Source of the DNA: a bacterium c-19
Lineage (GTDB): Bacteria; Bacillota_I; Bacilli_A; Erysipelotrichales; Erysipelotrichaceae
Reading direction: 5' to 3'
NCBI GenBank assembly: GCA_009917405.1
Contig: QZED01000007.1
Coordinates: 1-52,379 of the forward strand
DNA: 52,379 bases
Position numbers and translations under genes: made by a program. Positions 1-52,379 of this stretch are shown in pieces (the stretch's first letter is position 1; each line of letters opens with the position of its first letter). A model generated the notes under the pieces. That model had not been told where the DNA came from. It worked only from the letters and a program-made list of their open reading frames with translations, and did not search any database.

Positions 1-2801
1 GTCGGACAAACCTCACCTTTCGTATTGATCGTGAATGGCGCATTACTGTTCGTATTGCTTGATGTATACTGAATTTCTTCATCCTTTTTCTGATAATCTG
101 ATGTAACTTCTGCCGGTACTGCGGTACAAGCACCGCCTACAGGCAGCTTTAACAGTTTCGTATCAGGAAATGCGATTGTCTGCGGATATTTTTTCACATT
201 CACAATCAGCTCTGTATCCACACCTGTTGTGCCATAGATACCGCCGGTAATATGTGCTTTGATCTTCACATTGTTTTTCGTTGTATCATCGCTTGCCTTT
301 TTCACTGTTGCTTGTACTGTACTTGAGCCTGAGATACTTAATACATCATTGGGATTCGGTTCTAATGTATAGGTGATTACCGTATTATTCAGCTTGCCCG
401 CTGTCGTTTCAATTAAGCGAGTATAGAATGTTCCGCCGTTGTTTGGTTCACCGCTTGGATCATACGTTGTTTCATAAACATTAGTCGGCAATACCTTGCC
501 GGCATTTTTTGGATCTTCCCAGCCCACTCCTTCTAATTCTGCGGCTGATATTGTAATCGTCTTTTTAACTGTAGCGGTCATCTTTGTTGGAGAGGTATTA
601 TCCTTTACTTCAATTTCGATTTCATAATCACCCGGAGTCAGACCGTTACTTCCTACTCCCTTATTCACATACACATTACCACTGTTATCAATATAGAACG
701 AACCGTTATTTCCTTTCCCGCTTGGAAGAGTATACGTATACGGTGTTACACCGCCGCTTACGTCTACATAACCGATACGATAATTGGGGGAATAGCTTGT
801 AGGTGGTTTCGCTTCCGTTGAACCTGCCTTGATATTTGTTTTTGTCGCAATGTAGTTGCCTGTTAATCCCAACTGGAAAGTTAATGTCTTTATCGTTATC
901 GCTTCTTTATAATTATCACTTTCCGGTATCTTTGCTTGAATCACAATACTGCCTGTCGCATTCGCCGCAAATACAATATTCGCATTGTCACCTGCATTGG
1001 ATGATGTAAACGGTAATCCGCTTGATACAATACTACTGTTTCCTGATTTAAACGAATATTCAATTCCTATATCCTCAGAATCCTTATCTTTATTCGTATG
1101 CGTCGCATGTTCACTATGTGTTGTTGTATTTTCTACACTGCCTGATACATAAGTTGTCCCTTTATCATCTTGATCAAAGGTAATTGTCGGCAAGGTCTTT
1201 ACTAGCTCAAAAGAAGTACAAACTCTAGTATCCTTATTAGGTGTTTCCGGATAACCGTTTGCATCTACAGAATTGATACAGAAGCTGTAAGTCCCTGCTT
1301 TCAATCCATCGTTTTTTAAATCAGGCGCATCATTTTTTATTTTGACATACAGTGTAGCATCACTTGAAGCACCCTCACTGTCCAATCCGTCGATTTCAAG
1401 ATTCGCATTATCTTCCAGTGTATAAGTAATCGGTGTAACACCCTTTGGATCTAAATCTATCTTACCAATAATTTGACCTTTATTCACATTCTTACTGAAT
1501 TCATAATCACCTAACGTCGCACCGCTTTCCGGCTGCTTTGTATAAGTAATTTTATGTTTTTTTACTAACTCAATACTTCTCATATTAGACAACGGTGAAG
1601 CAGATGTCAATCGTTCATTACTTCCCTCAGTAACAACCGTATCTGTTTCATTAACCAAAATCATCTCATAAACACCTTCATCATATTCTGTAGTGTCTAA
1701 TGATACGCTGCTTAATTGGCTTGAACCTAATCTTTTATAATATACTTTTCCTGAATTCACATGATAGAAAAAGGCTGAAATAATCTGTCCGTTTCCTTTG
1801 CCGGTCGCATTGAAATGAATATCTACTTTACTTCCTACAGCTGCTTTTTGAATTTCTTCTCCTTTTTTATTTTTGAAAGCTTCAAAATAAACTGTACCAT
1901 TTTCCGAATCTTCATATCGAACCTTTAAACTTCCGTCAATACTTTGATCATTGGAAACCGTATTTTTCAATTGAACTTCATAACGACTCGATGTCGTATA
2001 CTCACTGGGTATCGCAAACACGATTCCTTGTGAACGCAATCGACTGAAGGCTCTCGTATAAGCATTTAATCCTACAACCGATCCGTCTGATGCATTATAT
2101 GATCCACCTCCGGTCAGCTTAATTCCTTCCACTGGTGAAGAAGTCGCAGAAGTACCGTCATATGGAAATCTTATATTAGTTGATTTTGTTCCAGTAAAAT
2201 TTTTATTAACAAATGCATGACTTTTTCTGTTTTTACCGCCGCTTACATCTCTTCCGAAATCTGCAAGTACATATCCTGTACCATCCTTAAAAGCTACCTT
2301 TGCGATAATTTCATTATAATTTATTCCCAAAGTGATTAAATCCGGACCGGTAGGAATAAAAGCATATTTCAATCCCCCTTGCGAAAGTGAACTGTTATCG
2401 ACAATCGTATCCTTTTCAAACTGTGAAAAACTACGATTATTAAAATCCTTGATTAACTCAAAGTGATTTGAATTCGCCTTGCCCGGTGTTTTAGCAACAT
2501 ATTCACAATAGTTGATCATACTGCCTTCCATCACATTATCTGTGTTCGGTCCGCATAATAATACCGGTGGTTCCAACGGATAAGTAGTCATCATTGTATA
2601 ATTACCCCCGACTTCCGTTCCGACATCCCATACCGTATTACCCATTACGACTTTATTACCGACATTCAGCTTATCATATTTAAACCAACCGGCACCGGCT
2701 GCCTCTGTGTGATGGTTATAATAGGTATAACCTAAAGACCCGCTGATCATAAAAGTGGCAATCCATACAGCTAATTTAGTCATTCGTCGCTTTTTCATCA
2801 T
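1..2801 (-). CDS. Giant secreted repeat protein, N-terminal part (runs off the window)
   Basis: An open frame runs from ATG 2801 (an in-frame ATG at 2798 is equally possible) to the window edge, giving about 933 residues with no stop. GGTAAAGGAG precedes the start. The N-terminus is a signal peptide: basic MMKKRRMTK, a hydrophobic core, and a cleavage region near TEAAGAG. The rest is built of beta-rich, Thr/Ser/Asn-rich segments with recurring phrases such as GVTPITYTL and GVTPYTYTL and blocks ending in valine-rich strands, the look of cadherin/Ig-like repeats in Firmicute surface proteins. The protein at 39124-44451 has the same construction. A role in adhesion or surface layering is inferred; the C-terminal anchor lies outside the window. 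Confidence 0.8.
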   Translation of the reverse strand, partial: MMKKRRMTKLAVWIATFMISGSLGYTYYNHHTEAAGAGWFKYDKLNVGNKVVMGNTVWDVGTEVGGNYTMMTTYPLEPPVLLCGPNTDNVMEGSMINYCEYVAKTPGKANSNHFELIKDFNNRSFSQFEKDTIVDNSSLSQGGLKYAFIPTGPDLITLGINYNEIIAKVAFKDGTGYVLADFGRDVSGGKNRKSHAFVNKNFTGTKSTNIRFPYDGTSATSSPVEGIKLTGGGSYNASDGSVVGLNAYTRAFSRLRSQGIVFAIPSEYTTSSRYEVQLKNTVSNDQSIDGSLKVRYEDSENGTVYFEAFKNKKGEEIQKAAVGSKVDIHFNATGKGNGQIISAFFYHVNSGKVYYKRLGSSQLSSVSLDTTEYDEGVYEMILVNETDTVVTEGSNERLTSASPLSNMRSIELVKKHKITYTKQPESGATLGDYEFSKNVNKGQIIGKIDLDPKGVTPITYTLEDNANLEIDGLDSEGASSDATLYVKIKNDAPDLKNDGLKAGTYSFCINSVDANGYPETPNKDTRVCTSFELVKTLPTITFDQDDKGTTYVSGSVENTTTHSEHATHTNKDKDSEDIGIEYSFKSGNSSIVSSGLPFTSSNAGDNANIVFAANATGSIVIQAKIPESDNYKEAITIKTLTFQLGLTGNYIATKTNIKAGSTEAKPPTSYSPNYRIGYVDVSGGVTPYTYTLPSGKGNNGSFYIDNSGNVYVNKGVGSNGLTPGDYEIEIEVKDNTSPTKMTATVKKTITISAAELEGVGWEDPKNAGKVLPTNVYETTYDPSGEPNNGGTFYTRLIETTAGKLNNTVITYTLEPNPNDVLSISGSSTVQATVKKASDDTTKNNVKIKAHITGGIYGTTGVDTELIVNVKKYPQTIAFPDTKLLKLPVGGACTAVPAEVTSDYQKKDEEIQYTSSNTNSNAPFTINTKGEVCP

Positions 2802-2942
2802 CTTTGCTCCTTTACCTGTGTTTCATAATGTACACCTAAAGAAACGGCAGATAAAGGATGAAAATAGTAAGTTTATACTTAAAAAAACACACTTATTCAA
2901 CATCAAACAGTATGTCTATAAATGTGTACTTTTTAAGACAGA

Positions 2943-2982
2943 AATTAAAAAAATGTCTGTTTATCATAAAACCATATAATAC
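2943..2982 (-). promoter_or_regulatory. Upstream element shared with the second surface-protein gene
   Basis: Read on the minus strand, this stretch (TTATATGGTTTTATGATA followed by AACAGACATTTTTTT) resembles the stretch at 44503-44544 (ATATATGTTTATGAATAG followed by AAAAACAGGCATTTTTATT). Each lies upstream of a giant surface-protein gene: 142 bases before the start here, about 54 in the other. It could be a common promoter or a 5'-leader structure. The 286 bases between this gene and its neighbour hold nothing else convincing. Confidence 0.35.
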
Positions 2983-3066
2983 AAATCCTAGAGTACATTT
3001 ATTACTGCAAAGTTCGTATGCATTGATAAAATATATAAAAAATTCATTATTACAGCTTTTTACATG

Positions 3067-3088
3067 AAAAAAGGATGTGCTGACATCC
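3067..3088 (-). terminator. Rho-independent terminator after the DUF1048-like gene
   Basis: On the minus strand GGATGT-CAGC-ACATCC is followed by six T residues. The hairpin begins at the last base of the stop codon of the upstream gene. Confidence 0.8.
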
Positions 3089-3744
3089 TAATGATACGTA
3101 ACCTGTTTAAATTCCTTTTTAATGAATATACTGCTTAAAATAAAGCCCCCGAGCAATAAAACCGCCGAATAATCAAAAGGCTGTTTTCTCAGTGTATATA
3201 CAAACAAAACACTGATGACAAGCACAAAGAAATCAACAACAAATGCATTTGTGGAAAAATTCCATCGCCTAATGATCTTTTTACGCTGATACAGCCCTAC
3301 TGCGATGAAAAATACAGCGATAACGGCAATCGCAAGATCTCCGTAGAAGCCAAGTAAATAAGTATCTTTCAAGATCTCTCGAATAAAATAACAGACAATC
3401 GCAGCACATAGATACATAAATACACCGCTAAACATAAAGCCTTCGCTTTCCTTCATCTTGCGTAAGTTGAGCTGCCCTGTATAATCCACCTGTTGCTTTA
3501 GTGCAGTGATATAGGCACCGATATCCTTGCCCACTACATTTTTAGCCTTTTTTCCCTTAGCCGCAGCAGCCTCAAAATCATTCAAAGCAGCTGCCATATA
3601 AATATCGATCGCAATGACGCTGTCACCCTGATCTCTCATATAGTCAACCATTTCCAAATAGGTATAATAGTCCTCTTGCGAAAGCTTACCGGCTCTTTCA
3701 TTATTCTCGTAAAATAGTCGATATTCAAACTCCTGTTTCGGCAT
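3088..3744 (-). CDS. DUF1048-like protein with four transmembrane segments
   Basis: 218 residues. The first 100 residues are cytoplasmic and helical; the stretch around DFEAAAAKGKKAKNVVGKDI recalls the DUF1048 family of small Firmicute proteins. Four hydrophobic segments follow at about 103-121, 131-152, 167-185 and 192-208, with basic loops. The ATG shares one base with the stop of the aminopeptidase gene (TAATG), so the two are probably translationally coupled. A strong terminator follows. No enzymatic motif is visible and the function is unknown. Confidence 0.75.
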   Translation of the reverse strand: MPKQEFEYRLFYENNERAGKLSQEDYYTYLEMVDYMRDQGDSVIAIDIYMAAALNDFEAAAAKGKKAKNVVGKDIGAYITALKQQVDYTGQLNLRKMKESEGFMFSGVFMYLCAAIVCYFIREILKDTYLLGFYGDLAIAVIAVFFIAVGLYQRKKIIRRWNFSTNAFVVDFFVLVISVLFVYTLRKQPFDYSAVLLLGGFILSSIFIKKEFKQVTYH

Positions 3745-5063
3745 TATCGTTTCACCTCATATTCTGTTGAATTGATTTTTTGAATGCGTGAGCGATAAAA
3801 TTCCCTCATCACTTGAATCATCGGCTCTACATCATAAGTACCTGCTGTCTCATAAGCAGAATGCATGGCAAGTTGTGCCAAACCGATATCAACGGTATTC
3901 AAAGAGACTTGTGCCTGTGATACATTTCCTAAGGTTCCCCCTCCCGCTTCATCGCTGCGATTTAAGAATGACTGCGTTTTTACCACTGCTCTTTCACAGA
4001 TTTCCTTGAACAGCGCAATACTTATTGCATCACTTGTATAATGTTGCGCCGCATTGGACTTTATCACAATTCCTTGATTCATCAATACAAAGTTGCGGGC
4101 ATCACATTTTTCTGGATGGCTCGGCGAAAGCGCATGCGCATTATCGGCACTGACCATAAAGCCGTTCGCAAGCGCACGGTAATAAGCCTCATTGTTTTTC
4201 CCTAAGTCGTTGTTTATGCGCTGCAATACATCGGATAAAAACGTAGATGCAGCACCTTGCTTGGTCAATGAACCGACTTCTTCATTATCAAAGCAGGCAT
4301 ATACCTGAACGGTTTCGGGATGGTATCCGTTTAGAAAACCCTGCAGTGTCGTATAAGCACACTCTAAGTTATCAATACGCGGTGCAGAGAAAAATTCTTG
4401 ATCGGCTCCCCAAATACCGGGCGCCATGCGATTATATAAGAATATATCACTGCTGCATATCGCTTCTTTGGTTACTTTTAATTCATTTGCGAGCATTTCT
4501 AAGTAATCAGACTCATTCTTAATATTATTGCTGAATAAAGGCAGTAAATCAATTTGCTTATTATAAGTAAATCCATCATTAGCCTTTCGATTCATATGAA
4601 TTGCCAAATTCGGTATCAGCAGCAAATCTCGATCAATATTGATCAATTTGCTCACCAAACGCTGACCCTCTTTCACCAATACACGTCCTGCTAAAGACAA
4701 AGGACGATCCAACCAGGTGGAACAAAGCATTCCGCCGTATCCTTCCGTATTCAACTGCGTATAGGCTTTACCAACCTCAAGCAGTGCATGCTCCTTTACT
4801 TTAAAACAAGGAGAATCACTGTGTGAAGCAGCTATTTGAAAACTGTAATCACTAATATCACAGCCGACATGAAATGCAATTACACTCGATTGGTTACGAA
4901 TCACAAAATATTTACCGTCAACCTTTAACTCCCAATGGTTTTCTTCATGCAGCTGTTCATAGCCTTCATTGATTAACAATTCTTTGATATTTTCAACTGC
5001 ATGAAAACTTGTAGGACTTTTATGTATAAAATCAAACATCTCTTTTACTGATTGATTTTCCAT
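3744..5063 (-). CDS. apeB: M18 family aminopeptidase
   Basis: 439 residues from ATG 5063, preceded by AGAGGTGATC; an upstream in-frame ATG at 5129 lacks a ribosome site. M18 enzymes are cytoplasmic dodecameric metallopeptidases that remove N-terminal residues, often acidic ones. The metal-binding pattern is visible in order: AASHSDSPCFKV (His and Asp), SAPRIDNLE (bridging Asp), ACFDNEEVGS (Glu-Glu, catalytic and ligand), SADNAHALSPSHP, and a late GGGTLGNVSQA with the family glycine cluster. The length matches the family. It is the first gene of a two-gene unit with the membrane protein at 3088-3744. Likely role: peptide recycling. Confidence 0.93.
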   Translation of the reverse strand: MENQSVKEMFDFIHKSPTSFHAVENIKELLINEGYEQLHEENHWELKVDGKYFVIRNQSSVIAFHVGCDISDYSFQIAASHSDSPCFKVKEHALLEVGKAYTQLNTEGYGGMLCSTWLDRPLSLAGRVLVKEGQRLVSKLINIDRDLLLIPNLAIHMNRKANDGFTYNKQIDLLPLFSNNIKNESDYLEMLANELKVTKEAICSSDIFLYNRMAPGIWGADQEFFSAPRIDNLECAYTTLQGFLNGYHPETVQVYACFDNEEVGSLTKQGAASTFLSDVLQRINNDLGKNNEAYYRALANGFMVSADNAHALSPSHPEKCDARNFVLMNQGIVIKSNAAQHYTSDAISIALFKEICERAVVKTQSFLNRSDEAGGGTLGNVSQAQVSLNTVDIGLAQLAMHSAYETAGTYDVEPMIQVMREFYRSRIQKINSTEYEVKR

Positions 5064-5231
5064 GATGATCACCTCTATGCAGTTTATTATATCACATTTT
5101 CTCATGTTTTTTGGCATAACCTTATTCATTCATTAAACATGATAACCATATACTCTTTTAACTTAAGCTAATTTAAAAATCAAAGCTGAATTTTCACTGT
5201 ATTAAAAATCCAATTCAGACAATATATTTTA

Positions 5232-5987
5232 TTAAAGACCTTTTACTGCTCTAGTCGCAATAAAGCACGGTACGTTATGTTCATGCAAATTCCCCTCACC
5301 ATTTGTATCTTCATATAAATCCGTTAGTCTGAATCCAGCCTTCAATTGACCACCAATTTGTTCTTCCAACGTATGGGAAAATTGTATGCCATCATTGTTT
5401 TTCATGGAAATCTCATACAGTTTCTTATCTTTCAATGGATTATATGGAAGCGTGTATGCGATTGTGGTTTCTGTTTCATCAAAAAGATAATTGATGCCTA
5501 CATCAAAGCCGCCAATCAATACACCGCCCTTCTTCAAAATACGATAACATTCCCTAAAAATCGGTTCAACTTCTTCCACATAACAATTAGAAACTGGATG
5601 AAAAATTATGTCAAAGGTTTCATCTTCAAATGGCAATGGTTTTGTCATATCGCCTTGAATGACCTTAATAGAATATCCTTCTCTATCAGCTACCTGCCGT
5701 TCGCTTTTACATTGTTCCTTAGAATAATCCAGTACTGTACATTCTGCTCCTAATGCCACAAAAACAGGCATCTGCTGACCGCCACCCGAAGCCAGGCCAA
5801 ACACCTTTTTACCCTTCAGATTTCCAAACCATTCATGAGGTACGGGCTTCGTTGGCGTCAAAACCACATCCCATTTGCCTTTCGCTGCTTCAATATAAAT
5901 TTCATGTGAAATCGGCTGTCCCCAAATCCATCCTTTTTTACACCAAGAATCAATAACTTCTGAATTAATTGTTTGATAATCGTTCAT
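5232..5987 (-). CDS. Class I SAM-dependent methyltransferase
   Basis: 251 residues, with GGAGGAGTTATT before ATG 5987. A Rossmann-fold methyltransferase motif I is clear at about residues 60-75 (GLASGGGQQMPVFVALGAE), followed by a motif II acidic residue in TVLDYS and a motif IV-like segment DIIFHPVSNCYVEEVEP, in the style of the Methyltransf_11/25 families. The substrate cannot be read from sequence. It stands alone; the mobile element's left end lies about 75 bases upstream of its start, so that element may have replaced its original promoter region. Base composition is host-like. Confidence 0.85.
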   Translation of the reverse strand: MNDYQTINSEVIDSWCKKGWIWGQPISHEIYIEAAKGKWDVVLTPTKPVPHEWFGNLKGKKVFGLASGGGQQMPVFVALGAECTVLDYSKEQCKSERQVADREGYSIKVIQGDMTKPLPFEDETFDIIFHPVSNCYVEEVEPIFRECYRILKKGGVLIGGFDVGINYLFDETETTIAYTLPYNPLKDKKLYEISMKNNDGIQFSHTLEEQIGGQLKAGFRLTDLYEDTNGEGNLHEHNVPCFIATRAVKGL

Positions 5988-6062
5988 AATAACTCCTCCT
6001 AAATAAAAACTAACTCACGTTCAAATTCCGATTTATCTATTCAACCCTCTAAAAACGCCGTA

Positions 6063-6072
6063 TTTTCAAGGC
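6063..6072 (+). repeat. Candidate left attachment core (attL), TTTTCAAGGC
   Basis: The decamer TTTTCAAGGC recurs at 12258-12267, beyond the other end of the mobile element; both copies are followed within two bases by TTTCG. Here it sits inside a hairpin (AAACGCC ... GGCGTTT), as tyrosine-recombinase core sites often do. It lies downstream of the integrase gene, the usual place for an element end. Confidence 0.4.
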
Positions 6073-6106
6073 GTTTCGCCTGTTTTGTGTTCCAGCCTTA
6101 TGTATC

Positions 6107-6144
6107 TGCCCTTGTTTTTGCCCTTACGAGCCGAAACAAGGGCA
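6107..6144. repeat. Inverted repeat just inside the left end of the element
   Basis: TGCCCTTGTTT (6107-6117) and AAACAAGGGCA (6134-6144) form a perfect 11-bp stem around a loop containing TTGCCCTTACGAGCC. A close relative of this block lies at 12163-12199, near the other end, in the same orientation. Possible roles are integrase arm-type binding sites or a terminator after the integrase gene. No clear T-run follows on the minus strand. Confidence 0.5.
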
Positions 6145-6149
6145 AATTT

Positions 6150-7448
6150 TTATTCTCCGCCGACTACCTTATCCAGCAGTCTTGCAGAAGTGCGCTTCGC
6201 TTCCCTTGTAGCGTGAGCGTAAATGTTCATCGTGGTACTGACGTCGGCGTGTCCGAGAAGCTCCTGCACATCCTTTGGCGCTGCTCCGTTGGAAAGCAGA
6301 TTGCTTGTAAATGTGTGGCGGAGCATATGGAAATGGAAATCCTCTAATCCTTCAACCTTTTTGCTTGCTGTCCTACACATAATCCCTACCGTACTCGGCG
6401 ATTCATACGCTCCGTCAGGTCTGAGGCAGACAAAGGATATTTCCTTGTAGCCTTCGGGCGTTTCTTCTGTCCTCGGCAGGCTGTAAACCTCGTAGTAAGT
6501 ACGGTCTTTTTCCTTTACCTCGACATAGTAGTTGAGGTTGTAAAGTTCCCCGTACTGAAAGCGGTTTTTGTGCTGTTCGGTTTTTGCTGCTCTGAGGATT
6601 GCCGCCAGCGTATCGCAGAAGTCCACGGTGCGGACTTTCTTCCGTTTTGTCGCCCCAATCTCGGTCTTGTGCCTTGCCCCGTTGTAGCGAATACTGCGGC
6701 GTACCGTAAGATACTGCTTGTCAAGGTTAATGTCCTGCCAAGTCAAGCCGCAGACCTCGCCAATGCGAAGCCCCGTGTAGTAAGCAATCTGAATGGGCAG
6801 CAAAGCGGGATTGTCTTTCTTTTTCAGAAATTTCTCCAGCTTCAAATACTGCTCATGGCTGAGTGTGGGCGTGGAAGTCGTTTCCCCGTCCTCGTCCGAG
6901 AACAGGTCATAATCCTCTTTCTTGCCCCGCCATACCACATACTGCATGGGATTAAAGGAAATCAGCCTTTTCGGGAATACCGCAAAGCGGAAAGCTCCTT
7001 GCAGAACTGCCGAGAATAAACGCAGATACCCTTTGCTGAGTGCTTTTGCGGTTGTGCCGTCAGGATTTGTCCCGCCAAAGCTGAGGAAGTCCATATACGC
7101 ATGCAAATGGTCGGCTGTAACGGTTTTCAGCTTTCGGTTGCCGATAGGGTGCTGCTTGATACGGTTGACTGTTCCTTGATACGCCATGACCGTTCCGTTG
7201 CTGAGGTTGCCGGGCTTTAGTTCTTCCTCCACCCACATATCCAACAGCATTCCCACCGTGGCGTTTTCGGATTTTGCCACGAATTTCTTTTCCTCGTAGT
7301 CCTCCATCGCCTTACGGAGTATGGCTTCCGTTTCGGCTTTGCTCTCCGTTCCCGCAAACTCCTTTTGAATTTTCCGACCGCTTTCATCTTCGATATAGAA
7401 ACGTCCGTACCACTTTTTGCCTTTTTTTCTTACAGAACCTTTTGCCAT
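6150..7448 (-). CDS. int: Tyrosine-type site-specific integrase
   Basis: 432 residues. The N-terminus ([20 protein letters not shown]) is an AP2-like arm-binding domain, followed by a SAM-like core-binding domain at about 65-165 and the catalytic domain at about 200-420. Catalytic features are visible: Arg in [23 protein letters not shown] (HxxR), [15 protein letters not shown] with the late His and, just after, the Tyr nucleophile. The length and organisation match Tn916/Tn1549-type integrases. The gene reads outward to the left end of the element. Codon use is richer in G/C than in the neighbouring host genes. It catalyses integration and, with the excisionase, excision. Confidence 0.93.
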
Positions 7449-7556
7449 AGATAAAATTTCTCCTTTCTATCCGTGGCAATCGGGACTTATGACTATGGTG
7501 TGCGTAAAGTAATAGTGTCACTTGTGCCGATTGGTTTCAATCGGCATTTTTAATTG

Positions 7557-8222
7557 TCAAGGTGCCACGGGATTTTCTTTTTCGGTAAGCCTTGCTTCGG
7601 CTTCCGCTACTATCCCGAAAAGGTCGCCCATAGAAACCTTTGTGCGTCCCTCATCGTAGATATGTAAAATTCCGTCTAAAAAACGCTTCATATCTTCGAC
7701 AGGCATTTCCATCTCTTTACGGTAAACACGCTCGGTAATCGCGCCCGATTCAATGGCGTACCGTTTGAGCGACTGTTTCAGCCCCTCGTCCTCCGCCACA
7801 CGGTCAACTTCCGTCATTGCATTAGCAAAGTGACAGCAAAGCACAGAATACAGGTCTATCATCTTACCGAGGAATGTGGTCAAAAGCTGCTGGTGCGGCT
7901 CGCCACTTACGGCAGAGGAAACTGTATCCAGATACTTTTTGATATGCTCCTCCATCTCTTTGGAGCAGAGCGTTCTACTGTCATATTCCTTTTCTTCGGA
8001 AAGTCCTGTCAGCCATTCGGGAGTGGTGAGCAACGCTTCCGCCAGCCCGTTGATAATCATGGTGCGCTTTGGGTCAACGCCGTCCGCTTCGTATCTCTGA
8101 ATAGTGGATTTGTTCACACCAATACGCTTGCCGAGTTCGGGCATTGTGAGATTCAACTCTGTTCGGCGTTCCTTTACCCGTTCACCGACTTGTTTTGCGG
8201 TGAAAGTGATTTCTTCTTTCAA
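7557..8222 (-). CDS. XRE-family helix-turn-helix regulator of the mobile element
   Basis: 221 residues from TTG 8222, chosen because AGGAGGTG lies eight bases upstream; in-frame ATG or longer starts lack such a site. The N-terminal HTH spans about residues 10-65 (GERVKERRTELNLTMPELGKRIGVNKSTIQRYE). The C-terminal 140 residues are helical and of unknown fold. It is divergently oriented to the excisionase gene, with TTGCAA boxes between them, so it probably controls excision/transfer and its own synthesis in the manner of a phage repressor. This is inference from position. Confidence 0.85.
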   Translation of the reverse strand: MKEEITFTAKQVGERVKERRTELNLTMPELGKRIGVNKSTIQRYEADGVDPKRTMIINGLAEALLTTPEWLTGLSEEKEYDSRTLCSKEMEEHIKKYLDTVSSAVSGEPHQQLLTTFLGKMIDLYSVLCCHFANAMTEVDRVAEDEGLKQSLKRYAIESGAITERVYRKEMEMPVEDMKRFLDGILHIYDEGRTKVSMGDLFGIVAEAEARLTEKENPVAP

Positions 8223-8269
8223 GGTTTTCACCTCCTGTCGCATATAAGTATAGCACACAAAAACTTAAT

Positions 8270-8374
8270 TTGCAACTATTTTCTTGATAAAATCTAAATA
8301 ATATTTTTGATAGGTTGCAAAACAGGTTGACAAGAGATAATAAAATAAGTATAATAAAGAATGCAAAGTTGCAA
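8270..8374 (+). promoter_or_regulatory. Excisionase promoter with three TTGCAA boxes
   Basis: TTGACA (8327-8332) and TATAAT (8350-8355) are both consensus, with a 17-base spacer. TTGCAA boxes occur at 8270, 8315 and 8369, flanking the promoter and reaching towards the divergent XRE gene. They are candidate binding sites for that regulator. The 13-mer GTTGCAAAATGAG at 8368 is repeated at 8762, before the relaxase gene, so the two plus-strand genes may share control. Confidence 0.6.
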
Positions 8375-8403
8375 AATGAGTTCTTTTGAGAGGAGAGGAT
8401 TGA

Positions 8404-8619
8404 ATGAACAACATTAAAATGGGCTTAACCATTGAGGAAGCAGCCGAATGTACGGGTATCGGCAGAAATACCATGCGGAAGCTGGTGGACTGGGGCAAGC
8501 TGCCCGTCTTAAAGGTCGGGCGCAAGGCGATTATCCGCAGGGATACGCTGGAGCGATTTATGACTGCCAATCAGGGCAGGAATCTGCTCAGTCAAAACGA
8601 TGTACGCAAGGTGGAGTAA
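8404..8619 (+). CDS. xis: Excisionase / MerR-like helix-turn-helix protein
   Basis: 71 residues, with GAGAGGAGAGG upstream of the ATG. The sequence follows the excisionase-family HTH_17 pattern: TIEEAAECTGIGRNTMRKLVDWGKLPVLKVGRKAIIRRDTLE, a winged helix with the expected VGRK wing. Such proteins bend DNA at the element ends and direct the integrase to excision. It is expressed divergently from the XRE repressor from a consensus promoter. This arrangement is usual for gut Firmicute IMEs. Confidence 0.9.
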   Translation: MNNIKMGLTIEEAAECTGIGRNTMRKLVDWGKLPVLKVGRKAIIRRDTLERFMTANQGRNLLSQNDVRKVE

Positions 8620-8647
8620 CCATCCTTTAAGCCCTCGGCGTTTGAGA

Positions 8648-8698
8648 GCGAAATACACCCCTCGCACAAATCTTCGATTTGTACTCTGGGTATTTCGC
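8648..8698 (+). other. Candidate origin of transfer (oriT) hairpin
   Basis: Non-coding DNA between the excisionase and relaxase genes folds into a long imperfect hairpin: GCGAAATAC (8648-8656) pairs with GTATTTCGC (8690-8698), and an inner perfect stem ACAAATC-TTC-GATTTGT spans 8666-8682. Position directly upstream of a MobA/MobL relaxase, and a large stem-loop, are what is expected of an oriT. The nick site cannot be fixed from sequence alone. Confidence 0.5.
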
Positions 8699-8748
8699 CC
8701 CTGCGGGGAGCTGGCTGTCCCGCCTGCTAACGCCGCCGAAACAGCGGT

Positions 8749-8764
8749 AACCGTCAGGACGGTT
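8749..8764 (+). repeat. Small inverted repeat upstream of the relaxase
   Basis: AACCGT-CAGG-ACGGTT is a perfect 6-bp stem with a 4-base loop, 40 bases before the relaxase start and overlapping the second copy of GTTGCAAAATGAG. It may belong to oriT or to control of the relaxase gene. Confidence 0.45.
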
Positions 8765-8803
8765 GCAAAATGAGAACGATATATTTCTAAGAAAGGTTAG
8801 AGT

Positions 8804-10215
8804 ATGGCAAGACACAGCTTCATACAGATGTCGAAGCTGCCAATGTCAAAGGACGGATTTCCTATATTACAAGCCATGCAAGACAGGAAAACCTTTATGC
8901 CACCTACCGCACCGCCGATAATGAATTTTGGAACAATCTCGCAAGGGAGAGCCAGCAGGAATTTAAGCGAAGCGGCGCAGAGGGAAAATGTATTGAAGCA
9001 AGGGAACTGATTATTGCCCTGCCCGAAGTCTATACGCAGTATGAGCCGCAACAGGTGCTTGAAGATTTTACCGAGGAATTTCACAAGCGGTACGGCGTGG
9101 AATGTGTGTCGGCTCTGCACCACAACAAGCGTAAGACCAATTACCACATCCATCTGATTTTCAGTGAAAGGACGCTGCTACCTGAACCCGAAATCAAGAT
9201 TACCGCACGAAGTGTATTTTTTGACGAGACAGGCAAACGAGTACGCACCAAAAAGGAAATCATGGGCGGGGACGGAAAAATCCATGATGGCAGTACTGTA
9301 ATCAAAAAAGGCGAGATTTACGAGAGCCGCCTGTTTTCGGTAAAGGACGACCGCTTCAAGAGCGAGCCTTTTCTTCGGGAAGTAAAAAAGGTTTATACAG
9401 ACCTTATCAACCGCCACATTTCCGACCCCGAACAGCAATTAAAGGTCTTTGATAAAAACAGTGTGTATCTGCCGACAAAGAAAATCGGCAAGCACAATCC
9501 GAGAGAGGAAGAAATCAAAGCCGACAATGCGGCAAGGCAGGAATGGAACAGGACAGCGGATATTGCGCTTGTTACAGGCATTTCCGAAGCGAAAGTTTTA
9601 GAAGTAAAGCAAACCGAGATACACGATAAGATTAGTAATTCCATTCGCAAAAGCGGCTGGCTGCCCAATCTGTTCCGCAGTATCGTGAGCAAAGCAAAGG
9701 AATTACTGCAAAACCTTATCCGTGAACACGATATACCGCCCAAGCCAACGCTCAGTATTGATATGGCAGAGTTCCGCACGATGCGGGATTTGATGATACA
9801 GGTGCAGGACGAGGCGAGGGCAATCCGCAATCTGCAAGACAGCGTGCTGCCTAAACTGAAAACACAGCTTTCCGAAATAAAGGGCGTTTTCAGAGGCAAG
9901 GAGCGAAAAGCCCTTAATGAGCAGATAAAGCAGACGGAGCAAGAAATATCCGAAAGGTTGGATAAACTGCCCGATACGCTCAAAGAGGACGGTTATCCCG
10001 ATGTGCAGGCGTTTATGGCAACCTACCGAGAAGCCGAAGCCGTTGTAGAACAATACAACCGCAGTCTTGCCAAATGGGAACGGCAGGTTAAGGAAAAGCA
10101 CAGACTGCAAAAAACGCCCGAAAGGGAGAGCGTCAGAAACAGGCTCGGACAGTTGCAGGAGCAGGGCAGACAGCAGCCACGCAGAAAGAAATCCTTTGAC
10201 AGAGACAGCCGATAG
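8804..10215 (+). pseudogene. mobL: MobA/MobL-family relaxase, frameshifted near codon 13
   Basis: The start at 8804 gives MARHSFIQMSKLP, the normal N-terminus of this family, but the frame is then lost. The remaining protein (NVKGRISYITSHARQEN...) is intact in the next frame from 8842 to the stop at 10215, about 458 residues. One base appears to be missing around 8840-8842. In the intact part the relaxase metal triad NYHIHLIFSER and the LHHNKRKTNYH context are clear; the C-terminal third is a coiled coil rich in Glu, Lys and Gln. Relaxases of this type nick oriT and lead the strand into a helper's secretion channel. A downstream start would remove the N-terminal catalytic residues. A sequencing error is possible. 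Confidence 0.8.
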
Positions 10216-10226
10216 GCACAGAAAAA

Positions 10227-10257
10227 CCGCCGCTATGGTGTTACCCATAATCGGCGG
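10227..10257. terminator. Hairpin between the convergent relaxase and KTR genes
   Basis: CCGCCG (10227-10232) and CGGCGG (10252-10257) enclose an inner ATGG/CCAT stem. It lies between two converging genes, suiting a bidirectional terminator, but no T-run follows on either strand. Confidence 0.4.
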
Positions 10258-10271
10258 CTTACATAGTTTGA

Positions 10272-10448
10272 TTAGTGTTCCTGCTTTTGAATGACGGTTA
10301 TCTGGAAATCCTTTGCGCTGATTAGTGTTTCCTGCCTGCATTTCGGGCAGTACAGAGGATAGTTTATCAATACGGTATCTTCCCGTATTTTATTGTGTGT
10401 TTTTCTGCCGCAGATGGGGCAAATTATCCAGTCTGATTTTATTATCAT
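10272..10448 (-). CDS. Cysteine-rich KTR-type zinc-ribbon protein
   Basis: A 58-residue protein. Two CxxC pairs (CPIC at 10-13 and CPKC at 34-37) form a zinc ribbon, and GRKTHNKIREDT carries the KT-R signature of the Cys-rich KTR domain family commonly carried by Tn916/Tn1549-like elements. It starts five bases after the stop of the upstream XRE regulator, so translation is probably coupled; its own ribosome site is weak (AGATAGGAAATAG). The function of this family is not established; nucleic-acid binding is plausible from the ribbon. Confidence 0.85.
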   Translation of the reverse strand: MIIKSDWIICPICGRKTHNKIREDTVLINYPLYCPKCRQETLISAKDFQITVIQKQEH

Positions 10449-10453
10449 ACAGT

Positions 10454-11518
10454 CTATTTCCTATCTTTGAATCTCTCATACTCAGTGATTAGTTCTTGAA
10501 ACTCTGAGGAGTTTTGCAACAGAGGTTCTTTTTCCATTGCAGAAAGGATTACAGGAATCATTTGCTCTGGTTGAGTCGCTTGTGCAGGTATGCGATTAAA
10601 TAATAAGGTTTTATCCATATTCCATGGTTCGCGCATTGCTGCAAGCATTTCTCTCAAAATAGAAATACATTTATCGGTATCTTTTTCCGCAAAGGCGATT
10701 TCCAATGGCGCAGTGAATGCGCTATACTTCCACATTTCAAAAAGCGTGACCATCTGAGCCGATTTGTCTGCTATCTTTTTTGCAGTGAGAAGTTCGCCAC
10801 ACTCTAACTCAATATTCATCATTTTGTAGAGTAGCAGCTGAACCTTGTTGAGAGCCAAATGCAATTCTCTCTGTAAATCCTCCGCTGCTTTCTCTGATTT
10901 GCCTTGATGTTTATCAATTTCAACTTGCAACCAAAACTTATCAGCCATACTGCCGATAATGTCGTTTCTGTCAGGCATTAAGTCTAATGTTTCCTGAGCT
11001 TTTTCATATTGTCCATTGCGAAGATATCTGCTTGCCAACATAAAATTTGCGCTGTTGCTTACTTTTATGTCTGTGCTTCTAACAAGTCGATGATACCATT
11101 CAAGGATATGCTCCTCATAGGGGCGCATTTCATCTGCAGTCAAGTCTGATATGGAAAGAAGTCCATCCAGTTGAAGTGTAAGGACATGCATGAGTCTTTC
11201 ATTGTGAGGATATTCGTGGAGTTTTTCCCCTACTGCTGCAAACGCTTCTTCGAGTCCTTTATCTCCAAAAATCTTTCCGACCTCCTTGCTGAGCAAACCA
11301 ATTTCTTGTTGTGTTATATCTTCGTGAAAACAAAAAAGGGCGTTTAAGTCAATTTTTAACAATCGGGCTAACGGAGCCAAAAGCGAAATATCTGGACTGG
11401 TTGTTCCCTTTTCCCATTTACTGACTGCCGGAATAGACACATTGAGGTATTCTGCAACTTGTTCCTGCGTGAGTCCTAATTCTTTTCTTCTTTCTTGTAT
11501 AACTAAGTTCATAGGCAT
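10454..11518 (-). CDS. XRE-family regulator with a TPR-like helical C-terminus
   Basis: 354 residues, with GGAGG eight bases before ATG 11518. The HTH occupies about residues 5-60 (RRKELGLTQEQVAEYLNVSIPAVSKWEKG). The remaining 290 residues are helix-rich with repeating lengths reminiscent of tetratricopeptide repeats, the architecture of Rgg/PlcR-like peptide-sensing regulators. Two TTGTTAACTT boxes flank its promoter, suggesting autoregulation. It forms an operon with the KTR gene. Whether it senses a peptide cannot be seen here. Confidence 0.8.
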   Translation of the reverse strand: MPMNLVIQERRKELGLTQEQVAEYLNVSIPAVSKWEKGTTSPDISLLAPLARLLKIDLNALFCFHEDITQQEIGLLSKEVGKIFGDKGLEEAFAAVGEKLHEYPHNERLMHVLTLQLDGLLSISDLTADEMRPYEEHILEWYHRLVRSTDIKVSNSANFMLASRYLRNGQYEKAQETLDLMPDRNDIIGSMADKFWLQVEIDKHQGKSEKAAEDLQRELHLALNKVQLLLYKMMNIELECGELLTAKKIADKSAQMVTLFEMWKYSAFTAPLEIAFAEKDTDKCISILREMLAAMREPWNMDKTLLFNRIPAQATQPEQMIPVILSAMEKEPLLQNSSEFQELITEYERFKDRK

Positions 11519-11545
11519 AATAGAAGCCTCCTTATTGAGAATGGC

Positions 11546-11613
11546 ACAAAAGCTTTTGTTAACTTTATTATACTTGTGTATTTACTAAAAAACAATTGAG
11601 CAGTTGTTAACTT
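11546..11613 (-). promoter_or_regulatory. Promoter and candidate operators of the XRE/TPR-like gene
   Basis: On the minus strand TTGTTT (11590-11595) and TATAAT (11567-11572) are separated by 17 bases. The decamer TTGTTAACTT, read on the plus strand, occurs on both sides (11556-11565 and 11604-11613). A perfect 14-bp palindrome ACAAAAGCTTTTGT (11546-11559) overlaps the first box. The arrangement suits repression by the encoded HTH protein. Confidence 0.55.
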
Positions 11614-11643
11614 CAAATTGATTTTTTTAACTATAAGTTAATA

Positions 11644-11676
11644 TTAGGGGCAAGATATTTGCGCCCTTGCCCCTAA
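11644..11676. repeat. Perfect inverted repeat downstream of tnpV
   Basis: TTAGGGGCAAG and CTTGCCCCTAA form an 11-bp stem with an 11-base loop, 20 bases past the tnpV stop. It could end tnpV transcription, though no T-run follows. The GGGCAAG/CTTGCCC sequence echoes the hairpins at 6107 and 12163, so it may be a third copy of an element-specific motif. Confidence 0.5.
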
Positions 11677-11695
11677 TTCAGTGTTACAGTTTGCC

Positions 11696-12073
11696 TTATG
11701 CGTAAATTAGTTCAGTATTAACAACTTCCTCTACAGCATTACAGATATTGTTCATTTTCTGTACCCATTCAAGCGGCTTATCGGCTTTCAACTGCTCTGT
11801 TACACCTTGTCTGTCGGCGTATTCCTTTACCAATCGAAAGAACATATTCTTTGCTTGCTCATCTATGTCAGCAAGGTAAGCGTTGAGACTTCCGCTCGTG
11901 AGCAAATTGGTGTATGTGACCCTGTGATACTCTTTCAGACAGCGCAAATGCAGCTGTCCCCATATCCTGATAGGCGTTCCTTTTTCGGCTGGTAAGGTAA
12001 GACACGGAATATAGTAATCTCCTTGCAGTTCATACCAAAGTCCATTATTTTTATCATAGATGTACTTGTCCAT
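11696..12073 (-). CDS. tnpV: TnpV-family transposon-encoded protein
   Basis: 125 residues from ATG 12073, with TGGAGG eight bases upstream; a longer frame to 12106 has no ribosome site. The features YDKNNGLWYELQGDYYIPCL near the start and RIWGQLHLRCLKEYHRVTYTNLLTSGSL in the middle are typical of TnpV proteins, found in Tn4451-like and many mobilizable elements of Clostridia. The family has no established activity. It is the outermost gene at the right end of the element. Confidence 0.85.
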   Translation of the reverse strand: MDKYIYDKNNGLWYELQGDYYIPCLTLPAEKGTPIRIWGQLHLRCLKEYHRVTYTNLLTSGSLNAYLADIDEQAKNMFFRLVKEYADRQGVTEQLKADKPLEWVQKMNNICNAVEEVVNTELIYA

Positions 12074-12162
12074 ATTGAAATCCTCCAGTATAATATATTC
12101 GCACATATGTCACAGTTCCCCGATTGCCACACTTTGTTATATCTTGTTATGAGATTTTCTTG

Positions 12163-12199
12163 CCCTTGCTTTTGCCCTTATGAGCAATTGGGGCAAGGG
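12163..12199. repeat. Hairpin near the right end, related to the left-end repeat
   Basis: CCCTTGC (12163-12169) and GCAAGGG (12193-12199) form a stem, with a further GCCCTTATGAGC in the loop. The block aligns in direct orientation with 6107-6144 (GCCCTTGTTTTTGCCCTTACGAGCC there), so both ends carry the same GCCCTT module, as for integrase arm sites. The 376 bases from 12074 to 12449 otherwise hold only the candidate attR, a small doubtful reading frame at 12283 and no recognisable gene. Confidence 0.5.
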
Positions 12200-12257
12200 T
12201 AAAAATGTGTGAAACCGTATAAAAGGATAAGGCGGACACATTGCGATAAATCCTTTG

Positions 12258-12267
12258 TTTTCAAGGC
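12258..12267 (+). repeat. Candidate right attachment core (attR), TTTTCAAGGC
   Basis: Second copy of the decamer at 6063-6072. DNA to the right is host-like A+T-rich sequence, and the element hairpin lies about 60 bases inside. Confidence 0.4.
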
Positions 12268-12282
12268 TTTCGGAGGATTTTA

Positions 12283-12480
12283 TTGATAACCTATGAGGAT
12301 ATCCAATATTTTCAGCAAAAGAAAGAAAATGCGGAAAAAATGAGATATACAATTTTGTGCGGAATCCTTTATTTAAAGTCGTTTTTGTGGGACCTACGAA
12401 AACATACAAGGATTTCCATCTATAAAATAGATAAAAAAGAGAAGACTCATTATTTAAATCGCTTAAACAATTCACTTTGA
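12283..12480 (+). CDS. Small hypothetical protein beside the element junction (doubtful)
   Basis: 65 codons from TTG 12283, preceded by CGGAGG at a good distance. The product (MITYEDIQYFQQKKENAEKM...) is lysine-rich and shows no family. It runs convergently into the last 31 bases of the DUF6933 gene. It begins 15 bases outside the candidate attR, so it may be a fragment of a gene cut by the insertion or a chance frame. Confidence 0.25.
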   Translation: MITYEDIQYFQQKKENAEKMRYTILCGILYLKSFLWDLRKHTRISIYKIDKKEKTHYLNRLNNSL

Positions 12481-12944
12481 AACGCCTGATATGGATAAAT
12501 ATTATATTTAAAGCATGGTATTTCAGCATATTTGATTACTGCTTCCAACTCTCTTTTACAATACTGACTGCCATAAAGTGCTTCGCACTGATAAACACGG
12601 CATAGTGCATTCATTTGAGAGGTGATGCTTAAGTTAAATGCCTTTGTATAAACCAGTTCGCCGTCCTTTAAATAAGCTTCTACGACCGATTTATCATATC
12701 CCATATGTAAAATAACTGCTTTAATCAATGCCAAAAAGCGGTCTTCTACAGTTGCATTGCTTCTTGATTCTAGCGGGATAAATAACGGCAGTCGTGTTAA
12801 CTCATTCATAAACAACAACAGCTTCCCTTCCGTAACGGAAAACAGCTTCACATGCCAACAGTAAAAAGAATCTTCATCGATTTCGTTAACTGTTACTTTT
12901 CGTTTGAGCGCACGTGCAGCTGTTTTTGTACAAGCAATTAACAT
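12450..12944 (-). CDS. DUF6933-like protein
   Basis: 164 residues from ATG 12944 (MLIACTKTAARAL), preceded by AAGGGAG; a frame extension to 13022 lacks a start signal. The opening CTK, then FYCWHVKLFSVTEGKLLLFMNELTRLPLFIPL, matches the pattern of the DUF6933 family, in which a WH-containing strand pair precedes a hydrophobic strand. Function unknown; no membrane segments. It lies alone, with a 279-base A+T-rich gap to the exonuclease gene in which no gene was found. Confidence 0.6.
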   Translation of the reverse strand: MLIACTKTAARALKRKVTVNEIDEDSFYCWHVKLFSVTEGKLLLFMNELTRLPLFIPLESRSNATVEDRFLALIKAVILHMGYDKSVVEAYLKDGELVYTKAFNLSITSQMNALCRVYQCEALYGSQYCKRELEAVIKYAEIPCFKYNIYPYQAFQSELFKRFK

Positions 12945-13223
12945 AATCATCATCTCCCTTGCTTTTAACTCTATTATTATATCATAAGGAAATAAATTTT
13001 TATTTTGAATTGCTAAAATCATGATTCAAAAAATTATCATCATCTTTATATGTTTTAGTTAGCTTTATTGACAAGAGAAAAATCAAACACTGCTGTGATT
13101 ACAATAACTGATATATCGATAATGTACGCTAAACACTTAATATATATTATATTAAAATAGTCTCTAAGCAACCGATGCTGTACCTGCTTAGCAGTCATTC
13201 CTCATAATAAGAAACAGAAATCA

Positions 13224-14174
13224 TTAATCGCAATCCTTATTTTTTGTACATAATTGCCATATGATCTCAAATGCGCCTGCATTTCCGCATGTCAGCGGAC
13301 ATTCCTGTTGCCATTGCTCATCCTGCAAAGCTATGGACAGCTTTACTAACGGATATGGGTGCATCAGCCACTCCATTGTTAAATTTCCTTGCTCATACGA
13401 TTGATTGAGCAACAGGACATGAACTTCAAACGGCAATCGAATACTGCCTCGTTCTGCCAAGTTTTTCAGCTGATTTAATACATCGGGATAAAGTGAACAG
13501 TTTCCGATTTGATGCTCATAGAAATGATAGCGTTCAAATAACAGATTCTGTGTATGGATCAGACTGCGTTTTTTTGCATCTTCCTGCTTTTGTCTTTTAC
13601 GTTCATAGATAATATGAAGACGATCATTTTGAATTGCCGCTCTTTGATGTGCATCATGAATCAAATACAAATCCACTGCATCATTCAATGCATTATGTTC
13701 AACCTTATTATTAATACCGAATATGTATTTTAAATCGTCCAAAGACAATGTATAAGACAACAGCTTCTCATTATAACTGATCTGCTTGCTGATAACATTC
13801 TGAAGATCGATAAAATCAGTAAATGCCTTTATCTTGCCATATCCTTCAAACATTGCCTGCTGCTTCAAGGTTCTTACATCATCGGGACCGAATGTATAAA
13901 ATTGATACGGTTTACCCAAGCGCTCTAAAAAAACATTTGCCGCATCCATTACCTCACGAAATCCGGGTGCTTGAAGAATTTCCTCATCACTTAGCTTTGT
14001 AATTCGTTTAACCGTTCGAGTCAAGGTATGAAAAAACTTCGGTTGAATCAATGAATAAAAGGAATCCACAACACATTCATCCTCAATAGCGATCATTCCG
14101 ATAGAAATCATACATTGTATACAGCGTCCCCCTTTACGAACACAATCAAATTCCGCATCCATATAAACATCCAT
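13224..14174 (-). CDS. DEDDh 3'-5' exonuclease domain protein
   Basis: 316 residues. The three exonuclease motifs are visible: Exo I MDAEFDCV at residues 5-12 (Asp and Glu), Exo II around YTFGPDDVRTL at about 91-101 (Asp), and Exo III HNALNDAVDLYLIH at about 160-173 (His and Asp), which makes it DEDDh type. The domain ends near residue 185; the C-terminal 130 residues are helical and unassigned. The family includes RNase T, KapD and ERI-like RNA exonucleases, so an RNA substrate is likely but not shown. It follows the yitT gene by 24 bases. Confidence 0.85.
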   Translation of the reverse strand: MDVYMDAEFDCVRKGGRCIQCMISIGMIAIEDECVVDSFYSLIQPKFFHTLTRTVKRITKLSDEEILQAPGFREVMDAANVFLERLGKPYQFYTFGPDDVRTLKQQAMFEGYGKIKAFTDFIDLQNVISKQISYNEKLLSYTLSLDDLKYIFGINNKVEHNALNDAVDLYLIHDAHQRAAIQNDRLHIIYERKRQKQEDAKKRSLIHTQNLLFERYHFYEHQIGNCSLYPDVLNQLKNLAERGSIRLPFEVHVLLLNQSYEQGNLTMEWLMHPYPLVKLSIALQDEQWQQECPLTCGNAGAFEIIWQLCTKNKDCD

Positions 14175-14198
14175 AGTTTCACTCCCTTGTTAAATACC

Positions 14199-15065
14199 TT
14201 ACCGAATCGGATCCAAATAAAAACGTCCTTCTACCAGTTCTGTTTTGGTTACATTGATAAATGATGAAGGATCTTCTTCCTTAACATAATGAATAATGCT
14301 TTTTACATCATCCGTATTAACCACCGTATAAAGAAGGGTACGCGGTTTATCGGTATAAGTCCCGATACCTTCCAGACGCGTAACACCGTGATGAGTAGAA
14401 TGCTGGATGATCTCAATTACCACATTCGGATTTGATGTTACGATAAACATCGTCATTCGTTTGTAACGCGTATGCAGCATATTGATTACCTGCGTCGAAC
14501 AAAATTGAAAAATAATCGAATAGAGCGCACTTTCCCAACCGAACAGCGCACCGGCAATCATCAGCATAATTGCATTAACACCCATCATATAATTCCAAGC
14601 CGACTTTCCGGTTCGCTTCGAGATCCACATTGAAATAAAATCCGTTCCGCCGCTGGAAGCATTTCCTTTTAAGGCAATACTTAAAGCAATTCCGTTAATA
14701 ATACCGCCGAAGATCGAAATTAATAAAATATCCTCAGTAATATTCGTTGCCGGAATCATATCTACAAACAGACCTGTCAATAAAATCATCAGAATAGAAT
14801 ATAACGTGAATTTTTTTCCGATCATTTTAAAACCGATATATGCCGGAACAGCGTTTAAGCTGTAATTTACAATTGAAAAAGGAATATCAATAGCCAAAAA
14901 ACGAGAACAAGTTCTCTGAATCAATACGGTTAAACCGTTAAAACCGCCGGGAAACAATCCTCCCGCATTAACAAAAGTTTTCAGATTCACGGCACTAATG
15001 AATGCAGCAACGATCACACAGGACAATGTTACTAAATCTTTATATTTTTTGCGTTTGACACTCAT
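14199..15065 (-). CDS. YitT family membrane protein (DUF161 plus DUF2179)
   Basis: 288 residues from ATG 15065; a TTG at 15074 is the alternative but sits too close to the GAGG site. Five or six hydrophobic segments fill residues 10-200 with the family phrases FPGGFNGL and GNASSGGTDFISMWIS. A soluble DUF2179 domain follows at about 205-288 (RYKRMTMFIVTSN ... TRLEGIGTY). The molecular function of the family is unsettled. It is probably co-transcribed with the exonuclease gene downstream. Confidence 0.9.
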   Translation of the reverse strand: MSVKRKKYKDLVTLSCVIVAAFISAVNLKTFVNAGGLFPGGFNGLTVLIQRTCSRFLAIDIPFSIVNYSLNAVPAYIGFKMIGKKFTLYSILMILLTGLFVDMIPATNITEDILLISIFGGIINGIALSIALKGNASSGGTDFISMWISKRTGKSAWNYMMGVNAIMLMIAGALFGWESALYSIIFQFCSTQVINMLHTRYKRMTMFIVTSNPNVVIEIIQHSTHHGVTRLEGIGTYTDKPRTLLYTVVNTDDVKSIIHYVKEEDPSSFINVTKTELVEGRFYLDPIR

Positions 15066-15170
15066 AGTATTCAAAGCCTCACTTTACCATCACGATGTAA
15101 TTATACTATGATTTCACTTTATTTCAAGGCTATCCGTGCATTTCACAGGTTTATTGATCATCAACCTAAA

Positions 15171-15189
15171 AAACAGGTCATCCCTGTTT
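15171..15189 (-). terminator. Terminator after lspA
   Basis: On the minus strand AAACAGG-GATGA-CCTGTTT runs into further T residues (TTTTTTAGG), directly after the lspA stop codon. Confidence 0.75.
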
Positions 15190-15190
15190 T

Positions 15191-15658
15191 TTATTTCTCA
15201 GCATCCTTTTTTCTCCAACGCTTAAATTCTAGCAGCGCAATCATAATTAAGCCAAACCATAAAAAGATATCAGCAAGATTTAAAATCAAATGCGAATCAA
15301 AGATATAGATACCAATAATATCTCGTACATATCCGAGAAATAAACGATCCAGTAAATTGCCGGTAAGTCCTCCCAGCATTAACAGTATCCCTTGAATACA
15401 CCATGTATCCTGTTCGTCACTGTGATGATAAAAACTGATTAATAAAATCAAAGACAACACTGTAGTGATAATCACCGACAGCATATGTCCTTCCACGATT
15501 TGAAATGCCGTACCGTAATTCTGTGCATCGGTCAAATAGAGAAAATTACCAAAAAGCGGAAATTCATGACCGATTGCAATAGAAAGATTAGTGATGAATT
15601 TAGTAATTTGATCAATAAAAATATAAATAAATACCCATGTGATATGTTGCTTTTTCAT
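15191..15658 (-). CDS. lspA: Lipoprotein signal peptidase (signal peptidase II)
   Basis: 155 residues, with AGGTGATGAA before ATG 15658. LspA is a membrane aspartyl protease that cleaves prolipoproteins before the lipidated Cys. Four hydrophobic segments and the conserved boxes are present: DQITKF near the N-terminus, NYGTAFQIV, GNLLDRLFLGYVRDII with the first catalytic Asp, and LNLADIFLW with the second. The length is normal for the family. It is transcribed alone and closed by a terminator. Confidence 0.93.
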   Translation of the reverse strand: MKKQHITWVFIYIFIDQITKFITNLSIAIGHEFPLFGNFLYLTDAQNYGTAFQIVEGHMLSVIITTVLSLILLISFYHHSDEQDTWCIQGILLMLGGLTGNLLDRLFLGYVRDIIGIYIFDSHLILNLADIFLWFGLIMIALLEFKRWRKKDAEK

Positions 15659-15791
15659 TTCATCACCTGCTTGCCTGTATTATTATAACAATTTTTTCCA
15701 TGTTTGACAAAGAAAATAAACAATGAAACAATATTGTAAGATAACAAAGCAATTTTCTTTATCGGATTATGAATAAAATGAAATAAATAGA

Positions 15792-15818
15792 AAACACACC
15801 TGTAATTCAGGTGTGTTT
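15792..15818 (-). terminator. Terminator after the asparagine-synthetase-like gene
   Basis: AAACACACCTG-AATTA-CAGGTGTGTTT is a perfect 11-bp stem. On the minus strand it is followed by TTCTATTT, just past the gene stop at 15829. Confidence 0.8.
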
Positions 15819-15828
15819 CAATCATTCA

Positions 15829-17571
15829 CTAAGACAAGCGCAATGTAGGCTTGATAGTTTGAAACCATTGGTCGATTTGATAAAGATAAGCCAGTAACTG
15901 TGGGCCGCTCATCAACTGACCATACCACGGAAGCGGGAAAGCCGCACCACCGGTTTCAATCAAGTCCTTTAATGCTTCATCATCGAACAATATATGCAGA
16001 ACGCTGTTTGGATTGTCATAGCATTCCTGCAATTTCTCCTTCATTAGTTCACAATATTTCGGATTATGCGTTTTCGGGAACGGATTTTTCTTGCGATGTG
16101 CCACTTCTTCGGGAAGCTCATCTTCAAACGCTTTACGCAGAATTCCTTTTTCCTCTTGATCCAAAAATTTCATATCCCAAGGGATATTATATACATAATC
16201 TAATATACGTATATCGGCAAACGGCGCTCTGATCACTACATCGGCATCCTCTCCCATGCATACCTGTCTTGTAACAAGCGTCTGCATAAACCAGTGCAAA
16301 CATAAAATCGTATGAATTCGTGCTCGCTGATCCGCTTCACTGTCACTGTCTAAATAGGTGATGTCTGCCAAGGTTTCTTTATATCGTTTATGAATATAAG
16401 AATCAATGTCCATACTTTTTAATGACTCATTAAATAAGGATTTACGCTGATCCACCGAGCGAAGCCACGGGAATGTATCTAAATGTGCGAGTTCTTCTCG
16501 ATAAAACCAAGGATAGCCGCCGAAAACCTCATCGCTGCATTCCCCACTCATAATCACGCTGCGATCTTTTTTCACTTGTTTACAGAGCCACAATAACGCC
16601 GAATCCACGTCTGCCATACCGGGCAGATCACGTGCGGAAAGTGCCGGAACCAGTTCATCGCGCAGTTCTTCCTGCGTAATCGTCAGCTTGGTATGTGTGC
16701 TTTGAGTCATTTCAACCATTCGATTAATATATTCCGTATCTAACGAGACCTGATACAGATTACCCTTGAAGTTCTCATCATTTCCTTCATAATCAAGACT
16801 GTAGGTAAACAATTCACCTTGTTTTGCCATGCATGCGGCAATAATACTGGAATCAAGCCCCCCTGATAAAAATGTCGCATCGCAGCCCTTGCTTTGACGC
16901 TTAATGGCATCTTCCACCAGATATTTCACATTCGCCGCCGTATCTTCATAGGAATCAAAATGCGGTTTTGCTACCGGTTCATAATACTTTTTAATTTGGA
17001 TACTGTTTTTCTTAATAATCATGTAATGTCCCATCGGCAATGCCTGAATTCCTTTATACAATGTCATGTTTTCACTGATGCTCGGTCCTAATGCCAACAG
17101 TTCTCTGACGCCCTTACGATCAACGATCGGCTTAATTATCTTAGTCGCTAAGATATCCTTGATTTTAGATGCAACAATAATTCCCGTACCCTTTTTCTGT
17201 GCATAGAAAAGCGGGCGCAGCCCCATTTGATCCTTTGCGATAAAAACTTCTTTCCCATCATCAATCACAAAAGTAAATGCGCCGAGCATATGATTCATCA
17301 TACCGTGTCCCCATGCACGATATGCATAAACAATCAATTCCTCAATCGAGGCAATGTCCTTTTCCAGTCCTTTATGCCTCAAACTTGCCTTTAATTCTGT
17401 TTCATTATACAATTCGCCGTCAATTACCGTCTGATATATGTCAGTTCCGATAATTACTGTAGTAAAGTGTGCATAAATGTGATGACCGCTTTTTGTTACA
17501 TTAGATAATTTACGCAGCCATTGATCTTGTGCATTCTTATTTACATTCAACACTGCTAAATAGTTACTCAT
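15829..17571 (-). CDS. Asparagine-synthetase-like protein lacking the glutaminase Cys2
   Basis: 580 residues from ATG 17571, preceded by GGGAGGG; an upstream frame to 17646 has no ribosome site. The synthetase domain is well preserved: the PP-loop SGGLDSSI at 236-243, MSGECSDEVFGGYPWF with the second nucleotide-binding segment, and APFADIRILDYVYNIPWD further on. The N-terminal glutaminase domain is degenerate. The protein begins MSNYLAVLNV where glutamine-dependent AsnB has Met-Cys-Gly, the HRGPD motif is absent, and only DGELYN (residues 51-56) remains of the NGEIYN box. It probably uses free ammonia, or modifies another carboxylate. It starts 48 bases after the toxin gene ends. Confidence 0.82.
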   Translation of the reverse strand: MSNYLAVLNVNKNAQDQWLRKLSNVTKSGHHIYAHFTTVIIGTDIYQTVIDGELYNETELKASLRHKGLEKDIASIEELIVYAYRAWGHGMMNHMLGAFTFVIDDGKEVFIAKDQMGLRPLFYAQKKGTGIIVASKIKDILATKIIKPIVDRKGVRELLALGPSISENMTLYKGIQALPMGHYMIIKKNSIQIKKYYEPVAKPHFDSYEDTAANVKYLVEDAIKRQSKGCDATFLSGGLDSSIIAACMAKQGELFTYSLDYEGNDENFKGNLYQVSLDTEYINRMVEMTQSTHTKLTITQEELRDELVPALSARDLPGMADVDSALLWLCKQVKKDRSVIMSGECSDEVFGGYPWFYREELAHLDTFPWLRSVDQRKSLFNESLKSMDIDSYIHKRYKETLADITYLDSDSEADQRARIHTILCLHWFMQTLVTRQVCMGEDADVVIRAPFADIRILDYVYNIPWDMKFLDQEEKGILRKAFEDELPEEVAHRKKNPFPKTHNPKYCELMKEKLQECYDNPNSVLHILFDDEALKDLIETGGAAFPLPWYGQLMSGPQLLAYLYQIDQWFQTIKPTLRLS

Positions 17572-17618
17572 ATGAACCCTCCCGTAGATATCATATGCAT
17601 AGGCATTTAATTTGTTAC

Positions 17619-18188
17619 CTATCCGTATATCATTACTGGAGAGCATCGATAAAATAAATAATTCAGCTTAAACAGCTCTTCCTCTGAATCCATTACCAAG
17701 CCATGTGTCAATAATTCATTTTGATCACAATAAAGCTGTAAGCGAAGCAGATCCTGATAAAAATTACAGCAGCGTTCCATAACTTTGGCAGGAGCCTGTC
17801 CTGATGTGACCGCATCGAATAGCCACAACGCATGTTCCTGTATTTCCTTTTGATGAAGTCTGCACCAATGAAGCTGCCGTTGCAACAACGCGGTATACTC
17901 ATCAGCCTCATAATGTACTCGCTGATACAAGCCTTCCTGTACCGGAATCATATTATTCAAATTTAAGGCACCGAGTCTTCCGTCATCAATTTTGAAAAAA
18001 TCCATTTGATTGCTCATTTTTCGATGCTTACGCTTCGGTGAAGTCAACGGAGCAAAAAAAGCAATCATTTGAATATATATTACAACACCGATGAACGGTC
18101 GTTTTTTATCCCCTTCATTATAGGGAACCAATGCATCATAGCTGCGCAAATAGCGACAATAGTTACTGTCAATATAATAAAGTTCCAT
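17619..18188 (-). CDS. toxN: ToxN/AbiQ-family endoribonuclease toxin (type III toxin-antitoxin)
   Basis: 189 residues from ATG 18188; ATG 18191 is also possible, and GGAGG lies only a few bases upstream. The N-terminal half carries the ToxN_toxin signature in order: YYIDSNYCRYLRSYD, a Lys-Arg-Pro-Phe-Ile-Gly-Val strand, FAPLTSPKRKHRKM with the Thr-Ser-x-Lys active-site segment, then FFKIDDGRLGALNLNNMIPV. The C-terminal half is helical, as in AbiQ. These proteins are sequence-specific RNases held inactive by a repeated small RNA encoded just upstream, and often give phage resistance. Here a consensus promoter and a hairpin precede the gene, but no repeat array is visible. Confidence 0.88.
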   Translation of the reverse strand: MELYYIDSNYCRYLRSYDALVPYNEGDKKRPFIGVVIYIQMIAFFAPLTSPKRKHRKMSNQMDFFKIDDGRLGALNLNNMIPVQEGLYQRVHYEADEYTALLQRQLHWCRLHQKEIQEHALWLFDAVTSGQAPAKVMERCCNFYQDLLRLQLYCDQNELLTHGLVMDSEEELFKLNYLFYRCSPVMIYG

Positions 18189-18219
18189 CATACCTCCGTT
18201 CACAAATCAGCCATAAGAA

Positions 18220-18246
18220 AAGACCATGCTTCTTGCACATGATCTT
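18220..18246 (-). terminator. Hairpin attenuator between toxin promoter and toxin gene
   Basis: On the minus strand AAGATCATG (18246-18238) pairs with CATGGTCTT (18228-18220, one G-T pair) around a 9-base loop and is followed by TTTTCTT. In type III systems a leaky terminator separates the antitoxin RNA from the toxin gene. Here only about 10 bases of transcript precede the stem. Confidence 0.65.
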
Positions 18247-18260
18247 TCACTCTCGTTTTT

Positions 18261-18288
18261 ATTATAACAAAGTTTTCGGTGCTGTCAA
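18261..18288 (-). promoter_or_regulatory. Strong sigma-A promoter of the toxin gene
   Basis: TTGACA (18288-18283) and TATAAT (18266-18261) both match consensus, with a 16-base spacer. Transcription should begin near 18254, leaving a leader of about 65 bases before the toxin start. Confidence 0.8.
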
Positions 18289-18423
18289 TCAATTTCGTAC
18301 ATTTTCTTTCTGCTTCATCGCACTTTTTACCAAACCGAATGTTACGACATAGCTCCATACAACAATACGCTGTTTCCAAGTACTCTTATGATTAGATCGC
18401 ATAATTCGCTGAAGCATTTCCAT
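18289..18423 (-). CDS. Small basic protein, 44 residues
   Basis: ATG 18423 follows GAGGATAGGTG. The peptide is basic with one hydrophobic, aromatic stretch (RIVVWSYVVTFGLV), which suits a small membrane-associated protein. It lies between the ABC permease gene and the toxin promoter, its stop codon abutting the TTGACA box. It is 52 bases downstream of the permease gene and so may be the last gene of that operon. No family recognised. Confidence 0.5.
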   Translation of the reverse strand: MEMLQRIMRSNHKSTWKQRIVVWSYVVTFGLVKSAMKQKENVRN

Positions 18424-18475
18424 CACCTATCCTCATTTCGATTCATTATCTATATTTTAACACAGAATAGATGTA

Positions 18476-19624
18476 TTATGCGAATTTTCTTTTTCTTTTT
18501 GAAATGAAATTAGTGATAATGACAAACAACAAACTGAAGCATAAAACCACGCCCATATTGAAAAATATCGGCTGGAGTGTTTCGGCATTTAATTGTTCTG
18601 TGCCTGCGATCAGATTATTAGCATTGATAAACCAATAAGACGGCAGCACATGAGCGATTTTTAATACGAGATCTGGCAGCATTTCCGCCGGTACAAAGGC
18701 ACCGCAAAGAAAGCAGCTTCCCAGTGCCACCACATTCACAATACCGTTGATCGCATTTTTATTCGTGACTACATTAGCGATCAAAAATGCCATTGTTACG
18801 GCACATATCGTAAACACAAGCGCATTCAGCATCAGCATAACCCCATGCATCGTCAGCATCACATCCTTTACCAATACAATGCCGATCACAATATAAAGCA
18901 GCCACAGCCCGAACGCAAATAAGCAGTTTGATAATAACAACTGACGATTTAATTTACGATAACTAAAGCTGCTGATCAAGGTTCTTTTCGCAATCATTTC
19001 ATTTTTAAAGATTGCCAAAATAATACATATCACAAAGATACAGCCGGCAATAATGGAATAATTGGTAAAGTTGAAATAATAAGCTGCTTTACTCAAGCCC
19101 TCATTATCAAGCGATGATGTCATTTCCACTTCGCTTTTTTGCGTCATGGTTGTATCAATTCGCTTCAAAAGAGCTTCTTCATGATAGCCAAACTGTTGAT
19201 AAAAAGAGGCATTGGATAAATAACGCTCCAGCATAATCTTTGTCAGTTCGGCATTATAATCCTGCGTCGTGCGAATTTCTAACTGCGGCTTTTTTCCCTG
19301 CATAAAATTCTCATTAAACTGCTCAGGAATCGTAATCACCATACTGACATCACGATAAAAGATCGCATCATCAATCGCTTCTTTATGATGATCCAAGGAC
19401 ACCAAATTGCAGTTATCTTTTAAATAATTCGTTAAATGTGCCGTAATGCCTTCGTCAACATCCTCATTGATTATAAAAATTTTCGGTTTCGCTGCCGCAA
19501 AGCCGCCGCCTGTTTCATTCGTTTGTAAGGAGAAGTAGGCAAAAAACAATAAGATTACCGTATACAGAATCACCGGTCCCTTACATTTGTTCAAAACCTT
19601 TAAATAGGTCTTAAAGACGATCAT
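18476..19624 (-). CDS. ABC-2 type exporter permease (second)
   Basis: 382 residues. One transmembrane helix lies near the N-terminus (about 16-34), then a large extracytoplasmic domain with KPKIFIINEDVDEG (about 45-180), then five membrane segments from about 195 to 375 and a basic tail KRKRKFA. This is the ABC2_membrane_3 layout of drug or antimicrobial-peptide exporters. Its start overlaps the end of the first permease gene by 14 bases, so the two are translationally coupled. Substrate unknown. Confidence 0.88.
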   Translation of the reverse strand: MIVFKTYLKVLNKCKGPVILYTVILLFFAYFSLQTNETGGGFAAAKPKIFIINEDVDEGITAHLTNYLKDNCNLVSLDHHKEAIDDAIFYRDVSMVITIPEQFNENFMQGKKPQLEIRTTQDYNAELTKIMLERYLSNASFYQQFGYHEEALLKRIDTTMTQKSEVEMTSSLDNEGLSKAAYYFNFTNYSIIAGCIFVICIILAIFKNEMIAKRTLISSFSYRKLNRQLLLSNCLFAFGLWLLYIVIGIVLVKDVMLTMHGVMLMLNALVFTICAVTMAFLIANVVTNKNAINGIVNVVALGSCFLCGAFVPAEMLPDLVLKIAHVLPSYWFINANNLIAGTEQLNAETLQPIFFNMGVVLCFSLLFVIITNFISKRKRKFA

Positions 19625-20795
19625 ACTTTTGCCTCCTTAACTGATAAACGGAAATACCCAGCATGAGTAAAGCAAATAATCCGAGACTGATCAAATTACG
19701 ATAATAGCGATCAAAGGTACCGTAATAATATAAAGAATACAGAGCATCCGTAATCATATTCACCGGATTCAGCTGATTAATCAACGGAATATTTTTATCA
19801 ATTACATATTTCATCGTGATTCCCATCATACCGGATAAAAAGCTGCCGAGCATAATAAGTGCAACCAAGATACCGGTTTTGGTATTCTCATCCTTTTTCA
19901 CAACAGTTGCACAAACGATTCCTAAGGATAAACCAGCCAAGCAGCCAACAAGCGTCAATAACGCAACCTGCAGAAAATGTACACCGTAGTCTACATGAAG
20001 GGCATAGATCGTATACAGAAACAACAAGACACAGCCGACTAACTGAATCAAATAAGCTGCACAGGCGCTGCTGATCACAAGCTTGCTTCTGCTGCAAGGT
20101 GATACGGCAATTCGCTTTCCGTTATTGCTCATATTGGCAAGAATGCGATTAACGGCAGCCATTCCTAAGATTCCGCCGTACATGCAAGCCATTGCAATTA
20201 AGGAATAGTATTCAATCATCGTATAGCTCATATGTTCGCTACTGACATCCGCAAGCCACTGTTCATCCGTATTCAGCATTTCCTGCACTTCCCCATAAAT
20301 CTGCTGCATCAATGCCTCTTGATTGATCGGATTACCGCCTGAAGAAGCGACAGCATCTGCGGTTTTTAGATCGACCACCTCTTGAACCATATGATTCGTC
20401 TGCAACATCTGATCCGTCACATACTGCAGGATTGTTTCACTGATTCCGCTTTTCTTAACAATTACTTTCGGTGTCTCATCGATCCTTAAATAACCTACGA
20501 TGTTATCTTCTGCCAACAGTGCTTGCGCTTTTGCCTCATCTGTAAATTCACAGCGGAACAGTTGAAGTTCACTGCCTTCCTCACTCATTGTCTGAATTGC
20601 TTTTATCAATGAATCATTTTCGGTTTTCTCTACGACCGCAATCGGAATGATATTCGCCTTTTCACTGTTTTCGATATCAGAGAATGCCATATTGAAAAAG
20701 GTTCCCAAAAGCAGAGGAAAAGCAAGCGTCCAAAAAACCAGCATTTTATCTTTCAGTAAGGTTATCAGGCCATATTTAAAGTTATGAAAAAACAT
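19611..20795 (-). CDS. ABC-2 type exporter permease (first)
   Basis: 394 residues, with the same layout as its neighbour: an N-terminal helix (LVFWTLAFPLLLGTFFNMAF), an extracytoplasmic domain to about residue 190, and a C-terminal cluster of membrane helices containing GGILGMAAVNRIL. The start overlaps the ATPase stop by one base. Together the two permeases and one ATPase suggest a heterodimeric exporter, similar to YhfI/YhgE-type and LinA-type systems. Substrate unknown. Confidence 0.88.
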   Translation of the reverse strand: MFFHNFKYGLITLLKDKMLVFWTLAFPLLLGTFFNMAFSDIENSEKANIIPIAVVEKTENDSLIKAIQTMSEEGSELQLFRCEFTDEAKAQALLAEDNIVGYLRIDETPKVIVKKSGISETILQYVTDQMLQTNHMVQEVVDLKTADAVASSGGNPINQEALMQQIYGEVQEMLNTDEQWLADVSSEHMSYTMIEYYSLIAMACMYGGILGMAAVNRILANMSNNGKRIAVSPCSRSKLVISSACAAYLIQLVGCVLLFLYTIYALHVDYGVHFLQVALLTLVGCLAGLSLGIVCATVVKKDENTKTGILVALIMLGSFLSGMMGITMKYVIDKNIPLINQLNPVNMITDALYSLYYYGTFDRYYRNLISLGLFALLMLGISVYQLRRQKYDRL

Positions 20796-21739
20796 CAGTC
20801 CCTCAATTCCTTTCCGGTCAATTCCAAGAATACATCATTTAATGTTGGACGCTGAGAATAAATACGATTGTAGCTGATCTGCTTACGATTGAAATAATTA
20901 ATCAGCTCATTTAAATTTTGACTGCCCTTTCGATAAACAACCGTAAGTTCTTGATGATGGTAGCTCACATCACCGGCATTCTCAAAGGCTGCGATTTCTT
21001 CCAGCTGTGAGGAATCCAGTTTTGGTATTTCCACACTGACCTTTTCCTCAATTTGAACCAATGTCTTTAATTCATCACAAGTTCCTTCAGCCAAAAGCTT
21101 TCCTTTATCCAAAATAATTACACGATCACATAAGATTTCCACTTCTTCCATATAATGCGTCGTATAAATAATCGTCGCACCGCGTTTACGCAGCGTCTCA
21201 ATACCGACTAATATATGATTGCGACTTTGCGGATCAACTGCTACAGTCGGCTCATCCAAAAAGACAAGCTTCGGACGATGGGCGATACCGCAAGCGATAT
21301 TCAAACGTCGTAATAACCCGCCTGAAAGCTGTTTCGGCAGAAATTTTCGATACTCCTGTAAACCGACCAGCTCAATCGCATCATCAATGCACTGCTTGCG
21401 CTCCCTCTTGTCCTTAATATACAATCCGCAGAAATAATCAATATTGTCATATACGCTTAATTCATCAAATACGGCAACATCCTGAAATACAACTCCGATC
21501 TGCCGTTTAATATCATACGCATCCGCAGACATTTCCTTGCCGAAGATCTTAATGCTGCCCGCATCAAAATTTAAAAGTGATAAGATACAATTCATTGTCG
21601 TAGATTTTCCGCTTCCGTTAGGTCCTAATAATCCGAGTATTTCTCCCTCATACACATTGAAGGATAAATCGTCGACAGCCTTAAGCTTTTGATAAGATTT
21701 AGTCAGATGTTTGATTTCAATCACATTCGTACTCATCAT
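20795..21739 (-). CDS. ABC transporter ATP-binding protein
   Basis: 314 residues; GGAGGAACA precedes ATG ATG at 21739/21736. The Walker A GPNGSGKST (about 38-46), Q-loop VFQDVAVFDE, signature LSGGLLRR, Walker B LVFLDEPT and the switch His in TTHYMEE are all intact. A C-terminal DUF4162-like extension (about 225-314) is typical of DrrA-type drug exporters. It opens a three-gene operon with the two permeases. The 184-base gap upstream is A+T-rich and should hold its promoter. Confidence 0.93.
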   Translation of the reverse strand: MMSTNVIEIKHLTKSYQKLKAVDDLSFNVYEGEILGLLGPNGSGKSTTMNCILSLLNFDAGSIKIFGKEMSADAYDIKRQIGVVFQDVAVFDELSVYDNIDYFCGLYIKDKRERKQCIDDAIELVGLQEYRKFLPKQLSGGLLRRLNIACGIAHRPKLVFLDEPTVAVDPQSRNHILVGIETLRKRGATIIYTTHYMEEVEILCDRVIILDKGKLLAEGTCDELKTLVQIEEKVSVEIPKLDSSQLEEIAAFENAGDVSYHHQELTVVYRKGSQNLNELINYFNRKQISYNRIYSQRPTLNDVFLELTGKELRD

Positions 21740-21923
21740 TGTTCCTCCAGTCCTTATTATGAATGATTCTTCATTGGTAAATATATCAAATATTGTTTAT
21801 CAATATCTGCTAATATATAAAACATATTTATTATATCACATATTATAAACATTGTTTTTACCAATTTTATACTTTTTTGTGCCAAATATTTGTAAACGGT
21901 TCATTTGAAACTGTAAGCATCAG

Positions 21924-22355
21924 TTAATGAATCATAGAAAACGGTGTATAGGTTTCATTCAGAACAAACAGATAGCTTTTACAGCGATTTTGTTGCATTT
22001 TAACCGTTCGATATTCACTGTCTGATAACAACAATGTACCGTCATGAAATTCAAGCAAGGTCTGATATTGCTTGGCAGTAATCTTTTTAACCATGCAGTA
22101 ATTCACCCACACATTGTTTTTGGTGAGTGCATCTGCCAGCGGATAAAGGATCATTCCCTCTCGTATTAAGACTGGCGCCTTTTGATGAATATTCAAACAC
22201 GCACATATCGCTTGAATACGTCCCTCATAACTGCTTCCGTAATGCTCACAAAGCTTATTCAGAAAAACCTTACAGCGTTCTTTTATCGTATAAGTTCCCC
22301 TTGTTTCCATATGAATGACAATTTCATTTATATGATCTTCAATATACGTTATCAT
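21924..22355 (-). CDS. comK: ComK-family transcription factor
   Basis: 143 residues, with AAGGAGGAG seven bases before ATG 22355. The central part follows Bacillus ComK: CEHYGSSYEGR (FFGSSYAGR in Bacillus), then HQKAPVLI (HKPPIM), ILYPLADALTKNNVWVNY (FLFPTLSSTRPQCGWISH), a spaced KK, and FHDGTLL. ComK is the master regulator of DNA-uptake genes in Bacillus and binds AT-rich K-boxes. The protein is about 50 residues shorter than ComK of B. subtilis (192), lacking most of the C-terminal region used for MecA/ClpC degradation. A perfect palindrome lies upstream. No competence genes are in the window. Confidence 0.75.
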   Translation of the reverse strand: MITYIEDHINEIVIHMETRGTYTIKERCKVFLNKLCEHYGSSYEGRIQAICACLNIHQKAPVLIREGMILYPLADALTKNNVWVNYCMVKKITAKQYQTLLEFHDGTLLLSDSEYRTVKMQQNRCKSYLFVLNETYTPFSMIH

Positions 22356-22442
22356 TCTAATCTCCTCCTTATATATATTCTTTTCTCATATAGAAGAAGA
22401 TTTCCAAAAAAATAAACAAATAAAAGATAATTAATTTTAAGA

Positions 22443-22457
22443 TAAACAATTTGTTTA
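22443..22457. promoter_or_regulatory. Palindromic operator candidate upstream of comK
   Basis: TAAACAA-T-TTGTTTA is a perfect 15-bp palindrome about 90 bases before the comK start. Nearby AAAAGATAATTAATTTT has the A4/T4 character of ComK boxes, though the spacing is not the usual five. Either autoregulation or another regulator is possible. Confidence 0.45.
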
Positions 22458-22483
22458 CAATCAATTACAATGTACAATAAAAA

Positions 22484-22516
22484 AAGATTGACTCCTGTCA
22501 TTTTGAAATCAATCTT
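22484..22516 (-). terminator. Terminator after the Rid-family gene
   Basis: On the minus strand AAGATTGA (22516-22509) pairs with TCAATCTT (22491-22484), followed by five or more T residues. Confidence 0.7.
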
Positions 22517-22574
22517 ATTTTAGGGCTTTATCATTCCTTTTTGCTTATATTAAAGGCTTTAAAACCACTGTGTA

Positions 22575-23051
22575 TTACTGACAGCTGTCACAGCCGCCGT
22601 CTCCGCAGCCGCCGCTGCATCCGCCGCATCCGTTTTGCTGCGCAAGCTGTGCTTCATATACCAAAGTATCAATAACGATACATTCGATTTCCAGTTTCAC
22701 ATCCTTCGGCAGACGTGCAACCTGTACACAACTGCGTGCCGGATACGGTTCTTCTAAATAAGAGCCGTAAACTTCATTTAAACGATCGAAGTCATTTAAG
22801 TCAGAAACAAAAATCGTCGTTTTCATGATATGGCGGAAATCCAAACCGATTTCATTCAAAACCGCCTGAATATTTTTCATTACCTGATGCGTCTGTTCCT
22901 CAATCGTTGTTCCGACGACCTCGCCGCTTTTCGGATCTAATGGAATCTGTCCGCTCAAATAAACAAAGTCGCCCAGCTTTACCGCCGGCGTATAAGGTCC
23001 TAATGCCTTCGGTGCGTTTTCCGGCTTTACCGGTTTAATAAATACGTTCAT
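22575..23051 (-). CDS. Rid-family (YjgF/RidA) protein with a cysteine-rich tail
   Basis: 158 residues, with AGGAGGATAATT before ATG 23051. Residues 1-128 are a normal Rid domain: KALGPYTPAVKLGDFVYLSGQIPLDP, ARSCVQVARLP with the substrate-binding Arg, and LEIECIVID with the conserved Glu. RidA hydrolyses reactive enamine/imine intermediates from PLP enzymes. About 30 extra residues follow, ending CGGCSGGCGDGGCDSCQ, with five cysteines among glycines. Such a tail could bind metal or form disulfides. The gene follows the HlyC-like gene by 10 bases and is closed by a terminator. Confidence 0.9.
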   Translation of the reverse strand: MNVFIKPVKPENAPKALGPYTPAVKLGDFVYLSGQIPLDPKSGEVVGTTIEEQTHQVMKNIQAVLNEIGLDFRHIMKTTIFVSDLNDFDRLNEVYGSYLEEPYPARSCVQVARLPKDVKLEIECIVIDTLVYEAQLAQQNGCGGCSGGCGDGGCDSCQ

Positions 23052-23061
23052 AATTATCCTC

Positions 23062-24339
23062 CTAGTCTAATAATTCATCCTCTTGCGGGGATAAAATTTG
23101 CAGTTCAATTCGTGTAGCCATACCATCCTCAGTCTCCAACACTTTAATTTCAAGGTTTTCAAAGGTAAGCTCGCGTCCTTTGCGAACCTTGCGATGATTG
23201 TTCAATTCATTGACCCATGCGGTAATGGTACGTGCCTTCGTTTTTGGTGCCTCTTGATCCTCTACATATGTATCAAAGAAATCAAGCAGACTTACCTTGC
23301 CGTCGATTTCAAAGGTGTGCAGACCGATTTCGATCACATGATTTGGCAGCGGATCATATTCATCATAAATCTCTCCGACTAACTCTTCAAGCACATCCTC
23401 AAGTGTGATGATTCCGACAAAAACATGCGAGGTAAGGCTTTCCTCTACGATTGCCAAATGCTCGCGTGATTTTTGAATATCCTCTAATACATCAGGCAGC
23501 TTTTTACGCTGATTAACAAAAACCGGGTCACACATTAAATCACGAATACTGACTTCTTGTCCTGCCAGCATCGCATCCAATACATCACGAACACGCAAGA
23601 TACCGACAACCTCTGTAGTCTCATAGGAAAGAATCGGCAGGCGTGACAGTTTATGCTCATGAAGCACTGTCTTGAGCTGTTCAAAGGTCGCATTGTCATA
23701 CAAAAACACCACTTGGTCGCGCGGAACCATAATATCGCGAACACTCTTGTCATCGAATTCAATCACACTTTCGATCAATTCACGTTCCTCTTGTTCCAAA
23801 ACACCCTCTTGTTCAATCGTTGACACAATTTCCAAAAGCTCATCCTCGGTCGCAGTTACCTGTTCAATATCCAACTGCTTCTCCCAATGCTCTTCCAGCT
23901 TTTCCACAACAATCGTAATCGGACGAAATAAAATCACAAGCAAGTGCATCGGCTTCGCCATAAACAATGTGCAGTCTTCAGCCTTTGCCTTCGCTATAAT
24001 TTTCGGAGCTACTTCACCGAATATCAAAATCAATACAGTCATGACTCCGGTTGCGACTCCGACACCGGCACTGCCGAACATCTCAGTAAACAGCATTGTC
24101 GCAATACTGGTACCTAAGATATTAACAATATTATTCCCGATTAAAATCGTTGTAATCAACGCAGTGAATTTTTTAGTGTTGTTATATGCGGTTTTTGCGC
24201 GTTTGTTTCCGTTTTTCGCCATTTGCTTCAAACGGATTTGATTCACAGAGCTATAGGCAGTTTCCGTTGATGAAAACAATGCCGACAGCACCAGCAAAAT
24301 ACCAAGTATGAGAAAAAGACCTATGTGCGAACTGTCCAA
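23062..24339 (-). CDS. HlyC/CorC-family membrane protein (CNNM-CBS-CorC)
   Basis: 425 residues from TTG 24339, with AGGGAG upstream; no better start is available. Residues 1-190 are a CNNM (DUF21) membrane domain with three or four helices and the marker ALFSSTETAYSS. A pair of CBS domains follows at about 205-320, including VRDIMVPRDQV and DVLDAMLAGQ, and a CorC_HlyC domain at about 335-420 (FEIDGKVSLLDF). Relatives export magnesium or other divalent cations; the older hemolysin name has little support. It starts three bases after a small membrane-protein gene and leads into the Rid gene. Confidence 0.92.
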   Translation of the reverse strand: MDSSHIGLFLILGILLVLSALFSSTETAYSSVNQIRLKQMAKNGNKRAKTAYNNTKKFTALITTILIGNNIVNILGTSIATMLFTEMFGSAGVGVATGVMTVLILIFGEVAPKIIAKAKAEDCTLFMAKPMHLLVILFRPITIVVEKLEEHWEKQLDIEQVTATEDELLEIVSTIEQEGVLEQEERELIESVIEFDDKSVRDIMVPRDQVVFLYDNATFEQLKTVLHEHKLSRLPILSYETTEVVGILRVRDVLDAMLAGQEVSIRDLMCDPVFVNQRKKLPDVLEDIQKSREHLAIVEESLTSHVFVGIITLEDVLEELVGEIYDEYDPLPNHVIEIGLHTFEIDGKVSLLDFFDTYVEDQEAPKTKARTITAWVNELNNHRKVRKGRELTFENLEIKVLETEDGMATRIELQILSPQEDELLD

Positions 24340-24342
24340 GAC

Positions 24343-24489
24343 TTACCACTCCCTATAAAATTTTTCCTGATTCGCTAACAACTTGGCGCGACGCCGTTTA
24401 AACAGCTTATAAAATAAAAACGCCAGCCATGAGATGGGGAATGCCATCAACAATCCAAATGATAAATAATCACTGATACATTCAAGCAT
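24343..24489 (-). CDS. Small single-pass membrane protein, 48 residues
   Basis: ATG 24489 is preceded by AGAGAGGTGAGC. The peptide has one hydrophobic helix (about residues 9-29, FGLLMAFPISWLAFLFYKLF) followed by a strongly basic cytoplasmic segment KRRRAK, so the N-terminus is probably outside. The stop lies three bases before the TTG start of the HlyC/CorC gene, whose ribosome site is inside this gene: translation is almost certainly coupled. It may be a subunit or regulator of that transporter. No family recognised. Confidence 0.7.
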   Translation of the reverse strand: MLECISDYLSFGLLMAFPISWLAFLFYKLFKRRRAKLLANQEKFYREW

Positions 24490-24575
24490 ACGCTCACCTC
24501 TCTAGCAATATTATACTTGTTTTTTCTAAAATTTCAATCAGAACACTGCTTCTTATAAAGAAAACATAAAACAAA

Positions 24576-24600
24576 GGTCATCCGGCAGAACCAGATGACC
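24576..24600 (-). terminator. Terminator of the sucrose operon
   Basis: GGTCATCCGG and CCAGATGACC form a 10-bp stem with one G-T pair. On the minus strand TTTGTTTT follows. It lies 30 bases past the scrK stop. Confidence 0.75.
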
Positions 24601-24630
24601 TGAAAACAATTATATTATATCAAAATTCGA

Positions 24631-25605
24631 CTAAAGCTTAAACGTAGAGCGAAATTTCGCAAAGGTTTGGGCATCAGCCATCGCATCTAACGCACCGGCT
24701 TGAGTTACGGTATAAGCCGCATATGCATTCGCAAAGCTCAGATATTCATAAAGCTGTGCTTGAGTCAATGTATCGATCGATTGGACTTCATCACGAAGCA
24801 GACAATACAGGAAAGCACCGATAAAGGAATCACCCGCTCCCGTCGTATCTCTGCACTCAACCTCAAGACCAGCTGCCTCTGCTTTGCATGTTTTCGTATA
24901 AGCACAAACGCCTTCTTTCCCCTTTGTATAGATTACAAGCTTCGTTTGACCCTTTAATAAGTCATCAAGTGCATCTTCGATATTTGTTTTTCCGGTGATA
25001 AAGCTCAATTCCTCATCTGATATTTTTAAAATATCGGCATGAGGCATAAACTCATGCACACTTTGATATAAAGCTGTTTTATCACTCCACAGTGAAAAAC
25101 GCAGGTTCGGATCAAAACAAACAAGCAGCTGTTCCTCATGCGCGTAGCGAATCAGTGTTTCATGTGCATGCTTCATCGGGGATTCAACCAATGATACGCT
25201 GCAGAAATGCAGGATCCCGCAATCTTTCAACATTTCTTTTTTGATATGCTTAGGGGAAAGCATTAAATCAGCACTGTTGCGTCGATAGAATTGAAAATCA
25301 CGATTGCCGTCAGCTGTCAATGATACAAAGGCCAATGCGGTATCGGCATCCGCTGTTCTTAAGATATAATCGGTATCGATTCCAGCTTTTTCCAAGCATT
25401 CAATGATATAGTCACCGAACGCATCGGCACCGAGCTGCGTAATCATCCGAGATAAACCACCGAGCTTGGCGCACGCACCGGCAACATTGGCAGGCGCTCC
25501 GCCCGCAACTCGTTGAAAATGCCCGACATCTTTTAAGCGGCACCCTTTTTCTTCGGGAATAAAATCAATCAGCGCTTCTCCGATTGCACACAAACCTTTT
25601 TTCAT
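24631..25605 (-). CDS. scrK: Fructokinase (PfkB family)
   Basis: 324 residues, preceded by AAGGATGAGAAG. The ribokinase-family signatures are intact: GGAPANVAGACAKLGG near residue 35 (PfkB motif 1) and DTTGAGDSFIGAFL near 250 (motif 2, with the catalytic Asp). It phosphorylates the fructose released when sucrose-6-phosphate is hydrolysed, feeding glycolysis. It is the last gene of the scrA-scrB-scrK unit, 12 bases after scrB. Confidence 0.93.
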   Translation of the reverse strand: MKKGLCAIGEALIDFIPEEKGCRLKDVGHFQRVAGGAPANVAGACAKLGGLSRMITQLGADAFGDYIIECLEKAGIDTDYILRTADADTALAFVSLTADGNRDFQFYRRNSADLMLSPKHIKKEMLKDCGILHFCSVSLVESPMKHAHETLIRYAHEEQLLVCFDPNLRFSLWSDKTALYQSVHEFMPHADILKISDEELSFITGKTNIEDALDDLLKGQTKLVIYTKGKEGVCAYTKTCKAEAAGLEVECRDTTGAGDSFIGAFLYCLLRDEVQSIDTLTQAQLYEYLSFANAYAAYTVTQAGALDAMADAQTFAKFRSTFKL

Positions 25606-25617
25606 CTTCTCATCCTT

Positions 25618-27069
25618 TCAACTTTCCCATTGATACGGATTCATTTTATACCATACGACACTGCCCTGCAAGTCTTTTCCGTTAATTGACAACGGTGTAT
25701 GCGCTTGTTCCTCATATACTCGAGTCGTGAATACATAAGCACCGTCATTGATAAACACCTCTAAAGAGGAAGTATCCGAATAAATCGTAATTCGCTTAAG
25801 TGAGGGCAGAATTGCACTTCTTACGGTTCTGCCGCTGCCGGCCGCTCCCATATGCAGAGAAAAACGCTTCGTATCAACATCATAATTCATGTACACTTCA
25901 TTTCGCACTCGGATTGAAAAGGAGGCTTCTTGATCAATCGCAATCGCACATTCATAAACACGCTCAAGAATGTGATAATCATTAAATCGGGCAACAGAAC
26001 CGCTGTGTTTTTCACCGCGCAGTGCTTTCAGCTCCGCAATCGGTGTTTGATACAGCATTCCGTCTTGATAAGACAGCTCACGCGGAATGGTCAAGGCGTG
26101 CTGCCACCCTCGCTCACATGTCGGATTGTCATACGGAATATCCGGCATCCCCATCCAACCGATTAAAATACGACGATTTTGTTGATCGACAAAAGTCTGC
26201 GGTGCATAAAAATCGAAGCCGTAATCCAGAGTTTGAAACGATTCTAATTCAAGCGAACGCTCAATATCACCCGATACGAGAAAATAACCGCATTGATAAA
26301 CATTCTGGTAGCGATCTGCTTCCTGAGGAACCCCTTGCGGACATGCAATTAAAATCGTTTGTCCGTCTAAATCAAACAAATCGGGACATTCCCACATATA
26401 ACCGAATGTTTGCGGAGTCGTCAATAAGCGATCGAAGCTGAAATGAATGAGATCGTTCGTTTGATAGATCAGCACACATCCTCGATCACTCTTGGTACGC
26501 CCACCGAGTACAAGATACGTTTTTCCGTTATGTTCATAAAGTTTCGGATCACGCACATGCTTACTCATATAATTGGGGTAATCCTCATTGCACATCAGGC
26601 ATTTTTTGTCGCTCAACAGATAACCGTCTTTGCTTGTGACAAGCATCGTGTTATGTTCTCTGCCTTCATAAATGTAATCATAGGCACGATCGGTCAACTT
26701 CACATTTCCCGTATAATAGAAGTAAAGCTGATCGTTATGAATATAAGCACTGCCGGAATAAGCACCGCGCAAATCATAGCGGCAATCGGGAAACAGAACA
26801 GGTTCTTCCTGTTTCCATGTGCAGAAATCCTTTGTTGTAACATGACCCCACAGCTTGACCTTACCTTCGATGTCAAAGGGAGAATACTGATAATAAATAT
26901 GATATATATCATGAAACTGACATAAGCCGTTCGGATCATTCAGCCAACCGCTGTCGGGCATGATATGATAAGCCAGCCGCCACGGATCTTTCTTTACCCG
27001 CTCGCGCTCTTTGGCAAACTGCCGTGCTTTTTGTTCATATTCTGCTTTTGTCATTGATAATGCATTCAT
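25618..27069 (-). CDS. scrB: Sucrose-6-phosphate hydrolase (GH32)
   Basis: 483 residues from ATG 27069, with AGAGGTAAGCT upstream. The GH32 catalytic triad is visible: the nucleophile Asp in SGWLNDPNGL (about residue 42), RDPKLYEHNGKTY (the transition-state Asp), and the acid/base Glu in MWECPDLF. A C-terminal beta-sandwich follows from about 350. It cleaves sucrose-6-phosphate to glucose-6-phosphate and fructose in the cytoplasm; no signal peptide is present. It starts three bases after scrA. Confidence 0.95.
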   Translation of the reverse strand: MNALSMTKAEYEQKARQFAKERERVKKDPWRLAYHIMPDSGWLNDPNGLCQFHDIYHIYYQYSPFDIEGKVKLWGHVTTKDFCTWKQEEPVLFPDCRYDLRGAYSGSAYIHNDQLYFYYTGNVKLTDRAYDYIYEGREHNTMLVTSKDGYLLSDKKCLMCNEDYPNYMSKHVRDPKLYEHNGKTYLVLGGRTKSDRGCVLIYQTNDLIHFSFDRLLTTPQTFGYMWECPDLFDLDGQTILIACPQGVPQEADRYQNVYQCGYFLVSGDIERSLELESFQTLDYGFDFYAPQTFVDQQNRRILIGWMGMPDIPYDNPTCERGWQHALTIPRELSYQDGMLYQTPIAELKALRGEKHSGSVARFNDYHILERVYECAIAIDQEASFSIRVRNEVYMNYDVDTKRFSLHMGAAGSGRTVRSAILPSLKRITIYSDTSSLEVFINDGAYVFTTRVYEEQAHTPLSINGKDLQGSVVWYKMNPYQWES

Positions 27070-27072
27070 AGC

Positions 27073-28989
27073 TTACCTCTTTGTGATTTTCATGACCGCA
27101 TCATCGATTGAGCAGTCACCATCCTTTAACAGCGTCAATTCCTGATCTTCCATGCCTTCACTTAATATCACCATTGTTTCATCGCTGTAGCCTTTCTCCT
27201 TTACGATGTTTAGATCCATTTCCAAAAGCAGTGTCCCCTGCGTTACTTGTTGCCCTTGCTTTACAAATACTTGAAAGCCTTCCTTATTCAAATTAACCGT
27301 ATCAATACCGCAGTGAATTAACAGCTGTACACCGTTTTCCAATGTTAAACCGATTGCATGACCGCCGGGAAATACAAAGGATACTACTGCATTCGCCGGT
27401 GCATATACTTTTCCCTCTTTTGGATGAATTACAATTCCGTCCCCCATGCTTTTATTCGCAAACATCGGATCACTCGCTTCACTGACCGAATGAACCTCAC
27501 CGCACATCACCGACTGTAGCACTACCTCATGAACACTTGGTAACTCTTGCGGGGCTTCCATCGCTGTTGAAGGTATTTCCTGCATCGCAGCTTTTGCTTC
27601 CGCTTTTTTTCCTAATACCAAAGTCATCACAAATGACACAACAATCGAAATCACTATGCCGATTCCAAAGTTTAACCAGTTTTTCGGATCCACTGAGATA
27701 AATCCCGGTAAACCTGCTGCCCCCAGCGCCACCGCAAGCACATGATTCAGCGCAATCCATGCACTTCCGCAGGCAGAACCGATACATGCGGCGATAAACG
27801 GATAACGCAGTTTTAAATTCACACCGAACAGTGCCGGCTCGGTAATCCCCAGCAAAGCCGAAATACCGGAAGCGCTGCATAATGATCTCATTTTTTCGTT
27901 TTTCGTAATTAACAGAACCGCAAGCACGGCAGCACCCTGTGCCACATTAGACATTGATGCCGTAACGAAAATAAAGCTTCCGCCCGTATGTGCCATATCC
28001 GCAATCAGCTGTGTTTCTACAGCGATAAAGCTATGATGCATACCGGTAATAACGATCGGGGCATAGAAGCCGCCGAAGATTCCGCCGCCGACAAATCCTA
28101 ATGTAGAATATACCCATGTAATCGCACTCGCCAACATATCACCTGCACCGCGCATCAGCGGACCGACTATCGTAAAGGTCAAAAACGAAGTAACAAGAAT
28201 CGCAATCAAAGGTGTGGACAAATTATCCAGCCAAGACGGTGTGATCTTATGCAGGCGCTTTTCAAGCGTTGCCAACAAATAAGAAACAGCCAAAACCGGA
28301 AGCACCGTTCCTTGATATCCGACCGCATCAATTCCTAAACCGAAGATATTCCATGTCGGTACTTCCACACCGGTTCCCAACGAGTACGCATTCAGCAATT
28401 CCGGGTGTACCATAATCATGCCCATCGCAGCACCCAAATACGGATTTCCACCGAATTTCTTCGTTGCCGAAAAACCTAAAAGAATCGGCAGAAAGGTAAA
28501 CGGCGCATTCGCAAACAGATTGATCATCGCCGCTAAATCCGCAAACTGCGGATACATCGAGATCAACGACTGACCGTCGAAGAAATTCGCTGTTAAAATA
28601 TTATTAATCCCCATTAACAAGCCGCCCGCAACGATTGCCGGAATGATCGGTACAAAGATATCACTTAGCAGCTTGACCGCGCGCTGAAGCCATTTTCCTT
28701 CCTGTTTCTCGCTGTTTACGGTAGCTGCTTCGCTTTGATTGATACCCAGCTGTTGATTGATTTCATCGTATACGAGATTTACGGTTCCCGCTCCGATAAT
28801 AATCTGATATTGTCCGTTCGTATAAAATGTACCCTTGGCAATATCCAACTGCTCAAGTGCCGCTTCATCAACCGACTCCTTGTTCTTTAAAACAAAGCGC
28901 AGTCTTGTCGCACAATGCATTAATGAAATGATGTTTTCTTTGCCGCCGACACACTTTACTATATCAGCCGCAGGCTTACGATAATCCAT
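27073..28989 (-). CDS. scrA: Sucrose PTS transporter, EIIBCA fusion
   Basis: 638 residues, with AGAGGAGG upstream of ATG 28989. Domain order is IIB (residues 1-90, phosphorylated Cys in LMHCATRLRF), IIC (about 105-455, ten or so membrane segments), a linker, and a glucose-type IIA domain (about 490-638, with GGHAIGL and LIHCGIDTV around the active His). It imports sucrose as sucrose-6-phosphate. The neighbouring scrB and scrK fix the substrate as sucrose, although the IIBCA layout is shared with beta-glucoside transporters. A consensus promoter, an operator and a cre site precede it. Confidence 0.93.
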   Translation of the reverse strand: MDYRKPAADIVKCVGGKENIISLMHCATRLRFVLKNKESVDEAALEQLDIAKGTFYTNGQYQIIIGAGTVNLVYDEINQQLGINQSEAATVNSEKQEGKWLQRAVKLLSDIFVPIIPAIVAGGLLMGINNILTANFFDGQSLISMYPQFADLAAMINLFANAPFTFLPILLGFSATKKFGGNPYLGAAMGMIMVHPELLNAYSLGTGVEVPTWNIFGLGIDAVGYQGTVLPVLAVSYLLATLEKRLHKITPSWLDNLSTPLIAILVTSFLTFTIVGPLMRGAGDMLASAITWVYSTLGFVGGGIFGGFYAPIVITGMHHSFIAVETQLIADMAHTGGSFIFVTASMSNVAQGAAVLAVLLITKNEKMRSLCSASGISALLGITEPALFGVNLKLRYPFIAACIGSACGSAWIALNHVLAVALGAAGLPGFISVDPKNWLNFGIGIVISIVVSFVMTLVLGKKAEAKAAMQEIPSTAMEAPQELPSVHEVVLQSVMCGEVHSVSEASDPMFANKSMGDGIVIHPKEGKVYAPANAVVSFVFPGGHAIGLTLENGVQLLIHCGIDTVNLNKEGFQVFVKQGQQVTQGTLLLEMDLNIVKEKGYSDETMVILSEGMEDQELTLLKDGDCSIDDAVMKITKR

Positions 28990-29012
28990 AGTATAATTCC
29001 TCCTCTTAATTT

Positions 29013-29028
29013 ATGGTATCGGTACCAT
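29013..29028. promoter_or_regulatory. ScrR operator 1
   Basis: ATGGTA-TCGG-TACCAT is an inverted repeat lying between the scrA promoter and its start codon, in the style of LacI-family operators. The dodecamer TATCGGTACCAT recurs exactly at 29144-29155. Confidence 0.75.
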
Positions 29029-29036
29029 CTATAAAT

Positions 29037-29065
29037 AGTATAAAGCGGTTACATTTGATTGTCAA
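29037..29065 (-). promoter_or_regulatory. scrA promoter
   Basis: TTGACA (29065-29060) and TATACT (29042-29037) with a 17-base spacer on the minus strand. Operator 1 begins nine bases downstream of the -10 box, so bound ScrR would block initiation. Confidence 0.8.
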
Positions 29066-29106
29066 CACCATTTTAAATATTTTTTAAAAAACTTATATAA
29101 AGGGAC

Positions 29107-29120
29107 TTAAAACGCTTTCA
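29107..29120 (-). promoter_or_regulatory. CcpA catabolite-repression site (cre)
   Basis: TGAAAGCGTTTTAA on the minus strand matches the cre consensus TGNAARCGNWWWCA at all positions but one. It lies about 40 bases upstream of the scrA -35 box, suiting glucose repression of the sucrose genes. Confidence 0.6.
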
Positions 29121-29143
29121 TATAAGAATCAATCCATTTGTGT

Positions 29144-29155
29144 TATCGGTACCAT
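29144..29155. promoter_or_regulatory. ScrR operator 2
   Basis: TATCGGTACCAT is identical to part of operator 1, with one half-site (TACCAT) perfect and the other degenerate (TGTTA). The centres are 127 bp apart, which would allow looping over the promoter and cre site. Confidence 0.6.
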
Positions 29156-29208
29156 ATTATATCATTATATGTCACATATATGAAATACCCCCGGCTGATA
29201 ATGAAAAA

Positions 29209-29225
29209 GAATGCTATTCGCATTC
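29209..29225 (-). terminator. Terminator overlapping the end of scrR
   Basis: GAATGC-GAATA-GCATTC followed by TTTTT on the minus strand. The scrR stop codon lies in the loop. It separates scrR from the scrA promoter. Confidence 0.8.
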
Positions 29226-30206
29226 CTTTACGCTTTCACCTTCAATAAAGGTATAATCAACCACCTGTGTTTTAGAAACCGGCTCATGATTAATCATTTT
29301 AATCATCGTTTCGCCCGCTAAATATCCTGCCGTATCTGAATCATAACGAACGGTAGACAGCTTCGGTGTCAGTATTTCGCTGGCTTCGTAACCGCCGAAG
29401 CCGATGACGGAAATATCCTCCGGGATTTTCAAGCCGCGCTGTTTAATGACTTGATAGGCAGCCATTGCCTGTGTATCCGTTGCACAGATCATTACATCCA
29501 CGCGATGTTTACGCAAATATTCTGCAATTTTATCTTTGGTTCCTTCATAAGAAAAATCAGCGATGACTTCTTTGACGTTTTTAATACGGTAATTAGCTAA
29601 GCCGGCGAACACACCGTTGCGGCGATGAACACCGATCGCTTCATCATGCGCGGTAACGCCGATATACACCGGTCGTTCAAAATGACGCTGTCCGATATAT
29701 TCACCGACGAATTTCCCCGCTTCAAAGTCATCATAAATAACCGATATGCCATGCTCGTATTTCTGCGCCACAAACAATAACGGAATATCCAGCTTTTCGG
29801 CAATTTGCGCATGTTCCTCGGTGATCTCAGTTGCCAAAAGGATAATGCCGTCCGCTTTCATTCGCCATAAGCTTTCGATACTGCGCAGTTCTAAGCGAAT
29901 ATCATGACTCGTATTCACGAACAACGAGGTATAATTATCCTTACGCAAATATTGATCAATCGCCATCAGCATTCTTCCGGAAACGGTAGAATCCAAACAA
30001 GGGGCAATGACACCGATAATTTTGCTTTCTTTCGCTTTTAAGCTCTGTGCAAATGTATTTGGTTCATAATGATATTTATCAATTACTTTCTTGATTTTTT
30101 TTCGTGTATCCTCTTTGACATAACCGCCGTTAAAATAACGAGAAACCGTACTTTTGGTAACACCGGCATATTCGGCAATGTCCCTCATGGTCAATTTCTT
30201 GTTCAT
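29214..30206 (-). CDS. scrR: LacI-family repressor of the sucrose operon
   Basis: 330 residues from ATG 30206, with AGAGGTGCC upstream; a frame extension to 30257 lacks a ribosome site. The N-terminal HTH (MRDIAEYAGVTKSTVSRYFNGG) and hinge helix are typical of LacI regulators, followed by a periplasmic-binding-like effector domain (about 60-330) with DVMICATDTQAMAAYQVIKQRG. It lies directly upstream of scrA in the same direction, separated by a terminator. The two TATCGGTACCAT operators next to scrA are its likely targets; the inducer is presumably sucrose-6-phosphate or fructose. Confidence 0.92.
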   Translation of the reverse strand: MNKKLTMRDIAEYAGVTKSTVSRYFNGGYVKEDTRKKIKKVIDKYHYEPNTFAQSLKAKESKIIGVIAPCLDSTVSGRMLMAIDQYLRKDNYTSLFVNTSHDIRLELRSIESLWRMKADGIILLATEITEEHAQIAEKLDIPLLFVAQKYEHGISVIYDDFEAGKFVGEYIGQRHFERPVYIGVTAHDEAIGVHRRNGVFAGLANYRIKNVKEVIADFSYEGTKDKIAEYLRKHRVDVMICATDTQAMAAYQVIKQRGLKIPEDISVIGFGGYEASEILTPKLSTVRYDSDTAGYLAGETMIKMINHEPVSKTQVVDYTFIEGESVKECE

Positions 30207-30358
30207 AGGCACCTCTTTTTCATCATTTATATCTTCAATACTATCATTATAAGACATATCAAGTTATTTGACAATAAACTCCGTATGATTCAACGATCTT
30301 GAATAACACAATATGCTGGATCGCTGTTTTTTTATTTTACTTGTTTTTTCATTCACTC

Positions 30359-30387
30359 TTTACAATTTACGTGCATATCATTATAAT
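30359..30387 (+). promoter_or_regulatory. Promoter of the flavin reductase gene
   Basis: TTTACA (30359-30364) and TATAAT (30382-30387) with a 17-base spacer, 20 bases before the start codon. Confidence 0.75.
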
Positions 30388-30407
30388 GCAGTAGAAGGAG
30401 GGTCCTT

Positions 30408-30908
30408 ATGTTTAAAGAAATAACGATACAGGATTATCAAAGCAATATTTTTCATAAGATCGGCAAGGAATGGATGCTGATCGGCGCAGAAGCGAATGAT
30501 CGATGTAATGCGATGACGGCATCATGGGGCGGCATGGGTATTTTATGGAATAAGCCGGTTGTATTTGTATTTATACGTCCGCAGCGCTTTACCAACAGCT
30601 TAGTAGGTGAAGCTTCCCACTTTTCTTTGTCCTTTTACCCCGAGCATATGCGGGATATGCTTACGTATATGGGAACAGTCAGCGGTAAAGATGAGGATAA
30701 AATCACAAAGGCAGGCTTACATGTCATACAGGATCATGCGCCTTATTTTGCGGAAGCAAGTGAAGTGATGATCTGCCGTAAGCTGTTTGCACAAGAATTG
30801 GACCCAGAATGCATTCTTGATGCTTCAATCGACAAGCAGAATTATCCGCTGAAGGACTATCATATTTTATATGTCGGTGAAATTGAAAAAATCCTCGTAA
30901 AAGAATAA
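30408..30908 (+). CDS. Flavin reductase-like FMN-binding protein
   Basis: 166 residues, with AGAAGGAGGG before the ATG. The sequence follows the flavin-reductase-like fold: NAMTASWGGMGILWNKPVVFVFIRPQRFT (FMN phosphate and ring contacts), FSLSFYP, and GTVSGKDEDKITKAGL. Relatives bind FMN and reduce it with NAD(P)H, or act on unknown substrates. It is a single-gene transcript on the plus strand between minus-strand neighbours, with its own promoter and a shared terminator. Confidence 0.88.
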   Translation: MFKEITIQDYQSNIFHKIGKEWMLIGAEANDRCNAMTASWGGMGILWNKPVVFVFIRPQRFTNSLVGEASHFSLSFYPEHMRDMLTYMGTVSGKDEDKITKAGLHVIQDHAPYFAEASEVMICRKLFAQELDPECILDASIDKQNYPLKDYHILYVGEIEKILVKE

Positions 30909-30944
30909 AGCTGCAGCGCATTTATTTTTAATGCCTACAGCTTT
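30907..30944. terminator. Bidirectional terminator
   Basis: AAAGCTGCAGCGCAT pairs with ATGCCTACAGCTTT (two mismatches) between the convergent reductase and aldolase genes. Six T residues follow on the plus strand. Confidence 0.75.
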
Positions 30945-30948
30945 TTTA

Positions 30949-31980
30949 TTATGCCCTTAAGTAATGCTTCAGCCATGCCAAGCATTCATCCACTGCCTGT
31001 TCCTCACACGCCCATGAAGTCACAAAGCGTACTGCGCTTCGCTTGTCATCCAACTTTTCCCATAGTTGAAACTGAAACTTCTGTGCCATTTGTTCAAGCA
31101 ATTTCTGTTCGAAAATCGGAAAAATCTGATTGGTCGTCGTTTTCACAAAGAATGAGATTCCTTCCTGTTCCATACCTTCCTGTAATTTCTGCGCCATTTT
31201 GACTGCATGATCGGCTAAATCCAAATAACGATTTTCTTCAAACAATACCGAAAATTGCAGACCCAACAAACGCCCCTTGGCTAACATCGCACCCTGTTGC
31301 TTGATTGAAAAGCGGAAGTTTTGTTTCAATGTATCATTGAATATCACAACAGCTTCGCCAAACAATGCTCCACACTTGGTTCCGCCTAAATAACAAACAT
31401 CAAAGTATTTTGCTAAATCAGCCAATTCCAGATCACTGTCGTTCGCAACAAGCGCCATCGGTAAACGCGCACCGTCCATATACAACAGCAGTCCGTATTC
31501 ATCACAAACATCACGAAGTGCCTTTAGCTCTGCCTTTGTATAAACAGTACCGATTTCAGTCGCATTGGATATGTAAACCATTGCCGGTTTTACCATATGC
31601 TCATCCACATGCTCATTCATCACAGCTCTGATGCCCTGCGGCAGCACCTTACCCATCTCGCTGTCAGCCACCAATACCTTATGTCCGCTCGCTTCGATTG
31701 CGCCTGTTTCATGTACATTAATATGTCCGCTTTTTGCCGCTATTACCGCTTCATACGGTCTTAATGCCGAGGAAATCACAACCTGATTGCATTGTGTTCC
31801 GCCTACTAAAAAATGAATATCGCAAGTATCACTTTGCAGCTGCTCACGGATCAATGTTCTTGCTTTATCGCACTCCTCATCCAATCCATATCCGACACTT
31901 TGCTTACGGTTTGTATCAACCATAGCTTGAAGAATTGCATCACATGCCCCTTCACTGTAATCACTGTTAAAACTATACAT
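30949..31980 (-). CDS. ltaE: Low-specificity L-threonine aldolase
   Basis: 343 residues. A PLP-dependent fold-type I enzyme of the beta-eliminating lyase family: FLVGGTQCNQ (cofactor phosphate), HINVHETGAIEASGHKV, LYMDGARLPMAL with the Asp that pairs with the pyridine nitrogen, and the Schiff-base Lys in YLGGTKCGALFGEA. It splits L-threonine (and allo-threonine) into glycine and acetaldehyde. The gene is alone on the minus strand and ends at a shared terminator. Confidence 0.9.
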   Translation of the reverse strand: MYSFNSDYSEGACDAILQAMVDTNRKQSVGYGLDEECDKARTLIREQLQSDTCDIHFLVGGTQCNQVVISSALRPYEAVIAAKSGHINVHETGAIEASGHKVLVADSEMGKVLPQGIRAVMNEHVDEHMVKPAMVYISNATEIGTVYTKAELKALRDVCDEYGLLLYMDGARLPMALVANDSDLELADLAKYFDVCYLGGTKCGALFGEAVVIFNDTLKQNFRFSIKQQGAMLAKGRLLGLQFSVLFEENRYLDLADHAVKMAQKLQEGMEQEGISFFVKTTTNQIFPIFEQKLLEQMAQKFQFQLWEKLDDKRSAVRFVTSWACEEQAVDECLAWLKHYLRA

Positions 31981-32148
31981 ATTCCAATTCCTTTCCTTTT
32001 TCCAATATTATAACTTATCCTGCAATACTTTGATAGTGCAATCAATAAATTCATCTTCATCAGCAGTCATTTTCTAAAATTTCCCAGTCACAATATTACG
32101 TATAATATAAATTTTACTGTTCAAAATAATGTCAGGAGGTAAAGAAAA

Positions 32149-32394
32149 ATGAAAAAAGAAAAAAACAACAAAAAAGAGCGTTTTGTCGTTGCACGTCGTA
32201 ACCCTGACGGAACTTTAAGTCAATTTAAAGACAGCAAGGGTAAAGTTTATGATTACGAACAGGCTTTAGAGGCTGTAGAAGCAGGTAAAATCGAAAACGC
32301 ATTGCCGTTTACCGGTCGTGACGGTGCTCGTCATATCCGCGGTATGAATGACGGTGATGAATCCACAAACTTAAGCAGCTTGAAAGAATTCTAA
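32149..32394 (+). CDS. DUF3892-like small protein
   Basis: 81 residues, with CAGGAGG seven bases before ATG. After a lysine-rich start the sequence follows the DUF3892 pattern: RRNPDGTLSQFKDSKGKVYDYEQALEAVEAG, then a G-R-D-G turn and a charged tail HIRGMNDGDESTNLSSL. The family is of unknown function and widespread in Firmicutes. A TATAAT box lies at 32101-32106. The gene is monocistronic with a strong terminator. Confidence 0.8.
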   Translation: MKKEKNNKKERFVVARRNPDGTLSQFKDSKGKVYDYEQALEAVEAGKIENALPFTGRDGARHIRGMNDGDESTNLSSLKEF

Positions 32395-32406
32395 AAGCAG
32401 CTTTAC

Positions 32407-32428
32407 GGCATACGATCAATCGTATGCC
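32407..32428. terminator. Bidirectional terminator
   Basis: GGCATACGAT and ATCGTATGCC are perfect complements, followed by TTTTATTTTG on the plus strand. The convergent DHHW-protein gene ends three bases away. Confidence 0.85.
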
Positions 32429-32430
32429 TT

Positions 32431-33555
32431 TTATTTTGCGTTCATTTCTTCATTCATTAGATTATATAGAGCTGAATCTTGAAACAACGTATGCGCATTC
32501 ACTAAAAACAGAATGTCTGTCATATGATCCGTTTGAACAACCGACTGTAGAGAATCATAATAAAAGCGTGGATCAATTACAATGATTTTATGATAATAAG
32601 GAACCAAAAAAGGTATAAAACAATTCGCATAAGAATCCTTGATCAATAATAAGTTACGATCATTTTCAACAGTCGTTTGAATATCAATACGCGCAAAATT
32701 ACCACCTAAAAACAGTTCATACGGATTGGCACTATATTGCTTGGATTCATCATACAGCGTAGCTGTACGCTTTTGTTCCTGTACATAAGTAACCATTGTT
32801 TTTATTTGATTCTGAATCGGCGTATAAATTTCCACCGTATCACGTCGATCAATACCGGATGCATTGCTTAAAGTTCCGTAAAACGCATCGTTCGCAATGC
32901 TTTTTTTATATTTGACTTGATCATTGAAGCCGCGCTCTTTTTGCCACGCTTGAAACATTGTATACGCACCGTATGTTGTCCAGTGATGATCTCCCTGATA
33001 AAAAATTGGTTCATCTTTGTTTTGATCCATCACCTTAAGGGTATCAATTGTATGATAGAGCGGATCCAGCTGTTGAGTGAAAAGATGCATAACCTCACGC
33101 TGTGATTCATATAACATCGGAAACAGCGAATTTTTAATGACACCGTTCGCTGTCGGCACGAGTAAGAAATCAAGCCGAAGCTTTTTATTCTTTATCGCAA
33201 AGGCATTTAACACTTCTGACAGTTGCCGAATTTGTTTCGGATCTACTGGTGAACTGTTTTGATAAAGCTGCGGATTAGCGATCCATACATTATTGATAAT
33301 GCGTGTACCGAGTAAGCGCTGAAAGTGCCGCTGCAGTTGCACAAAGCCGTCACGTAAAAAGAATTGATCAGATAATGCCTTCTCACTTTGTGCTTGGAAG
33401 GAACCGTCATACAGCGATGATAAAGATACGTCGGAAAATTGATTCAAATTTCGTTGTTCACGATCACTGAATAACTGTGCCGGTTTTAAAAGCGTTAAAA
33501 TACTTAAGCATGCACTCAATGTAAAAAACAACAGCGCAAAAGACGGCTTTTTCAT
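32431..33555 (-). CDS. DHHW-family SGNH-like protein (AlgX/AlgJ type)
   Basis: 374 residues from ATG 33555 (GGAGGAATTTG upstream; an in-frame TTG at 33558 is too close). An N-terminal signal anchor (about 5-25) is followed by a large extracytoplasmic domain. YQGDHHWTTYGAYTMF, near residue 190, is the family hallmark and contains a catalytic Asp/His pair; LLIKDSYANCFIPF near 310 supplies a Ser-containing block. The family works with MBOAT acyltransferases to move acyl groups onto extracellular polymers, as AlgX/AlgJ do for alginate. It is the last gene of the four-gene cluster, 15 bases after the MBOAT gene. Confidence 0.85.
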   Translation of the reverse strand: MKKPSFALLFFTLSACLSILTLLKPAQLFSDREQRNLNQFSDVSLSSLYDGSFQAQSEKALSDQFFLRDGFVQLQRHFQRLLGTRIINNVWIANPQLYQNSSPVDPKQIRQLSEVLNAFAIKNKKLRLDFLLVPTANGVIKNSLFPMLYESQREVMHLFTQQLDPLYHTIDTLKVMDQNKDEPIFYQGDHHWTTYGAYTMFQAWQKERGFNDQVKYKKSIANDAFYGTLSNASGIDRRDTVEIYTPIQNQIKTMVTYVQEQKRTATLYDESKQYSANPYELFLGGNFARIDIQTTVENDRNLLLIKDSYANCFIPFLVPYYHKIIVIDPRFYYDSLQSVVQTDHMTDILFLVNAHTLFQDSALYNLMNEEMNAK

Positions 33556-33570
33556 CAAATTCCTCCTTCC

Positions 33571-34938
33571 TTAAAATTGGAAATACATAAACGTTTGATA
33601 TTGAGAAGCTAAGAGATATGCAATCGCTATTACAAGCAAACAAGTATATATGATAAATTCCGATCGAGAATAACGGTTAATCAGTGATTGAAACCATCGC
33701 TCGACAGGTAAAAAAACAATCAAAGCAGCCAGAGTGAACAGTCCTATGGAACTGTATAAGTAAGAAATGCTTTGGGCGCTTACCAATACATCACCGAAGC
33801 AAAGCATTGCCTGAAGCTGATGATTCATTTCTGAAAGATCACTGCGGGCAAATATCACCCATCCGAAATTCACAATCAAAAAGGTGAGAAAACGAGCAAG
33901 ATGTTTGGGAAGATGAAACCGCTGCGGCAAATATACCTCGAATAAAATCAAAATGCCGTAATAAAGTCCCCATATAACAAAGTTGAAGCTGTTTCCGTGC
34001 CATATCCCCGTCAACAGCCAAACAATAAGAATATTGCCGATATGCTTCAAAAGCGAAACGCGGTTGCCACCCAAAGGAATATACACGTAGTCACGAAACC
34101 ACGTGGACAGAGAAATATGCCATCTGCGCCAAAAATCACGAACAGACAGCGCCCGATACGGATGCTTAAAATTTTCATTCAGATAATAGCCGAACATCAT
34201 AGCCGTACCGATTGCCATGCTTGTATAGCCGGCAAAGTCAAAAAACAGCTCGAACGTATATGCAAACGATGACAGCCAGCTTCCCAACGTACTGAAATCA
34301 TGACTAAGTCCTGAATATAACAGCGCAAAGCTGTCCGCCAAAATGACCTTTTGTGCCAATCCCAATGTAAAGCGCTTCACACCATTTTCAATCCCGTCCC
34401 ATGATAGCGCACAAAGTTGATTTTCCCGCTGAAAACGATGATACGGCATAATCGGTCCCATTAACAGCTTCGGAAAAAAGCTGACATACAGTGCACAGTC
34501 AATCAATGAAGGCTTTTCACAGCGATCATTAGCTATATCGATAAAGTAAGAAAGCACCTGAAATAAGATAAAGGAGCTTCCCAACGGCATCAGCCATGCA
34601 CTTACTTGAAATTCTTGTTGAAATAACGCAAGCAGTGCATCATAGAAGCCTTGTGCATATTTAAAGTATAATAAGAGAAATATCAGAAAACCGCAGTTGA
34701 TCCATGTACGAAGCTTTTTGATTTTCCATGATGTACCGCTTTGAATAAAGATACCGCCTAAATATGCATAGAGAATCAGACTGAGCAAATAGAGTACATT
34801 CATCGGTTCCATCCAGCCGTAAAACAACAAGCTGATGATAATAAGCCATGCTTTTTTTAACGACTTTGGACATATTGTATAACTGAACAGTGCGATCGGC
34901 AGAAAATAAAACAGAAAGCTTAACGAAGTAAAACTCAT
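33571..34938 (-). CDS. MBOAT-family O-acyltransferase (AlgI/DltB-like)
   Basis: 455 residues, with GGAG before ATG 34938. About ten membrane helices. Key features are MGPIMPYHRFQREN, the conserved RDFWRRWHISLSTWFRDYVYIPLGG segment (His and Arg/Asp region), and the membrane His in LTGIWHGNSFNFVIWGLYYG, the catalytic histidine of MBOAT proteins. Such proteins pass acetyl groups across the membrane to extracellular acceptors. The start overlaps the DUF4358 gene stop by four bases (ATGA). The acceptor polymer is not identifiable here. Confidence 0.93.
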   Translation of the reverse strand: MSFTSLSFLFYFLPIALFSYTICPKSLKKAWLIIISLLFYGWMEPMNVLYLLSLILYAYLGGIFIQSGTSWKIKKLRTWINCGFLIFLLLYFKYAQGFYDALLALFQQEFQVSAWLMPLGSSFILFQVLSYFIDIANDRCEKPSLIDCALYVSFFPKLLMGPIMPYHRFQRENQLCALSWDGIENGVKRFTLGLAQKVILADSFALLYSGLSHDFSTLGSWLSSFAYTFELFFDFAGYTSMAIGTAMMFGYYLNENFKHPYRALSVRDFWRRWHISLSTWFRDYVYIPLGGNRVSLLKHIGNILIVWLLTGIWHGNSFNFVIWGLYYGILILFEVYLPQRFHLPKHLARFLTFLIVNFGWVIFARSDLSEMNHQLQAMLCFGDVLVSAQSISYLYSSIGLFTLAALIVFLPVERWFQSLINRYSRSEFIIYTCLLVIAIAYLLASQYQTFMYFQF

Positions 34939-35411
34939 AATGCATTCTCCATTTCCTTTAATAGTGCTTCTCCGTCATTTCCAATCACACATAAGATCAC
35001 ATTGCCGTATTGCTTTACCACTGCCTTTTCCAATATTTCCGTTTGTGTCGTACCATAGCCCGCAAAGCTTTGTTTCAAGTTTGATATGCGTTTTTCACAA
35101 GCTTGTACAACCGACTCTGCATTTGCATAATCCACCTGAAATATCGCAAATTCTTCAACTTCCATGGCTCCCTTATGTCCGTATATCTGCGCATTCTGAT
35201 ATTCATCCTGATTCATCGAATAGCTGCGGCGAAAAAAAGACGCATCTTTTGTTTCCATCCCGCGCTGTGTCGCAATCGTATGAAAATAATGATCTATCGC
35301 TTCATATTCATAAATACGCTGTGCCTTTATTACAGGAAAAATGACAATTGTAAGGCTGATGAAAACAAGTACGATAATCATATATAATTCTTTTCTTGTC
35401 ATTTGTTTCAT
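34935..35411 (-). CDS. DUF4358 protein
   Basis: 158 residues. One N-terminal membrane helix (about 10-30, IVLVFISLTIVIFPVI), then a soluble extracytoplasmic domain with YYHFHTIATQ-like helices and the segment FAIFQVDYANAESVVQACEKR; the ending KQYGNVILCVIGNDG is characteristic of DUF4358. The family usually sits beside MBOAT and SGNH genes in Firmicutes, as here. It overlaps both neighbours by four bases, so all three are translationally coupled. Role unknown. Confidence 0.8.
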   Translation of the reverse strand: MKQMTRKELYMIIVLVFISLTIVIFPVIKAQRIYEYEAIDHYFHTIATQRGMETKDASFFRRSYSMNQDEYQNAQIYGHKGAMEVEEFAIFQVDYANAESVVQACEKRISNLKQSFAGYGTTQTEILEKAVVKQYGNVILCVIGNDGEALLKEMENAL

Positions 35412-36172
35412 TTCAGCACCTCAATTAAATGCGGAAGCCATTTCTCATAAAATGCATATTTCGGATGAATTCCGTCTGATTCATAATCATTTTTATTTTT
35501 TAATAAAAAGCCGCTGTCAATAAATGTAATATTTTCTTTTTCACACAGCTTTTTCAATGCTTGATTAAAAGTTTTCCATTTTGCATAATAGGATACCTGC
35601 TTGATCGCCGAAGCTTCAATCGGCAAAAGTGCATGCACATAAATTTTAGCCTTGGGCATTTGCTTTTTCACTTGTTTCAAAGCACTCTGATAATGTGTAA
35701 TAAACAGTTTTTCATTACCGCGGCAATATTCCAAGTCATTCATTCCGTAATGAAGAATCACTCGTTTCGGTGACAATCCGGCAGCCTTTTTAATATCGTC
35801 TGCGCAATTATCGCTTCTTTTGCCTCTAGCGCTGATCGCTTGTGTCGGATTTAACAGCTGATAGGCGCTCAGTCCCTCAACGATGGAATCTCCGAGAATA
35901 ACCGTGCCGGAAAATTTTATCTTATTCTTTTCAATTTCGCTTGTTGCCTTCGATAATGCCAGTTGCAGCTCACTCGCTTCCACATCTGCTTGAATTTGAT
36001 CGAGATTCTGATTGTGAAGTTCACTCAAATAGCTTTGTGCATCCTTATAGGCTCGGGATTGCGGTCGATACGCAAGCACAGCGATCAGGAAACATAAAAA
36101 CAAAACAGTGATAACGACGATCATAAGCTGTTTGATTGGTTCATTTTGAATGGTTTTATGTTTCATTTTCAT
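35408..36172 (-). CDS. Membrane-anchored SGNH/GDSL hydrolase
   Basis: 254 residues, with GAAGGG seven bases before ATG 36172. An N-terminal signal anchor (about 15-33) and a coiled linker to about 85 precede the SGNH domain. Visible blocks are GDSIVEGLSAY (nucleophile Ser), the Gly-containing block at SARGKRSDN, HYGMNDLEY (Asn), and DGIHPKYAFYEKWL (catalytic Asp and His). It probably esterifies or de-esterifies the polymer acylated by the MBOAT protein. It is the first gene of the cluster. Confidence 0.88.
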   Translation of the reverse strand: MKMKHKTIQNEPIKQLMIVVITVLFLCFLIAVLAYRPQSRAYKDAQSYLSELHNQNLDQIQADVEASELQLALSKATSEIEKNKIKFSGTVILGDSIVEGLSAYQLLNPTQAISARGKRSDNCADDIKKAAGLSPKRVILHYGMNDLEYCRGNEKLFITHYQSALKQVKKQMPKAKIYVHALLPIEASAIKQVSYYAKWKTFNQALKKLCEKENITFIDSGFLLKNKNDYESDGIHPKYAFYEKWLPHLIEVLK

Positions 36173-36235
36173 CGCTACCCTTCTTTATATTTCTTGCTTT
36201 CCCATGCAAGAACCGATAAGCATATGTTTACTTGC

Positions 36236-36745
36236 TTAGTCCGACAGCCAATCTTCACCTTTGATCATTTCTACTTTAGATAAAGACGGATAATCCAACT
36301 GCCGCAAGACTTCATATACGATAATTGCGGCACAGTTTGATAAATTTAAAGAACGAGCATGTTCCACCATCGGCAGTCGCATACAATGATCGAGCTGATT
36401 GCGCAGAATCGCTTTCGGAATTCCTGTGCTTTCCTTACCTAAAATTAAATATATATCCTCTTCTATTCGAGAGAAATCAATCTCGGACGGTGCCTTTTTG
36501 GCATAGCGGGTCATATAGTAATAATGCTCACTCGGATTCGCTTCGACAAACGCTTTCCAGTCTTGATATATACGATAATCCAATTCCTTGACATAATCCA
36601 TCGCACTGCGGCGCAGATGCTTTTCATCTAAAGAGAAGCCTAACGGCTCAATCAAATGTAGTCGGCAGTTTGCTGCCATGCAGGTTCGCATGATATTTCC
36701 TGTATTCTGCGGAATTTCCGGTTCGTATAACACTACATGAATCAT
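36236..36745 (-). CDS. trmL: tRNA (cytidine/uridine-34-2'-O)-methyltransferase TrmL
   Basis: 169 residues; the GGAGG site lies within the end of rdgB, and the start overlaps its stop by four bases. SPOUT-class features are clear: VVLYEPEIPQNTGNIMRTC near the N-terminus, YLILGKESTGIPKAIL and MRLPMVEHARSLNLSNCAAIIVYE, which form the trefoil knot and SAM site. It methylates the wobble ribose of tRNA-Leu isoacceptors. The length is typical. Confidence 0.93.
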   Translation of the reverse strand: MIHVVLYEPEIPQNTGNIMRTCMAANCRLHLIEPLGFSLDEKHLRRSAMDYVKELDYRIYQDWKAFVEANPSEHYYYMTRYAKKAPSEIDFSRIEEDIYLILGKESTGIPKAILRNQLDHCMRLPMVEHARSLNLSNCAAIIVYEVLRQLDYPSLSKVEMIKGEDWLSD

Positions 36746-37332
36746 GAATGATGTTCCTCCATATATGCAATAAGCTGTGCCAATGCTCGACCGCGATGAC
36801 TAACCTTGTGCTTTTGATCCTCGCTAACATTCGCAAGCGTAGTCTGATACGGCGGATAATAGAAAATCGGATCGTATCCGAAACCGCCTTCTCCGATAAT
36901 TTCTGTGGCAATTTCACCTTCCACAACACCGGTGAACACATGTTCGCTTCCGTCTTGTTCAATATATGCCATTGCGCATATAAATTGCGCCCCTCGATCC
37001 GTATGCTTATTTACTTCATCAATAATCGCTTGGTTTTTCACATCGTAGCCGTTATCCTCACCCATAAAGCGAGCGCTGTAAATTCCCGGTGCACCGTTCA
37101 TCGCATTGACTGCCAAACCAGAGTCATCACTCACAACCGCAATTTGCAGCTTTTCATGAATTGCACGTGCTTTAATCAGCGCATTCTCTTGAAAAGTTGC
37201 ACCGTTTTCCTCTATCGCTATTGCATCATCTAAATCAAGCAGGCTCTTTACCTCATAGCCGAAAGGTTCCAGCATTCGTGTAAACTCCGCAACCTTATGT
37301 GCGTTGCTAGTCGCTATCATAATCTGTTTCAT
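36742..37332 (-). CDS. rdgB: Non-canonical purine NTP pyrophosphatase (RdgB/HAM1)
   Basis: 196 residues from ATG 37332, with AAGGAG upstream. It shows the Ham1 motifs: IMIATSNAHKVAEF (substrate-binding N-terminus), VVSDDSGLAVNAMNGAPGIYSARF with metal-binding Asp residues, GFGYDPIFYYP, and KVSHRGRALAQL. It hydrolyses ITP, XTP and dITP to keep them out of nucleic acids. Its first 26 bases overlap the radical-SAM gene, and it is coupled to trmL downstream. Confidence 0.94.
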   Translation of the reverse strand: MKQIMIATSNAHKVAEFTRMLEPFGYEVKSLLDLDDAIAIEENGATFQENALIKARAIHEKLQIAVVSDDSGLAVNAMNGAPGIYSARFMGEDNGYDVKNQAIIDEVNKHTDRGAQFICAMAYIEQDGSEHVFTGVVEGEIATEIIGEGGFGYDPIFYYPPYQTTLANVSEDQKHKVSHRGRALAQLIAYMEEHHS

Positions 37333-38998
37333 CAATAATCTCCTTCCATTCCTTTATTGTTTGATCACACCAGTACCGTTTCGGCAAATGATTGTGTTGA
37401 TCAAAGAGAATCAGCTGGTAACCCAGTTTTCGATTCCAGCCGTAGCTCATCGCACTGTAATGATCTAATGAATAAGCAGAAACACCGTTTTGTTTCGCTG
37501 TTTCCTTGATCCGCATGCGTATTTCATCTCTAAGCTTAAATTGATGAAAATGCGGGGGACGCTGCTTCACCTGTCGATAATAATCCATATTTAACATTGC
37601 TGCCAGCATCAGCTGATCCATATCGGAAAATGCTTTCATAAATGCCTGAAATAAATGTTGAGGGGCATAGGGATGAGGAAGCTTTTGATATTCCTTTCCC
37701 AATGCTTCAAATAATTGATATGCACTTGTTATATACCCGAGCCGTAACAGCTCTCGTATCGTAAAACTACATTTACCGCTGTTCCAGTATTTTTCAACCG
37801 CTTGTGCGCTCAGTGCTATTTCCTGTAAATCCTGAAAAGAAAGCCATGCGGTTGCCTGTATTGTATAGGGCGCATGCGCTTCATAGACAAACCCATACTG
37901 CGCTGTTTTCTGTCGCAGCTTTGTGCCTTTCAACAGCTTTAAAAGTCCCAGTTGGCATTCATCAGCCGATAACGCAAATAGTCGATCAAATGATTTTTCA
38001 AACGTTTTCTTGTCCTCATAGGGCAATCCTGCGATTAAATCAACATGCATAATAATATGCGCTTTCCTTAACCGATCAATCACCTCAATTAAACGTTGAT
38101 TATTTTGGATTCTTGACACACTTTGTAAAGTTGGCTCATGAAAGGACTGAACACCGATTTCCAATCGGAAACGATCGGGATCTGCCTCTCGTTCAAAAAA
38201 TTCCAGTAATTCCTCGGATAAGGTTTCTGCCACAACCTCGAACTGAAAGATTTGATTTTTGCATTCTTCGTTCATATAGCGTGCCAGTTGTAACGCACGC
38301 TGCGGAGCGACGTTAAAAGTTCGATCTAACAGTTTTACTTGCTTGATTTTAGATGCTTTTATTTTTTCCAGCATCTTCATCACATAGGGCATTGAGAATA
38401 AACGCACTTGTCGATCACAAGAGCTTAAGCAATATTCACAACCATAAGGACAACCGCGGCTTGTTTCAAAATACAAATAACGCTTATCCATAGCATCGGC
38501 ATCTATATCCATAAAATAAGGATCTTCCAGCTGTTCTAAAAATGACAGAGAAACAACACGCTTCACGTGATTTGGATATTGTTTTGTACAGATTCCCGCT
38601 ATTTCATAATTCTGCTTATTTTTCAGCATCTGCACATATTCCCAAACGCTTTCCTCACCTTCACCGATGCTTATTGCATCTACGCCTTTTTCCAACAGAT
38701 CATCGGATTCATAGCTTACCTCGGGACCACCGACTAAGATATGCAGCGCAGGCTGTGCTTGTTTCAACCGGTTGATTAACGGAATGATAAATTCAATATT
38801 CCATATATATATGCTGAAACAGACTAAATCATAATACCCGGCTATAATTTCCTGTTCTATTTTATATAAATCATCTTTAATAGTATATTCTTTTAGTGTT
38901 ACATCTTGCTGTACAGCAGGTCTAGCTTGATAAATCCAGCGCAAAGCTAAATTTTTATGAATATATTTCGCATTTAATGTAGTTAATAGAATTTTCAT
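37307..38998 (-). CDS. B12-binding-domain radical SAM protein (DUF4080 type)
   Basis: 563 residues. Residues 1-130 form a cobalamin-binding-like domain (ISIGEGEESVWEYVQML). The radical SAM cluster motif CPYGCEYC lies near residue 183, followed by the TIM-barrel with FRLEIGVQSFHEPTLQSV and HVDLIAGLPYEDKKTFEKSF. The C-terminal 170 residues have the DUF4080 character. The family is common in Firmicutes and its substrate is unknown; methyl transfer or rearrangement chemistry is likely. It heads the radical-SAM/rdgB/trmL string. Confidence 0.9.
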   Translation of the reverse strand: MKILLTTLNAKYIHKNLALRWIYQARPAVQQDVTLKEYTIKDDLYKIEQEIIAGYYDLVCFSIYIWNIEFIIPLINRLKQAQPALHILVGGPEVSYESDDLLEKGVDAISIGEGEESVWEYVQMLKNKQNYEIAGICTKQYPNHVKRVVSLSFLEQLEDPYFMDIDADAMDKRYLYFETSRGCPYGCEYCLSSCDRQVRLFSMPYVMKMLEKIKASKIKQVKLLDRTFNVAPQRALQLARYMNEECKNQIFQFEVVAETLSEELLEFFEREADPDRFRLEIGVQSFHEPTLQSVSRIQNNQRLIEVIDRLRKAHIIMHVDLIAGLPYEDKKTFEKSFDRLFALSADECQLGLLKLLKGTKLRQKTAQYGFVYEAHAPYTIQATAWLSFQDLQEIALSAQAVEKYWNSGKCSFTIRELLRLGYITSAYQLFEALGKEYQKLPHPYAPQHLFQAFMKAFSDMDQLMLAAMLNMDYYRQVKQRPPHFHQFKLRDEIRMRIKETAKQNGVSAYSLDHYSAMSYGWNRKLGYQLILFDQHNHLPKRYWCDQTIKEWKEIIDETDYDSD

Positions 38999-39091
38999 TT
39001 ATCATTGCTCCTGTACGGCTATTATTATACTAGGAATTGTGCTCCAAAACAAATAAAACGAGCGCTTTTTATGTTTTATTTTCATGAAAAA

Positions 39092-39116
39092 GGACAGCAC
39101 ATATCAAATGCTGCCC
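39092..39116 (-). terminator. Terminator of the giant surface-protein gene
   Basis: GGGCAGCA (39116-39109) pairs with TGCTGTCC (39099-39092, one G-T) around a 9-base loop; on the minus strand TTTTT follows. It lies just past the stop at 39124. Confidence 0.8.
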
Positions 39117-39123
39117 TTATAAA

Positions 39124-42100
39124 TTACTGTTCTTGTTTATTCTTATAAGAAATAAGCAGAATTGCTCCGATGGATGCCGATACAAGCATCACATATAGCA
39201 TTACTTGTGTATAATCACCGGTATTAGCCCCACCGATGCTGTTTACCGGATTATAATATCCTTTTACCGATGTGTCATTACTGTCACTTGGATCTGTCGG
39301 AGAATCTTTGACAGGTTCCTGATCGCTTGGATCTTGATATTTAATATTCATTGTATAGTATGGAATATCTTTCTCTGTCTTGATGTCCGGCTTCCATTCA
39401 GAAATATCCATAATTTTATCATCCGGTTTTCCATCTCCATCATGATCTATATTTATATCCGCAATACCGTCACCGTCCCCGTCAATATCTATATCAGGTA
39501 TGCCGTCGCCGTTTGTGTCAATATTGATGTCCGGAATACCATCACCATCAATATCTACGTTGATACTCGGATAGCGACCGTCAATGATTCCCATATTTAA
39601 TAATGGTTCTAAATCCTTCATTGTATCGTAGCTGAACTTATTATAATTATAATCTTTATTCGGCTTCCATATTTCAGGTATCTTGCCGATATTCAAGAAT
39701 GGCTTTTCCCCGTCAAATGAGATGTTGAAATCAGCCTTCATATCACCATTTGTATCAATGTTAATATCAGGAATGCCATCGCCGTCTGTATCCACATTGA
39801 TCACTGCTTTTACACTTGTGCCGGTACAGTATTCCTCTAAGATGCCGTTATCAGTATCTTGCTTCACACACTTGGTTGGTTTCCAATCAGACTTCTTTAG
39901 GATAACTAGGTTTAAATCAGGTTTACTATCGTTGTCTGTGTCGATATTCAAGTCAGGTTTCCCATCTCCATCGCTGTCATTGTTTAAGTCAGGGATACCG
40001 TCTCCATCTCTGTCACCGTTAATTATGATCCATTTGCTTTCATTATTTGGATCTTTCCATTTGATGTTTAGATCAGGACATCCATCACCATCCGGATCAT
40101 TGAAATCAGGCTTACCATCTTTATCCACATCAACATCGATCTTCTTTAACTCTAATTCATGACAGCTTTCTTTGTTTGTATTTTCTGCGTTGTCTGTCGG
40201 TATCACACACACTTTATATTTTCCGACTGTTTCGCTGATCGTAATACTTGCCTTCTCTTTTGTCACTGTCAGTGTTCCGTTTTTAATTTCTTCTTCAGTT
40301 CCATCTGTTATTTTGAAAACTTTATAACTGATTTCCTTCGTACCGCTAACCTTTAAGTCATCTTTCGCATCACTTGTCGTAATCTCAAATGCAGTTCCCG
40401 GTTTAAAGAAGATGCCACCGCTTAGCTTGTTAATAATATCTTGTAGCTTATTGTTTGTATCTTTTGCTTTAATACCTTTTACCTTTGGCGGTGTTTTATC
40501 AATCTTGATGATCTCTTTCTTTTCCTTTGTGATCGCTCCACTGTCCTTTTTCATCCAGAAGCTTTGATTTGTTTCTCCCTCTTTGGTCACTGTGACTTGA
40601 TTCGGCTTCCATGTGCTTTGATCTAATGACAGGTTCTTATATTCATTATGATCACTGATGATGTTTACATCTTGATTTGTCCATTTGCCTTCATATGCGG
40701 TGTTGTTACCATCATTGATTTCTAAATGATACCAGTCATCTTCAATCACATCTTCCTTGATTTTTAGTGTTCCCTCTTTGAATGTAAAACTGTAATTTGG
40801 ATAAGTCTTGTTTAATGTCGTTGCATTTCCCTTAATCGGATAATTCCCTGCACTACTGTTTGTCTTTGCCGTTGTGCTTAGTACGATGTCCTTTTCCTGT
40901 ATCACATCTTGTGTTCCATTCCATGTGACTAATTGACTTCTGAAATCTTGATAAGTTAAGGTTGGATTTTGTTCTCCTTTATACTTCTCTTTATCATCGA
41001 TCTTGATTTCGATCGGTTTAGGTAATACCTGTACCGTTATTGTTTTACTTAGCGGTACTTCTCCATCTGCCGTTCTTGTCACCTTGATTTGAATATTCGT
41101 ACTTCCGCTGTACTTCAATGCATCAAATTCCGCCTTGTTTCCTGTTACGGTAGGATTGGAGATATAGGTCGTATTGTCTACCGCAAAGGTATACTGTACA
41201 TTCGTACTGCTTGAATCATCCTGTAGGCTTCGGATTGTGAAATGATCGCCGTAAATGATTTTTCCCGGTCGATTAATCGCCAATGTATTCTCATTCGGTC
41301 CCATGATGTGCATCATACCGTCTGTTTCTGCCTTATTGTAGTTTCGATTCCCCGGCTTCTCTACATGCAGCGGGATATCTAACCCATTATTTCCACTGTA
41401 GCTGTATTCGATATTCACTCCGTCATTCGTCCATGCGATCGATGTACTTATGCTTGAATCAATCGTGATATAGTAATCGGTATCATTCACCGTTACTCCG
41501 CCGGCATTACTTGAGATATCCTGTTCATTGATGACAGGCGTTACTGTTCCGTTTCCGCTTGTCGCATAGGTGATTCCCGCAAATGATATCGTTTGATTGG
41601 CTTTGGTGATATCGATCGGTACCTCGATTGTCTTATCCGCATAGTTTCCTGTAGGATCATGACTTGTTGCTTCTACAATGACCTTGCCTATTTGACTTGG
41701 TGATATACTCGCATTGAGTATTGTGACTAACCCTGTCGGACTTACTGATATGACATCGGTAGGACTTCCTGCCTTTAAACGGTATGTTACTGTACTGCCT
41801 GTCGGATTCCCTGCCGTATATAATTGAATCGTTTTATTTGGTGCGTATACTTCACTAATCGCATTATACTTGTTGCTTGTTTTAGGAAGCTCATTTCCTG
41901 CGCTGTCTGTATAGATGAAATTCTGTGTTCCCGCAGTTACCGTAAAGGTCAGCTCAGCACTTGCGTTTGCCTGTCCTGCAGCTCCGTTTTTCTCTGCGAC
42001 AATGATGACCGTTCCTACTCCGTGGATCGTAACTGCACCGCTTGTTGGATTTACCTCAATCACATTCGTTGAACCGTCTTGAATACTGTATTTCACAGGA

Positions 42101-44451
42101 TTGGTATTACTGCTTCCTTTGACTGTCGCGTAGACCGTTACTCCCGTATCTGTTGCCTTCACACTCTTTGTCGTTATGATCGTATTTGAAGTACTGTTCT
42201 CATAAAACTTCAGATTCTCTGCCGCAGCTACTCCTACATTGATTGTCACAGGGATTTCCTTTGTGCTCCAGTTATCACTTACCGTTACTGTGATATGATA
42301 GCTGTTCACTCCAAGATTCGCTGTTGTCTTGATGACACCTGTATTTGGATCAACACTAAAGAAGCTCGCATTGCCTACTCCCGGTTTTAAGCCATAATGA
42401 TAAGTCGTTGTGCTTCCGCCTATCGTATCGGGTGTACCGAGTGTTCCGTAAATCGTACCGATGATTCCCCCTGTTCTGACATTGGAATCAGAAGCTGTAA
42501 AGGTAGGAATCGTTGTATCTGATGAATTGGCATGCGGTGTTACACTTCCGTCTACCTCTCGATAGATCACGATTTCTTTTTCAACAAAGGCAGAATTATA
42601 ATTATCATTTCCCGTTGTCGGATCATCATCAACCGTTGCCCTTATCTTTACCTTACCGAACGCATTGCTTCCTGTATAAGTAATCGCACCTGTATCAGGA
42701 TTAATTGAAATCAGTGATACATCACCACCCGTAATACTATAGGTTATCTTAGTACCACTACTAGGAGTCGCAGTCGCTGTTTCATTCCAAGCTGTAGCGG
42801 CAGCTGCGATTGATTTCTTGGTGGTACTCGGATTATTGAACGCTACTGTCGGATTACTCTTTGCGACCACAATATGAATAGTATTACTATTTACACCACC
42901 TACCGGATCTCCATTATCATCAATTGCATTGAGTTTGAAATAATAATCACCGGCATCCAAACCATTTGGATCATTAACAACGACATTTCCATTAGATATT
43001 GAAAACAGTTGATAATCATTCGCATGCCCATTTACACTTGTATCACTTACAACACTCACAGTAATTGGGCTTACACCGTCTTTGGTTGTGTAAGTAGCTA
43101 TAGTATCTCCGTTATTTACGTTTTTGTCATATTCCAATCCTGTTTGAGATGTTATTGACAAGCTTAACGGGCTTACAATTTCCAACGGCAGTAAGCTACT
43201 GATATAACCGGAATCCGCAGGAGCAGTGCTATTCTCATTATAGGCTTCATTAACCACTGCAATCTTATATTTCCCAATCGGCAGCCCTTGTAAATCAAGC
43301 TCATACAAGGCATTTCCTTTTGCATCCTCCAACGGCATATAATAGAGGAATTCACCGGTATCACTAAAAATCATAACCGATACTGTATAGATTCCGCCTT
43401 TCCCGTCATTTCCGGGATTAGCACTCAAGGAAAGATTTACCTTGGCATCTTTTGCAGCCTTAGTAATACTATTTCCCTTTTTATTCTGAATTTGATGAAA
43501 CTGGGCTGTTAAAGAGCCATTATAAAGACGAACTTTCATTTCATCATAAGTACTTGTCGCTGTGTATAAAGAGGTATAAGTGCCCAAAGAAGGCTCTGTA
43601 ATATCAGCAAAACCACTCCTATTCCCCATAGAGATCGCAAATACCACACTGCTGACATCTAATGTAATCGATGGTCGAATCAGTAAATCAGTAGTTATAG
43701 GATACCATGTGAAGCCACCTGAGGCCGCAGCGATCACTCCTTCACAATTTCCTGATACGCCATAGCCGCTTTGTGTATCACCGGAATGATAATCACTGTG
43801 AAATTTAAAATCATTCTCATGAGCAAGGGAACCTTTTTCCTCAAAACCGACAAGATACGCAATCTTGCCATTATAGGAATCTCGTATATTGACACCCAAA
43901 CGCACTTCTGTCGAGTGCGCTGTGTTTGTCAACAAACCATTTCTGGCAATTGTCAGATTACGATAAGTAACTAACGGATTAGCGACAAGCGATTTATTTA
44001 ATATATCCAGCACACCTGCCATGCGTGTTGCATTAACCGGGGTAATCCAGTCCGGATATGTCCAGCTTGCTAAAGAATGATCTTTGCCGACATCTGTTGT
44101 ACTTAAGGAATACCAACCTGAAATCGGTGTATCTTGGACAAAATTATAAGTACCGCTGCCGGCTGTTGTTTTATAATAATCATAACCACTCATATAATTC
44201 ACTAACTGCCACCCTAACGGAGTGTTATCTTTTGGATTATCAACACCGATATAAATCTTATCACCTTTTTGCAGTCCTATATTAGGTCCGCTGATACCGG
44301 TAGGAGCCATATTGATTCTTCCCGTCACATTACCGCCTGCATTATATGTAACAGATGCAGCTTTCATTTCTGCATTATAAAATGTATAACCAACTGATAA
44401 TACACTGAATAACATAAATATTACTGCACACATACGTTTTAACATATACAT
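39124..44451 (-). CDS. Giant surface protein with cadherin-like, MBG and DxDGDG repeats
   Basis: 1775 residues, with AAAGGAAAG before ATG 44451 (ATG 44445 is an alternative). Residues 1-32 are a signal peptide. Beta-rich, cadherin/Ig-like repeats follow to about 1130, with recurring phrases such as DPNTGVIKTT and DPDTGAITYT. An MBG domain lies at about 1135-1235 (KPIEIKIDDKEKYKGEQNPTL). From about 1435 to 1680 comes an acidic stretch of DxDGDGxPDxNID units, like thrombospondin type 3 calcium sites, interrupted by WKP-containing segments. The C-terminus has YNPVNSIGGANTGD, a hydrophobic helix and a short basic tail, resembling a non-LPxTG sorting signal. Likely an adhesin or surface fibre. Confidence 0.88.
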   Translation of the reverse strand: MYMLKRMCAVIFMLFSVLSVGYTFYNAEMKAASVTYNAGGNVTGRINMAPTGISGPNIGLQKGDKIYIGVDNPKDNTPLGWQLVNYMSGYDYYKTTAGSGTYNFVQDTPISGWYSLSTTDVGKDHSLASWTYPDWITPVNATRMAGVLDILNKSLVANPLVTYRNLTIARNGLLTNTAHSTEVRLGVNIRDSYNGKIAYLVGFEEKGSLAHENDFKFHSDYHSGDTQSGYGVSGNCEGVIAAASGGFTWYPITTDLLIRPSITLDVSSVVFAISMGNRSGFADITEPSLGTYTSLYTATSTYDEMKVRLYNGSLTAQFHQIQNKKGNSITKAAKDAKVNLSLSANPGNDGKGGIYTVSVMIFSDTGEFLYYMPLEDAKGNALYELDLQGLPIGKYKIAVVNEAYNENSTAPADSGYISSLLPLEIVSPLSLSITSQTGLEYDKNVNNGDTIATYTTKDGVSPITVSVVSDTSVNGHANDYQLFSISNGNVVVNDPNGLDAGDYYFKLNAIDDNGDPVGGVNSNTIHIVVAKSNPTVAFNNPSTTKKSIAAAATAWNETATATPSSGTKITYSITGGDVSLISINPDTGAITYTGSNAFGKVKIRATVDDDPTTGNDNYNSAFVEKEIVIYREVDGSVTPHANSSDTTIPTFTASDSNVRTGGIIGTIYGTLGTPDTIGGSTTTYHYGLKPGVGNASFFSVDPNTGVIKTTANLGVNSYHITVTVSDNWSTKEIPVTINVGVAAAENLKFYENSTSNTIITTKSVKATDTGVTVYATVKGSSNTNPVKYSIQDGSTNVIEVNPTSGAVTIHGVGTVIIVAEKNGAAGQANASAELTFTVTAGTQNFIYTDSAGNELPKTSNKYNAISEVYAPNKTIQLYTAGNPTGSTVTYRLKAGSPTDVISVSPTGLVTILNASISPSQIGKVIVEATSHDPTGNYADKTIEVPIDITKANQTISFAGITYATSGNGTVTPVINEQDISSNAGGVTVNDTDYYITIDSSISTSIAWTNDGVNIEYSYSGNNGLDIPLHVEKPGNRNYNKAETDGMMHIMGPNENTLAINRPGKIIYGDHFTIRSLQDDSSSTNVQYTFAVDNTTYISNPTVTGNKAEFDALKYSGSTNIQIKVTRTADGEVPLSKTITVQVLPKPIEIKIDDKEKYKGEQNPTLTYQDFRSQLVTWNGTQDVIQEKDIVLSTTAKTNSSAGNYPIKGNATTLNKTYPNYSFTFKEGTLKIKEDVIEDDWYHLEINDGNNTAYEGKWTNQDVNIISDHNEYKNLSLDQSTWKPNQVTVTKEGETNQSFWMKKDSGAITKEKKEIIKIDKTPPKVKGIKAKDTNNKLQDIINKLSGGIFFKPGTAFEITTSDAKDDLKVSGTKEISYKVFKITDGTEEEIKNGTLTVTKEKASITISETVGKYKVCVIPTDNAENTNKESCHELELKKIDVDVDKDGKPDFNDPDGDGCPDLNIKWKDPNNESKWIIINGDRDGDGIPDLNNDSDGDGKPDLNIDTDNDSKPDLNLVILKKSDWKPTKCVKQDTDNGILEEYCTGTSVKAVINVDTDGDGIPDINIDTNGDMKADFNISFDGEKPFLNIGKIPEIWKPNKDYNYNKFSYDTMKDLEPLLNMGIIDGRYPSINVDIDGDGIPDINIDTNGDGIPDIDIDGDGDGIADINIDHDGDGKPDDKIMDISEWKPDIKTEKDIPYYTMNIKYQDPSDQEPVKDSPTDPSDSNDTSVKGYYNPVNSIGGANTGDYTQVMLYVMLVSASIGAILLISYKNKQEQ

Positions 44452-44489
44452 CTTTCCTTTCCGCAGTATCTAAAAATGTAGACCTATAT

Positions 44490-44544
44490 AAACAGGTGTC
44501 TCTAAATAAAAATGCCTGTTTTTCTATTCATAAACATATATTTC
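44490..44544 (-). promoter_or_regulatory. 5'-leader hairpin and shared upstream element of the surface-protein gene
   Basis: AAACAGG (44490-44496) and CCTGTTT (44515-44521) form a 7-bp stem 38 bases before the start codon. The overlapping stretch 44503-44544 resembles 2943-2982, upstream of the other surface-protein gene. It may be a regulatory leader or a common promoter. Between 44545 and 44588 nothing else was recognised. Confidence 0.4.
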
Positions 44545-44588
44545 AATAACTTTTTCTATCTCTGTTAATGTCTAACCTATTGAATTTT

Positions 44589-45030
44589 TTAATGAAATGT
44601 ATTTTTCTGATATTTGTATAATGCGTAACTTATGAAGCCGATACTTAACATCGTGAAGCTTAAATAAAGCATTGAATCCGAATCATCGCCCGTATTCGCT
44701 CCGCCCATGCTGGTGACAGGATTATACTGACCTTTCACTGATGGTTTTACATTGTTCGGTTGATCGTTACTCGTTTCGCTTATTTTTTTAATTTCATCTC
44801 TGATGTGTAATAAGGCGCATATCCTTCTACTTTAAGCCTTAGTTTCCATTTTCGTAATATCCTAAGTATATTTATCGGGAATATCATCACCGTCTGTATC
44901 ACCTTAATGTCCGATTTACCATCACCTCACGCAACAAAAAGAAAAGAGAATACTTGCCGATAGACCTGCTATAACAGCAGCTCTATAAGCATGCTCCGAG
45001 AAGTTTCTCTTTCGTTCAGAAAAATTTCAT
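44589..45030 (-). pseudogene. Decayed relative of the giant surface protein
   Basis: The last 63 codons, ending at TAA 44589, still read as a surface-protein C-terminus: PSVKGQYNPVTSMGGANTGD, then a hydrophobic helix and a basic end. The intact neighbour has the same SVKG-YNPV-S-GGANTGD. Upstream, pieces of DGDGKSDIKV and DGDDIPDK repeats can be read (about 44860-44935), but only by changing frame, and stops interrupt them. Further up, ATG 45028 gives MKFF then stop, while another frame reads RNFSEHAYRAAVIAGLSASI, a possible remnant signal peptide. The centre of the gene is gone. This fills most of the gap between 44452 and 45100. Confidence 0.75.
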
Positions 45031-45100
45031 TTTTTTTAGAATTTTTAAATTTAATTTAGAAATGAAAGAATAAACACTGTAAATAAACTGATATAACTTA

Positions 45101-46150
45101 TTAATAAATCACCTTTTCAAAGGCTGATGCCCAGCCGTTATCCTTTAAGCGTGCATAATAAACGCCGTTTTCAGCTTTTAAAGCTTCATAAAGCGGTAAA
45201 GCCTCTGTTTGCTGTTCTAGGTTCAGTAATTCCATATCCTGAATACAGATATTCATTTTCAATGTATAATACGCATCCTTGCCTGAATGAATACTGATTC
45301 CCCGATAATAAAGCTGCGGGAATGCATCGCTTTCATTCTCAATGACTTGCGCATCTGAATCATGATATAAATTACTCAGTAATACACCCGCAGGAATTAA
45401 CACAGTCGTACCACACGCAATCATTGCCAGCTTCAAAGGTAATTTCCATGTTCCTATTTTATCAAATAAACTCTGTAGCTTTGTACTTTGCGGCTTCACA
45501 ATTAATTCCATTGTCTGATCGGATAGAATAGATGCCATTACTCCGGTTGATAAGCTTTCATGGAAATTCAGTTTAATTCCTTCTTTACGCTCATATGCCT
45601 CAATTTTCTTGCGCAACGTAGCTCTTCCGACAGATAAACGGCTTTTTACCGTTCCTTCCGGTATTTCTAACAGTTCGGCAATCTCAGCTGTCGTTAACTG
45701 CTGCATATAATACAAAATAATTGCATACTTTTGATCATAAGGCAATTCTTTAATAAAATGATGCATCAGGGTACGATCACTTGCGTATTTCAACTGTGCT
45801 TCCGGTAAAAACTGTTCATTCTGTTCAAGAAACTCATTTAAGATATGATCTTGTTCAATATCGGTTTGATGATACTTGTTTTTTCGAAACAGCTTTTTAC
45901 ATTTAGAATCCACAATGCGATACAGCCATAAACGAAAATATGCGAAATTTTTTAAATTCTTTAAAGATCGCTTCACTTCTATAAAAGTATCCTGTAGTAC
46001 ATCCTGTGCATCGGCATCATTTTTGCACATTTTATAAGCAACATAATAAACCAGCTTATGATAGCGATAATATAATTCCGCAAAGGCATCATCATCTGAC
46101 ATCGCCTTCACCAATAATTCCTGTTCACTTAATTTTCTCTCGTTTTCCAT
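45101..46150 (-). CDS. Sigma-70-family (ECF-like) factor with a transmembrane C-terminal extension
   Basis: 349 residues. Sigma region 2 covers about residues 20-90 (FAELYYRYHKLVYYVAY, DAQDVLQDTFIEVKRSL) and region 4 about 135-185 (LPYDQKYAIILYYMQQL, EIPEGTVKSRLSVGRATLRKKI). Ordinary ECF factors end near residue 190. Here a linker leads to one hydrophobic helix at 238-261 and about 88 further residues that should lie outside the membrane. So the sigma factor is probably tethered and may carry its own sensor or anti-sigma-like part. It is transcribed from its own promoter, directly upstream of the surface-protein locus, which is a plausible target. Confidence 0.87.
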   Translation of the reverse strand: MENERKLSEQELLVKAMSDDDAFAELYYRYHKLVYYVAYKMCKNDADAQDVLQDTFIEVKRSLKNLKNFAYFRLWLYRIVDSKCKKLFRKNKYHQTDIEQDHILNEFLEQNEQFLPEAQLKYASDRTLMHHFIKELPYDQKYAIILYYMQQLTTAEIAELLEIPEGTVKSRLSVGRATLRKKIEAYERKEGIKLNFHESLSTGVMASILSDQTMELIVKPQSTKLQSLFDKIGTWKLPLKLAMIACGTTVLIPAGVLLSNLYHDSDAQVIENESDAFPQLYYRGISIHSGKDAYYTLKMNICIQDMELLNLEQQTEALPLYEALKAENGVYYARLKDNGWASAFEKVIY

Positions 46151-46169
46151 AAATCCTACCTCTTTTTTA

Positions 46170-46198
46170 AGAATAAATCATTTCTATCAAGCTGTCAA
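46170..46198 (-). promoter_or_regulatory. Promoter of the sigma-factor gene
   Basis: TTGACA (46198-46193) and TATTCT (46175-46170) with a 17-base spacer; AGAGGTAGG follows before the ATG. Confidence 0.75.
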
Positions 46199-46264
46199 TA
46201 CAATTTTACAAAATTAGTACAAATAAATAATTCTATTTGTAAGATTTTTCCTTTGTATAAAAAA

Positions 46265-46284
46265 AACTTCGCATCAGCGAAGTT
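46265..46284 (-). terminator. Terminator of the infC-rpmI-rplT-marR operon
   Basis: AACTTCGC-TGAT-GCGAAGTT followed by six or more T residues on the minus strand; the stem overlaps the marR stop codon. Confidence 0.85.
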
Positions 46285-46726
46285 AATTTCCGTAAGATTC
46301 CTTAAAAAACTGTGAAACCTTGTATAATGATTTTAACAATTCTTGTTCTTCTTCAATATCCAAATCATTAACAATTTTATCAATCATCTGTTTATGAAAA
46401 TCATCATGTACCTGTAAAACCATATTAGCTTTTTCAGTGTTTTTTAAACGCACAATACGGCGATCTGATTCGTCCTTTATACGTTCCACATAACCCTTTT
46501 TTTCAAGTTTACTGACAGATACCGTCAATGTTCCCTGCGTAATCATCAAATACTTTGCCACTGCCGACATCATATTGGATTCACTCTTTTCGATTGCTTC
46601 CAAAATATGTACTTCGGTCATGGAAAGAGATACATGCTGATTTTGCAGATTAGCTTCTTCGATTGCTAAAATATTGTTAAACAGATTTACTAAAAGCTCA
46701 TTCAATGTACGACGTGTATCGTTCAT
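46283..46726 (-). CDS. MarR-family transcriptional regulator
   Basis: 147 residues, with TTAGGAGC before ATG 46726. The winged helix-turn-helix is clear: LSMTEVHILEAIEKSE, SAVAKYLMITQGTLTVSVSKLEKKGYVERIKDESDRRIVRLKNTE with the wing D-x-R-R. Helical dimerisation parts flank it. It begins 13 bases after the rplT stop, so it belongs to the ribosomal-protein operon, an unusual companion. Some relatives of this type (FabT-like) control fatty-acid genes; the target here is unknown. Confidence 0.88.
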   Translation of the reverse strand: MNDTRRTLNELLVNLFNNILAIEEANLQNQHVSLSMTEVHILEAIEKSESNMMSAVAKYLMITQGTLTVSVSKLEKKGYVERIKDESDRRIVRLKNTEKANMVLQVHDDFHKQMIDKIVNDLDIEEEQELLKSLYKVSQFFKESYGN

Positions 46727-46739
46727 GAAAAGCTCCTAA

Positions 46740-47108
46740 TTAAGCAGCATCTTTTTCCAATGCTTTTTTTGCTTTATCGCAAATTGTAGTGAAACCTTTC
46801 GGATCCTGAATTGCAATCTCACTCAACATTTTACGATTAACACCGATATTAGCTACCTTTAAACCATGCATCAAAGTAGAATAAGTCATATCGTTCATTC
46901 TTGCGGCTGCATTAATACGTGCAATCCACAATTTACGCATATTGCTCTTTAAATCTTTACGATCGTTATATGCATACTTCAAAGAGTGCATTACCTGCTC
47001 ATGCGCTGTGCGATACAACAGGTGTTTAGAACCAAAATAACCCTTTGCCAGCTTTAAAACTTTTTTTCTTCTGCGGCGTGTAGTATAGCCACCTTTAACT
47101 CTTGCCAT
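46740..47108 (-). CDS. rplT: Ribosomal protein L20
   Basis: 122 residues, very basic. It has the canonical start [28 protein letters not shown] and the globular C-terminal part ([27 protein letters not shown]). L20 helps early assembly of the 50S subunit and in Firmicutes binds the operon's own leader to repress it. It follows rpmI by 21 bases. Confidence 0.97.
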
Positions 47109-47129
47109 GTCTGTATTCCTCCTTCACTT

Positions 47130-47324
47130 TTATTTCTGCAGCATCATTTTAATACGCTTGAAGTCTGTACTGTGTACTGTTGCAGACTTGCGTAAATGAC
47201 GCTTCTGTTTTTGAGTCTTTCCATGGAAACGATGAGAAGTATACGCATGACTTCTTTTCAATTTACCGGAACCTGTTTTTTTAACACGTTTTGCTAATCC
47301 TCTATGGGTTTTCATCTTTGGCAT
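47130..47324 (-). CDS. rpmI: Ribosomal protein L35
   Basis: 64 residues, basic, beginning [21 protein letters not shown], the standard L35 signature. It is located between infC and rplT, as in nearly all Firmicutes. The TAGGAGG-like site AACAGGAGG precedes the ATG. Confidence 0.97.
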
Positions 47325-47346
47325 AACTTATAACCTCCTGTTTTCT

Positions 47347-47886
47347 TTATTTCTTCTTCGGTGCCAATACCGCTGACATAGTATTTCCTTCGAGTGAAGG
47401 TCGTTTTTCAACATTTGCGATGTCAGCAATTTCCTCGATAAAGCTATTCATGATCTTTTTTCCGACCTCTAAGCGAGTAATCAGACGACCGCGAAAGCGC
47501 ATATCTACCTTGACTTTCATACCGTCCTCGATCCAGCTGCGGGCATGGCGCATCTTCGTATCGAAATCATGCTTGTCAATAACCGGAGATAAACGCAACG
47601 GTTTAATTTCCGTTACATGCTGCTTCTTCTTTGCTTCCTTTGCCTTCTTTTGCTGTTCAAAACGATAACGTCCGTAATCCAGTACCTTACATACTGGCGG
47701 AGTTGCATTCGGGGCAACGCATAATAGATCAAGTTCTTGATTATATGCGATGTCAAGCGCTTCACGACGTAATTTGATTCCCAGTTTTGTGCCATCTTTA
47801 TCGATGACCATCACTTCTTTAAAGCGAATTTTTTCGTTTACAAGATCGTCGTTTACATTGTTGGGAATAACTTTTTTATTTATAAT
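47347..47886 (-). CDS. infC: Translation initiation factor IF-3
   Basis: 179 residues if translation starts at ATT 47886 (ATA 47883 is the alternative), five and eight bases after GGAGG. The apparent ATG starts further upstream lie in the leader and its terminator stem, and would add residues unlike IF-3. The protein shows the N-domain (VNEKIRFKEVMVIDKDGTKLGI), the linker helix of KKAKEAKKKQ, and the C-domain with RPSLEGNTMSAVLAPK. Non-AUG starts are known for infC, allowing IF-3 to limit its own synthesis. Confidence 0.92.
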   Translation of the reverse strand: MINKKVIPNNVNDDLVNEKIRFKEVMVIDKDGTKLGIKLRREALDIAYNQELDLLCVAPNATPPVCKVLDYGRYRFEQQKKAKEAKKKQHVTEIKPLRLSPVIDKHDFDTKMRHARSWIEDGMKVKVDMRFRGRLITRLEVGKKIMNSFIEEIADIANVEKRPSLEGNTMSAVLAPKKK

Positions 47887-48030
47887 AGACACCTCCATTT
47901 GTTGCCGTAAAAAAAGCGGGTAATCATGCACCCGCTGAACCACTGATAAAATACGTGTCATTGGCATTTACCTATCCCCGTTGGGAATCAGGTGAGAAGG
48001 TGCTTCTGCTTTCCATTCGCTTTTTTTACC
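47887..48030 (-). ncRNA. L20 leader (infC-rpmI-rplT autoregulatory 5' UTR)
   Basis: The 150-odd bases between the promoter and infC have the layout of the Firmicute L20 leader: a purine-rich start, AGCACCTTCTCACCTGA, an AGGTAAAT segment, and TGACACGTATTTTATC before a terminator stem. L20 binding is known to favour the terminator in such leaders. No other gene lies here. Confidence 0.8.
47908..47936 (-). terminator. Terminator of the L20 leader
   Basis: AGCGGGT-8 bases-ACCCGCT followed by seven T residues on the minus strand, 22 bases before the infC start: the regulated attenuator. Confidence 0.85.
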
Positions 48031-48035
48031 GATTT

Positions 48036-48064
48036 ATAATACCATATGTCCATTCTATTGTCAA
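48036..48064 (-). promoter_or_regulatory. Promoter of the infC operon
   Basis: TTGACA (48064-48059) and TATTAT (48041-48036) with a 17-base spacer. Confidence 0.85.
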
Positions 48065-48125
48065 TTATTATTTCATAATTCAATCGTTTACGTAAAACAA
48101 ATTTCGTTAATCTGCTTCAGCACTG

Positions 48126-48350
48126 TCAAAAATGCTGCTCCTTATTTACAGGCGACGCATCCTGTTCACTTGCCGCTGCCTGCTTTTTTGCTTCTTCCTG
48201 TTTATAGGTCTCATAAAAGGACTTTCCTTTTGCACAGGCACTGCAATCACTGTGACATGAGGAACAGCCGCCTTTACTTCGGGTAAGATAAGTTAAAACG
48301 CCTAATACCGCTAAAACTGCACCTATTGCAAGCACATCGATCAGTGACAT
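48126..48350 (-). CDS. FeoB-associated Cys-rich membrane protein
   Basis: 74 residues. One membrane helix at about 5-23 is followed by KGGCSSCHSDCSACAKGKS, the CxxCxxxCxxC cluster of the family, and a soluble acidic tail. The family sits beside feoB in many Firmicutes and is thought to help ferrous iron uptake, possibly as a FeoC substitute. It lies 64 bases downstream of feoB on the same strand. Confidence 0.9.
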   Translation of the reverse strand: MSLIDVLAIGAVLAVLGVLTYLTRSKGGCSSCHSDCSACAKGKSFYETYKQEEAKKQAAASEQDASPVNKEQHF

Positions 48351-48414
48351 ATAAACACCGCCTTTTCAACATCTTCTTTTCTATTATACGCTTGATTCTG
48401 TAAATGTTACAGAC

Positions 48415-50427
48415 TTACAGGAAAAGTGAACCGATTTGAAAAATCAACAAAGCAACAACGTATGCTGCGACGGTTTGATATCCGACAGTCAACAGCGCAT
48501 CACGCCATGAGCCTAATTCTCGCTTGGTAGCAGCGAAAGCGGCAATACAAGGCATATACAAAACCGTAAATGCTAAAAACGCATACGCCGAAAGCGGAGT
48601 GAAGATCTGCGGCAACATTTGTGCAAGTGCCGCATCGTTGCCTTGTGTCAAAACACTCAAAGTAGAAACAACGCTTTCCTTCGCCGTAACGCCGCTGAGC
48701 AATGCCGTAGCGGCGCGCCAATCATTGAATCCCAAAGGTGCAAATACCCGCGCAAGCGCTGATCCAAGCGATGCCAAAATCGATGCAGAGGAATCACTGA
48801 TATAGTTTAGCTGCCAATCAAAGCTTTGTAAGAACCAAATTAAAATACTCGCAATAAAAATGATCGTAAAGGCACGATGCAAAAAATCCTTAGCTTTTTC
48901 CCACATGTGCAGCAATACACTTTTTGCAGCAGGGATGCGATAAGCCGGAAGCTCCATCACAAAGGGAACGCAATCCCCCTGAAACACTGTCTGCTTTAAC
49001 AGTAAGCCGCTGAGGATCGCAACAAGAATTCCCAATAAATAGACGCTGATTAAAATTAATGCTGCATGATCGGGAAAAAATGCAGCGGTAATCATACCGT
49101 ATATGGGAAGCTTGGCACTGCATGACATAAATGGAGTCAACAATATTGTCATCTTCCGATCCCGCTCACTGCTCAATGTTCTGGCAGCCATGATCGCTGG
49201 CACACTGCATCCGAATCCGATCAGCATTGGTACAAAGCTGCGTCCTGACAAACCAATCCGACGCAGTGATCGATCCATCACAAAGGCAACTCGAGCCATG
49301 TAGCCGCTGTCCTCTAACAGTGATAAAAAGAAGAACAATATTACAATAATCGGTAAAAACGATAGCACACTGCCGACACCGTTACAGACACCGTTAATCA
49401 ATAACTCGTGGAGCCAGTTGCTGATACCGATATTGTTTAACAGTATTGAAAACTGTTCAGTAAATGCTTCGATCCCCATTTCCAACCATTCCTGCAAAGC
49501 ACCGCCGATTACACTAAACGTAATATAGAAAATAAACAGCATAATCAAAATAAAGATCGGAATACCTAAATATTTATGGGTCAGCCAACGGTCGATTTTT
49601 TCACTGCGCTGTTGTCCATAAGTCTCCTGTACCTTACAAACACTGTCCTTGCAGATCGATTCAATATAGCAATAGCGCATATCTGCCAACGCTGCTTCAC
49701 GATCGACATTTAAGGCATGTTCCATACTTTTGACAATGTCTTCAATAATATGAATATCGTCGTCATGAAGGGACAGCTTTTGCTGCATTACCGAATCTCC
49801 CTCTACCAGCTTCGTTGCCGCAAAGCGCAGCGGGTAATCACATTGCTTCGCATGATCCTCAATAATATGCGCAATGGCATGAATTGCTCGATGAACCTCA
49901 CCGCTACAAAAATCCGGTTTCAAAACCGCAACAGGATGCTTAAGCATTTTTTTAATGGTTCTGATCAATTCATTAATTCCCTGTTTCCGTGCTGCAGAGA
50001 TCGGTACAATCGGCACTCCCAACTGCTTCGATAACCGCTCCGTGTCAATTGAATTACCACTTTGAACTACTTCATCCATCATATTTAAAGCAATTACCAT
50101 CGGGACCTGCAACTCCATCAGCTGCAATGTCAAATATAAATTTCTTTCGATATTGGTCGCATCAACAATATTGATGATTAAATTCGGATGCTCCTGTAAG
50201 ATAAAATCACGAGTGACAACCTCTTCGCTTGTATATGGGGATAAACTGTAAATGCCCGGAAGATCTACTAAAGATACTTCTTTTAAGTCCTTCAGTTGTC
50301 CGACCTTTTTCTCTACAGTGACGCCGGGGAAATTACCAACATGCTGATTACTGCCTGTTAAAACATTAAAAAGCGTTGTTTTACCGCTGTTTTGATTACC
50401 TGCCAATGCCAACAACGCCTGAGTCAT
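48415..50427 (-). CDS. feoB: Ferrous iron transport protein B
   Basis: 670 residues from ATG 50427, with GAGGTG seven bases upstream; a TTG at 50433 is too close. The N-terminal GTPase domain has G1 GNQNSGKTTLFN, G3 DLPGIYSL and G4 NMMD, followed by a GDI-like helical region. From about 280 on come the membrane segments with the duplicated Gate domains and the FeoB_C region; GCSVPAIMAARTL carries the conserved Cys thought to be in the pore. It overlaps feoA by 32 bases. It imports Fe2+ across the cytoplasmic membrane. Confidence 0.96.
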   Translation of the reverse strand: MTQALLALAGNQNSGKTTLFNVLTGSNQHVGNFPGVTVEKKVGQLKDLKEVSLVDLPGIYSLSPYTSEEVVTRDFILQEHPNLIINIVDATNIERNLYLTLQLMELQVPMVIALNMMDEVVQSGNSIDTERLSKQLGVPIVPISAARKQGINELIRTIKKMLKHPVAVLKPDFCSGEVHRAIHAIAHIIEDHAKQCDYPLRFAATKLVEGDSVMQQKLSLHDDDIHIIEDIVKSMEHALNVDREAALADMRYCYIESICKDSVCKVQETYGQQRSEKIDRWLTHKYLGIPIFILIMLFIFYITFSVIGGALQEWLEMGIEAFTEQFSILLNNIGISNWLHELLINGVCNGVGSVLSFLPIIVILFFFLSLLEDSGYMARVAFVMDRSLRRIGLSGRSFVPMLIGFGCSVPAIMAARTLSSERDRKMTILLTPFMSCSAKLPIYGMITAAFFPDHAALILISVYLLGILVAILSGLLLKQTVFQGDCVPFVMELPAYRIPAAKSVLLHMWEKAKDFLHRAFTIIFIASILIWFLQSFDWQLNYISDSSASILASLGSALARVFAPLGFNDWRAATALLSGVTAKESVVSTLSVLTQGNDAALAQMLPQIFTPLSAYAFLAFTVLYMPCIAAFAATKRELGSWRDALLTVGYQTVAAYVVALLIFQIGSLFL

Positions 50428-50653
50428 CCGCAATCACCTCAATTTCTATCTTTGCGGCATCATCCTTGCGTATGCTTAACATATAACCGCGCAAGGACAG
50501 CTCAATCGGATCACCCATCGGTGCTGTTTTTTTAACAACCACCTTTGTTTTTGGTGTCAATCCCATATCCAGTAAACGGCGACGCAATGCGCCTTCACCG
50601 TTTACGGCAACTATGATTCCGCCCTTTCCGGGCTTTATTTGATCTAATGTCAT
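50396..50653 (-). CDS. feoA: Ferrous iron transport protein A
   Basis: 84 residues from ATG 50653, preceded by AAGGATG; a frame extension to 50719 covers the promoter region. It is a small SH3-like beta-barrel: GKGGIIVAVNGEGALRRRLLDMGL, MGDPIELSLRGYMLSIRKDDAAKI. FeoA binds FeoB and supports its activity. It is the first gene of the operon and its end overlaps feoB. Confidence 0.93.
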   Translation of the reverse strand: MTLDQIKPGKGGIIVAVNGEGALRRRLLDMGLTPKTKVVVKKTAPMGDPIELSLRGYMLSIRKDDAAKIEIEVIADDSGVVGIGR

Positions 50654-50677
50654 ATTATCATCCTTACATACGCTGAA

Positions 50678-50693
50678 GTTAGACATAACTAAC
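50678..50693 (-). promoter_or_regulatory. DtxR/MntR-like operator before feoA
   Basis: GTTAG-TTATGT-CTAAC is an inverted repeat immediately downstream of the -10 box. The TTAG/CTAA halves recall DtxR/IdeR-type iron boxes. It lies about 25 bases upstream of the feoA start, suited to block transcription when iron is plentiful. Confidence 0.6.
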
Positions 50694-50701
50694 CGGATAT
50701 T

Positions 50702-50730
50702 ATTGTACTGCAAAATCAAAATTCTTGCAA
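50702..50730 (-). promoter_or_regulatory. feo operon promoter
   Basis: TTGCAA (50730-50725) and TACAAT (50707-50702) with a 17-base spacer on the minus strand. Confidence 0.7.
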
Positions 50731-50860
50731 TAGCATACAGGCTGTTTTCCTAAAAAATCAAATTATTTTTACCTTTTGTAGCAGCAGTCCAAGAAAATAT
50801 GATTGTCTCACATAAAATAAAGCGAGATGGATCCTCTCACTAAAAAAAGGAGGTATAAAC

Positions 50861-51181
50861 ATGTACCATGATACAGACGACTGCTGTTTCATCAACTGTG
50901 CGTATGCACATGCCTGCAATCCTGACTGTGAAAGAGTGTGCAATCATCAAAATGAATCGCTACAGGATCGTAATGATGTTGATATGCATGGCAGTCAACA
51001 CGCTTGTAAACCGCCCAATCTTACCGAAACTCGCTGTAAATATCAAACACTCGGAATGGCTTATGTCCCTGCCCAATGTTGGAATACTACGTTTGATTAT
51101 GAAACCGGCTTTATGAAAGGAACGATTTTCCCTGAGCTGTATATGCCTTTTCATAAGGAAGGAGCGTGCCATGATGAATAA
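50861..51181 (+). CDS. cotJA: Spore coat associated protein CotJA, Cys-rich N-terminus
   Basis: 106 residues, with AAAAGGAGG before the ATG. The C-terminal 45 residues follow CotJA: LGMAYVPAQCW, GFMKGTIFPELYMPF. The first 60 residues are extra for this family and contain eight cysteines and several histidines, so they may bind metal or cross-link. In Bacillus, CotJA is made in the mother cell under SigE and is needed for CotJC assembly. The end overlaps cotJB by 11 bases. No SigE promoter could be placed with confidence. Confidence 0.88.
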   Translation: MYHDTDDCCFINCAYAHACNPDCERVCNHQNESLQDRNDVDMHGSQHACKPPNLTETRCKYQTLGMAYVPAQCWNTTFDYETGFMKGTIFPELYMPFHKEGACHDE

Positions 51182-51422
51182 AGAAAAGATGTTACTGGAT
51201 AAAATTCAGCAATATGATTTTGCGGTGCAAGAGGCTTCGTTATTTCTGAATTCACATCCGGATGATCACTGCGCTATGGACTATTATCGGTATTTCAAAG
51301 AATTACTGAAAGAAGCAAAACATGAATATGAAAAAGATTTCGGTCCGCTCACGAGCCGCAGCAATCATGCTGATCAATGGAAATATGTATATGGCCCGTG
51401 GCCGTGGGAAGGAGGAAAGTAA
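51171..51422 (+). CDS. cotJB: Spore coat protein CotJB
   Basis: 83 residues, with GGAGCG upstream of ATG 51171. It follows the CotJB pattern: LDKIQQYDFAVQEASLFLNSHPDDHCAMDYY, the conserved YGPWPWEG end, and a helical middle. It is a coat component that acts with CotJA and CotJC. The cotJC start lies one base beyond its stop. Confidence 0.92.
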   Translation: MMNKEKMLLDKIQQYDFAVQEASLFLNSHPDDHCAMDYYRYFKELLKEAKHEYEKDFGPLTSRSNHADQWKYVYGPWPWEGGK

Positions 51423-51423
51423 T

Positions 51424-52077
51424 ATGTGGTTATATGAAAAAAGACTGCAATTTCCGGTTGAAATTAAAAAAGCGGATCCTGCCTTTGCAAAAGTTATGAT
51501 TACACAGCTGGGCGGTCCGGATGGTGAATTATCTGCCAGCCTTCGCTATATGAGTCAACGTTATGTAATGCCCTATCCGCAGTTAAAAGCAATGCTGACG
51601 GAAATCGCAACCGAAGAGCTCGCACATGTGGAAATCGTTTCCGCTATGGTTTATCAATTAACTAAAAATCTGACGATTGATGAAATAAAGGAAAATGGTT
51701 TTGATGTTTACTTTGTCGATCATACGACGGGGATTTATCCTCAAGCTGCTGCGGGAATTCCTCATCGAGCAGAATATTATCAATCAAAAGGTGATCCGAT
51801 TGCCGATTTATGCGAAGATTTAGCTGCCGAACAAAAGGCAAGAGTCGTATATGAAAATTTGCTTCGCTTAGCAACCGATGAAGAAGTGAAAAAGCCGTTG
51901 CGTTTTTTAAGACAGCGTGAAATTGTCCATTTCCAGCGTTTTGGTGAGGCATTAGGCATTCTGCAGCACCATTTGAATGCGGATAATTATTATGCATTTA
52001 ATCCATCCTTCGATGAAGATGAGCGTAAAAAAACACTCACTTGCTTTGATAAAAAAACGTATCACAAGACAAAATAA
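51424..52077 (+). CDS. cotJC: Spore coat protein CotJC (manganese catalase family)
   Basis: 217 residues from ATG 51424, with GGAGG just upstream at the end of cotJB. A ferritin-like four-helix bundle contains the dimanganese ligands: Glu in the first long helix (GGPDGELSAS), EIATEELAHVEIV (ExxH), then EDLAAEQKAR and REIVHFQRF (a second E/H set). Manganese catalases remove hydrogen peroxide; CotJC is a coat-resident member. A terminator follows. Confidence 0.94.
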   Translation: MWLYEKRLQFPVEIKKADPAFAKVMITQLGGPDGELSASLRYMSQRYVMPYPQLKAMLTEIATEELAHVEIVSAMVYQLTKNLTIDEIKENGFDVYFVDHTTGIYPQAAAGIPHRAEYYQSKGDPIADLCEDLAAEQKARVVYENLLRLATDEEVKKPLRFLRQREIVHFQRFGEALGILQHHLNADNYYAFNPSFDEDERKKTLTCFDKKTYHKTK

Positions 52078-52109
52078 TCTTGCTTGTTAATTTTTAAAAT
52101 TCTTTCATA

Positions 52110-52139
52110 ATCAAGGAAGTGAAAAATCATTTCCTTGAT
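52110..52139 (+). terminator. Terminator of cotJABC
   Basis: ATCAAGGAA (52110-52118) pairs with TTCCTTGAT (52131-52139) and is followed by TTTTT. Confidence 0.85.
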
Positions 52140-52235
52140 TTTTAATGATATGAAACTCAAACGCAGTTAGTTTACAGCGTCGGTGAATAAAAATAACCCT
52201 GAATTGCAAGTAGAAAGTGGAAATAAGATAAGAGA

Positions 52236-52379
52236 TTAAACATAGAAGCAAGAATCATCATAGAAACCAATGTTAGTTAATTCATGTAAGAAAGATTGTT
52301 CGGCGGAAATGTAGCCAAGAATCTTTCTTTTCTTATTGTTAATCTGCCGATTTATGGAACGAGAAACAGCTATATCAAC
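52236..52379 (-). CDS. IS30-family transposase, C-terminal fragment (runs off the window)
   Basis: 47 codons read from the window edge to TAA 52236 on the minus strand. The sequence ISRSINRQ-INNKKRKILGY followed by SAEQSFLHEL resembles the end of IS30-type DDE transposases, where the IN..PRK.LGY segment closes the catalytic domain. The terminal inverted repeat probably lies in 52180-52235 (a candidate is the TTGCAATTCAGGG stretch near 52197-52211), but its partner is outside the window. Confidence 0.6.
   Translation of the reverse strand, partial: VDIAVSRSINRQINNKKRKILGYISAEQSFLHELTNIGFYDDSCFYV

Follow-up and report, generated by a model that had tools for sequence, protein, structure and literature searches.

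Parallel ECF sigma factors with a predicted membrane helix and external tail, paired with giant surface-protein genes in a genus of the Erysipelotrichaceae

Bacterium c-19, a member of the Erysipelotrichaceae, likely encodes a set of one-polypeptide membrane sigma switches that act in parallel, each addressing its own adjacent surface-protein operon; we put the probability of this reading at about 0.6. The gene from which the analysis started lies in a stretch of 52,379 nucleotides (the window; contig QZED01000007.1), and a preliminary description based on that DNA alone could not see that about two dozen such modules exist in parallel. The set looks like a collection of separate one-protein sensors choosing which surface proteins are displayed.

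A sigma factor with a predicted transmembrane helix and extracytoplasmic tail

The sigma gene of the window and the surface genes downstream of it comprise the following features, all on the minus strand.

45101..46150 (-): sigma fusion ORF of 349 aa, an ECF sigma factor continued by a membrane helix and a predicted external tail
45878..46078 (-): sigma region 2, residues 25-91 (PF04542, E 2e-13)
45617..45769 (-): sigma region 4, residues 128-178 (PF08281, E 2e-13)
45443..45595 (-): cytoplasmic linker, residues 186-236 (~50 residues), a possible inhibitory segment by inference
45371..45442 (-): transmembrane helix, about residues 237-260, predicted from hydropathy and charge bias
45104..45370 (-): predicted extracytoplasmic tail, residues 261-349 (89 residues), with a predicted beta-hairpin and four helices
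44989..45022 (-): candidate sigma-specific ECF-type promoter, TTTCTGAACGAAAG-N10-CGGAGCATGC, 78 nt past the sigma stop
44595..44926 (-): C-terminal part of the operon's first surface gene, surviving as a decayed remnant, from tblastn and blastn against locus L042 of genome G005
44467..44522 (-): surface-gene leader with the hairpin AACAGGC..CCTGTT and the palindrome-like GGTCTACATTTTTAGATA
39124..44451 (-): intact gene for a surface protein of 1775 aa

Both PF04542 and PF08281 score above cut-off in the window protein, which identifies regions 2 and 4 of an ECF (group 4) sigma-70 factor, and both domains were matched in all 24 members from the host genome (G000) at E<=0.1. As the preliminary description had claimed, these regions are complete early, by about residue 180, and are followed by a hydrophobic helix (about residues 237-260) and then a long tail of 89 residues. 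Its further suggestion that the helix spans the membrane withstood an attempt at refutation. The helix has a 19-residue mean hydropathy near 2 and is present in 146 of 148 homologues of 300-420 aa, a distribution that rules out a chance or mis-annotated fusion. In 135 of the same 148 proteins positive charge is greater on the sigma side of the helix, with 9 ties, and the median tail length is 91 residues. This charge bias across the helix predicts that sigma faces the cytoplasm and the tail the outside. Neither linker nor tail gave a convincing Pfam match, including to any recognisable anti-sigma domain, and a zinc-finger motif (HxxxCxxC or CxxC) after residue 180 was found in 0 of 150 homologues. 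In some paralogues tblastn flagged in-frame stops; ORF calls at the same loci read through, and the flags appear to be terminal stops, with no recoding. Between the sigma gene and a ribosomal L20-like gene, the window (46283-46726) encodes a MarR protein resembling FabT, which matches NF050133 at 136 bits, below the 200-bit cut-off.

Such genes are numerous in this genus. The host genome (2.24 Mb) carries 24 tailed-sigma genes and all seven genomes of the genus carry 13-27 each (E<=1e-15); 151 copies were collected from the seven. At the same threshold 31 of 34 genomes from other genera gave no match, and the remaining three gave one match each, covering the sigma part of the query alone. The matches in G012 and G023 are sigma-only, while that in G034 (L285) combines an ECF sigma factor and a membrane helix with an external domain that is large and unrelated. 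The G023 sigma (L016), of about 200 aa, adjoins a separate membrane protein; with the fused form of G034 this suggests that the order may contain both fused and two-gene forms. Scanning contigs with a generic sigma pattern returned mostly ordinary sigma factors, L166 alone being useful.

The tail itself is found in few genomes. Of 315 genomes of the order, 8 matched its profile, namely the seven of the genus and G148 from another genus, and 392 sampled genomes of the phylum added just two weak matches (G487, G629), neither of them a sigma factor. Modelled alone the tail gave a structure of moderate confidence (pLDDT 78, pTM 0.67); the full-length model, built from a two-sequence alignment, was poor (pLDDT 51). 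The best matches were at E 0.066 among PDB sequences, E 3.9 in Foldseek and Z 3.3 in VIA-align, although a missing match is not proof of a new fold. Pooled orthologue pairs place the tail under purifying selection, with a dN/dS of 0.14-0.17. That constraint bears on the idea that the tether simply brings the transcription of very large secreted proteins to the membrane (transertion), with the bound sigma at work and no sensing involved. The targets are nearly all giant secreted proteins and no known sensor or anti-sigma domain was found, both of which would suit transertion, but a mere anchor would not need a tail so conserved and predicted to fold, and the known relative IutY is freed by proteolysis (PMC5411451). 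Transertion without sensing is accordingly very improbable in our estimation.

Surface-protein partners and the promoter between

The sigma genes are nearly always followed by a surface-protein gene. An ORF of 90 aa or more lies on the same strand within 1.5 kb downstream in 143 of the 151 copies, and in the other eight the sequence ends within 0-799 bp downstream. This next ORF has a signal-like N-terminus in 137 of 143 cases and is not surface-like in four (L074, L078, L158, L164). Complete partners are at least 1000 aa long in 64 of 76 cases, most being about 1700-1850 aa. In the well assembled G002 the sigma gene comes first and the promoter next, followed by up to three surface genes (at least one), which are spaced about 110-260 bp from each other. 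Beyond the genus, G148 has a sole such sigma gene with, about 115 bp on, a surface frame of 6858 codons bearing a signal peptide and a C-terminal membrane helix (L261/L262), which supports the pairing of sigma and surface gene; no GAAC box was found in the gap between them.

A survey of 203 ORFs around 73 sigma genes in three genomes found the surface family near 33 of 35 sigma orthogroups and the next-commonest family near five. A family with the motif YDEYCKKILCNK, which we take to resemble Rpn/PD-(D/E)XK transposase-like proteins, occurs near sigma genes of five orthogroups (L040, L088, L123 and others). The preliminary description had named a separate anti-sigma gene beside orthologues as evidence against its proposal of a one-protein sigma/anti-sigma pair, and none, RsgI-type included, recurs among these 203 neighbours of orthologues and paralogues. 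That proposal is therefore supported in part, by the signs of a membrane span and by the lack of a recurring separate anti-sigma gene; the inhibitory role it would give to the same chain stays presumptive.

The window locus has the giant and the decayed surface genes expected downstream from the preliminary description (39124-44451 and 44595-44926). The intact 1775-aa protein consists of a signal peptide, a variable head, a cadherin-like/MBG stalk, DGDG repeats, and GGANTGD with a C-terminal membrane helix. Pieces of the remnant are 87% and 54% identical to the 323-aa partner of the G005 orthologue; compared with G005, about 180 bp past the sigma stop the sequence jumps to the end part of a surface gene, with damage. 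The window promoter (44989-45022) is intact, and the gene at 39124-44451 starts 571 bp from its -35 block. Between the window tail and that of G005 there are 4 synonymous and 11 nonsynonymous differences, small counts that only hint, from sequence, at relaxed constraint. Given the apparently weak constraint on its tail and its decayed first surface gene, the window copy may be losing function.

The gaps between sigma and surface genes contain a likely promoter. Ribosome-binding sites and leader repeats came first in a de novo motif search of the gaps, which also yielded TTTTTGAACYTTTT. The pattern GAAC-N19-TC occurs in 52 of 142 gaps against 0-16 at other spacings, and GAAC-N18-GTC in 26; judged from the sequences, this spacing peak is ECF promoter architecture. 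A two-box position weight matrix (PWM) was trained on 46 gaps (G001, G003, G004) and tested on 96 gaps of four other species, which belong to the same genus and are not fully independent. At a score of at least 12 it found sites in 59 of the 96 held-out gaps, compared with 4 of 277 regions preceding other genes and 9 of 288 random sequences, so the search for promoter motifs 5' of surface genes that the preliminary description had recommended came out strongly positive. Over full gaps, training loci included, the matrix found a site in 110 of 143, compared with 13 on the opposite strand. The G002 sigma of orthogroup 17 (L127) has no local promoter, and orthogroups 19 and 20 have no clear one. 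Autoregulation by the same promoter was considered and is not supported: scores of at least 12 occurred upstream of 5 of 100 sigma genes versus 4 of the 277 controls, and the sigma genes thus seem not to drive themselves.

Other elements were seen in the leaders of the surface genes. A motif, TAGGCTTTTAGTATTAT, is common to several loci (for example L022, L031 and L039), a perfect or near-perfect palindrome, TGTCTACATTTGTAGACA, lies 28-42 nt 5' of the start codon in 15 of 143 gaps, and the hairpin AACAGGC..ACACCTGTT occurs in the window leader and in those of other surface genes. A role for palindrome or hairpin as a recombination or invertible-promoter site was set aside, as the palindrome occurs in just those 15 gaps.

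Orthogroup-specific boxes and replaceable surface heads

The promoter boxes differ from one sigma orthogroup to the next. Comparison of 107 sites with canonical spacing and a score of at least 10, omitting pairs whose sigma factors exceed 88% identity, gave identities for same-orthogroup pairs (n=162) of 84% at -35, 54% in the spacer and 88% at -10. For different orthogroups the values were 55%, 29% and 43%, and 1000 within-genome shuffles gave at most 62%, 35% and 48%. The -10 boxes are thus kept within orthogroups across species and differ between orthogroups, as in TGTGTCTAAA, TGGTTCACTA, TGTGTCAGAG, TGCATCCAGT and TGGTACCAAT; that of the window's group is GGAGCATGC. In exact genome-wide searches GAAC-N15-TGTGTCTAAA and GAAC-N15-TGGTTCACTA each gave one site per genome, at the matching sigma locus, in 6 of 7 genomes. 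The window promoter core, GAACGAAAGAGAANNTTCTNGGAGCATGC, was likewise single in 5 of 7 genomes, lying at the matching locus and nowhere else, and reversed control patterns gave no sites. We infer that each sigma reads its neighbouring promoter.

Mantel tests over 26 orthogroups, with sites of orthogroups 2, 7, 9 and 12 added by looser rules, related sigma region 2 to -10 similarity with r about 0; region 4 against -35 (r 0.24, p 0.015) was the sole nominally significant result among 12 tests. As this is essentially negative, private recognition is not proven, and a few residues, missed by overall identity, may decide promoter recognition. The failure of -10 similarity to track region 2 similarity would also fit a common ECF promoter with much cross-talk, where the sigma factors form one redundant regulon and the -10 boxes merely tune strength. 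GAAC-YTTTT-like -35 boxes are common to most promoters, and one two-box pattern, TGCGAAC-N18-CTCTATA, has 10 sites in G002 and 9 in G006, both as cross-talk would predict. However, conservation of -10 boxes within orthogroups with differences between them, and the occurrence of the three tested promoter words once per genome, argue against extensive cross-talk, and a single redundant regulon is unlikely.

The boxes of TGCGAAC-N18-CTCTATA resemble those of orthogroup 17. All seven of its sites in the G002 DNA examined (L263, L264, L267, L269, L279) precede surface genes without a sigma gene of their own. One sigma may therefore act on many distant surface genes in G002 as a distributed regulon.

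The surface proteins turn over faster than the sigma factors. G000 and G005 share 22 reciprocal sigma pairs of 89-99% identity, and in just 5 of these 22 orthologous loci is the partner head (first 300 residues) at least 90% identical; between G002 and G006 it is so in just 4 of 22. From these comparisons, the sigma factor with its promoter is stable and the surface head mostly replaced between sister species. Within genomes 0.32-0.45 of head comparisons (residues 1-300) align, at 30-41% identity, as against 0.90-0.95 of stalks (residues 601-1500), at 59-66%, and stalk blocks of the window surface protein reach 95% identity with paralogues. There are 51 copies of the stalk in G002, 41 in G006 and 12 in G000, the last probably an undercount because contigs break inside surface genes. 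Many of the sigma-bearing contigs of G000 end within the downstream surface gene, and short-read assemblies can thus be expected to undercount the family.

The head is probably not what the tail reads, since it is exchanged where sigma factor and tail persist. This bears on the possibility that the tail senses the surface protein of its own operon, or secretion stress, in a feedback loop instead of an environmental signal. Sigma and surface gene are nearly always paired, and the tail is predicted to lie outside, where the surface protein would pass, as feedback would require; yet with the head replaced over an unchanged tail, at most a conserved stalk or anchor could be read, and we consider such a loop improbable.

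Proposed mechanism and relation to known systems

The reading we prefer, of parallel one-protein switches each addressing its own operon, would work as follows. At rest the tether and linker would keep sigma from RNA polymerase, while the tail would read an external signal. That signal would trigger a cut within the membrane or close to it, for which the resident site-2 protease is the likeliest enzyme by analogy with IutY; an M50 site-2 protease is encoded in all 3 genomes searched and likewise in all 14 control genomes. The freed sigma would then transcribe from its own promoter just 3' of its own gene, thereby expressing the neighbouring operon, which encodes between one and three giant surface proteins. 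Within a single genome about two dozen such modules, with different -35 and -10 boxes, would run in parallel; each would be a fixed address at which evolution exchanges the surface-gene cargo. Anatomy, signs of topology, pairing, promoter, orthologue-specific boxes and cargo turnover in this scheme come from sequence, and to them we have added, as suppositions, the inhibition, the signal, the proteolysis and the reading by each sigma of its own promoter.

A wider reading is more tentative, and we rate it somewhat below even odds. Under it the display would be sigma-addressed across the genus, with about 25 fixed addresses, each made of a membrane-tethered sigma factor and a private promoter and answering a cue of its own, across which recombination would swap giant surface proteins whose interchangeable heads sit on a shared stalk. 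The cell would compose its coat through many orthogonal one-protein switches, one address having gone global in G002 and G006 (10 and 9 sites).

Fused membrane sigma factors are already known, in ECF36, 48, 52, 53 and 243 according to a review (PMC8999054). The closest likeness is to IutY of Pseudomonas putida (ECF243), where sigma, helix and external domain also form one protein; PMC5411451 and PMC8999054 describe its release by Prc and RseP. By sequence, the window protein likewise has a sigma factor, one membrane helix and an external C-terminal domain. Unlike IutY, it has no FecR-like domain found by Pfam in its linker or tail and no siderophore receptor; its host is Gram-positive, its tail is of its own kind, and it exists in two dozen copies, each beside a surface-protein gene. 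The actinobacterial ECF52 (SCO4117), ECF48 and ECF53 share with it a fused C-terminal membrane-spanning extension, with proteolytic activation proposed (PMC8999054, PMC5826349). These carry a zinc-finger anti-sigma domain, and ECF52 also a carbohydrate-binding domain, in contrast to the 0 of 150 homologues with a zinc-finger motif here. The SigI/RsgI pairs of Clostridium thermocellum resemble the present set as several parallel sigma systems for surface machinery, with external sensors and paralogue-specific promoters (PMC4711584, PMC10575876). They differ in that SigI falls outside the ECF factors, RsgI is a protein of its own, the systems number 8-9 and the targets belong to the cellulosome.

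In open-licence literature we found no array of two dozen fusions, each with its own promoter and giant surface operon, which is not proof of novelty, and nothing relevant on ECF sigma factors with surface proteins in Erysipelotrichia, gut bacteria or Firmicutes. In Bacteroides, ECF systems of the FecI/FecR-SusCD kind occur by the dozen in a genome, with surface genes next to each; these differ in having a separate anti-sigma factor and receptor and in serving Gram-negative outer-membrane uptake. The type of fusion is already known, as in IutY and ECF52, and the array of sigma-promoter-surface modules is the new part.

If the proposed reading is true, we know of no larger set of one-protein sigma switches working in parallel, with promoters that appear private, in a single small genome. 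The approximately 26 natural sigma-promoter pairs would then be available for the study of orthogonality and would offer a direct route to how ECF factors tell -10 boxes apart, and the external domain, matching neither Pfam nor PDB sequences, is likewise on offer for study. If true, surface variation in gut bacteria would be tied to the choice of sigma factor.
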